This document shows positions 1-51,750 of a stretch of 51,750 nucleotides of DNA, one piece after another. The position numbers and the translations under genes are program-made. The DNA lies in assembly GCA_029850515.1 (NCBI GenBank), contig JARCRW010000025.1, positions 1-51,750 of the forward strand, given 5' to 3'. How positions within the stretch are numbered: the stretch's first letter is position 1; each line of letters opens with the position of its first letter. The stretch is from Nitrosotalea sp. Lineage in GTDB: Archaea; Thermoproteota; Nitrososphaeria; Nitrososphaerales; Nitrosopumilaceae. The notes beneath the pieces were generated by a model. That model was not told the origin of the DNA, did not search any database, and saw only the letters and a list, made by a program, of their open reading frames with translations.

Positions 1-58
1 CAGAATCAGAGTTGGCAATTAGGATCAATTTTAAATAATTTAATCACGTATTATAAAG

Positions 59-138
59 TGGACGGAAACGCGGGGTAATAACCCAAGCATGATGTACAAA
101 GGTATGATGTGTGAACACGTTTCCGTCTCTCTTGTTTT
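59..138 (+). ncRNA. candidate small structured RNA
   Basis: A perfect 10-bp inverted repeat, GACGGAAACG at 61-70 and CGTTTCCGTC at 118-127, encloses 47 bases that contain a second hairpin (GGGT-AATA-ACCC, 73-84) and two copies of ATGATGT. A TATA-like TTTTAAATA at 29-37 lies about 26 bases before the stem, so transcription could start at its first base, and a pyrimidine/T-rich run (127-138) follows it. It does not fold as a tRNA and lacks a CTGA box for a C/D sRNA. A 55-codon frame (89-256) also crosses it but looks uncharacteristic. The RNA reading is inference. Confidence 0.35.
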
Positions 139-469
139 AAAAATTAATCGTGTGATGAAGCAAAATTATGATTCACTCCATCCACGGATGAGACGAACAG
201 AAATATTTGTACTTGTTCGGTCTTCAGGCATATGTTTTGATCTGTCATCAAGTTAAATCAAACTAAAGTCAAACTTGTTGTAAACACCAATAGTGTTAAT
301 GCCGTATATCACTCACTCATGTCATAACACCAACAGACATCCTGACAGTCCAGATGATATTATGCAGGGATGAATTTATCACGCCATGAACAATTCAGTT
401 TTGACAAGTAAGAATCGCATTATCAGATAATGAGAGTAGAAATTAACATCAAATCTTAAATATCAAATC
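139..469. other. gene-free stretch
   Basis: No convincing gene, tRNA or repeat was found on either strand between the candidate RNA and the PEFG protein gene. The end of a weak 55-codon frame (to 256) falls here. No clear TATA box at the usual distance from the start at 470 stands out. Confidence 0.5.
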
Positions 470-997
470 ATGAAGGCTAGTGTATTGACAATCATACCAA
501 AAGCAGGTCTTGTAGCAATCATGTTCTTTACAGTTTCAATTTTATCTGCAACAGCACAAACCCCCATTACTGTAATAACTGACAAGACATCATATTCTGA
601 TGGTGATACGATCAAGATATCGGGTAGTGTATCTGATCAGTTAAACATACCAATATCCATAGTCATCAAAGATAGTTCTCAAAATCTAGTATACATTGCC
701 CAGACAAACCCAGATGCCCACAATAATTATTCAGCTCAAGCAGTTGCAGGTGGAAGCCTGTGGAAAACTGCTGGCACTTACGAGATTGATGTCACATATG
801 GAGGTCAGGATAAAACTGCCAAGACTACATTTGAGTTCACAGGAACTCAAACACAGCCCATCTCAAACACCGGAAATCAGACCAATGCAACACAGGCAAT
901 TCCAGAATTCGGCTCATTGTCTGTGATAATATTTGCACTATCAATCTTGACCACAATAGCACTATCTACAAAAATAAGACCCATTTTTACAATCTAA
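470..997 (+). CDS. secreted Ig-like protein with PEFG sorting tail
   Basis: 175 aa. A hydrophobic signal segment (about residues 11-29, ending ATAQ) is followed by an Ig-like beta domain (about 33-122) of the kind common in thaumarchaeal surface proteins, a short Asn/Thr/Gln-rich linker, then IPEFG, a hydrophobic helix and a short basic end. PEFG-CTERM tails are known archaeosortase sorting signals, so the protein is probably exported, processed and anchored to the cell surface. The first domain resembles the N-terminal domain of the FN3 protein at 19358-20572. Ligand or structural role is unknown. It stands alone on its strand, 235 bases before htpX. Confidence 0.75.
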   Translation: MKASVLTIIPKAGLVAIMFFTVSILSATAQTPITVITDKTSYSDGDTIKISGSVSDQLNIPISIVIKDSSQNLVYIAQTNPDAHNNYSAQAVAGGSLWKTAGTYEIDVTYGGQDKTAKTTFEFTGTQTQPISNTGNQTNATQAIPEFGSLSVIIFALSILTTIALSTKIRPIFTI

Positions 998-1231
998 TTT
1001 CACTTTCAAACGCGGTCAGGGCATCAGCATAACAGAATATTTTACAGATTCAGAAATTTTCATTCTTTCAAGAGATTCCACTAAAAGCAGGCAAGAAAGA
1101 GAACCCCAGATCAGAAACATTTAGACAAATTTTCTACATCGTAGAGCATTTGTTAGAACGTGTACACCGTAGGATCAGTCAAAAAATAAGTCTCAAGTTT
1201 TAAATTATGATCAAGGGCACAGTATGCCAGT

Positions 1232-2140
1232 ATGCAGCGTGATTTGCAATTAACTTTAAGGATGGCGATTAGCTTTTTTGCCCTCACTATAATCTACCTG
1301 GCATTTTTGAGTTTCATTACAATTTATTTCGGATTAGGCATTCTCCCAATTGCGATGATTGCCGGACTAATGATCGGTGCACAGTGGTACTTTTCTGACA
1401 GAATAGTATTATGGAGCACAGGAACCAAGATCATATCCAAAGAGGAATACCCTACATTGCATCAAATAATAGAAAACTTGACTCAAAAAGCAAACATTCC
1501 AAAACCCAGAGTAGGAGTCATGGCCAGCGATGTTCCAAACGCATTTGCAACTGGAAAGGGTCCCAAGAGATCAATAATAGTCGTGAGTACCGGAATACTA
1601 AGAATTCTAGACAAGGACGAACTTGAGGGCGTATTATCACATGAAATTACCCACATTAGAAATAGAGATGTTACAATCATCACACTTGCCAGTTTATTTT
1701 CCACAATTGCATGGTATTTGATGCAGTCTTCCATGTTTAGCACAATGTGGGGAGGATACGGGTATGGTGGAAGACAACAGGGTGGAAATACATTTGTTGT
1801 CATCATAGTTGCAGGGATAGTTTGGTTCCTAAGTTTTTTGACAATCCGGGCAATATCTAGATACAGGGAATTTGCAGCAGACAGAGGCGGTGCTTATCTT
1901 ACAGGCAAACCAATGAACCTATCCCGTGCGCTAATGAAGATAAGCGGAGAGGTAAAGACTGCTCCCATCCCTCAACTCAAAAAGATGGAAGGCATGAATG
2001 CATTTTTCATCATACCTGCAATATCAGGTGAGACTATCGCGCGATTCTTTTCTACACATCCTCCAGTCACAGAACGTGTAAAGCGTTTGATGCGAATTGA
2101 GCAAGAACTTCGCAACCAAGATGAGTTTGGAATTAGTTGA
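1232..2140 (+). CDS. htpX: HtpX-like M48 membrane zinc metalloprotease
   Basis: 302 aa, the usual length for HtpX. Two N-terminal membrane segments (about 11-50) precede the catalytic HEITH motif (137-141); the third zinc ligand is likely Glu213 in YREFAAD, and hydrophobic stretches at about 150-168 and 187-207 lie between. A Gly/Tyr-rich loop follows the second membrane block. Family knowledge: HtpX degrades damaged or misfolded membrane proteins, with the active site facing the cytoplasm. A TATA-like TTTTAAATTA near 1198-1207 sits about 27 bases before the ATG, suggesting a nearly leaderless transcript. An Hsp20 gene lies downstream, fitting a proteostasis neighbourhood. Confidence 0.9.
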   Translation: MQRDLQLTLRMAISFFALTIIYLAFLSFITIYFGLGILPIAMIAGLMIGAQWYFSDRIVLWSTGTKIISKEEYPTLHQIIENLTQKANIPKPRVGVMASDVPNAFATGKGPKRSIIVVSTGILRILDKDELEGVLSHEITHIRNRDVTIITLASLFSTIAWYLMQSSMFSTMWGGYGYGGRQQGGNTFVVIIVAGIVWFLSFLTIRAISRYREFAADRGGAYLTGKPMNLSRALMKISGEVKTAPIPQLKKMEGMNAFFIIPAISGETIARFFSTHPPVTERVKRLMRIEQELRNQDEFGIS

Positions 2141-2307
2141 AATTACGCTACTCAAGATTCTTGGTCAGGATGCATACTTAGGCCATACTATAAACCACAT
2201 ATGTTTTAATTTTAGTAAGAGGAAGATTTTCAACATTGATAATCATCGATGATAAATTGACACGATTATTTTTATAAGAGAAAATCATTAGGTCATTGTT
2301 TATTACA

Positions 2308-3042
2308 ATGCAAAAATCCAAGGTAAAAAAGTTAGAATTGTCAGAAGATCCAGTCACGTTATTTCTTGGCATACCAGGGCCCGGATTGATAGGAACCATG
2401 TCCATGACATACATTATCCATACACTAAAGATGGATCTAGTTGGAGAGATAGAAAGTAGCCCTTCGCCAATCATCTTTGTAGACAATGGTCAAATGGTGG
2501 GCCCTATCAGAATTTATAAAAAAGACAAGATGTTTGCAATTGTGTCAGACATTCCAATAGATTATGATAATTCCATAGGCTTTACAGAATCTGTCATAGA
2601 TTTTTCTAAAAAGAACCATGTTGATTTTATCGTGTTCTTATCAGGCATTCAGGTGCAGGAAAGAAATGTATCCAATCTTAAGACATATGGACTTGTCACA
2701 CATGAGAAACTTGAAAAACTACTTTATGATAACGGGATACCAAAGTTTCTTTCAGGTGTGATAAGTGGTCCCGATGCCATAATTCTTTCACAGTTGAGAA
2801 GTTCATCCATACCCACCGTTGCTTTTCATACCGAGTGCAATTACTTTTTTCCTGATCCTGATGCTGCCATGCAAATCATCAAAGTAATTTCACAGATCAT
2901 AAAGACAAAGATTGATCTGTCAGAATTTGAGAAACAGGTTGACTATTTACGATTACAAAACAGGCAACTCATGGAGGATACACTAAATGTTTTACAAACA
3001 CAAAAGGAATCATCAACTACTCCCCCCCAAATATACAAGTGA
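2308..3042 (+). CDS. PAC2-family (proteasome assembly chaperone-like) protein
   Basis: 244 aa from the ATG. A TTG lies four codons upstream in frame (2296), but the TATA-like TTTTTATAAG (about 2270-2279) favours the ATG. The opening part has the PAC2-family pattern: a hydrophobic strand, GIPGPGLIG, then a helix and the SSPSPIIFV strand. The middle carries the alternating strands and helices of the phosphorylase-like fold, and the last 45 residues form a probable helical tail. Archaeal PAC2 proteins are related to proteasome assembly chaperones, but their molecular role is not firmly settled. The Hsp20 gene starts four bases after the stop, so the two are probably co-transcribed. Confidence 0.75.
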   Translation: MQKSKVKKLELSEDPVTLFLGIPGPGLIGTMSMTYIIHTLKMDLVGEIESSPSPIIFVDNGQMVGPIRIYKKDKMFAIVSDIPIDYDNSIGFTESVIDFSKKNHVDFIVFLSGIQVQERNVSNLKTYGLVTHEKLEKLLYDNGIPKFLSGVISGPDAIILSQLRSSSIPTVAFHTECNYFFPDPDAAMQIIKVISQIIKTKIDLSEFEKQVDYLRLQNRQLMEDTLNVLQTQKESSTTPPQIYK

Positions 3043-3046
3043 TAGT

Positions 3047-3436
3047 ATGAGCGATTTTGGATCATTTATAGAAAAACAGATGAACTCCTTTTTTGAAGAC
3101 ACTGTTTTCAATGATTTCACACACAAAGAATTGGTCCCACTTTCACATATTAATGAAAAACATTCTAGTTGGATCTTAGAGATTGATCTGCCACTGGTGG
3201 ATAAAAAAAATATCGAAATAACACTATCGGCTGATCATCTTTCCATAAACGCAAAACTGACCAAGACGTTTTGCATTTCAAGGGGAAATGTGGTAACAGA
3301 GTTCAACTGTTTGAGAAAGATGATAAAAATTCCAAATGGAATAGACACAAAACAAATTTCTGCAATATTTAAGAATGGCATTTTGAAGATCACAATACCA
3401 AAACTAGTACAGGGCAGAAAGATACCCATCAAATAG
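3047..3436 (+). CDS. Hsp20/alpha-crystallin small heat-shock protein
   Basis: 129 aa from ATG 3047, four bases after the PAC2 gene; the frame is open further upstream but that part overlaps the neighbour. The N-terminus (1-30) is short and Phe-rich. The alpha-crystallin domain runs from about 38 to 125, with the LEIDLPLVDK strand and a final NGILKITIPK strand matching the family's conserved end. The IXI-type tail is weak (KIPIK at the very end). Function by family: ATP-independent holdase for unfolding proteins. The domain is divergent in the middle, where Cys residues occur, so this is a divergent member of the family. Confidence 0.8.
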   Translation: MSDFGSFIEKQMNSFFEDTVFNDFTHKELVPLSHINEKHSSWILEIDLPLVDKKNIEITLSADHLSINAKLTKTFCISRGNVVTEFNCLRKMIKIPNGIDTKQISAIFKNGILKITIPKLVQGRKIPIK

Positions 3437-3448
3437 TTACGATAATTT

Positions 3449-3556
3449 TCAATTTGTTTTGTGATTACCCAATGTACAAAAGATACAGAGTGTATAGTAC
3501 TTGTTCCACATATTACGAGTGCACCCACACTTGCAGTCACATTTTCTTAGTTTCAA
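3449..3556 (-). CDS. 35-aa Cys-rich zinc-binding microprotein
   Basis: A short frame on the minus strand, read from TTG (3556) to TGA. It encodes MKLRKCDCKCGCTRN followed by a basic/aromatic stretch, LCIFC and a short tail. Six cysteines are arranged C-x-C-x-C-x-C, an 11-residue gap, then C-x2-C (positions 6, 8, 10, 12, 24, 27). Such spacing is very unlikely in a random frame and fits a small zinc-binding fold. A stop codon lies directly upstream of the TTG and the only internal ATG comes after four of the cysteines, so TTG is the needed start. A possible TATA-like CAAATATTGG lies about 35 bases upstream. Function is unknown. Confidence 0.55.
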   Translation of the reverse strand: MKLRKCDCKCGCTRNMWNKYYTLCIFCTLGNHKTN

Positions 3557-3840
3557 CTATCTTCTCACTTGTTTTGTGTCGGAGGACCCAATATTTGTAA
3601 GATTGTATTATTCGGTCTAGCGAAATGGTAACAGGACAACTACCGGATCTTTCAAAAACTTCACAACCCGTTGATAATTCATCACCTCTACGCCTGAAAA
3701 GATAGAATTATTTGACGAATGGAACCTGAAGCAATCACCAAAAGTTTCATGCACCATCAAGGTTTTGAAGAATATCTTTTGCTAGATATGACATGTGGAA
3801 AGTTAAGATCACCATATGAAATCCAGGTGCTTTTTATCTG
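3557..3840. other. non-coding stretch, possibly a gene relic
   Basis: No intact gene. On the plus strand short peptide-like segments appear in different frames: a 26-codon ATG frame at about 3625-3705, one containing IELFDEWNLKQSP at about 3705-3795, and one starting MEPEAITK at about 3720. None overlaps a recognisable family. They could be remains of a decayed gene, or chance. Confidence 0.25.
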
Positions 3841-4110
3841 TTAGAATAATTCCTTCACTTTGCTTCTGTACGATTCAACAATTTTTCCAAATTCTGCAAA
3901 ATCATCTGCAGATGGACTTTGTAGCCTCATAGCACATTGAGAAATAAAGACAGATAGTGCATTTCCAACCATCATGTTAAACACCAATTCAGAAAAGTCT
4001 CGCACCCCTGGAAACGCCACTCTTAGAAACGGCAAGTATGCCTTGGTCTGATTAATCATCAGATCGAGATTTGTCTCAATTGCTGTCTTGGCATCCGCAT
4101 GTATTGTCAT
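3841..4110 (-). CDS. conserved-looking hypothetical helical protein
   Basis: 89 aa from the ATG at 4110. The frame is open further upstream (to 4161), but the chosen start overlaps the stop of the preceding gene as TAATG, the usual sign of translational coupling. The product begins MTIHADAKTAIETN and is predicted mostly helical and amphipathic, without Cys motifs or membrane segments, and ends in a charged helix (ESYRSKVKELF). I do not recognise the family. Coupling to the upstream zinc microprotein suggests the two act together. Confidence 0.6.
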   Translation of the reverse strand: MTIHADAKTAIETNLDLMINQTKAYLPFLRVAFPGVRDFSELVFNMMVGNALSVFISQCAMRLQSPSADDFAEFGKIVESYRSKVKELF

Positions 4111-4316
4111 TAGTTCACCAGGACAATTTGATATGGTTTTGAGGCATAATGATGAGAACATAAAAACACCATTTTCCCATTTACCGTTTTAGCAGTGATC
4201 GAGATTCCGTTTAATTCTTTTTTACATACGTGACACGTTAGTGGTTGGACATCAGATCTGATCATCTTTTTTTGATGTTTCATATACAAATCTTGAACTA
4301 GGAAATTGTCAACCAT
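4110..4316 (-). CDS. small zinc-binding protein, paralog of the 22482-22697 gene
   Basis: 68 aa from the ATG at 4316; a TATA-like ACTTTAATAATG about 25 bases upstream favours this start over one eight codons earlier. The sequence has the pattern LVQDLYMKHQKKM, then CHVCKKELNG, ISITAKTV, and FLCSHHY, so likely zinc ligands are C-x2-C and C-x2-H. The protein at 22482-22697 follows the same plan (LLFQDLYF, CTVCQKGLDDG, SVTAK, LFCQYH), so the two are paralogs. Role unknown; small zinc fingers of this size often bind nucleic acid or protein. Its stop overlaps the start of the next gene. Confidence 0.65.
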   Translation of the reverse strand: MVDNFLVQDLYMKHQKKMIRSDVQPLTCHVCKKELNGISITAKTVNGKMVFLCSHHYASKPYQIVLVN

Positions 4317-4452
4317 GATTATAAGAAAACATTCCAACATTATTAAAGTAATTCAAATTATCAACTCTGGTTATCAGACATAATCAGCATTCAATACAAT
4401 CATCTGACATATGGTGCTAGACAGACATTGAAAAACACGGGAAGAAAATTTT

Positions 4453-4791
4453 TTAAATTGCCTTTTCATTCTCTGTGCCAGTTGCAATATCCACTGCACG
4501 TGAAAGCTTGTACATGAAAATTTTGCCAATTTTTGTATTATTGCGAATAATGTTCACCACCTCATCTTCGTCTTTCTCCTCTACAATTACAGTTACAATA
4601 TACTTGTCTGAAAATTCAGGAATGAATGTTTCAGTACCTTTTGCGGCATGTAGTGCAGGCCCAGCTGTTTTACCCCTTCCACGAACTTTCATAATTGTAA
4701 TTCCACCCACATGTATTTTTTTTAATGCATCACTGATAGCCCTGATATCATTTTGTGGAACAATCGCATCTATACGTATCATGTTAATCAT
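4453..4791 (-). CDS. P-II nitrogen regulatory protein (GlnB/GlnK family), copy 1
   Basis: 112 aa, typical P-II length. An ATG three codons in (4782) is an alternative start and gives the usual MIRIDAIVP beginning. The protein has the ferredoxin-like pattern: SDALKKIHVGGITIMKVRGRGK before the T-loop, GKIFMYKLSRAVDIATG as the C-terminal signature. The T-loop lacks the tyrosine (Tyr51) uridylylated in bacterial GlnB and reads GTETFIPEF there, so it is not expected to be controlled by uridylylation. By family it binds ATP/ADP and 2-oxoglutarate to report nitrogen status, often to Amt. It follows the second P-II gene after 38 bases and has its own TATA-like AAATATTATTTAG. Confidence 0.9.
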   Translation of the reverse strand: MINMIRIDAIVPQNDIRAISDALKKIHVGGITIMKVRGRGKTAGPALHAAKGTETFIPEFSDKYIVTVIVEEKDEDEVVNIIRNNTKIGKIFMYKLSRAVDIATGTENEKAI

Positions 4792-4829
4792 GACAGAATT
4801 TGCACTAAATAATATTTTTGCTAAAAGAC

Positions 4830-5159
4830 TCAGATGACTTGTTCGTCTTTTTTAGGAGTTTGAATGTCATATGCTTCTGAAATTGATGTGACGAATATTT
4901 TTCCAAATTTAGAGGATTCGCGAATGGCGGCTATTATATCGTTTTTCTTTTCATCTGTCACTATTACCTCCAAGATGAACCGCTCTCCAAATTCAGGAGT
5001 GAATACCTCCGTTCCCTTGGATGCATGTATTTCCTTGGCAATTGTTTTTCCCCTGCCCCACCCTTTGTATGCAGTTATTCCACCAACTGAGAGTTTTTTC
5101 AGTGCGTCACTAATTGATTTTATTTCATTTTCTGGGAGTACTACTTCAATTTTTAGCAA
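4830..5159 (-). CDS. P-II nitrogen regulatory protein (GlnB/GlnK family), copy 2
   Basis: 109 aa, transcribed away from amt. It shows SDALKKLSVGGITAYKGWGRGK, a T-loop with GTEVFTPEF and no tyrosine, and the C-terminal GKIFVTSISEAYDIQTP. The two P-II proteins are clearly related but differ in the T-loop and C-terminus, suggesting different partners. A TATA-like stretch (minus strand, about 5180-5192) lies about 25 bases upstream. The intergenic space to the amt promoter is only about 80 bases, so the two divergent promoters could be co-regulated. Confidence 0.9.
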   Translation of the reverse strand: MLKIEVVLPENEIKSISDALKKLSVGGITAYKGWGRGKTIAKEIHASKGTEVFTPEFGERFILEVIVTDEKKNDIIAAIRESSKFGKIFVTSISEAYDIQTPKKDEQVI

Positions 5160-5241
5160 GATGTAAGGAAATGAAATACCATATTAAAAAATCTTATGGA
5201 TTTATTTCAGATCCATTACAACCCACAAAAAAACAAATTTT

Positions 5242-5250
5242 TTTATACTT
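5242..5250 (+). promoter_or_regulatory. TATA box of amt
   Basis: TTTATACTT centred 27 bases before the TTG at 5273. It lies inside the longest open frame of amt and so argues against any start upstream of it. Confidence 0.6.
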
Positions 5251-5272
5251 CATCTTTTGTAAGAAAGAAATC

Positions 5273-6523
5273 TTGCCAATTGACACAGGTGACACAGCCT
5301 GGATGCTCATAGCTTCCAGCCTTGTACTATTGATGATCCCAGCTTTGGGTTTGTTTGAAGCAGGACTATTACGACGAAAGAATACCGTCTCCATTTTCAT
5401 GCAGATCTTTTTCGGATTAGCAATTCTCAGTGTCATGTGGTTCACATTTGGATTTAGTTTGTCATTTGGGCCAGATACAGGAATGGGTCTCACAGGAAAT
5501 ATGGACTGGACATTCCTCAATAATGTCCCATATGATTCTGGCCTGCATTATGCTCCTACAATTCCAGGAGTTTTATTTGCAAAATTCCAAATGATGTTTG
5601 CAGTAATTACACCATTGCTGCTAACCGGCGCGATTGCAGAGAGAATGAAGTTTAGTGCATATGTTATTTTTATCGTAGCATGGAGTGGGCTGATCTATTA
5701 CCCTCTGGTCCATTGGATTTGGGGAGGTGGATGGCTTGGTCAGATGGGAGTTGTCGATTTTGCAGGAGGTATTGTGATACACACTAGTGCAGGTATGGGA
5801 GCACTTGCAGCTGCTCTGGTGCTTGGAAGAAGACTCAACTATGGCCCATCCATCATGATTCCACACAGCATTCCAATAGCAGTTTTAGGTTCATCATTAT
5901 TATGGCTAGGATGGTTTGGATTTAATGCCGGTAGTGCATTAGCGTCCGGAAGTTTAGCAGGAAACACCATTATCAACACCCATATTGCATCGTCAATTTC
6001 TGCATTAATCTGGGTAGGGCTTTCATGGATGCGAACAGGCAAACCAAGTGTGATTGCTGCAATCAACGGAGCAATTGCAGGACTTGCAGGTATTACGCCA
6101 GCTTCCGGATACATTAGCGTAGAACATGCCTTTGTCTTGGGAATTGCAATTGGAATAGGATCATATCTTGCAGTCTTGTTCTTCAAAGAACATCTCAAGA
6201 TAGACGATGCGTTAGATGTAAGCTCAGTACACGGGGTTGCAGGAATAATTGGTTCTTTGGGAATTGGAATATTTGCAAGCACCTTGATCAATCCAAATGG
6301 TCCAAATGGACTCTTGTTTGGCCACCCTCAACAGCTACTCATTCAAGCCATGGGCGTTGGAGTTGCAGGAGCAATGGGATTTTTTGGAACATTTGCAATA
6401 ATGAAGGTAATAGACAAATTAATTGGAGTCAGAGTATCTGCCAAAGTGGAAGAAGCAGGCCTGGACATTGAAGAGCATGCAGAGCGTGCATATTCTGATG
6501 AAGACGAGTTTGGCAAAATGTAG
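5273..6523 (+). CDS. amt: ammonium transporter (Amt/Rh family)
   Basis: 416 aa from TTG 5273; the frame is open back to 5114, but the TATA box at 5242-5250 and the family's usual beginning (PIDTGDTAWMLIASS) support the TTG. About eleven membrane helices. The two pore histidines are in VIHTSAG and SSVHGVAG. The tail is acidic and short (EEHAERAYSDEDEFGKM). It moves ammonium into the cell, probably as deprotonated ammonia plus proton, and in ammonia oxidisers supplies assimilation and perhaps oxidation. Divergence from two P-II genes fits direct control of the channel by P-II docking. Confidence 0.93.
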   Translation: MPIDTGDTAWMLIASSLVLLMIPALGLFEAGLLRRKNTVSIFMQIFFGLAILSVMWFTFGFSLSFGPDTGMGLTGNMDWTFLNNVPYDSGLHYAPTIPGVLFAKFQMMFAVITPLLLTGAIAERMKFSAYVIFIVAWSGLIYYPLVHWIWGGGWLGQMGVVDFAGGIVIHTSAGMGALAAALVLGRRLNYGPSIMIPHSIPIAVLGSSLLWLGWFGFNAGSALASGSLAGNTIINTHIASSISALIWVGLSWMRTGKPSVIAAINGAIAGLAGITPASGYISVEHAFVLGIAIGIGSYLAVLFFKEHLKIDDALDVSSVHGVAGIIGSLGIGIFASTLINPNGPNGLLFGHPQQLLIQAMGVGVAGAMGFFGTFAIMKVIDKLIGVRVSAKVEEAGLDIEEHAERAYSDEDEFGKM

Positions 6524-6573
6524 ACGAAGTCTATTCATCAGAAAACAAGAATGCGTTGTAAAAATTGTCTTTG

Positions 6574-7980
6574 CTATACAGCAAGTTTTTTTCGTAAAAT
6601 ATCAAGCGTGGTAGCAGGATCCGCCTTGCCTTTTGTCTTTCTCATGACTTTGCCAACCAGATAGTTGATAGTATCCTGGTTTTGTTTTGCTTCTGCCACT
6701 GCTTTTTCTTCCTCTTGAAACACTTCATCAATTACTTTCTCGATAGAACTTGCATCACTAACATGGCCCAAGTCAAGACTGGACATGACATCAGCAAGCG
6801 ATTTTCCAGATCGTATCATCTCGTGCAATGCGAGTTTTCCTGAATTTCTTGTTAGTGTGTTTGCCATTATAGCATCTGCAAGGTCAGAGAGATGTTTTGG
6901 CGTAATCTTTAGTTCAATTTTCTTTTCTCTAGTGTCTGCAACACCCATCAGATCAGTTGTAATAATATTTGATACCTCCTTTGCATTTTTTTCGTTATGA
7001 GATTTATCGAACAGATCAGAGTAGAATTTATCAGAAGACAAGACATCAGCCACCTGTGCGGGCATGCCATATTTTTTGATGTATCTTTCCCTTCTTGCAA
7101 CAATGCTTTCAGGCATTTGTGTTTTTATTTGTTCAATAGAATTATTTCCAATTTGAACAATAGGTATGTCTGCCTCTGGCAAGTACCGATAGTCTTGCTC
7201 TTCCTCTTTTGATCTAGACGAAACGGTAATTCTTCTTGCCTCATCCCAGTGTCTTGTCTCTGCCAGTACTTGGATTCCTCTTTCAACAAGGCTCTGCTGG
7301 CGTGTAATTTCAAAATGAAGTGCTTTCTCAATATCTCTAAAAGAGCCTACATTTTTTATCTCGACTCGGTTTCCATCGCCCTCAGAGATGTTTCCATCTA
7401 CTCTCATTGCACCCTCAAGGTAAGGATCAGATACCCCAATATTTTCAACCAAATCTGCAAGCACGTTCAAGAACACACGGACTTGTTTTGGTGTCTCAAA
7501 GTCAGGCTCTGTCACTATCTCTACAAGTGGCGTACCTGCCCTATTGTAATCAACTAGTGTAATCATTGTCTTCTCCGAAGTACCTTCGTAGACCAGCCTA
7601 CCCGGATCTTCTTCTAATTGTATTCGTCTTATCCGGATTGTCTTTCCTTCAATCTCAATTTTTCCATCAGAGCCAATACTTGTAGGACCATATGCATTAT
7701 ACTGCGTAATTTGAAAGTTTTTTGGCAAGTCAGGATAAAAGTAGTTTTTTCTAAAGAATCCAATTTTTTCAGGAATTTTACAGCCCAGTGCAAGTGATAT
7801 CATCGCAGCTTTTTCTACCGCTTTTTTGTTCAACATTGGAAGTGAACCGGGGAGACCTGCGCAAACAGGACAAATGTTAGAATTTGGTTTGGTGTTTCTA
7901 TATTCTGCCTTGCATGAACAAAATAGCTTGCTTGCAAGTTTTGTAAGTTGACAGTGAATCTCAAGACCTATTTTTGTCAT
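6574..7980 (-). CDS. gatB: aspartyl/glutamyl-tRNA(Asn/Gln) amidotransferase subunit B
   Basis: 468 aa. It starts MTKIGLEIHCQL, the GatB signature, followed by a zinc site with C21-x-C23 and C37-x2-C40, the kinase-like cradle domain that activates the misacylated tRNA, and a helical YqeY-like tail (about 330-468) that holds tRNA. Its ATG overlaps the gatA stop by four bases (ATGA). Together with GatA and GatC it converts Asp-tRNA(Asn) to Asn-tRNA(Asn); in archaea the Gln branch normally uses GatDE, so the Asn role is favoured here, in line with the aspS gene at the head of the operon. Confidence 0.95.
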   Translation of the reverse strand: MTKIGLEIHCQLTKLASKLFCSCKAEYRNTKPNSNICPVCAGLPGSLPMLNKKAVEKAAMISLALGCKIPEKIGFFRKNYFYPDLPKNFQITQYNAYGPTSIGSDGKIEIEGKTIRIRRIQLEEDPGRLVYEGTSEKTMITLVDYNRAGTPLVEIVTEPDFETPKQVRVFLNVLADLVENIGVSDPYLEGAMRVDGNISEGDGNRVEIKNVGSFRDIEKALHFEITRQQSLVERGIQVLAETRHWDEARRITVSSRSKEEEQDYRYLPEADIPIVQIGNNSIEQIKTQMPESIVARRERYIKKYGMPAQVADVLSSDKFYSDLFDKSHNEKNAKEVSNIITTDLMGVADTREKKIELKITPKHLSDLADAIMANTLTRNSGKLALHEMIRSGKSLADVMSSLDLGHVSDASSIEKVIDEVFQEEEKAVAEAKQNQDTINYLVGKVMRKTKGKADPATTLDILRKKLAV

Positions 7981-9428
7981 ATTGCAATTCCTGGGAGTTT
8001 AGTAGTTTCTTGTAATGCATGTGCTGCTTGAAGTAGCTCTTTTTCCTTAAACGAGTTTGCAAATAGCTGGATACCAATTGGCAACCCAGAACGTGACATT
8101 GCAAATGGAATGGAAATTGCAGGAATTCCAGACAAGTTTGCAGTGACAGTGTTGATATCGGTAAGGTAGAGTTTTAGTGGGTCATCAATTTTTTCTCCAA
8201 TCTTAAATGGCAGTATGGGCATGGTAGGAGATATTAGATAGTCCACATTCTTGAATGCCTCATCAAGCTGAGCCTTTATCATGGTCCTGACTTTTTGAGC
8301 CTTGAGGTAATACTTGCCGTAATAGCCTGCAGACAAGACAAATGCCCCAAGCAGCATCCTTCTTATCACCTCAGGTCCAAAATTGCTTCGTGCCTTTGAG
8401 ATAAATGCCTTGAATTCATACCCCTCAATACCAAAATCAAAGCCATATCTCAAATTATCATATCTTGAAAGATTACTGCTCGCTTCTGCAGCAGCTATTG
8501 TATAGTATGCAGCCACTGAATGCTCCACTGCATCAATGGACACTGGGACGCATTGCGCACCGAGATCCTGCAATTTGGATATTGCACCATTTGTTGCACA
8601 CTCTACTTCCTTGTCCACCCCATCTCCAGTCATCTGTGAAATTATTCCAATCTTCTTTCCAGAAATTCCAGATTTCAAGTCCTTGACATAGTCAATACGC
8701 GTATTTTTTGCAGTAGTGTTGTCATGGGCGTCATGACCTGATATGATATTTAGTAAAAATGCCACATCCTCTACTGTCTTTGCCATAGGGCCTACCTGTT
8801 CTATGCTGTTTGCATATGAGACTAGGCCATACCTACTTATCAAACCATATGTCGGCTTCAATCCAACTACAGAACAAAAACTTGCAGGGCTTCTAACTGA
8901 GCCTCCAGTATCTGAACCCAAAGCAGCAAGGCATTCAAGCGCAGCTACTGACGCGCCACTTCCTCCAGATGAGCCCCCTGGAACATATTCAATATTCCAT
9001 GGATTCCTAGTTGGGCCAAAGTGACTAAATTCAGTTGTAGAACCCATTGCAAACTCGTCGAGATTTACTTTTCCAATTATTATGGCATCTTCTGATTTTA
9101 GTTTAGAAATGACGGTTGCGTCATATGGTGCAACAAAACTCTCAAGCATCTTGGAGGCACATGTTGTTTTTAGTCCCGCAGTACAAATGTTATCTTTAAT
9201 TGATATTGGCATTCCAAAACAGATTCCGATTTTTTCTTTAGATTTTATTTTTTTGTCAATCACCCTTGCTTTGCCAAGCGCATTTTGTGAGTCAACAGTA
9301 ATGAAAGCGCGTATATTTCCATCCACTTTTTCAATCCTGTCCAGAGTTTTTGCAACAAATTCTTCTACCGATATAGCGCCGTCACTTACCTGAGATGTAA
9401 ATTCAGTGGCCGAAATTCCTAAATTCAT
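7977..9428 (-). CDS. gatA: aspartyl/glutamyl-tRNA amidotransferase subunit A (amidase)
   Basis: 483 aa, full length for GatA. The amidase-signature catalytic triad is visible: Lys78 in SIKDN, Ser153 in GGSSGGSG and the nucleophile Ser177 in DTGGSVRSPAS. It hydrolyses glutamine (or asparagine) and channels ammonia to GatB. It begins immediately after the gatC stop (no gap) and its stop overlaps gatB, so aspS-gatC-gatA-gatB is one operon. Confidence 0.95.
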   Translation of the reverse strand: MNLGISATEFTSQVSDGAISVEEFVAKTLDRIEKVDGNIRAFITVDSQNALGKARVIDKKIKSKEKIGICFGMPISIKDNICTAGLKTTCASKMLESFVAPYDATVISKLKSEDAIIIGKVNLDEFAMGSTTEFSHFGPTRNPWNIEYVPGGSSGGSGASVAALECLAALGSDTGGSVRSPASFCSVVGLKPTYGLISRYGLVSYANSIEQVGPMAKTVEDVAFLLNIISGHDAHDNTTAKNTRIDYVKDLKSGISGKKIGIISQMTGDGVDKEVECATNGAISKLQDLGAQCVPVSIDAVEHSVAAYYTIAAAEASSNLSRYDNLRYGFDFGIEGYEFKAFISKARSNFGPEVIRRMLLGAFVLSAGYYGKYYLKAQKVRTMIKAQLDEAFKNVDYLISPTMPILPFKIGEKIDDPLKLYLTDINTVTANLSGIPAISIPFAMSRSGLPIGIQLFANSFKEKELLQAAHALQETTKLPGIAI

Positions 9429-9695
9429 TTAAACCATTTTAGGGGCACGAATGAAGTTATTTTGGTCTTTTTTGAGATGTTCAATTAAAGAATCTTCGTA
9501 TGGAATGTGAACATCATCTCTTAGATCTTCTGTCGTAATTTGAATTCCTAGCGTCTCATCTGATTGAAATTCTACTTTGTCAAGTCTATCAAAATAATTT
9601 AAAATTTGTTCTACCTGTTTGATGTATTTTTCTGGCTCGCTTAGATTAACCTTGACTAAATCTGCCAGATGTTCAATCTCTTTTTTTTCCACCAT
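9429..9695 (-). CDS. gatC: aspartyl/glutamyl-tRNA amidotransferase subunit C
   Basis: 88 aa, the usual GatC size. It carries the family pattern VEKKEIEHLADLVKVNLS followed by a helix with QVEQILNYFDRLDKV and a C-terminal extended segment with LRDD. GatC wraps around and stabilises the GatA-GatB interface. It lies 10 bases after aspS and abuts gatA. Confidence 0.9.
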   Translation of the reverse strand: MVEKKEIEHLADLVKVNLSEPEKYIKQVEQILNYFDRLDKVEFQSDETLGIQITTEDLRDDVHIPYEDSLIEHLKKDQNNFIRAPKMV

Positions 9696-9705
9696 GTTAC
9701 TTCAT

Positions 9706-11016
9706 CTACGGTGTAAGTCTATCTACATCACGTGGATAAAAGGTAGCATCCCTGATGTTTTCAGTCCCTGTTAGTGCCATCATTAGTCTTTCAAGGCCTA
9801 TTCCACATCCGGCATGAGGGGGAACTCCATAATCAAATACACGCAAGTGATAATCAAACGTGTCAAGCTTAAAGCCTTTGTTTTTCATCCTGTCTTCCAA
9901 CTCAATTCTTTTTTCAATCCTAGTACTGCCAGAAGACAGTTCAAGATCTCCGAACATCAGATCAAACGATTCAGAAATTTTTTGGTCGTCACTCTTGGCT
10001 TTCACATAGAACGGTTTTGGAGCAAGTGGCCAATCCTTGATAAAGTAAAATCCGCTGAGATTTATTTTCTTCAATTGTGAAGGATACAAATCATCTCCCC
10101 ACTTTGTTGTTGCTCCTGCTTTTTGCATCTTGTCTACCAATTCTGTGTAGGTATACTGTGGAATTTTTTCTGGAATTTCTGGAATTTTGTAATCCATAGT
10201 TTTTATGGAATCACAATAATCTTTTACAGTTTTAATTGATTTTTTAATTATATTTTCTACGTGTGCCATGACATCATTATAGTCTGAGAAAGCCTCTTCA
10301 ATATCTATTGAGATTGCTTCTGAAAGATGTCTATTGGTTCGCGATGCCTCTGCTCTAAATATTGGGGCGATTTCAAAAATTTTCTCAAAGCTTAGCGTCA
10401 GCTGTTCCTTGTAAAGCTGAGGGCTTTGTGCAAGAAATGCCTCCTTGTTATAGTAAAAAATTGGAAACAGTGCAGCTCCACCCTCGGTTGCAGTTGCAAT
10501 CATCTTGGGCGTATTTACTTCAAGAAATTCCTTTTCATACAGGTAATCGCGAATTGATTTTAGAACCAAGCCTCTCATCTTAAAGACATGTTGCAAAATA
10601 TTTCGGCGAAGATCAATTGCCCTCAATTCTAATCTAGTATCGATATTTGGGACAGTCTTTGTTTGCCATTGGAAAGGTGCAATTTTTTCAACAACTGAAA
10701 ATATGCGTAATTCACTTGGGGATATCTCTACCCCTCTTGGAGCCTTTGCAGATGGTTTTACCATACCCTTGACTGCGATAGTTGATTGTTCCTTTAGTTT
10801 TACCAGACTCTCCTTGATATCCTCTGGACACACACCTGCTTTTGCCGTAATTTGCATCTGTCCTTCTTTGTCATTTAGCAAAATGAATACCAAATTTCCA
10901 TGATCTCTTACACCTGAAATCCAGCCCATCACGACAACCTCTTTTCCATCCATAGACGGATCAAGTTGGTTAGAGTAGATCGTTCTACGCCAATTACCAA
11001 GTTCTGTACCTATCAT
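9706..11016 (-). CDS. aspS: aspartate--tRNA(Asp/Asn) ligase, likely non-discriminating
   Basis: 436 aa archaeal-type class II synthetase: OB-fold anticodon domain (about 1-110), then motif 2 IFRAE, AQSPQLYKEQ (aspartate pocket) and motif 3 GCGIGLERL. It heads the operon with gatCAB. In Thermococcus AspRS, from memory, Lys85 and Trp26 restrict the enzyme to tRNA(Asp), and Pro in place of Lys85 relaxes it; here the aligned site is Pro (KAPRG), which fits a non-discriminating enzyme that also charges tRNA(Asn) with Asp. A second, different AspRS-like gene is at 49893-51182. TATA-like CTTATACAAAATAC lies about 25 bases upstream. Confidence 0.9.
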   Translation of the reverse strand: MIGTELGNWRRTIYSNQLDPSMDGKEVVVMGWISGVRDHGNLVFILLNDKEGQMQITAKAGVCPEDIKESLVKLKEQSTIAVKGMVKPSAKAPRGVEISPSELRIFSVVEKIAPFQWQTKTVPNIDTRLELRAIDLRRNILQHVFKMRGLVLKSIRDYLYEKEFLEVNTPKMIATATEGGAALFPIFYYNKEAFLAQSPQLYKEQLTLSFEKIFEIAPIFRAEASRTNRHLSEAISIDIEEAFSDYNDVMAHVENIIKKSIKTVKDYCDSIKTMDYKIPEIPEKIPQYTYTELVDKMQKAGATTKWGDDLYPSQLKKINLSGFYFIKDWPLAPKPFYVKAKSDDQKISESFDLMFGDLELSSGSTRIEKRIELEDRMKNKGFKLDTFDYHLRVFDYGVPPHAGCGIGLERLMMALTGTENIRDATFYPRDVDRLTP

Positions 11017-11235
11017 GATTTCATCAAATGTATTTTGTATAAGAGTGGTTTGTGAACCTAATTTGTATTTGATAGTTGTAAAACATTATTGAATTTTTGT
11101 GCCTTTTTGTGCATATTAAATTTATTCATGGTAAAAGGTGACAGTGTGTTTTGCCTCACCCACTTTTATTTAGGAGATACGGGTTTAAGATATCACCAAT
11201 AAAGCGATATATCACAATATGAAATAAATCATGAA

Positions 11236-12060
11236 TTGAATTACTTGTCTGCTATCAGTTTTGGTACAATTTCATTATGTATTGTAATATTTGGAATTTC
11301 TACTCAAGCATTTGGACAGGCCACTTCTGAGGTTGACATCCAAGCAGGATCAGGGTCTAGTGTAAGTTCTGCATGCGTCAGTACACATGACTGTTTTTCT
11401 CCAAACCTACTAGATGCTCCAGTTGGAACAACAGTAACTTGGAAGAACGCTGATTTTACAACTCATACCGTAACAAGTGTAAACAATCTATGTAACGGAC
11501 CACATGTAACAATTCAGGTGGCTACAGATACACGACAGGTGGATCCTATCGTAATGGTACGCACCTCACTTACTGATACAACGTATGCAAAGCTTGCACA
11601 AATTCAACCATATGCAGAAGAAAACACCAATGCAGACGTGAGACGACTGGTTTATGAAGCATATGTATCACCTGTGACAAAATCATTTGAAGTCATAGTA
11701 TTGGAAGGAATTGGTCACAGCACATTCTCAGTAGAAAAAACAGTACAGGTAGAGGGCTGCAGTGTTGGTTCGTTATTTGACAGCGGAATCATCCAGCCTG
11801 GAAAGACATTTGAATTTACATTTTCAGACGCAGGAACTTACAACTATTTTTGTACCATACACCCTTGGATGACAGGACAGGTAATCATAGGCAATTCACA
11901 GGCATATTCCAATTCTACACAACATCCAGTTGTAGACATGTCACAAGGTACTACAATTCCAGAATTTGGTCCTGTGACAGCGATTGTCTTGGCGGTTTCA
12001 ATGATTGCAATCCTATTTGCTATAAAACTAGTAAACAAGGCTAGTTTTAATCTCCGGTAA
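11236..12060 (+). CDS. membrane-anchored cupredoxin with inserted domain and PEFG tail
   Basis: 274 aa, starting at TTG 11236; an ATATAT element about 25 bases upstream supports this. Signal peptide 1-28. The blue-copper ligands are visible: His77 (DFTTHTV), Cys206, His209 and Met212 (YFCTIHPWM). Unusually, about 90 residues (about 86-175, bracketed by Cys86 and Cys175) separate the first His strand from the FDSGIIQPGKTFEF strand, where plastocyanin-like proteins have a short loop. Two more cysteines (47, 53) lie near the N-terminus. IPEFG (241-245) and a hydrophobic helix form the sorting tail. Thaumarchaea use many such proteins as periplasmic electron carriers; the insert's role is unknown. 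Confidence 0.85.
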   Translation: MNYLSAISFGTISLCIVIFGISTQAFGQATSEVDIQAGSGSSVSSACVSTHDCFSPNLLDAPVGTTVTWKNADFTTHTVTSVNNLCNGPHVTIQVATDTRQVDPIVMVRTSLTDTTYAKLAQIQPYAEENTNADVRRLVYEAYVSPVTKSFEVIVLEGIGHSTFSVEKTVQVEGCSVGSLFDSGIIQPGKTFEFTFSDAGTYNYFCTIHPWMTGQVIIGNSQAYSNSTQHPVVDMSQGTTIPEFGPVTAIVLAVSMIAILFAIKLVNKASFNLR

Positions 12061-12093
12061 TAGTAAACACTGTCTCAAACTGTTTCTGCCAAC

Positions 12094-13263
12094 ATGGCAA
12101 ACGAATTGTACATGCACATACTTGAGAAATACAAAAGATTGGTTGTAAATTTCATAAGAGTCATATTTTCAGAAGAACATAACAAAAAGATACCGAACAT
12201 GACTGATCTATATCGAGTATTACCAGAAGAGATGGATATTCTTGTTACAGGACTTGGTCAACCACGATACAGAGCAGAACAGTTGCTTCAAGCGCTATAT
12301 CGTGAATCTCCGAAAAAAATGTCAGATTTACATCAAATTCCATCTTCTATGCGAGATGCACTTGTCAAAGCTGGATACACAGTAGGTTCTGAAAATGAAG
12401 TCCATCGAGTTGTCAGCGAAGATGGCCACACCACAAAGATACTGCTCAAATTTGATGAGAAGACACTCATTGAAACAGTTCTCATGCAATACAGTCCATC
12501 ACAAGACAAAACCCATCCAAGGTCAACAGTCTGTGTCTCAACCCAAGTTGGTTGTCCAATGGGTTGCGTGTTTTGTGCAACAGGTCAAATGGGTTTTGAA
12601 AAAAATCTAAAAGCTGAAGAGATTGTTTCTCAAGTACTCCATTTTGCACATATCCTCAACCAAAGGGGGGAACATGTTACCAATCTAGTGTTCATGGGAA
12701 TGGGAGAGCCACTTGCAAATTATGATGAAACTATCAGAGCTGTTAGATTGCTGACACATCCTCGTGCCTTTGGTCTAGGACAACGAAGTATTACAATTTC
12801 CACGGTTGGCATAATACCTGGAATAGACCGTCTTGCAGATGAAGATCTTCAAGTCAAACTTGCAATTTCACTTCATGCTCCAAATGATGAATTACGTAAA
12901 AAACTTGTACCTACTGCAGGACCTCATTCAGTCGGAGATTTGATTGCAGCTGCAAAACGTTATTTCAAAAAAACTGGACGACGCGTCACTTTTGAATATG
13001 CGTTAATTGATGGCATTAATGACTCTACCAAAATAGCATCAGAACTTGCATACATCTTGAAAGGCAATGGCGCACATGTAAATCTCATCCCTATGAATCC
13101 AACGGCTGGAGAATTCCAACGCCCAGATAGAAAAAGAGTATTAGCGTTCCAACAAGTGCTTCGCAATGGAGATGTAAATTGCACAGTACGAGTTGAAAAG
13201 GGGACAGAGATCTCGGCAGCCTGCGGTCAGCTACGAACAGACATGATGAAAAAGATCCTGTAG
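12094..13263 (+). CDS. rlmN: RlmN-like radical SAM 23S rRNA/tRNA adenine C2 methyltransferase
   Basis: 389 aa from 12094, or 354 aa from the ATG at 12199, which matches the family's usual beginning better; the first 35 residues are lysine-rich and may not be translated. The radical SAM cluster motif is C154-x3-C158-x2-C161 (GCPMGCVFCATG). The methyl-carrying cysteine near the end is in ISAACGQLR. The family makes m2A2503 in 23S rRNA and m2A37 in tRNA by a methyl-Cys intermediate. RlmN is mainly bacterial, so its presence suggests an old acquisition. It stands alone between the cupredoxin and a small hypothetical gene. Confidence 0.9.
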   Translation: MANELYMHILEKYKRLVVNFIRVIFSEEHNKKIPNMTDLYRVLPEEMDILVTGLGQPRYRAEQLLQALYRESPKKMSDLHQIPSSMRDALVKAGYTVGSENEVHRVVSEDGHTTKILLKFDEKTLIETVLMQYSPSQDKTHPRSTVCVSTQVGCPMGCVFCATGQMGFEKNLKAEEIVSQVLHFAHILNQRGEHVTNLVFMGMGEPLANYDETIRAVRLLTHPRAFGLGQRSITISTVGIIPGIDRLADEDLQVKLAISLHAPNDELRKKLVPTAGPHSVGDLIAAAKRYFKKTGRRVTFEYALIDGINDSTKIASELAYILKGNGAHVNLIPMNPTAGEFQRPDRKRVLAFQQVLRNGDVNCTVRVEKGTEISAACGQLRTDMMKKIL

Positions 13264-13324
13264 TAACCAAGCATGTAAAAATAATCTGCAAACATCTAAA
13301 TAAAAAAGAATACAATTTACTCAC

Positions 13325-13540
13325 ATGACACTCTCAAGCCGTGAAAAAACAATAGTAATCACATCACACTTGATCTCACTTTATTCGGAAATGATTGAGG
13401 AGGGAAAAATTCCCCAGAATCAGTCAGTCATAGACTTTTTGATGAAAAACATTCCCCAAGAATTCAAGTCAGAATTTTCCATAGATTTGATCGATGATGT
13501 TTTTACTTTTATCTCAAGTAGACCAATGGAACTTTCATAA
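13325..13540 (+). CDS. small hypothetical protein
   Basis: 71 aa. Predicted mainly alpha-helical and acidic, with a helix ending YSEMIEEGKIPQNQSVIDFL. No cysteine cluster, signal or membrane segment is visible and I do not recognise a family. It precedes purP by 23 bases on the same strand and is likely co-transcribed with it, but nothing in the sequence ties it to purine synthesis. Confidence 0.6.
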   Translation: MTLSSREKTIVITSHLISLYSEMIEEGKIPQNQSVIDFLMKNIPQEFKSEFSIDLIDDVFTFISSRPMELS

Positions 13541-13563
13541 ACCCCAAAAATAAATGAAATATA

Positions 13564-14589
13564 ATGAATTCCATTGCTACCCTTGGCTCTCATTGTGCTC
13601 TTCAGGTGCTCAAGGGGGCAAAAGACGAAGGCTTTAAGACAATATTAATTTGTGAAAAAAAACGTGAAAAACTTTACCGAAGATTTCAGTTCATAGACGA
13701 GTTCATACTTGTAGATTCTTTCAGGGAGGTATTGGACCAGAAATGCTCCGTAATGCTCAAAGAAAATAATGCTGTGATCATACCTCATGGTACACTAATA
13801 GCCCAGATGAGTTCATCTGAAATAGAGTCCATCAATACACCAATCTTTGGAAACAAGTGGATTCTCAGATGGGAGTCTGACAGAAACATGAAAGAAAAAC
13901 TCATGATAGAATCAGGACTAAAGATTCCAAGATCTTTGCACGGTCCAAAAGACATCAACGGGTTAACAATTGCAAAAAGACATGGTGCAGCAGGCGGCAA
14001 GGGATACTTTCTTGCAACAAATGAAGAAGATTACATAAAAAAACGAGACAAGCTTGTAAGAGAAGGCATAATCAAGGGAGACCAAGACTTGTACTTGCAA
14101 GAATATGCATTGGGGGTTTCTGCATATTTACAATATTTCTACTCTGAACTAAAAGAAGAGTTGGAATTTTTTGGAGTCGATAGAAGATACGAGTCAGATA
14201 TAGACGGTTTAGGAAGAATTCCGGCACAGGAGCAAATTGATATTGATTTGATTCCATCATTTAACGTAGTAGGCAACAGCCCCCTGGTACTACGTGAATC
14301 GTTGCTTGACGATGTTTATTCCATGGGAGAAAGATTTATTGAAGCGGCAAAGAGGCTTGTCGCCCCAGGCATGTCAGGACCTTTTTGTCTTGAAGGAGTA
14401 TATGATGCAGATGGTAAATTCACTACATTTGAGTTCTCAGCAAGAATAGTGGCTGGAACAAATCTCTATGTAGATGGTTCTCCATATTCATCATTAATTT
14501 ATGATGAGCCGATGAGCATGGGAAGAAGAATAGCTCGTGAAATAAAAAATGCCGCAGGCAAGAACAATTTGTCAAAGATAGTTACATGA
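13564..14589 (+). CDS. purP: FAICAR synthetase (PurP)
   Basis: 341 aa, family-length. An N-terminal Rossmann-like half (1-95) with IATLGSHCALQVLKGAKDEG is followed by an ATP-grasp domain, including the RHGAAGGKGYF phosphate loop and FCLEGVYD with downstream FEFSARIVAGTN. PurP uses ATP and formate to convert AICAR to FAICAR in archaeal purine biosynthesis, replacing the folate-dependent PurH step. The name is by recognition of the overall pattern. Confidence 0.9.
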   Translation: MNSIATLGSHCALQVLKGAKDEGFKTILICEKKREKLYRRFQFIDEFILVDSFREVLDQKCSVMLKENNAVIIPHGTLIAQMSSSEIESINTPIFGNKWILRWESDRNMKEKLMIESGLKIPRSLHGPKDINGLTIAKRHGAAGGKGYFLATNEEDYIKKRDKLVREGIIKGDQDLYLQEYALGVSAYLQYFYSELKEELEFFGVDRRYESDIDGLGRIPAQEQIDIDLIPSFNVVGNSPLVLRESLLDDVYSMGERFIEAAKRLVAPGMSGPFCLEGVYDADGKFTTFEFSARIVAGTNLYVDGSPYSSLIYDEPMSMGRRIAREIKNAAGKNNLSKIVT

Positions 14590-14621
14590 TGGTGCAGTAA
14601 CAAAATATGATATTGTGAAGT

Positions 14622-15470
14622 CTACGCTCCACCAAGTGTCACAATGAGATCAGTTATGAAACCTGCACATAAACCAACAAAGATCCCTACCATCAACACA
14701 TTGTTTGTGGTTTGCCTTCGTCCGGAATTATACATCAACATGGACACATAGATAAGTGCGCCTCCCGCCATCGATAAGAACAGAATGTATGCAACATCAG
14801 ACACCCACAAACTGCCAAGCATTGTACCAACAAATGTAGGGCCTCCACCAACCAATCCCACTTTGGCCAAGAATTTTGCATTAGGTTTTTTCAATATTCC
14901 AGTGAGCGGGCCTGCAATACCAAATCCTTCAGTGGTATTATGTGCCCCAAATCCTATTATCAATATGATTGCAAGACCTATTTCTCCTGCTACATAGGAT
15001 TGTCCAATTGCCAAACCTTCACTAAAGTTATGTGCGCCAATCCCTACTGCAATCATCATTGCAAGCTTGTATGCATTTGCTTCATGAAATAATCTACGAA
15101 GGTGATCATCACCTTCCTTTATGTTGTCAAGCGACAATATCTGCGGAAAACTTTTTGTCATGAATTTGGTCTCATAAAATACCAATCCCAGCAGACCTAT
15201 CGCTATACCTCCAAATAGTGCCGCAAGATCAATCACCGCATTTTCAATCGAACCTTTTCCAGAAGCTGCGTGGGTCGCAGCTGCTGATGCAGTGTCCCAT
15301 CCATGGCTAAAGACATCTATTATTAGAAATACCAAGATTCCAAGTGCAAACGCGTTAAGGAATCCTTTCCTTTTATGACTAAGATTCTGCAATGCTGCAA
15401 CAGGAAGCCCAAGAAATATCGTAAAACCTGCTATTGCTCCAAGCAACAAGAGTTGCCAATAATCAATCAT
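14622..15470 (-). CDS. ZIP-family divalent metal transporter
   Basis: 282 aa with about eight membrane segments. The ZIP metal-binding helices carry HNFSEG and HNTTEG, and a loop in the middle is rich in charged residues (DNIKEGDDHLRRLFHE). ZIP proteins bring Zn, Fe or Mn into the cytoplasm. The promoter, on the minus strand, has an AT-rich TATA element (15494-15506) directly followed by the DtxR-like operator at 15479-15492, so expression is probably shut off when metal is plentiful. It is divergent from the winged-helix gene at 15577, which has the same operator type. The metal is not certain. Confidence 0.88.
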   Translation of the reverse strand: MIDYWQLLLLGAIAGFTIFLGLPVAALQNLSHKRKGFLNAFALGILVFLIIDVFSHGWDTASAAATHAASGKGSIENAVIDLAALFGGIAIGLLGLVFYETKFMTKSFPQILSLDNIKEGDDHLRRLFHEANAYKLAMMIAVGIGAHNFSEGLAIGQSYVAGEIGLAIILIIGFGAHNTTEGFGIAGPLTGILKKPNAKFLAKVGLVGGGPTFVGTMLGSLWVSDVAYILFLSMAGGALIYVSMLMYNSGRRQTTNNVLMVGIFVGLCAGFITDLIVTLGGA

Positions 15471-15478
15471 TGATTCAG

Positions 15479-15492
15479 TTAGGACCAGCTAA
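15479..15492 (-). promoter_or_regulatory. DtxR/MntR-like operator of the ZIP gene
   Basis: TTAGGACCAGCTAA, an imperfect inverted repeat (GTTAG...CTAAC at 15478-15493) that differs at one position in a half site from the perfect site at 15552-15565. It lies between the TATA box (15494-15506, minus strand) and the ATG at 15470, where a bound repressor would block transcription. Confidence 0.6.
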
Positions 15493-15551
15493 CTTTATTT
15501 AAATTACAGACTTGTTCCAAGTTTTTAGAACAACTCGCGTCGTTTAAATAG

Positions 15552-15565
15552 TTAGGCTTGCCTAA
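15552..15565 (+). promoter_or_regulatory. DtxR/MntR-like operator of the winged-helix gene
   Basis: TTAGGCTTGCCTAA, a perfect 6-bp inverted repeat with two central bases, very close to the known DtxR/IdeR iron-box pattern TTAGG-N4-CCTAA. It follows the TATA-like TTTAAATAG (15543-15551) and ends 11 bases before the TTG start at 15577. Confidence 0.6.
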
Positions 15566-15576
15566 TTCAAAAAATA

Positions 15577-15906
15577 TTGAAAAAGAAAGTATCATTATCT
15601 CAACTCAAAAAATATGATGTAAACCAAAAAATTCTTGAAGCATTGGCTGATGCACAGTCAAGATCAATATTGTTTTCAATCATCAAGGAGGGAATGACGG
15701 CCTTGGAATTATCAGAAAAATACAGAATTCCACTCAGCTCAGTTTACAAAAAGATTTCAGATTTGGAAGAGTTGACACTTGTAAAAGTAGACAGGTGGTC
15801 ATTGTCAGAGAGTGGAAAAAAATTCAAGGTGTACAAGAGCAGAATAAGTAGAGCCGAGATAAGCATAAGAAAACCAGAACCGACTATAACACTGAGTCCC
15901 AATTAA
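15577..15906 (+). CDS. winged-helix transcriptional regulator
   Basis: 109 aa, from TTG 15577 about 30 bases after a TATA-like TTTAAATAG. The core (about 20-85) has the ArsR/MarR-type pattern: ILEALADAQSRSILFSI, then a helix-turn-helix ALELSEKYRIPLSSVYKKISDLEEL and a short wing with VDRWSLSESGKKFKVYKS. It lacks the metal-binding residues of DtxR proteins, so it is not obviously the factor that binds the two metal-type operators here, though it lies under one of them. A DsbA-like gene follows after 46 bases. Confidence 0.8.
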   Translation: MKKKVSLSQLKKYDVNQKILEALADAQSRSILFSIIKEGMTALELSEKYRIPLSSVYKKISDLEELTLVKVDRWSLSESGKKFKVYKSRISRAEISIRKPEPTITLSPN

Positions 15907-15952
15907 GACTCGGTCAAATAGTTAATATTCAAAGAAAATCCATTGAAAAAAA

Positions 15953-16600
15953 GTGAAAAGGTACTATTTCGTTGTCATTCCAATAATAATTACCATAGCT
16001 GCGGTATACTACATGGTAACTCCTCATGAAAACAAGTCTAACGAATTAACTCCACAAATGATCATGCAAAACGGCTCACCAATACTTGGAGATCCCAATG
16101 CAAAGGTAACCATAGTGGAATTTGGAGATTACCAGTGTACATACTGTCACCTGTTTCATGAAAATACAAAAGCCGCATTATTGCAACAATATGTTGACAC
16201 TGGCAAGGTCAATTTTGTTTTCAAAGACTTTCCACTCAACGGACCTGATTCAGTCTTGGCAGCAGAAGCCGCATACTGTGCAGGAGACCAAGACAAGTAT
16301 TGGCAGTATCACGACGAGTTGTATAACAACTGGGCTGGAGAGAAGACAGGGTGGGTGAACCAAAAGTCATTGGACATGTTTGCCACAACAGTTGGTCTAG
16401 ATTTAGGCAAGTTTGATAAATGCATATCAAGTAATACATATGAGCAAAAAGTGTTAGACAATCAAAAATTTGGTGAAAATATCGGCATAGATGGTACTCC
16501 ATCATTTATCATATTCAGCGGCAAACAAATTACAAAGATAGTCGGTGCACAGCCACTATCACAATTCCAGCAAATCATAGATAAATTTCAAAATAGCTAA
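15953..16600 (+). CDS. membrane-anchored DsbA-like thiol oxidoreductase
   Basis: 215 aa from GTG 15953; the TATA-like GTTAATATT about 28 bases upstream fits a leaderless start. One N-terminal membrane segment (5-22) anchors it, and the thioredoxin-fold domain faces the outside. The active site is C62-T-Y-C65 in FGDYQCTYCHLFH, and the cis-Pro loop is GTPSFIIFSG. By family it makes or rearranges disulfides in exported proteins. Two further cysteines (in AAYCAGD and DKCISS) may form a structural disulfide. The release-factor gene begins 13 bases later. Confidence 0.87.
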   Translation: MKRYYFVVIPIIITIAAVYYMVTPHENKSNELTPQMIMQNGSPILGDPNAKVTIVEFGDYQCTYCHLFHENTKAALLQQYVDTGKVNFVFKDFPLNGPDSVLAAEAAYCAGDQDKYWQYHDELYNNWAGEKTGWVNQKSLDMFATTVGLDLGKFDKCISSNTYEQKVLDNQKFGENIGIDGTPSFIIFSGKQITKIVGAQPLSQFQQIIDKFQNS

Positions 16601-16613
16601 AGGTAGTTGAACA

Positions 16614-17888
16614 ATGGTCAAGCCCAAGATAGAAAAACAAGATTCTGTAAAATTATACAAATTACGAAAGATGTTGGAAGACTTGTCAGATCATTCAGGA
16701 CGAGGAACAGAATTAATCTCGCTTTATGTTCCTCCGAAAAAGGCACTGCATGAAGTCATAAACAATCTTCGGGAAGAGCAGGGAACTGCAGACAACATCA
16801 AGTCTGATCTTACAAGAACCCATGTGGTAGATGCGCTATCAAGAGTAATTCAGAGGCTGAAGCTGTACAAGACATCTCCTGAAAAGGGACTCGTCATGTT
16901 TTGCGGTGCACTTCCACCACCAGGGGGCGGACCAATCGGAAGTGAAGTGATAAAGTTGTTTGAGATTGAGCCTCCAAAGGAATTACAGACATTTCTTTAC
17001 AGATGTGATGATCATTTTCACGTAGATATCCTCAAGGACATGCTAAAAGACGACAACATGATTGGTTTTTTGGCAATTGATGCAAAAGATGCAGGATGGG
17101 GATTGTTGCGCGGTGACAAATTAGATGTATTATCAGAGACGTCATCAGGAGTAGCAGGAAAGCACAGACAAGGAGGCCAATCTGCAAGAAGATTTGAAAG
17201 ACTACGAGAGATGGAGCTCAATGAATATTATAACAGAGTTGCGCATACAACGCGAGAATATTTCATAGACATTTATCCCGTAAAAGGTCTTATAGTTTCA
17301 GGTCCGGGACCAACAAAAGAGAACTTTATCAAAGAAAACTATCTAGAATATAGACTTCAGAACAATATCCTTGCAACACTTGATTGTTCCTATGCTGGTT
17401 CAGAAGGGGTACGTGAAGCATTTGCCAAAGCACAAGATGTGCTTACAGATTATAGAATGGTAGAAGAAAAGAAACTTGTAGACAAGTTGTTCAATGACAT
17501 ACATTTTTCAAGAGGCCTTGCAACCTACGGCCTCAATGAAATTATTGATTTAGTAAAAAGAAATGTGGTATCCACAATATTGATTACAGATGATACTAAT
17601 TTAAGAAAAATCGATATCACCTGTAGGAGATGCCAACATGTACAAAGCGAGATACTAGACCGCCCAAAAGTGATTCCAAGACTACAAGAACTACTAAGCC
17701 AACCATGCCCTAGCTGCAAAAGCATGGACCTAGAATCAACCGAGCGAGACATTGTAGATTATCTGGATTTGATTGCAGGTCAGACAGGTGCAAAGGTCGA
17801 AGTCATCACAGGTGCAACAGAATATGGTGCAATGCTTTCAAGCATAGGCAAAGTTGGCGCATTTTTAAGATACAATCCAAACCAGTGA
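16614..17888 (+). CDS. prf1: archaeal peptide chain release factor aRF1
   Basis: 424 aa, standard length. Domain 1 contains NIKS (61-64), the stop-codon recognition motif, and domain 2 contains GGQ (187-189), which triggers peptide release. The C-terminal domain carries a zinc-type site with C-x2-C in CRRCQH and CPSCKS. It recognises all three stop codons and acts with aEF1A/ABCE1. Translation start ATG 16614 follows the DsbA stop by 13 bases. Confidence 0.95.
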   Translation: MVKPKIEKQDSVKLYKLRKMLEDLSDHSGRGTELISLYVPPKKALHEVINNLREEQGTADNIKSDLTRTHVVDALSRVIQRLKLYKTSPEKGLVMFCGALPPPGGGPIGSEVIKLFEIEPPKELQTFLYRCDDHFHVDILKDMLKDDNMIGFLAIDAKDAGWGLLRGDKLDVLSETSSGVAGKHRQGGQSARRFERLREMELNEYYNRVAHTTREYFIDIYPVKGLIVSGPGPTKENFIKENYLEYRLQNNILATLDCSYAGSEGVREAFAKAQDVLTDYRMVEEKKLVDKLFNDIHFSRGLATYGLNEIIDLVKRNVVSTILITDDTNLRKIDITCRRCQHVQSEILDRPKVIPRLQELLSQPCPSCKSMDLESTERDIVDYLDLIAGQTGAKVEVITGATEYGAMLSSIGKVGAFLRYNPNQ

Positions 17889-17934
17889 TTTGTCAAAACA
17901 TAGCTCTAAATAATTTAAAACTCCATTCAAAATT

Positions 17935-18252
17935 ATGGAACATGTAACTCCAGAAGAATTTGATTCCAAGATCCTTGGAAGCAAGAAGGTGGTTGTTCTT
18001 TTCTATGCAACATGGTGTCCATACTGTAGCAATTTTAAACCAACATTCGAGTCTGCAAAGATTGAGACTGCAAACAAGGCAGGTTCAATTATTGATGAAG
18101 ACGAGAATCCACTCTGGGATAGATTCAACATCCAAGCAGTACCCACAATGATTGTATTTCAAGATGGAAAGATAATTTCACGAAGAGATGCAAGAAAGCA
18201 CGTTGGTCTGACAAAATCAGACATGGATTCCATCGTCACAGAACTAGCATGA
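17935..18252 (+). CDS. thioredoxin-like protein
   Basis: 105 aa. The active-site motif is WCPYC (Cys28, Cys31) in a classical thioredoxin context (VVLFYATWCPYCSNF), and the cis-proline loop is VPTMIVFQDG. By family it reduces protein disulfides in the cytoplasm; the CPYC dipeptide is more glutaredoxin- or PDI-like than the classical CGPC, so its redox potential may differ. The last nine bases overlap the convergent HIT gene. Confidence 0.88.
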   Translation: MEHVTPEEFDSKILGSKKVVVLFYATWCPYCSNFKPTFESAKIETANKAGSIIDEDENPLWDRFNIQAVPTMIVFQDGKIISRRDARKHVGLTKSDMDSIVTELA

Positions 18253-18657
18253 TTTTATATTATTTCTAATCTTTTTTGCCAACTCGCCAAGATCATTGTC
18301 ATTGGTAATCATTCTTTTTGCCCAAGAGTTTCCCATCTGACCATATCGTGGAATAATGTGTACGTGTACGTGTGGAATTATTTGATTTGCAGACCTTCCA
18401 TTGTTTTGACCAATGTTAAATCCATCCGCACCTGTCACGGCAATTATTCCACGTGCTATAATTGGAATATTGGAAAATAATCTGCCAACGTCATCACTTG
18501 TCATGTCTGTGACCTTTTCATGATGTGCCTTTGGCATCACTAATGAGTGACCTTTTTGTATAGGATACTTGTCCATGATTGCAATATGTGTTTCATCTTC
18601 AAATATCACATAAGCATCTTGTTTTCTATTTATGATGTCGCAGAAAAGACAGTCCAT
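18244..18657 (-). CDS. HIT-family nucleotide hydrolase
   Basis: 137 aa. The catalytic triad is H96-V-H98-V-H100 in IIPHVHVHIIPRYG. The N-terminus has C3-x2-C6, part of a possible zinc site. HIT proteins of this branch hydrolyse dinucleoside polyphosphates or adenosine phosphoramidates; the exact substrate cannot be read from sequence. It overlaps the thioredoxin gene tail to tail by nine bases. Confidence 0.88.
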   Translation of the reverse strand: MDCLFCDIINRKQDAYVIFEDETHIAIMDKYPIQKGHSLVMPKAHHEKVTDMTSDDVGRLFSNIPIIARGIIAVTGADGFNIGQNNGRSANQIIPHVHVHIIPRYGQMGNSWAKRMITNDNDLGELAKKIRNNIKSC

Positions 18658-18746
18658 GTCTTTTCCTGATACATATTTTATTTATACTCACCTTCAAGAT
18701 CACATTTGGTCATCTCAGATACTGTTATTTAGGGTAAAATTTTGAC

Positions 18747-19361
18747 TTGGATCGTCAAATGGGAAAAAAAGATAGAGAAGAGCGAGTTCAGGAACGAGAG
18801 ACTTTTTACCAAAAACGACAAAAGACCCAATTTAAGAACAAGGCAATAGCCTTTGGCATACTAGCAGGAATTGTGGCAGTCCTTGGAATTTCAAGTTACA
18901 ATTTTTACGTGTTATCATCAACTGTGACACCAAATGGAGAGCCACCTGGCGCAGGCCCATTGGGCAAGTATCACATCCATGCCGGAATTTTGACAATGAT
19001 TTACGGTCAACAGTTTGATTATTCATCTACAGCTTACCAGATAAAAAGTCCGTACATCAGTTTCCAAAAAGGAAATGGTGAAACAATCCACATGATGGCA
19101 ACCAATGTAACAATGGGATTCCTATTTGACTCTCTACACATTGGATTAGATGACAAGTGTTTCACATTCCCTGACAAGCGAGCATTTTGTACAAATGCCA
19201 ATTATACATTAAAGTTCTACGTCAATCACCACGAAGTTCCAGATCTGAGAAATTATGTATTCAAGGATCAAGACAGGCTATTGATATCATATGGTAATGA
19301 GAACGATACACAAATCAATGCCCAGCTAGCGCGACTAGATGGATTCCAGTTAATCACTTAA
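18747..19361 (+). CDS. membrane-anchored extracytoplasmic protein with HIHAG motif
   Basis: 204 aa from TTG 18747; ATG 18759 is about as likely, with a TATA-like TTATTTA at 18725-18731. A basic, charged N-terminal helix (1-30) precedes one membrane helix (33-57), and the rest is outside the cell. The outside domain starts GKYHIHAG, contains a QIKSPYISFQKGNGETIHM stretch and two cysteines (DDKCF, RAFC), a pattern that resembles, from memory, uncharacterised secreted domains with an H-x-H-A-D/G start and a later IH-x-H. That could be metal-binding, but the function is unknown. Confidence 0.7.
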   Translation: MDRQMGKKDREERVQERETFYQKRQKTQFKNKAIAFGILAGIVAVLGISSYNFYVLSSTVTPNGEPPGAGPLGKYHIHAGILTMIYGQQFDYSSTAYQIKSPYISFQKGNGETIHMMATNVTMGFLFDSLHIGLDDKCFTFPDKRAFCTNANYTLKFYVNHHEVPDLRNYVFKDQDRLLISYGNENDTQINAQLARLDGFQLIT

Positions 19362-20572
19362 GGCTCAGAGAGTTCATCTTTTAGTGCTCTGAATTCATCC
19401 ACAGTGATTTCTCCTTTTGCTAGTCTGTTTTTGAGAATCATCATGGCATAGTCACCATCTTTTTGATCAGATGTGACATCAGGTGGTACAACAATGTCTT
19501 TCTTTTCCACGACAGCATCACCCAATGGTTTTCGTTTCCTTCTAAGATATAGTATGTAGACAACTATGCCGACACCCACAAGAGAAATTACAGGATATAC
19601 TACAAGGTGGATATCAAAATTCATACTGCTTTGCGTGGGGTTATTTCCTGATACGTTTGCAGATTTTTGTACCCCCAGACTTGAAGATGCATCGTTTACA
19701 GCCATCGTTTCATTTAGATGAATAACTTGAACACTGCCAGATGGATTTGTCGAGCCAGGGTTACCACCGTGAAGTAATTCTTGTAATCTTTGTGCGTCCG
19801 CTAATCTTTGTTGGAGTAGTTCAGCAAGAGAAGGAGTAGAAGATTGGTTAGTTGTAGTGTTTGTAGTACCTTGAGTTGCAGTTTGACCAGGAGTCTGCAA
19901 AGTAACAGCAGATATAACATTAGATGGAATGCTTGCACCAGCTTGGTTTACAGCGTATACTCTGTACACGTATGAAGTGTTTGGAGTAAGACCAACATCT
20001 GCAAATGTCGTAGAGGAAATCGGTATAACCGATGTAGACCAAGTGGAACCTCCATCGGTAGAACGCCCAATTTCATACCCAAGGGATTGCGTGCCTCCAG
20101 TATTTGCAGGAGCAGTCCAACTGAGATCAATTTCTGTCGAGGAGACAACTGATGCTGTCAAAGATGTAGGCGGAGAAGGAATTATGGGCGAGCCATCTGG
20201 TGAGAATACAAAAACTACAGTTTGCCCATTTTCCTTGTTTGCAATAAAGGCAGTTGCGTTGTATGTTCCCTTGAGTAAGAATTTTTGCTGGTTAGTAGAT
20301 GCACTAGTATCGACAGATATCTGAAATTGATGATTATTGTCTGCATTCCCTGATGCAAGTAAAATAAACTTGCCAGTTGGATCAAAGACTAGTATAGTCA
20401 CGTTAGGAGGATCTGTATTCAATATCGTGCCAGAAAAGTAAATTGTGCTACCTCCTTTGTAAAATGAGGCATTTGTTTTAAGCGAAGTCACTTCGGCATA
20501 AGCAGGAATTAGTGTAATAGATATGGCAGATACAGATAACAGCACTGCAAGATATAATCCATTTTTACCCAT
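19358..20572 (-). CDS. cell-surface protein: Ig-like, FN3, membrane helix and SHOCT domain
   Basis: 404 aa. Signal peptide 1-26 (ends AYAEV), an Ig-like domain (about 30-130) like that of the gene at 470, a fibronectin type III domain (137-228), a Thr/Gln/Ser linker and short helix (229-270), one membrane helix (322-343), a basic cytoplasmic stretch and a C-terminal SHOCT motif (376-404, ILKNRLAKGEITVDEF). It is thus a type I surface protein with a short cytoplasmic tail; SHOCT helices usually mediate oligomerisation or docking. Its four terminal bases overlap the convergent gene at 18747-19361. Role unknown. Confidence 0.8.
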   Translation of the reverse strand: MGKNGLYLAVLLSVSAISITLIPAYAEVTSLKTNASFYKGGSTIYFSGTILNTDPPNVTILVFDPTGKFILLASGNADNNHQFQISVDTSASTNQQKFLLKGTYNATAFIANKENGQTVVFVFSPDGSPIIPSPPTSLTASVVSSTEIDLSWTAPANTGGTQSLGYEIGRSTDGGSTWSTSVIPISSTTFADVGLTPNTSYVYRVYAVNQAGASIPSNVISAVTLQTPGQTATQGTTNTTTNQSSTPSLAELLQQRLADAQRLQELLHGGNPGSTNPSGSVQVIHLNETMAVNDASSSLGVQKSANVSGNNPTQSSMNFDIHLVVYPVISLVGVGIVVYILYLRRKRKPLGDAVVEKKDIVVPPDVTSDQKDGDYAMMILKNRLAKGEITVDEFRALKDELSEP

Positions 20573-20752
20573 ATCAGGAATCTAATATTCTAATTATTAA
20601 AAACTCAGTAGAATTCACACTTGTCAACTCTTGAGTTCAATTTATTCATAAAAAATGGAAATTGCGCTCATATGATTGATCGTTTTTTCAAGCAATATCA
20701 TACAGATTAACAAAATCTAGAGTGTGATCTCATTTATGATATTATCTAGTAT

Positions 20753-20762
20753 GTATAAAATA
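20753..20762 (+). promoter_or_regulatory. TATA box of ilvD
   Basis: GTATAAAATA about 23 bases before the ATG at 20780, an excellent match to the archaeal consensus, so the mRNA probably starts at or next to the start codon. Confidence 0.65.
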
Positions 20763-20779
20763 GGGCACAAAACATAGGG

Positions 20780-22462
20780 ATGATTATGGAAATATCTAGT
20801 AGAAACGTAGTTGATGGTCCTTCCAGGGCACCTCATAGAGCCATGTACAAGGCAATGGGTTTAGACGACAATGATTTAGGAAAATCATTCATTGGTGTAT
20901 CCCACAGCGGAAATGAAGCGACCCCATGCAACATCCATCTTGGAAGGTTGGCAACTCATGCAAAGGCAGGAGTAGAAGCTGCGGGAGGTACGCCCAGAGA
21001 GTTTTCTACAATTGCAGTAAGTGATGGCATTGCAATGGGTCATGAAGGTATGAAGTCATCTCTTGTTAGCAGGGAAATTATTGCAGATTCAATTGAATTG
21101 ATGGTTAGAGCACACCAGTATGACGGACTGGTTGGAATTGCAGGTTGTGATAAAAGCCTTCCAGGTACAATGATGGGGATGGCTCGTCTTAACCTACCGT
21201 CAGTCTTTGTATACGGTGGTACAATCATGCCAGGAGTTTTCGAAGGAAAACAGGTTACAGTCCAGGATGTTTATGAGGCAGTAGGAGCATATGATGCAGG
21301 AAATCTAACATTAGAAGCTTTGAAAAATTTAGAAAATGTTGCATGTCCAAATTCAGGCTCGTGTGGGGGAATGTATACCGCAAACACGATGGCCTCAATT
21401 AGTGAAGCAATTGGAATAGCTCTTCCAGGAAATGCATCCCCACCAGCAGAAGATCCAAGAAGAGAAAAAATGGTATACGAAAGTGGCAAGGCTGTAATGA
21501 ATTTACTTGAAGCAGGAATTAGACCAAAAGATATTTTGACATTCGAAGCATTTGAAAATGCCATTGTGGTGGCCAATGCCATAGGTGGGTCTACAAATGC
21601 AGTATTGCACTTGCTTGCATTATCTCGTGAGATAGGTGTAAAACTTACACTTGATGATTTTGAAAGAATTAGAAGAAAGACACCACACATTGCAGATATG
21701 AGGCCTGGAGGAACGTATGTCATGCTTGATCTTGACAAGATAGGCGGAATTCCATTGCTAATGAAAAGTTTACAGAAGAAAAATCTCATTCATGAGAATG
21801 CCATCACGGTAACAGGTAAAACAATCAAACAGAATCTTGATTCAATGCAGATACCATTTGATGCAAGCCAAAAGGTGTTAAAATCAATTGAATTACCAAT
21901 TCATGAGGTTGGAACTCTTACAATACTCAGAGGTTCACTTGCTCCAGATGGCGCAGTAGTAAAAGTTGCAGGTGTTCACACAAAAGAATTCAGAGGCAAG
22001 GCCAAAGTGTTTGATAGGGAAGAGGATGCATTTGACGCAATATCCAAACGACAGATAAAGGAACAAGACGTTGTCATAATAAGATATGAAGGTCCAAAAG
22101 GAGGACCCGGAATGCGAGAGATGTTAGGAGTCACGGCTGCACTAGTTGGACAAAATTTGGGTGAAAAAGTTGCATTAATAACAGATGGAAGGTTTTCAGG
22201 TGCAACAAGAGGATTCATGATAGGTCATGTTGCTCCAGAGGCAGCAGTGGGAGGAAATATCGCACTTGTAAGAGAGGGCGATGAAATTGTCATCAACCTT
22301 GAGAAAAATACCATAGACCTGATTGTACCAGAAGATGAACTTGTACAAAGAAGAAAAGAATGGAAGCCAAGAAAACCAAATTATGAAACTGGTGCTCTTG
22401 CAAAATTTGCATCACTAGTATCCTCTGCAGCAGAGGGTGCAATAACAAGACCAATCTGGTAA
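20780..22462 (+). CDS. ilvD: dihydroxy-acid dehydratase
   Basis: 560 aa. Iron-sulfur cysteines are in [21 protein letters not shown] and [12 protein letters not shown], the usual three. A second ATG lies two codons downstream (20786). It dehydrates dihydroxyisovalerate and dihydroxymethylvalerate, the third step of valine and isoleucine synthesis. The partner genes ilvB and ilvN lie 22 kb further on, so the pathway is not contiguous. Confidence 0.95.
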
Positions 22463-22481
22463 AATTGCAGATTTCAAAAAA

Positions 22482-22697
22482 TCATTCTTGAGGAATATGA
22501 TATTGGCAAAAAAGCCTCAGGTTCGGACCTATTCTCTTTGCAGTAACAGACATTCCGTCATCTAGGCCCTTTTGACAAACAGTACACACAGCTTCTATCA
22601 CAGTTGTGTGAACCATCGATTTTTTTCGTACAAAATACAGATCCTGGAACAATAATGATTTGCTACTGTCAAAATCCGGAATTAAGATCTGAGACAT
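22482..22697 (-). CDS. small zinc-binding protein, paralog of the 4110-4316 gene
   Basis: 71 aa. The order is SLLFQDLYF, a basic stretch, AVCTVCQKGLDDG, SVTAK, LFCQYH, giving C-x2-C and C-x2-H as the likely zinc ligands; the same plan as the gene at 4110-4316. A TATA-like TTTATATG (about 22720-22728) lies about 26 bases upstream, so the message is probably leaderless. Convergent with ilvD across 19 bases. Function unknown. Confidence 0.7.
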   Translation of the reverse strand: MSQILIPDFDSSKSLLFQDLYFVRKKSMVHTTVIEAVCTVCQKGLDDGMSVTAKRIGPNLRLFCQYHIPQE

Positions 22698-22773
22698 AGA
22701 TCATTATACTCCCCGATTGCATATAAAGGTACCGTACTATACCGTAATATGCACAATCTCGTGTGCGGCTTAA

Positions 22774-22783
22774 TTTTAAATAG
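22774..22783 (+). promoter_or_regulatory. TATA box of the trp operon
   Basis: TTTTAAATAG, centred about 30 bases before the GTG start of trpE at 22809, which leaves a leader of only a few bases and thus no room for a classical trp attenuator. Confidence 0.6.
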
Positions 22784-22808
22784 AGACACGGGATGAACCT
22801 GTTCATGG

Positions 22809-24164
22809 GTGGCCACATTTGGGCATTCAAGCCTTAAGATAATACCCCTAGACTATACTGGCTCCCAATTTGATCTATACAACAAGATATCACGTGAATT
22901 TGAACATTCTTTCTTCTTTGAATCCCTCACAGGACCAGAAGAGTTGGCAGAGACATCACTGATTGGTTTTGACCCATCAGTGATAATCAAGGGATATTTT
23001 GACAAAGTTGTACTTCATTACAAAAGAGGAGGCTCGATGACCATTCATACAAGTGATCCCTTGTCCGAGATCAAGAAGCTGGTATACCAGGTACCGGATC
23101 AGAAATACAGGTACGTGGGAGGCGCAGTCGGAATTATAAACTATGACGCAATTAGATTATGGGAAAACATTCCAGATTCCCATAAGGATTCAGACGAACC
23201 ACTGATGGAGTTCGGAATCTATACAGATGGCATACTTTACGACAACAAAGAAAAAAGATCATTTTATTTCTATTATGATAAAAATAGAATTGATAAAATA
23301 TCATACACTAGCATAGACTGTGACAAGTTTTCTGTTTCAGAAATTTCTGAAAATTTGAACCAGGACAAGTTTACAGAAATGATAACGCAGGCAAAAAAAT
23401 ACATTCAGGCTGGAGACATTTTTCAAGTAGTGCTTTCAAGAAAATTTAATTTTGATGCAGATGGAGATTATCTCAAAGTATACAAGGTTCTGCGCCAGAT
23501 AAATCCATCACCATATCTGTACCACATGAAACTAGGAAAGAGAACCATAATTGGTTCCAGTCCAGAAATGTTATTGCGTATTACAGGAAACCAAGTTGAG
23601 ACATTCCCCATTGCAGGTACAAGACCAATTACAAGCGATGAGAAAAAAAACGAAGAGCTAAAAAATGAAATGTTGCACGATGAAAAAGAGCTTGCAGAAC
23701 ATACCATGCTAGTAGACCTTGGCAGAAACGACATTGGCAGAGTGTGCAGATACGGTTCCGTGCATGTCAAAGAATTGATGGCTGTAAAAAAATTCAGCCA
23801 CGTACAACATATTGTGACTCATGTAGTTGGAACTTTGGATAAAAAATATGACATGTATGACGCCATGAAGGCAGTATTTCCTGCAGGAACAGTCTCTGGT
23901 GCACCAAAGATACGAGCAATGGAGATAATTGATGAGCTCGAACCTGATGCAAGAGGACCTTATGCAGGAGCAGTTGGATATTTTTCATTTAACGGTTGCT
24001 GCGACTTTGCAATTGGGATAAGAAGCATCTTCATGAATGGTTCAAGGGGTTTCATACAGGCAGGAGCAGGCATAGTGACAGACTCGGTAGCACAAAATGA
24101 ATGGATGGAGACAGAGCACAAGGCAAATGCAATGATAACGGCCCTAAAGGAGGCAACAAGATGA
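22809..24164 (+). CDS. trpE: anthranilate synthase component I
   Basis: 451 aa, starting at GTG 22809. Typical TrpE pattern: GDIFQVVLSRKF, GSSPEMLLRI, VDLGRNDIGRVCRYGSV, AGTVSGAPKIRAMEIIDELE. It makes anthranilate from chorismate with ammonia from TrpG. It opens the operon E-G-D-C-B-A and its stop overlaps trpG by ATGA. Confidence 0.95.
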   Translation: MATFGHSSLKIIPLDYTGSQFDLYNKISREFEHSFFFESLTGPEELAETSLIGFDPSVIIKGYFDKVVLHYKRGGSMTIHTSDPLSEIKKLVYQVPDQKYRYVGGAVGIINYDAIRLWENIPDSHKDSDEPLMEFGIYTDGILYDNKEKRSFYFYYDKNRIDKISYTSIDCDKFSVSEISENLNQDKFTEMITQAKKYIQAGDIFQVVLSRKFNFDADGDYLKVYKVLRQINPSPYLYHMKLGKRTIIGSSPEMLLRITGNQVETFPIAGTRPITSDEKKNEELKNEMLHDEKELAEHTMLVDLGRNDIGRVCRYGSVHVKELMAVKKFSHVQHIVTHVVGTLDKKYDMYDAMKAVFPAGTVSGAPKIRAMEIIDELEPDARGPYAGAVGYFSFNGCCDFAIGIRSIFMNGSRGFIQAGAGIVTDSVAQNEWMETEHKANAMITALKEATR

Positions 24165-24748
24165 AATTCCTGATAATTGACAATTATGATTCATTTGTGT
24201 ACAACATTGCCCAGTTACTAGGCGAACTAAACGTAGAGTCTGATGTCATCAGAAATGACAAGATAACAATCGAGGACATCAAGAAAGGAAACTATGATGC
24301 AATAATAATTTCCCCAGGACCTGGAACACCAGAAGATGAGAAATATTTTGGGATATGCACCAAAGTAATAAAGGAACTGGGACCCACAAAACCAATACTC
24401 GGGGTATGTCTTGGTCATCAGGGAATCATACATGCATTCGGTGGCAAAGTCGTCAATGCGGGAAATGTAAGACATGGAAAGACAAGCCCCGTGGAGCACA
24501 CCAAGTCTCCACTCTTTGAGGGAGTGCAAAATCCATTTCGAGCAACTCGATACCATTCACTCGTAGGAGACAAGACAGTAATTCCAGATGACCTTCAGGT
24601 AACTGCCATTGCACAAGATGACAAGGAGATAATGGCAATAAGCCACAAAAGATATCTAATAGAGGGAGTCCAGTTCCATCCCGAATCAATAATGACTGAT
24701 GAGGGCAAGAAGATTCTAAGTAACTTTATAAAATTGGTGCAAAAATGA
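24161..24748 (+). CDS. trpG: anthranilate synthase component II (glutamine amidotransferase)
   Basis: 195 aa from the ATG at 24161, which overlaps the trpE stop (ATGA); the frame is open further upstream but that is trpE coding sequence. Class I glutaminase with the nucleophile in GVCLGHQ and the His-Glu pair in QFHPES. It supplies ammonia to TrpE. Confidence 0.95.
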   Translation: MKFLIIDNYDSFVYNIAQLLGELNVESDVIRNDKITIEDIKKGNYDAIIISPGPGTPEDEKYFGICTKVIKELGPTKPILGVCLGHQGIIHAFGGKVVNAGNVRHGKTSPVEHTKSPLFEGVQNPFRATRYHSLVGDKTVIPDDLQVTAIAQDDKEIMAISHKRYLIEGVQFHPESIMTDEGKKILSNFIKLVQK

Positions 24749-25791
24749 TCACAGAATATATCACCAAAATGTCTTTGAACAAAAACCTCAGCCATGATGA
24801 AATGTCTCAAATCATGGATGACATACTGGCTGGAAAAGTTTCTGTTGACGAGACTACAAGTTTTCTTGAGGCACTAACAGAAAAGGGGGAGACTGATCAA
24901 GAACTTGTTGCAATGCTTGACAAGATGCAGCAAAATGCAATACACATACACCCAAAGATAAATCAAAATATCATAGATGTCTGCGGAACGGGCGGAGACA
25001 GGACGCACACATTCAATATTTCAACGACTGCGTCATTTGTCATTGCTGCATCAGGAATAGTAGTTGCAAAACATGGAAACAGGTCAGTCTCTGGCATAAG
25101 TGGAAGTGCGGACATTTTCGAATATTTTGGATATGACCTCAACATGAAACCACACCAAGTTCAAGAAATAATTGAAAGATTTGGAATTGGTTTCATGTTT
25201 GCCCCTCAGTTCCACCCCGCCATGAGAAACGTTGCAGATGCAAGAAAACGCCTTGACAGGAGAACTGCGTTTAATTTGCTTGGTCCCTTGTGCAATCCAG
25301 CACAGGTAAAGCACCAGCTTGTGGGAGTATATTCAAAAGAATACCTCGGTCGTGTCATATCCCTTTTAGAGTCAAGAGGGTCTGTAAGCGTGATGACGGT
25401 AATCTCAGAAGATGGTCTTGATGAATTATCTACAACATCCAAAAATTACATTTATCAACTAAACAAGGGCGAGGTCACAAGTTCTGTACTGGACCCTATA
25501 GAACTTGGTTTGAGTAGGGCAAAACTTTCGGATTTCCAGATTTCAACAAAAGAGGATGCAATAAACGCCTTTGTTACAGTCCTAGATGGAACTGCCAAGA
25601 AAACAATGATTGAGATAACCGCACTCAATGCTGCAGCAGGATTGATTGTTGGGGGATTCTCAGAGAAATTCGATGATGCCCTGCAAGTTTCGCTCCAATC
25701 AATTAAAAATGGCAATGCATACAACCTCTTCAAAGACTTTGTAAAACATTGTGGAGATGTTACAAAGTTGGAGGCTTTTGAGAAAAAATGA
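24745..25791 (+). CDS. trpD: anthranilate phosphoribosyltransferase
   Basis: 348 aa, ATG overlapping the trpG stop. It has the PRPP-binding DVCGTGGDRTHTFNIST, the KHGNRSVSG loop and the conserved FNLLGPLCNP. It transfers phosphoribose to anthranilate. Its stop overlaps trpC by four bases. Confidence 0.95.
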   Translation: MITEYITKMSLNKNLSHDEMSQIMDDILAGKVSVDETTSFLEALTEKGETDQELVAMLDKMQQNAIHIHPKINQNIIDVCGTGGDRTHTFNISTTASFVIAASGIVVAKHGNRSVSGISGSADIFEYFGYDLNMKPHQVQEIIERFGIGFMFAPQFHPAMRNVADARKRLDRRTAFNLLGPLCNPAQVKHQLVGVYSKEYLGRVISLLESRGSVSVMTVISEDGLDELSTTSKNYIYQLNKGEVTSSVLDPIELGLSRAKLSDFQISTKEDAINAFVTVLDGTAKKTMIEITALNAAAGLIVGGFSEKFDDALQVSLQSIKNGNAYNLFKDFVKHCGDVTKLEAFEKK

Positions 25792-26561
25792 AAGACATGC
25801 TAGAAAAACTTGCCAAGAACTCACAAAAGGCAATAAGTGATGGAGTATACGAAATCAACTACAAGACCCCCAAGTCAAAACAAAATCTAGTAAATCAAAT
25901 CAAAAACAACAAGCATGCTTCATTGATTACCGAAGTAAAATTTTCATCTCCATCACTTGGCAACATACGAGATGTATCAGATCCAGTCTTTATTGCAAAC
26001 CAAATGGTCGAGGGCGGTGCAGTCGGATTATCAGTTTTGACACAGCCATACTTGTTTAATGGCTCACCAGATTATTTTACAAAGATTAGAAAAAAAATCA
26101 AGGTTCCACTACTTATGAAAGACATCGTGGTTGACAAGATGCAAATCGATGCTGCCGAAAAACTAGGTGCGGACGTTGTTCTTTTGATACAAGCAATATT
26201 TGACAAGAAATTTGCAAAAGATATTGATGACTTTGTATCATATGCGCACAAAAAGAACCTGCTGGTATTACTTGAGTCCCATACAAAAAAAGAATTTATC
26301 GAGTCTACAGAAACACATGCGGACATACTTGGCATAAACAATCGTAACTTGGACACTCTTGAGATTGACCTCGACACCACCAAATCAATACTAAAGGACA
26401 GAGATGAGAAAAGAATTGTGATATCAGAGAGCGGAGTAGAGTCTCCAAAAGACATCAAGTTTCTTGACAAATGTGGTGCAGATGCTTTCTTGGTAGGCAG
26501 TAGCATAATGAGGAGTAAAGATATCAAGGGACTAGTGTCAGAGTTGGTGTCAGCAATATGA
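25788..26561 (+). CDS. trpC: indole-3-glycerol phosphate synthase
   Basis: 257 aa, overlapping trpD and trpB by four bases each. A TIM barrel with the family motifs [11 protein letters not shown] (catalytic Lys), [24 protein letters not shown] and VISESGV. It closes the indole ring. There is no fused or neighbouring trpF to supply the preceding isomerase step, see findings. Confidence 0.93.
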
Positions 26562-27760
26562 AACTCAAATATCCCAAGAATGGCAAATTTGGAGAGTTTG
26601 GAGGAAGATACATTCCTGAAACCCTAGTTCCCGCAGTAGAAGAACTAGAGCAAGCATACATAAAATACAAAGATGATGTGGAATTTAAGAAAGAATTACA
26701 ATATTACCTAACCCAGTATGCAGGAAGACCCACACCCCTGTACTTGGCTAAGAATTTAACAAAATTTGCTGGCGGTGCAAAGATCTATCTCAAGAGAGAA
26801 GATTTACTGCACGGAGGAGCTCACAAGATAAACAATACTCTAGGCCAGGGCCTTCTTGCAAAGAGGATGAAAAAAAAGAGGATCATTGCAGAAACAGGCG
26901 CCGGACAACACGGAGTTGCAACTGCCATGGCATGCGCTGTACTTGGAATGAATGGTGAGGTATACATGGGTTACAAAGACACCCAGAGGCAAAAACTGAA
27001 TGTCTTTAGAATGAACTTACTTGGCTCAAAGGTACATCCAGTCAAAGAAGGAACCCAGACATTGAAGGATGCTATCAATGAGGCCATACGAGATTGGATT
27101 ACAAATGTAAAATCAACATACTATCTTTTAGGATCTGCAGTAGGCCCACATCCATACCCAGTGATGGTCAGAGACTTCCAGTCGGTCATAGGAAATGAAA
27201 TTCTTGCCCAGATGAAAAAACTTGAAAAAAAATCTCCAGACTCTGTAGTGGCATGTGTTGGTGGAGGATCTAATGCAATTGGAACATTTTATCCACTAAT
27301 TGATGAAGACATCAAGATGTTCGGTGTAGAAGCTGGTGGAGAAGGGATCAAAAGTGGTCACCACTCTGCAACTTTAGTAGGCGGATCAAAAGGAATTCTT
27401 CATGGTATGCTGACATATCTTTTACAAGACGACGAGGGACAAATCAGTGAGACACATAGCATATCTGCAGGATTGGACTATCCCGGAGTAGGTCCAGAGC
27501 ACTCGTATCTAAAAGATGCAAAGAGGGTCAAGTATGATGCGGTAAATGACAAGGAGGCAGTAGAGGCATTCCTCTTGCTCTCAAAACATGAAGGAATCAT
27601 ACCAGCATTAGAATCGGCGCATGCGATTGCATATGCTGTGAAAATTGCAAGGAACATGCCAAAAAGTGAAAGCATTGTTGTAACATTATCAGGCAGAGGA
27701 GACAAGGACGTTGAAGAAGTTGGGAGATATTTGAGTAAAAATGTCAAGAATAAAAAGTAA
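26558..27760 (+). CDS. trpB: tryptophan synthase beta chain
   Basis: 400 aa, TrpB1-type length. PLP lysine in [12 protein letters not shown] and the phosphate-binding GGGSNAIG. It joins indole to serine. It overlaps trpC (4 bases) and trpA (20 bases). Confidence 0.95.
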
Positions 27761-28547
27761 ATTTCAGGACCTCAGGTCAAAGCACCAAAAAGCCCTGATA
27801 GCATATGTCATGGCAGGATTTCCAAGTGAAAGAGACACTATTTCGGCAATCAGAGGGTTTGTAAAAGGCGGTGCAGACATCATAGAACTTGGAATGCCGT
27901 TTTCAGACCCCTTGGCAGATGGACCAGTAATCCAGCATGCAGGTTTTCAGGCATTACAAAAAGGCATGAATCTTGACCGATTTCTTTTACTAGTAAAGAA
28001 GATTCGTATGGAGACTGACCTTCCGCTAATTTTGATGACATATACAAACATCCTATACAGACAGGGTTATGACAAGTTCATATATACGGTAAAAAAGGCA
28101 GGGATTGACGGATTGATACTACCTGACATGTCAATCGATGAATCCAAAGATTTTCTGCAAGCAGCCAAGAAAAATAATATGGATGTCATATTTTTAATCT
28201 CTCCAAATACCACTCCAGACAGGATCAAAAAAATTTCAGATTCTTCATCAGGTTTTCTATATCTGGTATCAATGTTTGGAACCACTGGAGGCCAGCAACA
28301 ATTCCAAAACTATACAACATACGCCATTAAAAGTACCAAAAAGATACTAGGTGGAAAAATTCCATTAGGAGTTGGATTTGGTGTCAGCAACCCAGATCAG
28401 GCAAAATTCATAATAAAATCTGGGGCGGATGCAATAATTGTGGGAAGTGCATTTCTAAGATTGATGGAAAATACACCTTCAGAAAAGATCGAAAGTAAAA
28501 TTGGACATTTTACATCCAGTCTAAAGAAAGCCACAATCACAGAATAA
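27741..28547 (+). CDS. trpA: tryptophan synthase alpha chain
   Basis: 268 aa, TIM barrel. Catalytic Glu/Asp are in [18 protein letters not shown], with the phosphate loop [11 protein letters not shown]. It releases indole from indoleglycerol phosphate and hands it to TrpB. Its start overlaps trpB by 20 bases. It is the last gene of the operon; pyrG follows after 25 bases. Confidence 0.94.
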
Positions 28548-28572
28548 GAAATAAAAGGACCTCAAATCCATC

Positions 28573-30189
28573 ATGGATATGCAGGCAGAATCTACAAAGT
28601 ACATTTTTGTGACAGGCGGAGTCATGTCAGGCCTTGGAAAAGGTGTTGTTTCATCATCTATTGCAAAGTTACTTCAGCTTTCTAATCAAAAGGTCTCTTG
28701 TGTAAAATTTGATCCATATCTGAACTATGATGCAGGTACCATGAATCCCATTGCTCACGGCGAGGTCTATGTTACTGAAGACGGAGGAGAATGCGACATG
28801 GACATTGGAAACTATGAAAGATTTTTGAACCAAAACATGTTAAAGACTCACAATATTACCACCGCTCAAATTTATTCCAGTGTAATAGATGCAGAAAGAC
28901 GCGGAGAATATCTCGGGGCTTGTGTTCAAATCATCCCGCATGTTACAGATGCAATCAAGGATAGAATAAGAAAGATAGTGAAAAGTGAGAATCTCGACAT
29001 GCTTGTAATAGAGTGTGGTGGAACAGTGGGAGATATTGAAAGCCTTCCATTTCTTGAAGCCCTCAGGCAGATGAGGCTTGAGGAAGGACCAGAGAATGTA
29101 ATTTTTGTCCACGTTACACTTGCCCCGTCTCTTGACGTAGTAGGAGAACAAAAGACAAAGCCAACGCAACACAGTGTACAAGAACTACGAAGAATAGGCA
29201 TCCAGCCAGATTTGTTGGCAGTCAGATGTACCAGACCCCTTGAAATGGCTGCAAGAAAAAAGATTTCGTTATTTTCAAATGTTTCAGAACTAGATGTGTT
29301 TTCATGTCATGATGCAAAGTCCATTCTTTTGGTGCCTCAGATGTTATACGACCAAGGCATAATTGATGTCATATTCAAAAAATTTGGCAAGGTTGGACTG
29401 GTCAATACTTCAGCAAACTGGGACAAGTGGAATGCAATCATAAATTCATTTCAAAATGCAAAAGAATCAGTACGAATTGCAATGGTTGGAAAATATGTCA
29501 AGCTTGCAGACAGTTATGTAAGTGTAAACCACGCATTACAACATGCCGGTGCCAAGATTGGAAAAAATGTAATCATAGACTGGATTGATTCCGAAGAATT
29601 AGACGGGGATTTGAATAAACTTGCGGCATATGGCGGAATAATTGTTCCAGGTGGGTTTGGAGACAGAGGTGCAGAGGGCATAGTCAGTACTGCAAACTAT
29701 GCACGAGAGAAAAACATACCATATCTTGGAATCTGTTTTGGTTTTCAGCTTGCTGCCGTGGCATTTGGAAGACATGTATGTGGACTGGCAAACGCCAACT
29801 CTACAGAGATTGCTCCAAATACAGAAAATCCTGTAATCGACCTCCTGCCAGAACAAAAATCAGTGGCAAACATGGGCGGCTCGCTGCGTCTAGGGTCACA
29901 TGAGATTACAGTTGAAGAAAATACCATGGCATTCAGACTTTACAAATCCACAAAGATTCACAAAAGACACCGACATAGGTTCGAGTTCAACCAGAAATAT
30001 TTGGATCTGTTCTCTTCAAAAGGCATGAAGTTTTCAGGATATAGTGATAGCAAAAAACGCATGGAGGTATTAGAGATTCCAAACCATAAATTCTATCTGG
30101 GAGTCCAGTACCATCCAGAGTTTAGCAGTAGACCTGGATATCCTGAAGAGTCCTTTGAGGCATTCATAAGGGCATCATCTAATGCCTAG
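28573..30189 (+). CDS. pyrG: CTP synthase
   Basis: 538 aa. The synthetase domain carries FVTGGVMSGLGKGVVSSS and YLNYDAGTMNPI; the glutaminase domain carries the nucleophile in YLGICFGFQ and His-Glu in QYHPEF. It aminates UTP to CTP with ammonia from glutamine. The 25-base gap to trpA suggests either the same transcript or a promoter inside trpA. Convergent with the NAD kinase gene across three bases. Confidence 0.96.
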   Translation: MDMQAESTKYIFVTGGVMSGLGKGVVSSSIAKLLQLSNQKVSCVKFDPYLNYDAGTMNPIAHGEVYVTEDGGECDMDIGNYERFLNQNMLKTHNITTAQIYSSVIDAERRGEYLGACVQIIPHVTDAIKDRIRKIVKSENLDMLVIECGGTVGDIESLPFLEALRQMRLEEGPENVIFVHVTLAPSLDVVGEQKTKPTQHSVQELRRIGIQPDLLAVRCTRPLEMAARKKISLFSNVSELDVFSCHDAKSILLVPQMLYDQGIIDVIFKKFGKVGLVNTSANWDKWNAIINSFQNAKESVRIAMVGKYVKLADSYVSVNHALQHAGAKIGKNVIIDWIDSEELDGDLNKLAAYGGIIVPGGFGDRGAEGIVSTANYAREKNIPYLGICFGFQLAAVAFGRHVCGLANANSTEIAPNTENPVIDLLPEQKSVANMGGSLRLGSHEITVEENTMAFRLYKSTKIHKRHRHRFEFNQKYLDLFSSKGMKFSGYSDSKKRMEVLEIPNHKFYLGVQYHPEFSSRPGYPEESFEAFIRASSNA

Positions 30190-30192
30190 AAC

Positions 30193-31185
30193 CTATTTTG
30201 GAATTTCATATATTCGCTGCCTAGTGTCGCGAAGTGAGACTCTTCTTTTTACATAGCCCTTTTCAAGTAAATGGCTTAGTGCTAACCTGACAGTCCGATC
30301 TGGAAGCAGTGTCTTTTCCGCCAGTTCTTTTTGAGTAAGAGAGCCTTCGTATTCGAGAGTTTTGAGTAACAACTTTGAACTTGGAGGCATGTTCAAAAGC
30401 TCGTCTGCAAGTTTTACTTTTTTAGCAAGTGCAGAAACTGTAGTAGAATCTTTTTTCATACGTATGACACTTGCAGGCAATGGGAACTTGGTACAGACTA
30501 CGATCTTGTCAACTTTGAATCGGTCCTTTCCATCAATTACAACTTCACACCGAAGACTAGATGACACATCGTCGATCTCAATGAACGCATCCTCTGGAAC
30601 TATGAGTGGGCGTCTTGTGATATCAAGTGAATTTACTGATACGATGCAAAAAACCTTTGAGTTTTGATATATTGCAGGACCACCCGCGGACATGGAATAT
30701 GCGGAAGAACCAATAGGAGTTGATATTATAAGACCGTCACTGCTGTCATGCCATAACTCTTCTCCGTTTATGCGCAGGACATGCTCTACCAATGTAGCAC
30801 TCTTAGAGGAAAATATTGCAACATCGTTTAGTGCTGGATAGATTTGTTTTCCATCAATTTTTACGCCGACCCTTGGTAAGGCCTCAATTGAAAAATCACC
30901 TTTTTTTAATCGGTTGAGATATGTTGGAAATTGTTTGAGATCAGTCTGGGCTAAAAATCCACTAGACTCGTACTCGTTTATTCCAAGAACTGGAATTGTA
31001 GAATCTATGACATGGTGAAAGTATTTTCTAACCCCACGGTCTCCGCCAGTTACTATTACATAGTCAATGTCTTTTCCAAGAGGTTTTTTTCCAACATTTA
31101 CAGACTCGATACCATGACTTTCAAGTGAAAGTTTTATGGATTTTACAGCTTGTTCATGGTCTTGACTATAGATTGCAACCTTCAT
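30193..31185 (-). CDS. NAD kinase-like domain fused to a winged helix
   Basis: 330 aa. The kinase part (1-260) shows a changed first motif, G47-G48-D49-R50-G51 instead of GGDGT/N, then LND (119-121) for the usual LNE, Asp150 and TPIGSSAYSMSAGGP (156-170), which match the NADP-fold consensus. Residues about 265-330 form a winged helix (LLLKTLEYEGSLTQKELAE, then TVRLALSHLLEKGYV). By family NAD kinase makes NADP; the fusion suggests either an enzyme with a DNA-binding domain or a regulator that reads NAD(P) levels. Whether it is active is uncertain. The next gene (31217, PfkB) is on the same strand. Confidence 0.82.
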   Translation of the reverse strand: MKVAIYSQDHEQAVKSIKLSLESHGIESVNVGKKPLGKDIDYVIVTGGDRGVRKYFHHVIDSTIPVLGINEYESSGFLAQTDLKQFPTYLNRLKKGDFSIEALPRVGVKIDGKQIYPALNDVAIFSSKSATLVEHVLRINGEELWHDSSDGLIISTPIGSSAYSMSAGGPAIYQNSKVFCIVSVNSLDITRRPLIVPEDAFIEIDDVSSSLRCEVVIDGKDRFKVDKIVVCTKFPLPASVIRMKKDSTTVSALAKKVKLADELLNMPPSSKLLLKTLEYEGSLTQKELAEKTLLPDRTVRLALSHLLEKGYVKRRVSLRDTRQRIYEIPK

Positions 31186-31216
31186 GGCTTTAATTCACCC
31201 CTCACACAATAAAAGC

Positions 31217-32107
31217 TTAGACACTTGAAAAGTGCATCAGATTGTAAAGATATGCCGCATTTCTCTCAGTATCACCTCCGGCCGGAACCTTGTCAAGACC
31301 AGTAGCACGCGTCTCAAGGGCGGCTTGCGCTGCACCTACTGCAAAACAGATTGCCCAGATAGGATCATTTTCTTTCAAATATGAACAAGTAAAAGATGCA
31401 CAGAAAATGTCTCCAACACCCGTGGTATCACCTATTGTCATATTTGGAATTTTCAAGTGATACATCCTGTCTTTTACAAGCATTGTGATGTTTTGCTTGT
31501 CGGTATAAAGCACCTGCTTGACGCCTTTTTTTTGCAATGCAAGCATTGCCTCTTTTTCCCTCAACCCCGTAAGATAAAATGCCTCATCAGGATCCGCCTT
31601 GATTGCAGTTATGTGTGATAGGTCAAGCAGAGTTTTTTCAAAAAAGATTTTGTTGTCACTTGCTATCCGACGGAGATATCCCTGCGGATCAAGCAATGTA
31701 AAGCCAAAGTTTTCTTTTATTTCGTTCAATGTATCTTCCGACACTTCATCAAAGACAGGACTTACAATTGCACCATCTGCATCAGACTTTATGGATTCAA
31801 TTGGGTCACATTTTGTTTTAAGATAAAGATCACGCTCGGTTCCAAATATTTTCAACATAAATCTGGTGGTCGGTGTTTCAGACATGGAATTCTGTGAAAG
31901 GAAAATTCCTTTTTTTTCAAGCTCTGATTTGAATGCAAAATCTGCACCCACCTTGGTATGAAGATCAATTTCAAACTTCATATTTTTTGCAGTCAGGCCA
32001 CAATAGCACGCAGGACCTCCAGCAGTTTCAACCATCGTATCATTTTGATATATCTCATCTATCGTACAATGTGAAAATACTGCGACCTTCATGTGATTTG
32101 ATGCCAA
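31217..32107 (-). CDS. PfkB-family carbohydrate/nucleoside kinase
   Basis: 296 aa from 32107; ATG 32092 (MKVAVFSH) is an alternative start. Motif 1 is AGGPACYCG and motif 2, holding the catalytic Asp, is GDTTGVGDIFCAS. Family members phosphorylate ribose, fructose phosphates, adenosine or other sugars; the substrate cannot be decided from this sequence. It lies between the NAD kinase fusion and a 34-aa zinc microprotein on the same strand. Confidence 0.8.
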   Translation of the reverse strand: MASNHMKVAVFSHCTIDEIYQNDTMVETAGGPACYCGLTAKNMKFEIDLHTKVGADFAFKSELEKKGIFLSQNSMSETPTTRFMLKIFGTERDLYLKTKCDPIESIKSDADGAIVSPVFDEVSEDTLNEIKENFGFTLLDPQGYLRRIASDNKIFFEKTLLDLSHITAIKADPDEAFYLTGLREKEAMLALQKKGVKQVLYTDKQNITMLVKDRMYHLKIPNMTIGDTTGVGDIFCASFTCSYLKENDPIWAICFAVGAAQAALETRATGLDKVPAGGDTERNAAYLYNLMHFSSV

Positions 32108-32118
32108 TATCTTTCCAT

Positions 32119-32223
32119 TTAGTCCTTTTTCTGACTTTGTAGGCAGGATTGGCAGATTGTTCTGCCTTTTACTATCACGATGTCAACATTAGAGCTCAGA
32201 CATACATGACAGAGGCCGCGCAT
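32119..32223 (-). CDS. 34-aa zinc-ribbon microprotein
   Basis: ATG at 32223 to TAA. It reads MRGLCHVCLSSN, a hydrophobic strand, KGRTICQSCLQ, then a basic end: two C-x2-C pairs (5, 8 and 24, 27), the plan of a minimal zinc ribbon. A TATA-like TTTAAAT about 26 bases upstream (minus strand, about 32247-32253) supports a leaderless message. It precedes the PfkB gene by 11 bases. Short length would hide it from most gene finders. Function unknown. Confidence 0.6.
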   Translation of the reverse strand: MRGLCHVCLSSNVDIVIVKGRTICQSCLQSQKKD

Positions 32224-32378
32224 GTCTCAATCTAAAATCATATGAAATTTAAATTTTAACAGGTGAAAACAGAATATTTCACAAATTTCATCCCATCTCA
32301 ATTTTGGAAGACGTGATAAAGATGAGGAATTTGCTCAGTCAGGGCAGAAATTCGATAAAACCGGACTGTCAAATATCG

Positions 32379-32386
32379 TTATAAAG
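32379..32386 (+). promoter_or_regulatory. TATA box of rps26e
   Basis: TTATAAAG about 24 bases before the ATG at 32407, a strong archaeal TATA match. Confidence 0.6.
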
Positions 32387-32406
32387 AGGCTCTATACAGG
32401 TAAAAC

Positions 32407-32694
32407 ATGCCACTAAAGCGTGCTAGTCGTGGAAGAAAGAAGGGAGGCAAGGGTTCCTCAGATCGTATCCAGTGTACAAACTGTGGTGCAACAGTTCCAC
32501 GAGACAAGGCAAAGAAAGTAACATCACGATTAAATCTGGTAGAGCACACATTGGCAAAAGAATTAAGGGCTCAAGGCGCATACATTGCAGCACCAACTGT
32601 ACTCAAGTGGTACTGCATCTCATGTGCAATACACTTTGGAATTCTAAAAATTAGATCAGCTGATTCAAGACGTCAGACTGGCAGACTGCGATAG
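32407..32694 (+). CDS. rps26e: 30S ribosomal protein S26e
   Basis: 95 aa. It has the S26e opening MPLKRASRGRKKGGKG, a zinc-type site with CTNC and CISC, and a basic end. S26e occurs in eukaryotes and only in some archaea, including Thaumarchaeota and Crenarchaeota, so it supports the lineage call. Two bases separate its end from the convergent CDP-alcohol transferase gene. Confidence 0.92.
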   Translation: MPLKRASRGRKKGGKGSSDRIQCTNCGATVPRDKAKKVTSRLNLVEHTLAKELRAQGAYIAAPTVLKWYCISCAIHFGILKIRSADSRRQTGRLR

Positions 32695-32695
32695 T

Positions 32696-33268
32696 CTAGT
32701 CTTTTATTGATCTAGCCGTTGTCATTATTCTCTGAACAAATGTAATTGCTGCTATTATTACAACAATTACTACAGCATAATTTAGAAAGTTTATCATTCC
32801 AATTATTGCAATCACAAGTAATCTTTCTGCACGCTCACCTATGCCTATGCCTTGAAGTTGAACTCCAAGAGATTCAGCTCTTGCCCTAGTGTAGCTAACA
32901 AGTAAAGAGAGGCCTATTGCCAACAGTACAAGATAACCTTGTGAGTACCCTCCAATTAAAATTCCAAGAAATATTGCAACTTCTGCAATTTTATCAAAGA
33001 CAGAATCAAGGAACGCGCCCTTTTTAGACGTCTTTCCAGTAATGCGCGCAACCTGGCCATCAACAATGTCAAAGAACCCAGAAACAAGTAACAAAATTCC
33101 CCCCAAGATAAAAGAGTATTCCAAATGAATAGCGTAAACTATTGCGGATGCAAATGCAAAACATAACCCTACCGCTGTCCAGAAATTTGCAGACAGGCCT
33201 GTTGAAGCAAAAACTTTACCAATGTTTTGTAGAGCAGGTTTTAGGCCTTCTCTAAAGTTGTTAAGCAT
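32696..33268 (-). CDS. CDP-alcohol phosphatidyltransferase family membrane protein
   Basis: 190 aa with about five membrane helices. The catalytic pattern D-x2-D-G-x2-A-R-x8-G-x3-D-x3-D is visible as DIVDGQVARITGKTSKKGAF and following LDSVFD. The family condenses CDP-archaeol with an alcohol phosphate; the likely product in archaea is archaetidylinositol phosphate or a related lipid. A TATA-like GGTATAAATTATT lies about 25 bases upstream. Confidence 0.85.
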   Translation of the reverse strand: MLNNFREGLKPALQNIGKVFASTGLSANFWTAVGLCFAFASAIVYAIHLEYSFILGGILLLVSGFFDIVDGQVARITGKTSKKGAFLDSVFDKIAEVAIFLGILIGGYSQGYLVLLAIGLSLLVSYTRARAESLGVQLQGIGIGERAERLLVIAIIGMINFLNYAVVIVVIIAAITFVQRIMTTARSIKD

Positions 33269-33392
33269 CCGATATCAGCCACATATCTAACAATAATTTA
33301 TACCATATATCTAAGAGCATGTTTGACAAGATTTCTCACAGTTTTAACAAAATATCGAAAAATCTGATATAATAGTGCGTTTTAGAACTCTC

Positions 33393-33605
33393 ATGGGCCT
33401 CATATCAAAAGGTGCAAAATGTAGTGTCACAGGATGTGACAATGATGGAGTTCGTTCGCTTACAGCCTCAAAGGTGGACGGAACTGGAGTGGACATTCCA
33501 CACGGTTTGAAAAAGGCGATCCTTTGCAAAGAACATTACAAAGAGTGGAAAAAAGCAACGAAAGAAGACAGAGACACAGAAAAAGCGCGATTCAGCAGAT
33601 TCTAG
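33393..33605 (+). CDS. small zinc-binding protein
   Basis: 70 aa from ATG 33393; TATAAT about 25 bases upstream supports this start over a GTG at 33375. The order is GAKCSVTGCDNDG, then a Gly/Asp-rich loop and AILCKEHYKEW, giving C-x4-C and C-x2-H as likely ligands, and a basic, charged tail. It resembles in plan the gene at 39032-39208 (two Cys, then C-x2-H). Function unknown. Confidence 0.65.
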   Translation: MGLISKGAKCSVTGCDNDGVRSLTASKVDGTGVDIPHGLKKAILCKEHYKEWKKATKEDRDTEKARFSRF

Positions 33606-33686
33606 ACAAACAACCACACCTTATGGATTTTATTTTCAGCACATATCCAGTTTACACAAAGAATTGTGATTAGATATTTTGTAACC

Positions 33687-34751
33687 CTAGCGTTTTTTGC
33701 TAAAATATGCCTTACGCAAGTCTTCATAATACTGGTTTAGTTTCTTGTACAGCCTCTTTGGTTTTCTTGGCTTTTCATTGCTTAGTGCATAAAGACAAAG
33801 TATTGGAAATGCGATAGTCGCATCAGCGTATACCATTATCACATCTTCATGTGCATCTTTTACCTTACCCCAACTTTTTCCCTCCTGCAATGTTGCGCCA
33901 GAGAGACCGCCAGTGTCTGGTCGTGCATCAGTGATTTGAATGATATAATTCTGACCACCATGGCCTAGGCCAAGTATCTGATCTAACAGTGGACCTGTTT
34001 GTTGTGCAGTATTTTTTGGCACGCCGCCGCCCAGCTCCAAAATTCCAGACTTTTTGGAATTGTACAATATTGCAGCTTGCTCTATTATCTCTCGTACAAA
34101 GTCAAGATTATACATTTTGTTTTCAAGTCTTAATGGTGCCAAGTCTAGTGCAAGCGAAGAGTCTTTCAATGTTGAGACATATACAGGAACATCGTAATCA
34201 TACGCAGTTACGACAAAGCTGCGTTCTGGATTTTTAGAATGTTGTTTAGAGTATTTTCCCATTACATTACAGAATTCTGCAGTAGTAAATGGCTTGTCAA
34301 GCAGATTTTTTGTAAACATTTTTTGGACAATGTGATCTTCTGCCTTGAGTGTTTCCTCTCCTTTGATGTATACATCACGGATTCTGACGATGTCTTTCTC
34401 GTATAGTATCATGTCATCCACCTCAAAGTGTCCTTGTTTTACAGGTAAATTCCATGCAAAATGATCCTCATGGTACACATTTGCGCCAGTTGAGATAATC
34501 CAGTCAACAAAGCCACGCTCTATCAATGACTTGAATAACCCTCCAAAACCAACAGGAGTCATAGCACCAGCAATTGTCAGACATATGGTTGCATCATCTT
34601 CAATCATTTTACAGTATAATTTTGCAGCATCCCCAAGTTGTCTTGCATTATAGCCAGTACTTGCAAAAATTTCCACTAGATCATCAATGCCCATATTGGG
34701 TTTTATCTTCAAATGAGGAATGTCTTTGCCCTTAAAGTTATGATGATCCAC
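33687..34751 (-). CDS. dys: deoxyhypusine synthase
   Basis: 354 aa, starting with GTG; a TATA-like TATTTATTTAA about 25 bases upstream supports it. The NAD-binding half has LELGGGVPKN and the active-site lysine is in GKSWGKV. It transfers an aminobutyl group from spermidine to a lysine of aIF5A. The gene for a polyamine precursor enzyme (PvlArgDC, 40428-40979) lies 6 kb away. Confidence 0.92.
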   Translation of the reverse strand: MDHHNFKGKDIPHLKIKPNMGIDDLVEIFASTGYNARQLGDAAKLYCKMIEDDATICLTIAGAMTPVGFGGLFKSLIERGFVDWIISTGANVYHEDHFAWNLPVKQGHFEVDDMILYEKDIVRIRDVYIKGEETLKAEDHIVQKMFTKNLLDKPFTTAEFCNVMGKYSKQHSKNPERSFVVTAYDYDVPVYVSTLKDSSLALDLAPLRLENKMYNLDFVREIIEQAAILYNSKKSGILELGGGVPKNTAQQTGPLLDQILGLGHGGQNYIIQITDARPDTGGLSGATLQEGKSWGKVKDAHEDVIMVYADATIAFPILCLYALSNEKPRKPKRLYKKLNQYYEDLRKAYFSKKR

Positions 34752-34844
34752 GAACGACTAACTCATTTTTGGGTTAAATAAATACTTGCAAGAATTTGCT
34801 TGTAGTGACATGCAGTATTTTGAGACAAATAAAAAGTAGAAACC

Positions 34845-34964
34845 CTATTGTGGAATTTCTACTTGCCTTGCGTCGTGTCTTGAAATTTCTTTATGCATAA
34901 CAACATGTGACTTTTCTTTGAAGGTCAGATTACATCTATAACAATGCCATGCTGTCATGCTCAT
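34845..34964 (-). CDS. 39-aa C2H2 zinc-finger microprotein
   Basis: ATG at 34964 to TAG. It reads MSMTAWHCYRCNLTF, then KSHVVMHKEISRH, giving C-x2-C...H-x4-H, a classical C2H2 zinc finger. An AT-rich TATA-like TTAAATATTAAAA (about 34981-34993) is centred about 24 bases upstream, so the mRNA is probably leaderless from this ATG. The codons just before the ATG would add KCVICG in frame, but a stop precedes them. Function unknown; such single-finger proteins could bind DNA or RNA. Confidence 0.6.
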   Translation of the reverse strand: MSMTAWHCYRCNLTFKEKSHVVMHKEISRHDARQVEIPQ

Positions 34965-35130
34965 GCCACATATTACGCATTTTTAATATTTAAGACGTGT
35001 GTATGATTTGTACATCTGATAATGACATACAAATTTTTTAAAAAAACTGCCAACCAACCGATGTAGCATCATTGTAAAATCAAGGTACTTTTCACATGGT
35101 ATTTTAAGAAGAAATACAAGTTTGAACCAG

Positions 35131-36903
35131 ATGCAACTTTTCCGAGAAGAAAAATGGGATCTAAGCGAACTTGTAAAGGATCCCGAATCGCCACAGTTTA
35201 CCAAACGACTTGAGGCAATTCAAAAAGATGTCAAAAACTTTGAAAAGAACAAGAAAATACTCAAGTCTACAATACCTGAGAAAAAATTCCTTGCCATGCT
35301 TCACACCTTGGAGGAAATCACAGAGCAATTTGGTAGAGTTTCAGGTTATGCATCATTAGAGTATTCATCAGACACCCAATCCGACAAGGCCACATCGTTG
35401 GTTTCAAGGATGCGAAAGTTAGGCGCACAGTTGGAAAACCAGACCTTGTTTTTTGACCAATGGTGGAAGAAACAACTTGATGAGAAAAATGCCCAAAGAT
35501 TGATGAGATCGTCAGGAGAGCTATACGAATTTTTAAGATACAAGAGATTACTTGCAAAATATTCCCTTACAGAGCCAGAAGAGAGAATAATCAACACTCT
35601 TGATGTCACAGGCCATTCTGCGCTTGTCAAAATTTATGACAAGATAACAAACGCATTTGTTTTTGAGGTAAAAATAGATGGCAAGACAAAAAAATACAAC
35701 AGAGAGGAACTATCAGTCTTAATTCGAAGCCCAATGCCAAAAACAAGAGAGATTGCATACAAGGCACTGCTATCAGAGTTTGACAAAAACAAAGGAGTGT
35801 TGGGAGAGATATATCAAAACATAGTTTCAAACTGGAAAGATGAATGCATCCAGATACGCGGGTATTCATCCCCTATATCAGTCAGGAATATTGGAAACGA
35901 CACAGACGATAAGACAGTTAATGCTCTTCTTTCAGTCTGCAAGAAAAACTCGGACGTATTTCGCAAATTCTTTTTGCTAAAGGCACACATCATGAAGGTA
36001 AAAAAACTTCGTCGCTATGACATTTATGCACCAATCCAGAAAAGAGAAGAAAAAAAATACAGCTATGACAAGGCAGTAAAACTTGTCTTGGATACACTGA
36101 ATGATTTCAGTCCACAGTTAAGCGAGTATGCAAAAAGAGTGTTTGTCCAGAGACATGTAGATTCCACCATAAGGCCGGGAAAAAGAAGCGGTGCATTCTG
36201 TAGTACGATATCTCCAAAAATAACGCCATACGTATTGGTAAACTTTAAGGGCAGAACCAACGACGTGTTCACTTTGGCCCATGAGCTTGGACATGCCATA
36301 CATAGCATCGCGGCATCAGGAAAATCAATATTCATCGCAGAAGCCCCGTTACCGCTTGCTGAAACAGCATCTACATTTTCTGAGATGTTACTATTCAACA
36401 AAATTCTAGACCAGATCTCAGACAATGAACAACAGTCCCTACTAGTAGAACACATGGATGACTTGTATGCAACAGTAGGACGACAGGCATACTTTACACT
36501 CTTTGAGATAGCAGCACATGAAAAAATCGGCAATGGTGTCATGGTTCAAGATATCACGTCAGAATACATGAAGACATTAAAGAGCCAGTTTGGAAACTCG
36601 GTGGATGTAACGCCAGACTTTGGAATAGAATGGACGTGCATTCCACATTTTTACCATTCTCCATTTTACTGTTATTCATACTCTTTTGGCAACCTGCTAT
36701 CGTTGTCCCTATACCAGAGATATCGAAAGGAAGGAAGATCATTTGCTTCCACATATATCAACATCTTGGCTGCAGGCGGCTCCAAGAAACCAGAAGATCT
36801 ACTCAAGGAGCATGGAATTGACATCACGTCGGAGAGTTTCTGGCAAGAGGGTTTCGAATATATCAAAAATCAAACGGAAAGACTGGGTAAAGTAATTAAT
36901 TAA
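35131..36903 (+). CDS. M3-family oligoendopeptidase (PepF-like)
   Basis: 590 aa from ATG 35131; TATTTTAAG about 26 bases upstream supports this over a TTG three codons earlier. The zinc motif HELGHAIHS and downstream glutamate (EAPLPLAETAS) mark thimet/oligoendopeptidase F enzymes, which cut short peptides in the cytoplasm. Long helical N-terminal half, catalytic half from about residue 300. A GC-rich hairpin follows three bases after the stop. Confidence 0.92.
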   Translation: MQLFREEKWDLSELVKDPESPQFTKRLEAIQKDVKNFEKNKKILKSTIPEKKFLAMLHTLEEITEQFGRVSGYASLEYSSDTQSDKATSLVSRMRKLGAQLENQTLFFDQWWKKQLDEKNAQRLMRSSGELYEFLRYKRLLAKYSLTEPEERIINTLDVTGHSALVKIYDKITNAFVFEVKIDGKTKKYNREELSVLIRSPMPKTREIAYKALLSEFDKNKGVLGEIYQNIVSNWKDECIQIRGYSSPISVRNIGNDTDDKTVNALLSVCKKNSDVFRKFFLLKAHIMKVKKLRRYDIYAPIQKREEKKYSYDKAVKLVLDTLNDFSPQLSEYAKRVFVQRHVDSTIRPGKRSGAFCSTISPKITPYVLVNFKGRTNDVFTLAHELGHAIHSIAASGKSIFIAEAPLPLAETASTFSEMLLFNKILDQISDNEQQSLLVEHMDDLYATVGRQAYFTLFEIAAHEKIGNGVMVQDITSEYMKTLKSQFGNSVDVTPDFGIEWTCIPHFYHSPFYCYSYSFGNLLSLSLYQRYRKEGRSFASTYINILAAGGSKKPEDLLKEHGIDITSESFWQEGFEYIKNQTERLGKVIN

Positions 36904-36906
36904 AGC

Positions 36907-36938
36907 GCCTGGCAGTCAAGCGCCCCCAACTGCCAGGC
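36907..36938. other. GC-rich perfect hairpin, possible RNA terminator or ncRNA end
   Basis: GCCTGGCAGT at 36907-36916 and ACTGCCAGGC at 36929-36938 form a 10-bp perfect stem with a 12-base loop, three bases after the pepF-like stop codon. A second inverted pair (CAATGT 36938-36943, ACATTG 36972-36977) and a small hairpin CGGTTTGAACCG (36951-36962) follow. The T-run typical of archaeal termination is not close behind, so the role is open; see findings. Confidence 0.4.
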
Positions 36939-37096
36939 AATGTTCCCCTACGGTTTGAACCGATGTCAAAGACATTGTACTCACGTTATAATTTAAACCT
37001 AGAGTTTAGATCGAGAACTATTTCATGGAATATATTTTACCTTACTTTTTTGTATGACTAGATTTTCATTTTTGGTTTAACACTCTTGTTTTAAGA

Positions 37097-37144
37097 GGCC
37101 CTTGAGGGGTTTTGTTCACTTAGTTTAGTTCCCCCTTTAAAACA
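37097..37144. repeat. 48-bp direct repeat, copy 1
   Basis: 46 of 48 bases match the copy at 38889-38936. It starts GGCCCTTGAGGGG, contains TTCACTTAGTTTAG, and ends CCTTTAAAACA. It lies just after the 3' end of the frameshifted secreted-protein gene (minus strand). Confidence 0.85.
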
Positions 37145-37164
37145 GATATAGTGTTTTCATTTTC

Positions 37165-38737
37165 TTATTTCACGGGCTGTCCTATCTTGTATTCCGCAGT
37201 ACCTTCGGAAATTCCAAGAATTTGCCTATCTAGAAACTGAGCTGGACAATGCATTGTCCCCGTCTGGACTGGTATGTCAAATGGGCTAATAGTCAAACTA
37301 TTGATATCAATAGCAAGTGGCATCACTCCACAAAATTGTGCCAGAAATATCCAATATACTCCCTTGACCCCTTCCTTTGCGGTAATACTGTACACTATAG
37401 TGTCAGAACCTTGGGTCAGAGGAATTGATGATGGATCTGCGTTTATTGTTACATCGGATGTAGGAAGTGGATTGTAGTCGCCTCCTTTACCAACATAAAT
37501 GCTAGAATAACTTGGCATTGTTCCGGTGTTAGGTTCATGAGATGTATACTCTACAAAGATCTTGGCAGTGGAATTGGATTTCATGAAAAATACCAATTGG
37601 TGCGGTATTGGGCCTAGAAGATCTGGACCAACCTTAAACTCAGGACCATCAAAAGTTGAATTGGATGATATGTTTTTTCCATCATTGTCACGAGTGTATG
37701 GAATGGTGACATTTTCTAAATCTCTAAACGGCACGTTATCTACAATTCCGTTTATAGCAAGACGGTATGTTGACCATGATGTAAATCCACCTCCGATTAG
37801 AATTTCAGTGGCAGATACAGAGTGACCAGATGTAAGAGGATTTGATTTTGTTACTTCTTTGAAATTAAATGTATAATTATTATTGAGTTGAAGTGTAGCA
37901 TTGAGGCTAGTTATGGATCCATACTGACATCCATTAATGACAACTGAATTTCAGGTCCTCCAGGATTAGTAGGGGCATCATTTGAATTGAAATTACATTC
38001 ATGACAGATTGGGTTTGATTTTCTTTTATCATATTTTTTATATCATAACTATGTCTACATGCATCAGTCATACCAATGCATGCGTTTGCCATGTCTAGTT
38101 GTTCTTGCAACGAGTTTGGTTTGTCAGCCCATCCTCTTTCAACTAATTTGGAAACATCTCCGGGTTTGATGCATGCAGGTGTGTGATTCTTTGTCTTTAT
38201 GACCAACTGAAGATCAGGTGCACATTTGATATCCTTTGGTGCAATTCCTGATTTGAATTGCTTTAGTGGAGATAAAATGATTTGAGAATCTACAGTAGAA
38301 TTGTGAATTGAATAAAAATCCATGGAGGTTTTGGACTTGTCATCAGTAATGGTTGCCATATAGTATGCAATTTGTGTAGGCACAAAGTTCCACTGCACCT
38401 TTTCTGGTCCACTGCAAGCCTTCATTTGCAAGCTTTGTGTCTGGTTGAAAACCTGTTGTCCCGTATCTTGATTTTGCATTGTCAGCGTTACTTGAACAAT
38501 TCTTGGTTGAGTAGAGGTGTTCCACACATCATCGTCATGCATGATTGCAGTGTGGTAAGTTAACGGATTATACGGCAGGCTTCCGTTTGTATCTGTGATG
38601 TAAATATGTGATGAAGGTATTCCATGATAATGCGGTTGACTACTTGCATCACATACTTGTGGTGTGTCAAGTGCAAATACTGGATACAATGAACCTGAGA
38701 CGATAATTGAAATAGAAAAAAGATGCAAGATATTCAT
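37165..38737 (-). pseudogene. frameshifted secreted-protein gene
   Basis: Two minus-strand frames read as one gene: the first runs from ATG 38737 to a stop at 37934-37936 (267 codons), and the second is open from 37950 to its stop at 37165-37167. They overlap by 17 bases, so one extra or missing base would join them into about 520 aa. Part of the overlap also looks sensible in the third frame (CHECNFNSNDAPTNPGGPEIQ), so two indels are another reading. The first part has a signal peptide (MNILHLFSISIIVSG, ending FALD) and an ACIKPGDVSKLVERGW stretch often seen in thaumarchaeal secreted proteins; the second is a beta-rich, Asn/Thr-rich domain. A TATA-like element at about 38761-38775 is intact. 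It may be decayed, a sequencing error, or a recoded gene. Confidence 0.6.
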
Positions 38738-38888
38738 TTTACATCTGTACTGGACGTGTATAGTTTAAAAAACTGGTGTAGGATTCCTCTAGTTTTTTAG
38801 CATCCAGGTGGTTCCTGCAAGACTCATTGGGAGAATTAGTCAATCAGTTTAGTTCTCACCATAATTCCGTCAAAAAGAGTATTAGACG

Positions 38889-38936
38889 GGCCCTTGAGGG
38901 GTTTTGTTCACTTAGTTTAGATCTCCCTTTAAAACA
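38889..38936. repeat. 48-bp direct repeat, copy 2
   Basis: Matches the copy at 37097-37144 at 46 of 48 positions. It lies upstream of the frameshifted gene, about 150 bases before its start on the minus strand, and its last base is the A of an ATG (38936) that opens a longer frame of the downstream small zinc protein gene. Confidence 0.85.
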
Positions 38937-39031
38937 TGAAAAATAATTTTATGGACTGGGCCGAACACGCGACTATACGATGCATTCCATTAGGAGGTCT
39001 TACAAATCCCATCACAATACTATTTTATTTT

Positions 39032-39208
39032 ATGACAACCATTACTTGCCAAGTGAAATACCCAAGATGCTGTAATAAAGAACCAGAGTACTTGATCACT
39101 TATGATTGCGGACCTGATCCACAACAGACCATGTTGGTGTGCAAGAACCACTTTAAGGAAGAACCATTCCAGAGATTTGCAATAAAGATAGAAAAATTGA
39201 GAGAATAA
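39032..39208 (+). CDS. small zinc-binding protein
   Basis: 58 aa from ATG 39032; an in-frame ATG at 38936 would add 32 residues of less protein-like sequence. It begins MTTITCQVKYPRCCNKEPEY and later has TMLVCKNHFKEEP, so Cys residues and C-x2-H are likely zinc ligands. The tail is charged. Its plan is like that of the gene at 33393-33605. Function unknown. Confidence 0.6.
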   Translation: MTTITCQVKYPRCCNKEPEYLITYDCGPDPQQTMLVCKNHFKEEPFQRFAIKIEKLRE

Positions 39209-39239
39209 CTTAATAGTTAGATTTTAAAAATTGCTTTAA

Positions 39240-40424
39240 TTGAAAAACCTTTTTGCCTTGTCCATAATTTTTGCATTATTGATGACTTCGTTTGTTTCAG
39301 CGTACGCACAACAACCACAGCTTGCATCATATCGTGAAACTGCACACATACTAGTTGATGAAAAAGTACAGAATAGAACTACGGCATTCATCACATTGGC
39401 ATCAACAAGCCCAGTAGAAATGCGAGTACCGGCAGACCTTAGTCAAAGCATACAGAATACAGCCAATGTGACATCAGTTGTCATAACAAATGCCGAAAAC
39501 TGTGTCATAGGAGTTCAAGACCAAGGATGTATTTTGGTTAACATCATTTCTCCATCACTCATTGAAAGTTATAACATTACAACTATTCAGACAGATGCAC
39601 GACAGGTCGGAGACGGCCTCATTGATCACATAAACAAGGCATTTGCAACAAATGCACAATTTAACAACGTGTACGTAAATCCAAAAGGAGAACTAAATGG
39701 TGCACTTGGCACATCGGGCATCATATCTGGAAACAGGACGATATCAGTAGTATATACAATGTCAAGACAAGATTCTTCATATCTATTTGACGGGCTGTCC
39801 GCCATCTTGATACCAAAACAGATTCGTGATGATGGAGGATTTTTTAATGCTGCACAAACAATGGCTCAAGATTCCAACTCGACAGTAACATTTGCAATCA
39901 CACCGTCACAAAATGCGCTACTTTATCAGCTCCAAGTCTCTAAACAAATCCCAATCAAGACACAGGTTACGACAATCAAGCCACTTGAATTATTAGGCAT
40001 CAATAGCCTCGAAAGATCAAGTTACTTTAGCGTGGGATTCTTTCCTTTGAATTCAATACTGGATGTGACAGTAATATCAAACAAAGCTACTGCAGTAACT
40101 AGCCATGGCGGAGATTTGGCACCGACCACAATCAAAAATGGTCAGGAGTTTCCATCAGACCTGACCAAGGCAGGCTGGATAATTGACCCAGCGTACGGAC
40201 AACAGATTTCTGCAATATACCTATTTGGAAAAACCACATCAGTCACAGGCGACCAAGCTTCATTGACTTTGGGCAATAGCATTCCAACAGACACATCATC
40301 AGGACAGGGCAACACCACATCGGTATCATCAATTTCAAATCCTAATGATTATTCCATTTACGCCTTGATTGGCATAGTGGCAGCAGGCGGAGCTGCAGTA
40401 TATCTATTCATGAAGAGAAGATAA
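39240..40424 (+). CDS. secreted, C-terminally membrane-anchored surface protein
   Basis: 394 aa from TTG 39240. Signal peptide 1-23 (SAYAQ), a beta-rich body with no recognised catalytic motif, one C-terminal membrane helix (about 372-390) and a short basic end (MKRR). Conserved-looking blocks include SYNITTIQTDARQVGDG and SVGFFPLNSILDVTVISN. I do not recognise a named family. A TATA-like TTAATAG lies about 27 bases upstream. Probably a cell-surface or S-layer-associated protein. Confidence 0.75.
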   Translation: MKNLFALSIIFALLMTSFVSAYAQQPQLASYRETAHILVDEKVQNRTTAFITLASTSPVEMRVPADLSQSIQNTANVTSVVITNAENCVIGVQDQGCILVNIISPSLIESYNITTIQTDARQVGDGLIDHINKAFATNAQFNNVYVNPKGELNGALGTSGIISGNRTISVVYTMSRQDSSYLFDGLSAILIPKQIRDDGGFFNAAQTMAQDSNSTVTFAITPSQNALLYQLQVSKQIPIKTQVTTIKPLELLGINSLERSSYFSVGFFPLNSILDVTVISNKATAVTSHGGDLAPTTIKNGQEFPSDLTKAGWIIDPAYGQQISAIYLFGKTTSVTGDQASLTLGNSIPTDTSSGQGNTTSVSSISNPNDYSIYALIGIVAAGGAAVYLFMKRR

Positions 40425-40427
40425 AAT

Positions 40428-40979
40428 TTAGAGAATCAGCACTGCTGCTGTAAATACCGTAGTCCAGTTACCTTTTGCATCGCCAACGGCACTCTGGGTT
40501 ATGTTCCTAGTTTTGTAAATTTGCCCGGATATCTTCCACTGTTGTCTTTTCTCGTCCCAGCTCTTGTTTACGTCAAACGATATCCCAAGTGATGATGCAA
40601 GCATTTGTGCTGCAATGTCTTCAGCATAGTCACCTGCTTCTTTTTCAGTTTCTCCAAAGGAGACATATTCTGAAAGATAACCATATTTGGTATTGTCTTT
40701 TGGCTCGGCGATTCCAACGGAGGCCGCCATCAGCCTGTGAGGCTCATTACTTTCCTGCCTAGAATAGATTGCAAAAGTTACGCTACCAGGTCTTATCAGT
40801 TTCAGACCTTCTGATTTTGGAATCACCTTGCAACCAGGTGGAAATATACTAGATATTAAAACCAAATTTGTTCCGGCAATTCCTGCATCTCGTAATGCAT
40901 ACTCAAAACTTGTCAGCCTGTCAGCATGAACACCCTTACCTTTGGTAAGGAAAATTTTCTTTGCTACTAGATCTAGCAC
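40428..40979 (-). CDS. pdaD: pyruvoyl-dependent arginine decarboxylase
   Basis: 183 aa. The self-cleavage site is the S43-S44 pair in VLISSIFPPGC, where the second Ser becomes the pyruvoyl group. It turns arginine into agmatine, the start of polyamine synthesis, which feeds deoxyhypusine synthase (33687-34751). The TATA-like element TTTTTAAAGATG about 25 bases upstream fits a near-leaderless transcript. Confidence 0.9.
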   Translation of the reverse strand: MLDLVAKKIFLTKGKGVHADRLTSFEYALRDAGIAGTNLVLISSIFPPGCKVIPKSEGLKLIRPGSVTFAIYSRQESNEPHRLMAASVGIAEPKDNTKYGYLSEYVSFGETEKEAGDYAEDIAAQMLASSLGISFDVNKSWDEKRQQWKISGQIYKTRNITQSAVGDAKGNWTTVFTAAVLIL

Positions 40980-41033
40980 AAGTCAAGTCTTAACTCACAT
41001 CTTTAAAAATATATTGAATTTATAAAAATTGAA

Positions 41034-41492
41034 TTATTTCAAGTTCTGCAATGATGAAATTATTTCTTGGCCATGTTTTTCAGGACTGATATCTCTGAAA
41101 ATTTTTGAAACTCTTCCGTTCTTGTCAATGATAAAGGTAGAACGCTTTGCAAGTCCTGCAATGTTTAGTCCTGCATAAGCCTTGCAAGTGGCCTTGGTAG
41201 TATCACTGAGATGGCGATATGGTACACCATATTCCTCGACAAACTTTTTTTGGTCTTGTACCGTATCAATTGATATTGCAAAGAGTTCAGCATTCTGTTC
41301 TTTTATCTTCGGATATGCCGCAATTGTTGCCTCTGCCATCTGGAATACCCTTTTTGACGGACATGCAAACAAGTGGTTCTTTGGATAAAAAGATAGAACA
41401 ACATTTTTCTTTCCCTGAAAAGAGCTTAGATTTACCAGGTTTCCATCATTTGCCTCAAGTTCAAAATCTGGAGCAATATCGCCTTCATTCAT
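41034..41492 (-). CDS. peroxiredoxin (AhpC/Bcp type) with unusual active-site motif
   Basis: 152 aa, Bcp-like length. The likely peroxidatic cysteine is Cys44 in FYPKNHLFACPSK, but the usual P-x3-T-x2-C has Leu in place of Thr. A second cysteine, Cys103 (TKATCKAYAG), could resolve it. It removes H2O2 or alkyl hydroperoxides; the altered motif makes normal activity uncertain. Confidence 0.85.
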   Translation of the reverse strand: MNEGDIAPDFELEANDGNLVNLSSFQGKKNVVLSFYPKNHLFACPSKRVFQMAEATIAAYPKIKEQNAELFAISIDTVQDQKKFVEEYGVPYRHLSDTTKATCKAYAGLNIAGLAKRSTFIIDKNGRVSKIFRDISPEKHGQEIISSLQNLK

Positions 41493-41563
41493 AATATTTC
41501 ATCTCCAATTGCTGGTTAATACCATTTTTGTTTTAATTCTTTTATCAGAGAACTAACAGAGAG

Positions 41564-42094
41564 CTACTTTTTGAAGGTCTTTTGGTATAGTTTTATTCCA
41601 GCAAGCACTTCTTTCTTTGCATTTGCTGCATTTTCCCATCCAAGTATCTCTACTTTTTTCCCTTCAAGTTGCTTGTACACTTCAAAAAAGTGTCCGATTT
41701 CTTTGAGATAATGTTTGTCAAGACCGGTAATGTCCTTCAGATTGTCAAATCTAACATCGTCTTTTGCGACACACAAGATCTTGTTGTCCATTTCACCGCC
41801 ATCTTTCATTTTTAGCATCCCAATGGGGCGTGCTTCTATTAGAACACCAGGATAAGTAGGATTGGTAACAAGTACAAGAGCATCCATGGGATCACCATCT
41901 TCAGCAAACGTCTGTGGGATTATACCGTATTCTCCAGGATAGAAAAATGGTGAAAACAAAACTCGGTCAAGTTTTATGACACCTCTCTTTTTATCATATT
42001 CATATTTATTTTGAGAACCTTTTGGAATTTCCACTATGACATTTATCACAGATGGCACCTTGGAGCCAGTCTCAATATCGCGCCACAAATCCAT
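41564..42094 (-). CDS. ppa: inorganic pyrophosphatase (family I)
   Basis: 176 aa. Family I pattern with VIVEIPKGSQNKYEYDK, the active-site GDPMDALVLV and DDVRFDNLKD. It hydrolyses pyrophosphate from biosynthesis. A TATA-like AATTAAATAGAAC (minus strand) lies about 25-30 bases upstream. Confidence 0.95.
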   Translation of the reverse strand: MDLWRDIETGSKVPSVINVIVEIPKGSQNKYEYDKKRGVIKLDRVLFSPFFYPGEYGIIPQTFAEDGDPMDALVLVTNPTYPGVLIEARPIGMLKMKDGGEMDNKILCVAKDDVRFDNLKDITGLDKHYLKEIGHFFEVYKQLEGKKVEILGWENAANAKKEVLAGIKLYQKTFKK

Positions 42095-42235
42095 GTTGCT
42101 GTCTCAGAAACAAGTTCTATTTAATTGACATCATAAAGAAATGAAATTTCTTTATATCGAATTTCCTGTTTTTCAAGTAAGACATACCCAGAATAGATTA
42201 CGGAAAAGATAAAACGCCATTTCCATTCCATTAAA

Positions 42236-43282
42236 ATGATGAAGGCAGCATATGTTTCAGGGCCATCAGATGTCCAGATAAAAAATGTAGAAAGACCACA
42301 TGTTGGCAAGGGCGAAATCCTAGTTTCCATGAAAGCCTGTGGGGTGTGTGGTTCAGACTTGGAAAAGATCTACGGCAAATACAGCCAGCCTTCCATGAGA
42401 CTTGGTCATGAACCTTCAGGAATAGTCTCTGCCACAGGCGAAGGTGTAACAGATTTTAAAAAGGGTGACAGGGTCTTTACACACCACCATGTTCCGTGTT
42501 ATTCATGCCACTATTGTACACATGGTAATGAGACCATGTGCCAGAAATATTCTGAGACAAACCTCTTACCATGTGGTCTTGCGGAAGAGTTTATCGTTCC
42601 AGAATGGAATGTATCACATGGTGGAGTAATAAAACTGCCAGACCATGTGAGTTTTGAATCTGCATCAATGATTGAACCCCTTGCATGTTGCGTTAGGGCA
42701 TGGAACAAGATAAAATTCAAGAAAGGGGACTCGATTGCAATTTTAGGTGCAGGTCCTACTGGCTTGATGCATTTGATGCTAAGTAAAGCATATGGAATTC
42801 AAGACATATTCTGCCTAGACATTAATGATTTTAGACTCGGCTTTGCCAAAAAATTTGGCATAACAGAGTCAATAAGATCAGACGACCCAGATGCGTATCA
42901 AAAAATTCTTTCAAAGACACACAACCGTGGAGTCGACATTGCAATGGTTTCAACAGGAAACATAAATGCGATTTTACAGGCAATTGATTTTGTAAGAAAA
43001 GGAGGTACTGTGGTATTGTTTGGAGTCCCAACAAAAGATGTCAAGATGTCACTTGAGATGAGCAAGGTATACTCAAAAGAGATTACAATCACACCAAGTT
43101 ATGCAGCTTCTGAAAACGACACAAATGAGGCATTTAGGTTGATATCACAAGGAACAATCAATGTACAAAAATTGATCACTCACAAGTTTGATCTTGTAGA
43201 CTCTGCAAAAGCTTTGGATTATGCCCATCATGTAAATGACTCCATGAAAATAATAATTACAAATTCAGAAACGCTTAACTAA
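42236..43282 (+). CDS. zinc-dependent medium-chain alcohol dehydrogenase
   Basis: 348 aa. Catalytic zinc region GVCGSDLEK and LGHEPSGIV; structural zinc cysteines in VPCYSCHYCTHGNETMC; Rossmann NAD(P) motif AILGAGPTGLMHL. It belongs to the sorbitol/threonine dehydrogenase-like group, and the substrate is unknown. It precedes the LsrF-like aldolase by 22 bases; the pair may act in one pathway on a sugar or sugar-derived substrate. Confidence 0.82.
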   Translation: MMKAAYVSGPSDVQIKNVERPHVGKGEILVSMKACGVCGSDLEKIYGKYSQPSMRLGHEPSGIVSATGEGVTDFKKGDRVFTHHHVPCYSCHYCTHGNETMCQKYSETNLLPCGLAEEFIVPEWNVSHGGVIKLPDHVSFESASMIEPLACCVRAWNKIKFKKGDSIAILGAGPTGLMHLMLSKAYGIQDIFCLDINDFRLGFAKKFGITESIRSDDPDAYQKILSKTHNRGVDIAMVSTGNINAILQAIDFVRKGGTVVLFGVPTKDVKMSLEMSKVYSKEITITPSYAASENDTNEAFRLISQGTINVQKLITHKFDLVDSAKALDYAHHVNDSMKIIITNSETLN

Positions 43283-43304
43283 GGCAAATTTTTTCGAAGA
43301 AGAT

Positions 43305-44141
43305 ATGGACTGGGGACTCAAAAACAGACTTGCAAAAATAATCAAACCACAAAACAGGCGAGGTGTAATGCTTGCAGTTGATCACGGTTATTTCCTTGGA
43401 CCAACAGAAAAGCTTGAAGTGCCGAAAAAAACAATTGCCCCGCTACTACCATATGCAGATTCTCTTATGCTTACACGAGGAGTTTTAAGAACATCGGTTG
43501 ATGCAAACTTTCCAGTACCCGTAGTACTTCGAGTATCAGGAGGTGCAAGCATCATTGGAAAAGACCTCTCAAATGAAAAAATTACTACATCTGTAAAAGA
43601 GGCAATCAGACTAAATGCCTCAGCCCTTGCAATGTCAATATTTGTAGGAGCAACACATGAACATGAATCACTTGTCAGCCTTGGTAATCTGGTTAATGAG
43701 GGTGAAGAATATGGAATACCGGTACTTGCAGTCACAGCAGTAGGAAAAGAACTAGAAAAAAGAGATGCAAGATACTTGTCACTTGCATGTAGGATGGCTG
43801 CAGAGTTTGGTGCACATCTAGTCAAGACATATTATTGTGAAAACTTTGAAAAAGTTGTAACATCATGTCCAGTACCGGTCATAATTGCAGGTGGCCCAAA
43901 ACTTGCAACAGAGATGGATGTATTCAATCTGACATATGACGCATTACATGCAGGTGCATCAGGAGTTGACATGGGTCGAAACATTTGGCAAAACGATCAT
44001 CCAGTAGCAATGATAAAGGCAGTACGGGCCATAGTTCACCAGAGAGCTACCGCCAAAGAGGCCCATGAAATTTTCAAGAAAATAAAGAATGAACCCATAC
44101 AGAAGAGCGAACCTGCCAAGAAGAGCAAGTCAAAAAAGTAG
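43305..44141 (+). CDS. LsrF-like class I aldolase
   Basis: 278 aa. The start and core, MDWGLKNRLAKIIKPQ, MLAVDHGYFLGPT, LMLTRGVLR, VKTYYCENFEKV, SGVDMGRNIWQNDHPVAM, are strikingly like bacterial LsrF, which cleaves the AI-2-derived thiolase substrate. No other lsr genes are present, so the true substrate is probably different, perhaps a sugar phosphate. The Schiff-base lysine is likely in LVKTYY. The C-terminus is Lys-rich. Probably co-transcribed with the upstream alcohol dehydrogenase. Confidence 0.82.
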   Translation: MDWGLKNRLAKIIKPQNRRGVMLAVDHGYFLGPTEKLEVPKKTIAPLLPYADSLMLTRGVLRTSVDANFPVPVVLRVSGGASIIGKDLSNEKITTSVKEAIRLNASALAMSIFVGATHEHESLVSLGNLVNEGEEYGIPVLAVTAVGKELEKRDARYLSLACRMAAEFGAHLVKTYYCENFEKVVTSCPVPVIIAGGPKLATEMDVFNLTYDALHAGASGVDMGRNIWQNDHPVAMIKAVRAIVHQRATAKEAHEIFKKIKNEPIQKSEPAKKSKSKK

Positions 44142-44145
44142 ATAC

Positions 44146-44571
44146 CTAGTCAGAGATTTTTGTTAAATGTAGGTGCACTATTTTCCACTTGGCATATTTT
44201 ACTAGAACAAAGGTTGCTCGACTCTCCATTGTCATGTGTTGCCCTCTGAAACTATAATTGTCTACGACCATGCCTGTTTGTCTTACAGTAAAAGTTGCCA
44301 CAGCAAAGTTTTCAAATATGTCCACCCTCATGTTTTTTAATTCAAAATCATAATCAGATATGCTGACAAACCGTAGCTGCTCAAGTGCAGAAGTTGTGGC
44401 AAAGTCCTTTAGATCAAAAGGCGGTACATCACTGTATGCCGAAAACCTAGGATCATCGAGTTGAATGACACCCAACGGTGCGACGTTCTTTGTTTTTCCT
44501 GCATTAAAAAACGTCATTACAATATCAACAATTTCTTCCTTGTCGCTCAAAATCGGTATTGCTTGAGACAA
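44146..44571 (-). CDS. NTF2/SnoaL-like domain protein
   Basis: 141 aa. The order of one helix pair, then strands ending in WKIVHLHLTKIS, is the cone-shaped NTF2-like fold. This fold holds many functions (isomerases, binding proteins) and no catalytic residue pair can be assigned. Convergent with the aldolase gene across four bases. Confidence 0.75.
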   Translation of the reverse strand: MSQAIPILSDKEEIVDIVMTFFNAGKTKNVAPLGVIQLDDPRFSAYSDVPPFDLKDFATTSALEQLRFVSISDYDFELKNMRVDIFENFAVATFTVRQTGMVVDNYSFRGQHMTMESRATFVLVKYAKWKIVHLHLTKISD

Positions 44572-44678
44572 ATCTAGTTTAAGTCTTATGACATGCTCAT
44601 GCCCAAATCATGCCTAGACCAACATGTATCTCTGGCAAAACCCTTGTTTTGTCGGTTTTAGGCACTTTTTGCCAACAA

Positions 44679-44690
44679 TATATTTATTAA
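44679..44690 (+). promoter_or_regulatory. TATA box of the ilvBN-leuAB operon
   Basis: TATATTTATTAA; the transcription start is expected near 44710, about 100 bases before ilvB, leaving an untranslated or leader region unlike the leaderless genes nearby. Confidence 0.6.
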
Positions 44691-44720
44691 CAATTTTAGA
44701 GAGAAAAATTACAGATAAGT

Positions 44721-44783
44721 ATGGTAGAAATAGACTCGACAAGCATTTCAAGTATTTTGTTGCTAGTCGAGCTTGTGCTGTAA
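44721..44783 (+). CDS. candidate branched-chain amino acid leader peptide
   Basis: 20 codons, MVEIDSTSISSILLLVELVL, with 11 of 20 residues Ile, Leu or Val and the run ILLLVELVL just before the stop. It lies between the ilv promoter and ilvB, starting about 10 bases after the expected transcription start. In bacteria such leaders sense charged Ile/Leu/Val tRNA during attenuation. Translation is inferred only from composition and position. Confidence 0.45.
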   Translation: MVEIDSTSISSILLLVELVL

Positions 44784-44797
44784 AATACAGCAATTTT
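44735..44797 (+). promoter_or_regulatory. candidate attenuator hairpins before ilvB
   Basis: First stem: CTCGAC-A-AGCA (44735-44745) with TGCT-A-GTCGAG (44761-44771), inside the leader peptide gene. Second stem: GCTGTA (44777-44782) with TACAGC (44786-44791), covering the leader stop codon and followed by AATTTT. ACAG...AAG (44711-44719) could pair with CTT...CTGT (44772-44781) and so prevent the second hairpin. The mechanism is inferred. Confidence 0.4.
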
Positions 44798-44812
44798 CGG
44801 AGATAGAAAATT

Positions 44813-46501
44813 ATGGAAAAAATATCAGGTGCTAGGTCTTTGATGATCGCTTTGGAAAAAGAAGGTGTGGAAATTGCCTTTGGGTTACCGGGAGGTGCAA
44901 ACTTGCCAATTTATGATGAGCTCTACAAGAGCAACATCCGTCACGTGTTGGTAAGACATGAACAGTCTGCTTCACATATGGCAGATGGTTTTGGCAGAGT
45001 GAGTCGAAGACCAGGAGTATGTTTTGCAACATCAGGACCAGGTGCAACAAACATTGTTACAGGAATTGCAACAGCCCAAGCAGACTCGGCACCAATGGTT
45101 GCAATCACTGGCCAAGTTCCTTCAAAGATGATAGGACGTGACGCATTTCAAGAAAGTGATATTATCGGAATTACAAACCCCATAGTGAAATATGCATTCC
45201 AGCCAATGAGTCCAACAGAGATTCCAGAGGTAGTAAAAAAGGCATTTTACATCGCATCAACAGGAAGACCAGGTCCTGTATTGATAGACATTCCAAAGGA
45301 TGTACAACAAAACGAAGCAGAGATTCATTTTCCTTCCGAAGTAAAAATTAGAGGATACCATCCATGGGTCGACCCAGACATAACAGCAATTGAGAGAGCA
45401 ACAGAGATGTTACTATCTGCAGAAAGGCCGATAATTCTTGCAGGTGGTGGAGTGATAATATCAAGCGCGTTTGCAGAGCTCCAGTCAATCGCAGAGTTAC
45501 TCATGATACCAGTTGTAACTACATTCAAAGGAAAGGGATCATTTCCAGAAAACCACCCTCTCTCACTCGGACCAATAGGAATGCATGGTCATGCGGAGGC
45601 AAACAAGATGATGACAGAGGCTGACTGCGTTCTTGCATGTGGCTCCAGGTTTTCTGACAGGTCTGTTGGCACATTTGAAGAGTTTGAGAGAAACTTGAAA
45701 ATAATACACATGGATGTAGACCCTGCAGAGATAGGAAAGAACCAAACCACAAATGTAGCAGTAGTCGGAGATGTAAAGACATCACTTAGAATCATGGTAA
45801 AGATGCTAATCCAAAAAGCAATCAAACGCAATGGAGAGAGTGCGTGGGGAAAAAGAGTAAAGGAGACAAAGGAATACTATAGGGAAAACCTCAAGATTCA
45901 TCCACACCCATTAGCAGCATCCAAAGTTCTTAAAAAATTAAGAGAGGTTTTACCTGCGCAGTCAATTGTAACTACCGAAGTGGGACAACACCAAATGTGG
46001 GCCTCGTTATTCTTTGATGTAATACACCCAGGAACATTTTTCAGTTCTACAGGTCTTGGAACTATGGGCTGGGGATTCCCAGCTGCAATAGGTGCCAAGG
46101 CAGCAAAACCAGATGTCCCAGTGCTGGACATAGCAGGGGAGGGAAGTTTTAACATGACAGAGAATTCACTTGCAGTATCAGTGCTAGAGGACTTGCCGGT
46201 CATAGTGCTTTTGCTAAATAACTTTACACTCGGAATGGTGGCCCAGTGGCAGAGAACGTTTTACGACAGGAGAATGATTGGAGTAGATCTCAAGAATTGT
46301 CCAGATTATGTCAAAGTAGCAGAAGCATACGGAGCACAGGGAATACGCGCCCAGACAATTGATGAAATTGGAAAGGCAGTCCAGACAGCTTTGAAGAGCA
46401 ATGTAGCAACTGTCATAGACATACCAATTGACCCGCAAGAAGACGTGCTACCATTTGTTGCTCCAGGGACATCTCTCAAGGACATGATCTTACCATCATA
46501 G
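44813..46501 (+). CDS. ilvB: acetolactate synthase large (catalytic) subunit
   Basis: 562 aa. Catalytic Glu in RHEQSASHMADGFGR, FAD/substrate region SGPGATNIVTGIATAQAD, and the thiamine-diphosphate motif written GEGSF...NN rather than the usual GDG...NN. It makes acetolactate and acetohydroxybutyrate, the first common step of Val/Ile/Leu synthesis. Overlaps ilvN by one base. The leader region upstream suggests control by branched-chain amino acids. Confidence 0.94.
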   Translation: MEKISGARSLMIALEKEGVEIAFGLPGGANLPIYDELYKSNIRHVLVRHEQSASHMADGFGRVSRRPGVCFATSGPGATNIVTGIATAQADSAPMVAITGQVPSKMIGRDAFQESDIIGITNPIVKYAFQPMSPTEIPEVVKKAFYIASTGRPGPVLIDIPKDVQQNEAEIHFPSEVKIRGYHPWVDPDITAIERATEMLLSAERPIILAGGGVIISSAFAELQSIAELLMIPVVTTFKGKGSFPENHPLSLGPIGMHGHAEANKMMTEADCVLACGSRFSDRSVGTFEEFERNLKIIHMDVDPAEIGKNQTTNVAVVGDVKTSLRIMVKMLIQKAIKRNGESAWGKRVKETKEYYRENLKIHPHPLAASKVLKKLREVLPAQSIVTTEVGQHQMWASLFFDVIHPGTFFSSTGLGTMGWGFPAAIGAKAAKPDVPVLDIAGEGSFNMTENSLAVSVLEDLPVIVLLLNNFTLGMVAQWQRTFYDRRMIGVDLKNCPDYVKVAEAYGAQGIRAQTIDEIGKAVQTALKSNVATVIDIPIDPQEDVLPFVAPGTSLKDMILPS

Positions 46502-47001
46502 TGAGATTCATGTGGTCAATAATTTCCGTTCTAGTTGAAAACAAGCCAGGAGTATTGTTCAAGATTACAAACTTGTTTAGATCAAGGAACTATAACATCG
46601 ATAGCATATCAGTAGGGATAACTGAGAATCCCGAAGTGTCAAGAATGACAATTACTACAGAGGCAGATGAAAAACAACTCAGCCAAATAGTAAAGCAGTT
46701 AGACAAATTAATTGATACATTAGAAGTAAAAGTATTAGAGGAGAAAAAGAGCATATACCGAGAGCTTGTCATGATGAAACTAAAAGTGTCAAAGCCAACA
46801 GACATCAAAGAGATAACAGACCTTGCAAATGCCTTCAAGTGTGATGTACATGATGTCAGAAAGTCTTCAATTATAATAGAGATTACTGCCACCCCCGATA
46901 GAATTAATGCTTTAGAAGATCTTGTAAAAGGATATGGAATTTTAGAAATGGCACGAACTGGAATATGCGCACTAGCCAGAGGACATGCAAATGAAGATTA
47001 G
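46501..47001 (+). CDS. ilvN: acetolactate synthase small (regulatory) subunit
   Basis: 166 aa. Starts GTG 46501, overlapping the ilvB stop by one base; an ATG lies three codons later. The N-terminal ACT domain (SIISVLVENKPGVLFKITNL) binds valine for feedback inhibition. The C-terminal half is the usual ALS small-subunit domain. Overlaps leuA by 17 bases. Confidence 0.94.
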   Translation: MRFMWSIISVLVENKPGVLFKITNLFRSRNYNIDSISVGITENPEVSRMTITTEADEKQLSQIVKQLDKLIDTLEVKVLEEKKSIYRELVMMKLKVSKPTDIKEITDLANAFKCDVHDVRKSSIIIEITATPDRINALEDLVKGYGILEMARTGICALARGHANED

Positions 47002-48508
47002 AATTTTTGATACCACATTAAGAGATGGTGAACAGACTCCGGGCGTAGCCTTGACTCCTGATCAAAAACTTGCAATAGCACAAAAGCTAGATGAATTGGG
47101 TGTTGACGCAATCGAGGCAGGATTTCCAATCATATCAGATGGTGAAAAACTAGCAATAAAATCAATTACAAGTGCGGGACTAAAGGCAGAAATTTGTGGA
47201 CTGGCAAGAACAGAAAGAAAGGATATCGATGCAGCTGCTGCAGTAGGTTTGGATTACATCCACACATTCATTGCAACATCAGACATACATCTCCAGTACA
47301 AACTAAAATTAACAAGAGAGCAGGCGCTAGCAAAGGCAGTTGATGCAGTCCAGTATGCCAAGTCACTTGGCTTGAAGGTTGAATTTTCAGCAGAGGATGC
47401 CACGCGAACAGAAAGGGAATTCCTAAAAAAAGTATTCAAGGCAGTGACAGATGCTGGTGCTGACAGGCTAGACATTCCAGATACAGTCGGATATTCCACT
47501 CCACAATATATTGCGGCGATTACAAAGGATACGATTGATGCTACGCATTTACCCGTAAGTGTACATTGCCACAATGATTTCGGACTGGCAGTGGCAAACG
47601 CAATATCTGCAATACAGGCAGGCGCACAATGCGCACATGTCACAGTAAATGGAATTGGTGAGCGGGCAGGAAATGCATCGTTGGAAGAATTCGTCATGGG
47701 ATTGCAATGCTTACAGTTTGATAAAAAATATGAAACAAACATCAACACCAAACTTCTCTATGAGACATCACGATTCATCTCAAAAACAGTTGGAATACAG
47801 GTCCAGCCAAACAAGGCAATTGTAGGAGAAAATGCATTTGGTCATGAATCTGGAATTCACACCCATGGTGTCCTAAGCAACCCATTGACATACGAACCAA
47901 TCAGTCCGGAACTAGTGGGCAGAACCAGATGGTTCCAAGTAGGAAAACATGCAGGAGCACACGGAATCGCGGCAATGCTTGAAGAGTATGGTATCCAGCC
48001 CTCAAAGGAGCAGACCCATGAAATATTGGAAAGAGTCAAAAAACTCGGGGACCTAGGAAAACATGTAACAGATGTTGAGCTTCTCGGAATCACAGGCGAA
48101 GTCATGCAACAGCCAGGATTGAAGAGACTTGTTCACTTGATTGGCTTTTCAGTATCAACAGGGATTGGAAACATGCCATATGCATTTGTCAAACTAAACA
48201 TAGAAGGTAAGGACTTTATCAGTACGGACTATGGTGTAGGTCCAGTAGATGCATCAATTAATGCAATACAAAAAATCACCGGGGAAATATCCAAAGTGAG
48301 AATAAAGGATTACAAGCTGGATTCAATCTCAGGAGGCTCAGAGGCCTTGTGCGAAGTTACAATTAAGGTAGAAGATCCATATGGCAACCAAGCCTCAGCA
48401 AAATCAGTGGGAGAAGACATTGTTATCACAAGTGTACAAGCCATGATAGATGGAATAAACAGAATCATGCTCAAAAAAATACTCAAGCAAAAAAATCTGG
48501 GACAGTAA
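46985..48508 (+). CDS. leuA: 2-isopropylmalate synthase (or citramalate synthase)
   Basis: 507 aa. The HMGL-like TIM barrel has FDTTLRDGEQTPGVAL and the metal-binding VHCHNDFG, followed by GERAGNASLEE and a C-terminal LeuA regulatory domain (about 370-500). Its length and regulatory domain fit LeuA; citramalate synthase is very similar and cannot be excluded. Overlaps ilvN, with leuB starting directly at its end. Confidence 0.88.
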   Translation: MQMKIRIFDTTLRDGEQTPGVALTPDQKLAIAQKLDELGVDAIEAGFPIISDGEKLAIKSITSAGLKAEICGLARTERKDIDAAAAVGLDYIHTFIATSDIHLQYKLKLTREQALAKAVDAVQYAKSLGLKVEFSAEDATRTEREFLKKVFKAVTDAGADRLDIPDTVGYSTPQYIAAITKDTIDATHLPVSVHCHNDFGLAVANAISAIQAGAQCAHVTVNGIGERAGNASLEEFVMGLQCLQFDKKYETNINTKLLYETSRFISKTVGIQVQPNKAIVGENAFGHESGIHTHGVLSNPLTYEPISPELVGRTRWFQVGKHAGAHGIAAMLEEYGIQPSKEQTHEILERVKKLGDLGKHVTDVELLGITGEVMQQPGLKRLVHLIGFSVSTGIGNMPYAFVKLNIEGKDFISTDYGVGPVDASINAIQKITGEISKVRIKDYKLDSISGGSEALCEVTIKVEDPYGNQASAKSVGEDIVITSVQAMIDGINRIMLKKILKQKNLGQ

Positions 48509-49525
48509 ATGTACAAAATAGCACTCATCACGGGTGATGGAATAGGCCCGGAATTATCAGAATCAGTAATAGACATACTAGACATGGTAAATGATAATCT
48601 TGGGGTCAAAGTCGAGGTTACAAAACTACAAGCAGGCGATGCAGCACTCAAAAAAACAGGAAAAGCATTACCAGATGAAACAGTGGAGCAGATAAAAAAA
48701 TCAGATGCATGTCTCAAGGCCCCAGTGGGAGAAAGTGCGGCAGATGTTATTGTAGTATTGCGAAGATTGTTAGACCTTTATGCAAACATCAGGCCTGCCA
48801 AGTCGTATCCAAACATGCCAGCATTGAAGGAAAATATTGACATGGTAATAGTGCGGGAAAATACAGAGGATCTATACACAGGCATGGAGTTTGAGGTGGG
48901 TGAGACCGTCATTGCATTACGCTCAATATCAAAGAGTGCATCAGAGAGAATTGCAAGATATGCATTTGCCACATCTGAGCAGCGAAATGGAAAAAAAAAG
49001 GTCACTTGTGTACACAAGTCAAACGTAATGAGAAAAACAGATGGGTTATTTGCAAAGACATGTGAGCAAGTAGCAAAGAGTTATCCAAAAATCACATTTG
49101 AACACATGTATGTTGATGCTTGTGCCATGAATCTAATAAGACAGCCAGAGTCCTTTGATGTTATCGTGACCACAAATTTGTTTGGCGACATATTATCAGA
49201 CGAAGCATCACAAGTTGTCGGCGGACTTGGAATGGCTCCAGCTGCAAATATTGGAGACAGATTTGCATTGTTTGAGCCTGTCCACGGTGCAGCCTTTGAC
49301 ATTGCAGGAAAACAGGTGGCAAACCCATCATCATTTATCTTGTCTGCAAAGATGATGTTTGAGTGGCTTGGAATGAAAAATAACGACAAGTCATGTCAAG
49401 ACGTTGCAAAAAAAATTGAAGATGCGGTTTACGGCATTGTCAAAGACGGAATAAAGACTAGAGACATTGGCGGCAACAAGAGCACGAAAGAATTTACACA
49501 AAATGTAATATCACGCATTATTTGA
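48509..49525 (+). CDS. leuB: 3-isopropylmalate dehydrogenase-type decarboxylating dehydrogenase
   Basis: 338 aa. Substrate-binding arginines in VLRRLLDLYANIRPA and the catalytic region VRENTEDLYTGMEFE; NAD loop EPVHGAAFDIAGKQVANP. The family also includes isocitrate and homoisocitrate dehydrogenases; its position right after leuA favours leucine synthesis. leuC and leuD are not in the window. Its last eight bases overlap the convergent zinc/membrane gene. Confidence 0.85.
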   Translation: MYKIALITGDGIGPELSESVIDILDMVNDNLGVKVEVTKLQAGDAALKKTGKALPDETVEQIKKSDACLKAPVGESAADVIVVLRRLLDLYANIRPAKSYPNMPALKENIDMVIVRENTEDLYTGMEFEVGETVIALRSISKSASERIARYAFATSEQRNGKKKVTCVHKSNVMRKTDGLFAKTCEQVAKSYPKITFEHMYVDACAMNLIRQPESFDVIVTTNLFGDILSDEASQVVGGLGMAPAANIGDRFALFEPVHGAAFDIAGKQVANPSSFILSAKMMFEWLGMKNNDKSCQDVAKKIEDAVYGIVKDGIKTRDIGGNKSTKEFTQNVISRII

Positions 49526-49859
49526 GGTCAGATACAGGCGGTTCTCTTGACCAAAAAAACATTGCAAGACTAATTGGAATCATTATCATTATTGCAACTC
49601 CAAATGAAATCCAGTAAAAAGTTGGATCAATTCCCTTTATCAAAGGAACTGGAAATACAGTATATGCCCAAACAAATGCGATAAACCCAAGCAAGACCTT
49701 GTTTTTCTTGAAAATTCTCCAACCAAGTTTTCTTTTTGCAATATAGCAACGCTTGCATCTAGTCCTGTCATCTGTCATGCACGAAGTACAACAGTGCTTG
49801 TCACAAAAGTAACATGTCCTATCCCCGAACTCAGATCCGCAAAAATCACACCGTCGCAC
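49518..49859 (-). CDS. Cys-rich zinc-finger protein with two membrane helices
   Basis: 113 aa, starting GTG 49859. The first 40 residues hold eight or nine cysteines (CDFCGSEFGDRTCYFCDKHC, CTSC, CKRC), a B-box/ring-like zinc region, followed by a basic linker and two membrane helices (about 56-74 and 83-104). The zinc part probably faces the cytoplasm. Function unknown. Confidence 0.7.
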   Translation of the reverse strand: MRRCDFCGSEFGDRTCYFCDKHCCTSCMTDDRTRCKRCYIAKRKLGWRIFKKNKVLLGFIAFVWAYTVFPVPLIKGIDPTFYWISFGVAIMIMIPISLAMFFWSREPPVSDLK

Positions 49860-49892
49860 AAGTTATCTAAGATTTGGTCAAAATTTATCTTT

Positions 49893-51182
49893 TTATGGAA
49901 ATAACCGTTCTGGGTCACGAGGGTACAAGACTACTTCTCTCACATTGTCAATTTGTGTCAGCACTGTCATCAGTCTATCTAACCCTAGCCCCCATCCAGA
50001 ATGAGGCGGCATCCCCCAGTCAAACGCACGCAAATGGTCTTCAAATTGTGCTGGATCTAGTCCTTGCTCTAGCAATCGTGCTTTTATCTTGGCAGGGTCA
50101 TGAAGCCTCCTGCCACCAGATGACAATTCAAGATAACCATATTGGAGATCAAATGATTTTGAAACCTCAGGGTCGTCATCTTTTTCATGTATGTAAAACG
50201 GCTTTAGTTTGAGTGGCCATTCAGTCAAAAAGTAAAATCCAGGATGAATCTCCCCGAGTTTTCTCAGATGTGAATCAAGCAAGTCATCCCCAAATGAAAG
50301 AGTCAGTCCCTGCTTCCCAAGATCCTCAATTGCTTGCCTATATGTCACCCTGTCAAAAGGTGCCTTTGGTTTTCGAATTTCCATACCCAAGTTCTTTTGC
50401 TCTTGAATGCATGTCTTTTCTACATGTTCAAAGACAGAGACTATCAACTGCTCCAAAATTTCCATGACATCAGTATAATCCATAAATGCAGATTCAATGT
50501 CGACACTTGTGAATTCCGTTAAATGTCTCACAGTATGTGATTTTTCTGCCCTGTAAAATGACGAGATCTCAAATACTCTTTCAAGACCTAATGTCAATTG
50601 TTCTTTGTAGAGTTGAGGACTCTGTGCAAGATATGCCTGTTTGTCAAAATATTTCAGAGAAAACAAATTCGCTCCACCTTCGCTTGCACTGCCAATAATT
50701 TTTGGAGTGCTCACTTCAAGAAATCCACGATCAGTTAACACTTTACGGATGCAAAGAAGAACATTGTGTCGTATCTTAAATATCGAGGCGGTCTTTTGAT
50801 TGCGAAGATCAAGTGCTCTTGCATTGAGTCTGTTATCTATTCCACTTTCCAGCCTACCCAATGGGTCTATGGGCAATGGATGAATTGCTCTTGATAAAAT
50901 CTCAACTTTTTCGGCCTTTATTTCATATGCAAAATCTCGCGCTTTAGATTCTTGTACTGCTCCAGTTATCTGTACCACACTTTGTCTTGTCAGGTCTTTT
51001 ACCTGCTGCAAGTTTTCGGCTCCTGCAACTACAATCTGCGATACCCCTGTTACATCCCTCAAAGTAAGAAAGGTCAGTTTACCCAGTTCCCTCAAGTCTT
51101 CTACCCACCCTCCAACCACAACTTTTTGTCCCTTCATTGAAGAACCGAGTGTACCAATATCATGGGTTTTTTTTATGTCCAT
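49893..51182 (-). CDS. second AspRS-like class II aminoacyl-tRNA synthetase
   Basis: 429 aa, complete: OB-fold domain with GGWVEDLRELGKLTFL, then AQSPQLYKEQ, FYRAE and GWGLGLDRL motifs. The QSPQLYKEQ motif marks an aspartate enzyme. At the site that is Lys85 in Thermococcus AspRS it does not have Pro, unlike the copy at 9706-11016, so it may be the discriminating AspRS; that is inference from memory of two residues. Nine bases after the gene at 51192-51743. Confidence 0.9.
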   Translation of the reverse strand: MDIKKTHDIGTLGSSMKGQKVVVGGWVEDLRELGKLTFLTLRDVTGVSQIVVAGAENLQQVKDLTRQSVVQITGAVQESKARDFAYEIKAEKVEILSRAIHPLPIDPLGRLESGIDNRLNARALDLRNQKTASIFKIRHNVLLCIRKVLTDRGFLEVSTPKIIGSASEGGANLFSLKYFDKQAYLAQSPQLYKEQLTLGLERVFEISSFYRAEKSHTVRHLTEFTSVDIESAFMDYTDVMEILEQLIVSVFEHVEKTCIQEQKNLGMEIRKPKAPFDRVTYRQAIEDLGKQGLTLSFGDDLLDSHLRKLGEIHPGFYFLTEWPLKLKPFYIHEKDDDPEVSKSFDLQYGYLELSSGGRRLHDPAKIKARLLEQGLDPAQFEDHLRAFDWGMPPHSGWGLGLDRLMTVLTQIDNVREVVLYPRDPERLFP

Positions 51183-51191
51183 CAGATCATC

Positions 51192-51743
51192 CTACTTTCT
51201 TTCAAATTCTACTACTAGTTCTATCTTTCGAAGATCGTGCACTATTGCAATTACCTTGTCAATATCTATTGGAAAACGCGGTGTCTTTTTCCCCGATACA
51301 ATGACCTTTGTTTTTTGCAAGCTTCCCGGAGCCCAGACCTGATTTATGCCAAGTATTTTAATTGGAAAAAACATGTCTTCTATGAATTTCTTGTAGTCCG
51401 AGTCTTGATGTACAAGCCAAATTTTTCCATCAAATTCCCCTTGGAGTATTCCATAAAGCTCCCGACTCTGCCTAATTGTCATTATATCAGAACTGCCAAG
51501 ATACAGAACATAATTCCCATGAGATTCCCGGCATGAAACTAGTGTAAACTTGTCTATTGGATGTATTTTTTGGGAAAGTTTTACCAGTTTTATTGATGCG
51601 GTCACATCTGCCTTGGTCAGCACACCTTGATCTAGTTTTGATTCACATTGAGGACACAGTATGCCATTCATCGCGTCAAAGTTGCAAATTGGAGTCCTCA
51701 AGGAAATCGATTTTTTGCTTGCAAAAACTAGAAGATAAATCAT
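51192..51743 (-). CDS. Cys-pair/KH-like protein, possible NusA-like RNA-binding factor
   Basis: 183 aa from 51743, or 159 aa from the ATG at 51671 (MNGILCPQCESKLD), which reads better as a start. A CPQC pair, then an alpha/beta body and a KH-like C-terminal part with IKILGINQVWAPG and IDIDKVIAIVHDLRKIELVV. The layout suggests an RNA-binding factor, but only one Cys pair is visible and I cannot name the family. Just upstream of the second AspRS-like gene and probably co-transcribed with it. Confidence 0.6.
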   Translation of the reverse strand: MIYLLVFASKKSISLRTPICNFDAMNGILCPQCESKLDQGVLTKADVTASIKLVKLSQKIHPIDKFTLVSCRESHGNYVLYLGSSDIMTIRQSRELYGILQGEFDGKIWLVHQDSDYKKFIEDMFFPIKILGINQVWAPGSLQKTKVIVSGKKTPRFPIDIDKVIAIVHDLRKIELVVEFERK

Positions 51744-51750
51744 GCGAAAT

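Follow-up and report, generated by a model that had tools for sequence, protein, structure and literature searches.

What is the function of a short open reading frame, more than half of whose codons specify isoleucine, leucine or valine, that lies directly before ilvB in an archaeal genome? The frame is found in a 51,750-nt stretch of Nitrosotalea DNA (the window), which is contig C25 of a genome of 1.70 Mb. A preliminary description of the locus likened it to the attenuators of bacterial ilv and leu operons. Comparison with related genomes strongly supports one half of that proposal, a branched-chain leader peptide before ilvB, while the other half, a switch of the bacterial type, is not supported. 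In many ammonia-oxidising archaea and their relatives, the leader and hairpin before the first gene for leucine, valine and isoleucine synthesis resemble the kind of amino-acid sensor that bacteria are known to use.

The leader locus in Nitrosotalea

The order of the parts can be read in the window: a TATA-like box, a 20-codon frame, two stem-loops and then ilvB, all on the forward strand. The TATA-like box, TATTTATTAA, occupies positions 44681–44690 and its centre is 35 nt 5′ of the leader ATG, implying a transcript start shortly upstream of that ATG; of the window genes, most of which looked leaderless in the preliminary description, 5 of 43 have a perfect TATA-like match no more than 120 nt away. 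The leader frame (44721–44783) encodes MVEIDSTSISSILLLVELVL, and 11 of its 20 codons (55%) specify Ile, Leu or Val, with a run of them at the end, as first described. Both stem-loops of that description are also present in the sequence. The first lies within the frame (44735–44771, with 44735–44745 pairing with 44761–44771), whereas the second, GCTGTA-AAA-TACAGC (44777–44791, arms at 44777–44782 and 44786–44791), contains the TAA stop codon (44781–44783) and is directly followed by AATTTT. A weak AU helix, AATTTT/AAAATT, spans 44792–44812 and encloses in its loop a GGAG (44799–44802) that had not been remarked on before and is likely to be the ribosome-binding site of ilvB; this helix is outside the consensus fold discussed below. 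The ORF at 44813–46501 is ilvB, encoding the large subunit of acetolactate synthase; it has relatives in protein searches and is 98% identical in two Candidatus Nitrosotalea records (L297 and L298). We take the ORFs 3′ of ilvB to be ilvN, a leuA-like and a leuB-like gene. Elsewhere in the same genome, a 100-base stretch (L002, G000:C4:8652-8751) shows a 73% match to ilvB DNA and is possibly a paralogue.

Could this be a chance hydrophobic frame in AT-rich DNA? Upstream regions were scored by the maximum number of Ile/Leu/Val codons in the last 10 codons of any short frame ending no more than 160 nt from ilvB, and the expectation comes from applying this maximum to dinucleotide shuffles. Shuffled versions of the window region average 3.5 of 10, which lends some support to chance; the region itself scores 8, a value reached by 0/200 shuffles. 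Among the window genes other than ilvB, 0/41 score at least 7 and one scores 6 (42 genes tested), and 0/19 upstream regions of ilvD from the same 20 genomes reach 6. These negative controls, together with the excess over shuffles in many genera described below, mean that chance can be practically dismissed. The RNA from 44730 to 44800 also folds more stably than its shuffles (z −3.53; 1/200 equally good).

The preliminary description had proposed that conservation of the frame be checked in relatives. Within the genus the frame is kept throughout: in each of the 36 readable genomes it starts with ATG, is exactly 20 codons long, ends in TAA or TAG and lies 26–32 nt 5′ of ilvB. The set comprised 37 Nitrosotalea genomes, with ilvB located by protein search in 35 and its start in G010 added by DNA search; G016 gave no match by protein or DNA search. 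When 37 distinct sequences, from this genus and its sister genus g25, are aligned, several gaps fall 3′ of the leader frame and none within it. In 31 distinct frame sequences, premature stops are absent from frame 0; in the other two frames, 31 and 6 of the sequences contain one. The first half of the leader differs between two clades of the genus (for example, MTKVDSTSISSILLLVELVL and MKLGGSASISGILLLVDLLL), and a few substitutions within the run lead to Pro, Gln or Thr. Synonymous changes make up a share of 0.34, against 0.28 expected; the coding signal is thus weak, and an additional constraint on the RNA may be the reason.

Is the RNA structure conserved as well? Over the 37 distinct sequences, the proportion of paired cells is 93.0% for helix 1, 96.3% for helix 2 and 84.8% for helix 3. 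Changes in helix 1 are one-sided only and helix 2 is nearly invariant. A single pair has changed on both sides, and 217/500 shuffles do equally well; the search for compensatory base changes that had been suggested for these relatives therefore yielded none beyond chance. The helices of the genus show conservation rather than covariation. The consensus fold contains helices 1 and 2 together and lacks helix 3; both there and in the fold of the window, helices 1 and 2 form jointly and are not mutually exclusive.

The near-invariance of helix 2, the palindromic nature of GCTGTA/TACAGC and the weak synonymous signal would suit another reading, in which conservation reflects a DNA operator, or an RNA bound by a protein or ligand, and the frame is incidental. 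However, post-stop sequences are entirely unlike between families and yet the frame and its run persist. No Rfam family matched the window at gathering cut-offs, and a search of 20 loci with E as high as 0.5 was likewise without a match. An operator or binding element is therefore improbable.

Distribution across the order and beyond

How far does the leader extend beyond the genus? The survey covered 173 ilvB upstream regions from 172 genomes in 16 families of the host order, with not all matches taken. A score of at least 7 is found in 95/173 regions, as compared with 3.1 expected from shuffles; without the genus Nitrosotalea the count is 59/137 (2.8 expected), and with one random region per genus it is 22/52 (0.9 expected). 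At a score of at least 8, 12/52 regions remain when one is taken per genus, against 0.1 expected. Thus, the conservation in relatives continues outside the genus: 13 of the 16 sampled families have a score of at least 7, namely f1 (64/100), f3 (1/2), f4 (4/4), f6 (1/1), f7 (2/2), f8 (5/25), f9 (2/6), f10 (3/7), f12 (2/2), f13 (6/6), f14 (3/8), f15 (1/1) and f16 (1/1), and the remaining three are f2 (0/6), f5 (0/1) and f11 (0/1). Three of the f1 misses are wrongly cut regions that do carry the leader. The sequences diverge across the order, as in the leaders MSFSLTAPFVGLLVELVL, MINPVAASSILLLEVLY, MRGGAETGRRLSVQVVLLVLNVLPLVVLL and MSHNVAAVSGAFRPSPVVIAASLILVIILLL; the recurring features are the run at the stop, the location upstream of ilvB and, in many cases, a stem-loop next to the stop. 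Judged by sequence comparison, the branched-chain leader before ilvB is real and widely conserved.

The leader is missing in some lineages: f2, most of f8, and the genomes G170, G112 and G226. In these last three, which belong to genus g27, the frame has apparently been lost and the stretch just 5′ of ilvB still resembles that of relatives. Genus g8 of f8 (G043, G077, G085, G115, G142, G160, G172 and G183) has a 25-codon frame 33–39 nt 5′ of ilvB in 8/8 genomes; the run is weaker (for example, ending FLLL at the stop), and this is possibly a decayed leader. In the f2 genomes G037, G075 and G091 (loci L106, L176 and L177), the frames before ilvB are Met-rich and not Ile/Leu/Val-rich. One genome of the survey, G084, has two ilvB copies (L120 and L189), and in both cases a leader with a score of 7 or 8 lies upstream.

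Outside the host order, 39 of the 40 regions fetched were scored and three reach 7. Two are leader-like: G401 (family f53, score 9) and G293 (f33, score 7, TTG start). The third, G339 (score 8), was not counted, being a GTG frame 134 nt from ilvB. Did the leader descend with a bacterial ilvB? This was rejected: among 76 usable ilvB loci, 11/16 from Nitrososphaerota score at least 7, and only 1/60 from bacteria and methanogens does so, probably by chance (L349, a 10-codon TTG frame). The bacterial and methanogen control is partial because many of these ilvB genes directly follow ilvD. No relative was found in the viral contigs searched, and no match in the plasmids searched. Cognate leaders before other biosynthetic genes were also sought, and none was convincing before trpE (16 loci) or hisG (18 loci), where script-set gene starts are rough in several cases. 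A candidate Trp leader, an MGG..W frame in 7/16 trpE loci, was rejected since by eye it overlaps the probable GTG start of trpE.

Which features do the leaders share? A set of 118 leaders from 37 family-genus groups was defined by a score of at least 6, a position 20–90 nt 5′ of ilvB and an ATG start; two frames with a TTG start and three leaders recognised by eye were added. Over the final 10 codons, with one leader per group, Leu accounts for 39.2%, Val for 20.8% and Ile for 10.8% (a total share that is raised by the selection itself), whereas Phe (1.6%), Met (1.4%) and Ala (2.7%) are scarce. This scarcity bears on the idea that the frame encodes a small hydrophobic peptide with a function of its own, for example in the membrane, and lies before ilvB by coincidence. 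The hydrophobic end and the good conservation of residues within the genus are consistent with such a peptide. Against it, the N-terminal halves differ between genera, lengths vary, and the frame always accompanies ilvB and not ilvD, in addition to the shortage of other hydrophobic residues, so that a free-standing peptide is improbable. The Ile/Leu/Val share peaks at codons −3 (0.97) and −2 (0.92), counted from the stop.

Of the 118 leaders, 103 have a TATA-like box scoring 7 or 8, at a median of 31 nt 5′ of the leader (interquartile range 27–34; motif only). In 46/118 regions, a TATA-like score of 7 also occurs 18–40 nt before ilvB, which makes an internal promoter possible there. The segment after the stop is often structured: its median folding z is −1.49, with z of −1 or below in 22/37 groups and −2 or below in 12/37. 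Several genera of the host's own family have only weak structure here (g24 −0.4, g27 −0.3, g57 −0.5, g52 −0.1, g49 +0.3). In small family alignments, pairs changed on both sides number 3/16 in f13, 2/13 in f9, 1/6 in f8 genus g38, 6/10 in f10 (12/50 cells unpaired) and 3/11 in f6/f7 (7/33 unpaired), with none in g22 (7 pairs) or f4 (7 pairs); the use of one alignment both to predict a structure and to count its changes favours such pairs.

A possible mechanism and its output

A conserved frame, its run, its position, a frequent structure beside the stop, promoter-like spacing and a link to ilvB all emerge from the comparison. Sensing of Leu-, Val- and Ile-tRNA charging by a ribosome is consistent with the run and its adjacency to the stop, with the structure found there and with the association with ilvB, and a leader-peptide attenuator of this kind is probably the best explanation of the locus. 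Transcription would begin just 5′ of the 20-codon frame. We infer that a ribosome translates the leader during RNA synthesis and that a shortage of charged Leu-, Val- or Ile-tRNA makes it stall on the run of these codons at the stop. The footprint of the stalled ribosome would cover or melt the stop-codon stem-loop, and the ilvB gene cluster would be expressed. With ample supplies of these amino acids, the ribosome would complete the leader and leave, the stem-loop would form and ilvB expression would drop.

Is this compatible with the RNA folding? With a modelled ribosome whose A site is at codons 17–21 of the window leader (G000), post-stop pairing falls from 0.66 to 0.40–0.49; at codons 12–16 it stays at 0.57–0.62 and the hairpin remains largely formed. 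Pairing falls in the models of G002, G178 and G042 too, and of the 11 genomes modelled, several show little or no fall. The strongest conservation, at codons −2 and −3, would fit a drop in pairing when the ribosome is at the last codons.

What does not fit is a switch of the bacterial type. The preliminary description had suggested that an alternative pairing with the 5′ end (TTACAG with CTGTAA) could block the second hairpin, and it is found in only 4/32 aligned sequences of the genus. A more general pairing between the start of the leader and the post-stop segment is striking in some Nitrosopumilus-like genera and was set aside, as z is −2 or below in only 4/37 groups. There is thus no conserved antiterminator pairing in either set. 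A T-run of at least five between the stop and ilvB is present in only 22/118 leaders. Directly after the helix, at least five T in 10 nt occur in 6/37 groups, and the T fraction is 0.37 as compared with 0.33 overall; the first helix of the minimum-energy fold is uninformative for placing the 5′ end of the hairpin. In the window, there are 0 terminator-like sites between 44000 and 45500. The rarity of the 5′ pairing and of T-runs, together with the coexistence of helices 1 and 2, is why the bacterial-type part of the proposal is not supported.

Which step, then, does the leader ribosome control? The same sensor might have a translational output, with the leader ribosome opening or blocking the start site of ilvB, or reinitiating at ilvB after the nearby stop. 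The gap from stop to ilvB is short (26–83 nt in the selected leaders), a terminator tract is absent, many leaders have a ribosome-binding-like motif 3′ of the hairpin, and in G161 the start site is more open with a ribosome in the run (about 0.6–0.7, against 0.33 when free). However, the modelled accessibility of positions −15 to +3 of ilvB changes little or inconsistently in most of the 11 genomes, and it falls in G051. Translational output is a less likely alternative, and premature ending or pausing of transcription, helped by a factor such as FttA/aCPSF1, is slightly favoured over control of ilvB translation. In the portions of the literature consulted, archaeal termination is described as using poly-U and aCPSF1/FttA (PMC8116511), and mutual exclusion of the ribosome and FttA has been proposed (PMC11616081); a ribosome-gated, factor-dependent end of transcription at the ilvB leader is therefore plausible. 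It is tempting to speculate, tentatively, that the leaders represent an ancient archaeal type of amino-acid attenuation, shared by most of the families sampled in the order and by two more beyond it. Its control codons would lie against the stop, and its stop-adjacent hairpin would act without a U-tract or antiterminator, probably through factor-dependent termination or another ribosome-gated step.

Relation to known leaders

Which known system does the archaeal leader resemble most? The ilv, leu and trp attenuators of enterobacteria have a leader peptide with control codons for the products of their own pathway, and this is shared by the archaeal leader. In contrast to theirs, the archaeal run abuts the stop, the hairpin starts at the stop and there is no U-tract terminator. 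T-box leaders, which likewise sense tRNA charging before amino-acid genes, differ in that the archaeal leader has its codons in a short frame and no Rfam match. As for the features of a classical attenuator, a conserved frame of pathway residues before the cognate operon and a promoter motif 5′ of the leader are found; a hairpin with a U-tract terminator and a mutually exclusive antiterminator pairing are not. Because these last two defining features were looked for and are missing, the leader is not classed as a classical attenuator; our verdict is that it would work like an ilv attenuator, outside the classical family.

The nearest described kind is the ilvB leader of actinobacteria, which are bacteria, whereas the present host is an archaeon. 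In the excerpts of the two reports used here (PMC1262725, PMC11857589), it too is a short frame of Ile/Val/Leu codons before ilvB that overlaps a hairpin; there, the hairpin is accompanied by a poly-U run, in contrast to archaeal leaders, most of which have no U-tract. Transcription of ilvBNC in Corynebacterium glutamicum is described in these excerpts as starting one nucleotide from the start of the leader, much like the spacing inferred for the archaeal leader, and as being governed by terminator, antiterminator and anti-antiterminator hairpins, whereas archaeal leaders have no conserved alternative pairing. The excerpted text also states that codon changes in a similar ilvB leader of Streptomyces coelicolor were without effect (PMC1262725), which counts against the attenuator reading. 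The actinobacterial LEU element before leuA, as presented in the same excerpt (PMC1262725), is another Leu-codon leader with structured RNA directly 5′ of the gene and no terminator stressed; in that element, base pairing between the Leu run and the Shine-Dalgarno box gives a pseudoknot-like arrangement, which is not seen in the archaeal leaders. In the open-licence literature covered in part, with subscription papers mostly outside its scope, no case of an archaeal leader-peptide attenuator was found. If the proposal holds, bacteria are not alone in using a leader-peptide ribosome to sense amino acids, branched-chain synthesis in ammonia-oxidising archaea has a regulatory handle, and the leaders constitute a class of short reading frames under conservation.

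Other families of the phylum (f18, f34, f35, f43, f47 and f49) have a different element upstream of ilvB, at loci L210–L215, L222, L229, L230, L231, L234, L235 and L241. No Rfam match was found at E 0.5 in those of the loci that were searched. The element consists of a short frame, for example one beginning ATGAGGGATCGTCACCTCAATA or ATGAAGGGTGAATATACCCTCCAA, which is not Ile/Leu/Val-rich, and a hairpin of the GAGGG/CCCTC type.
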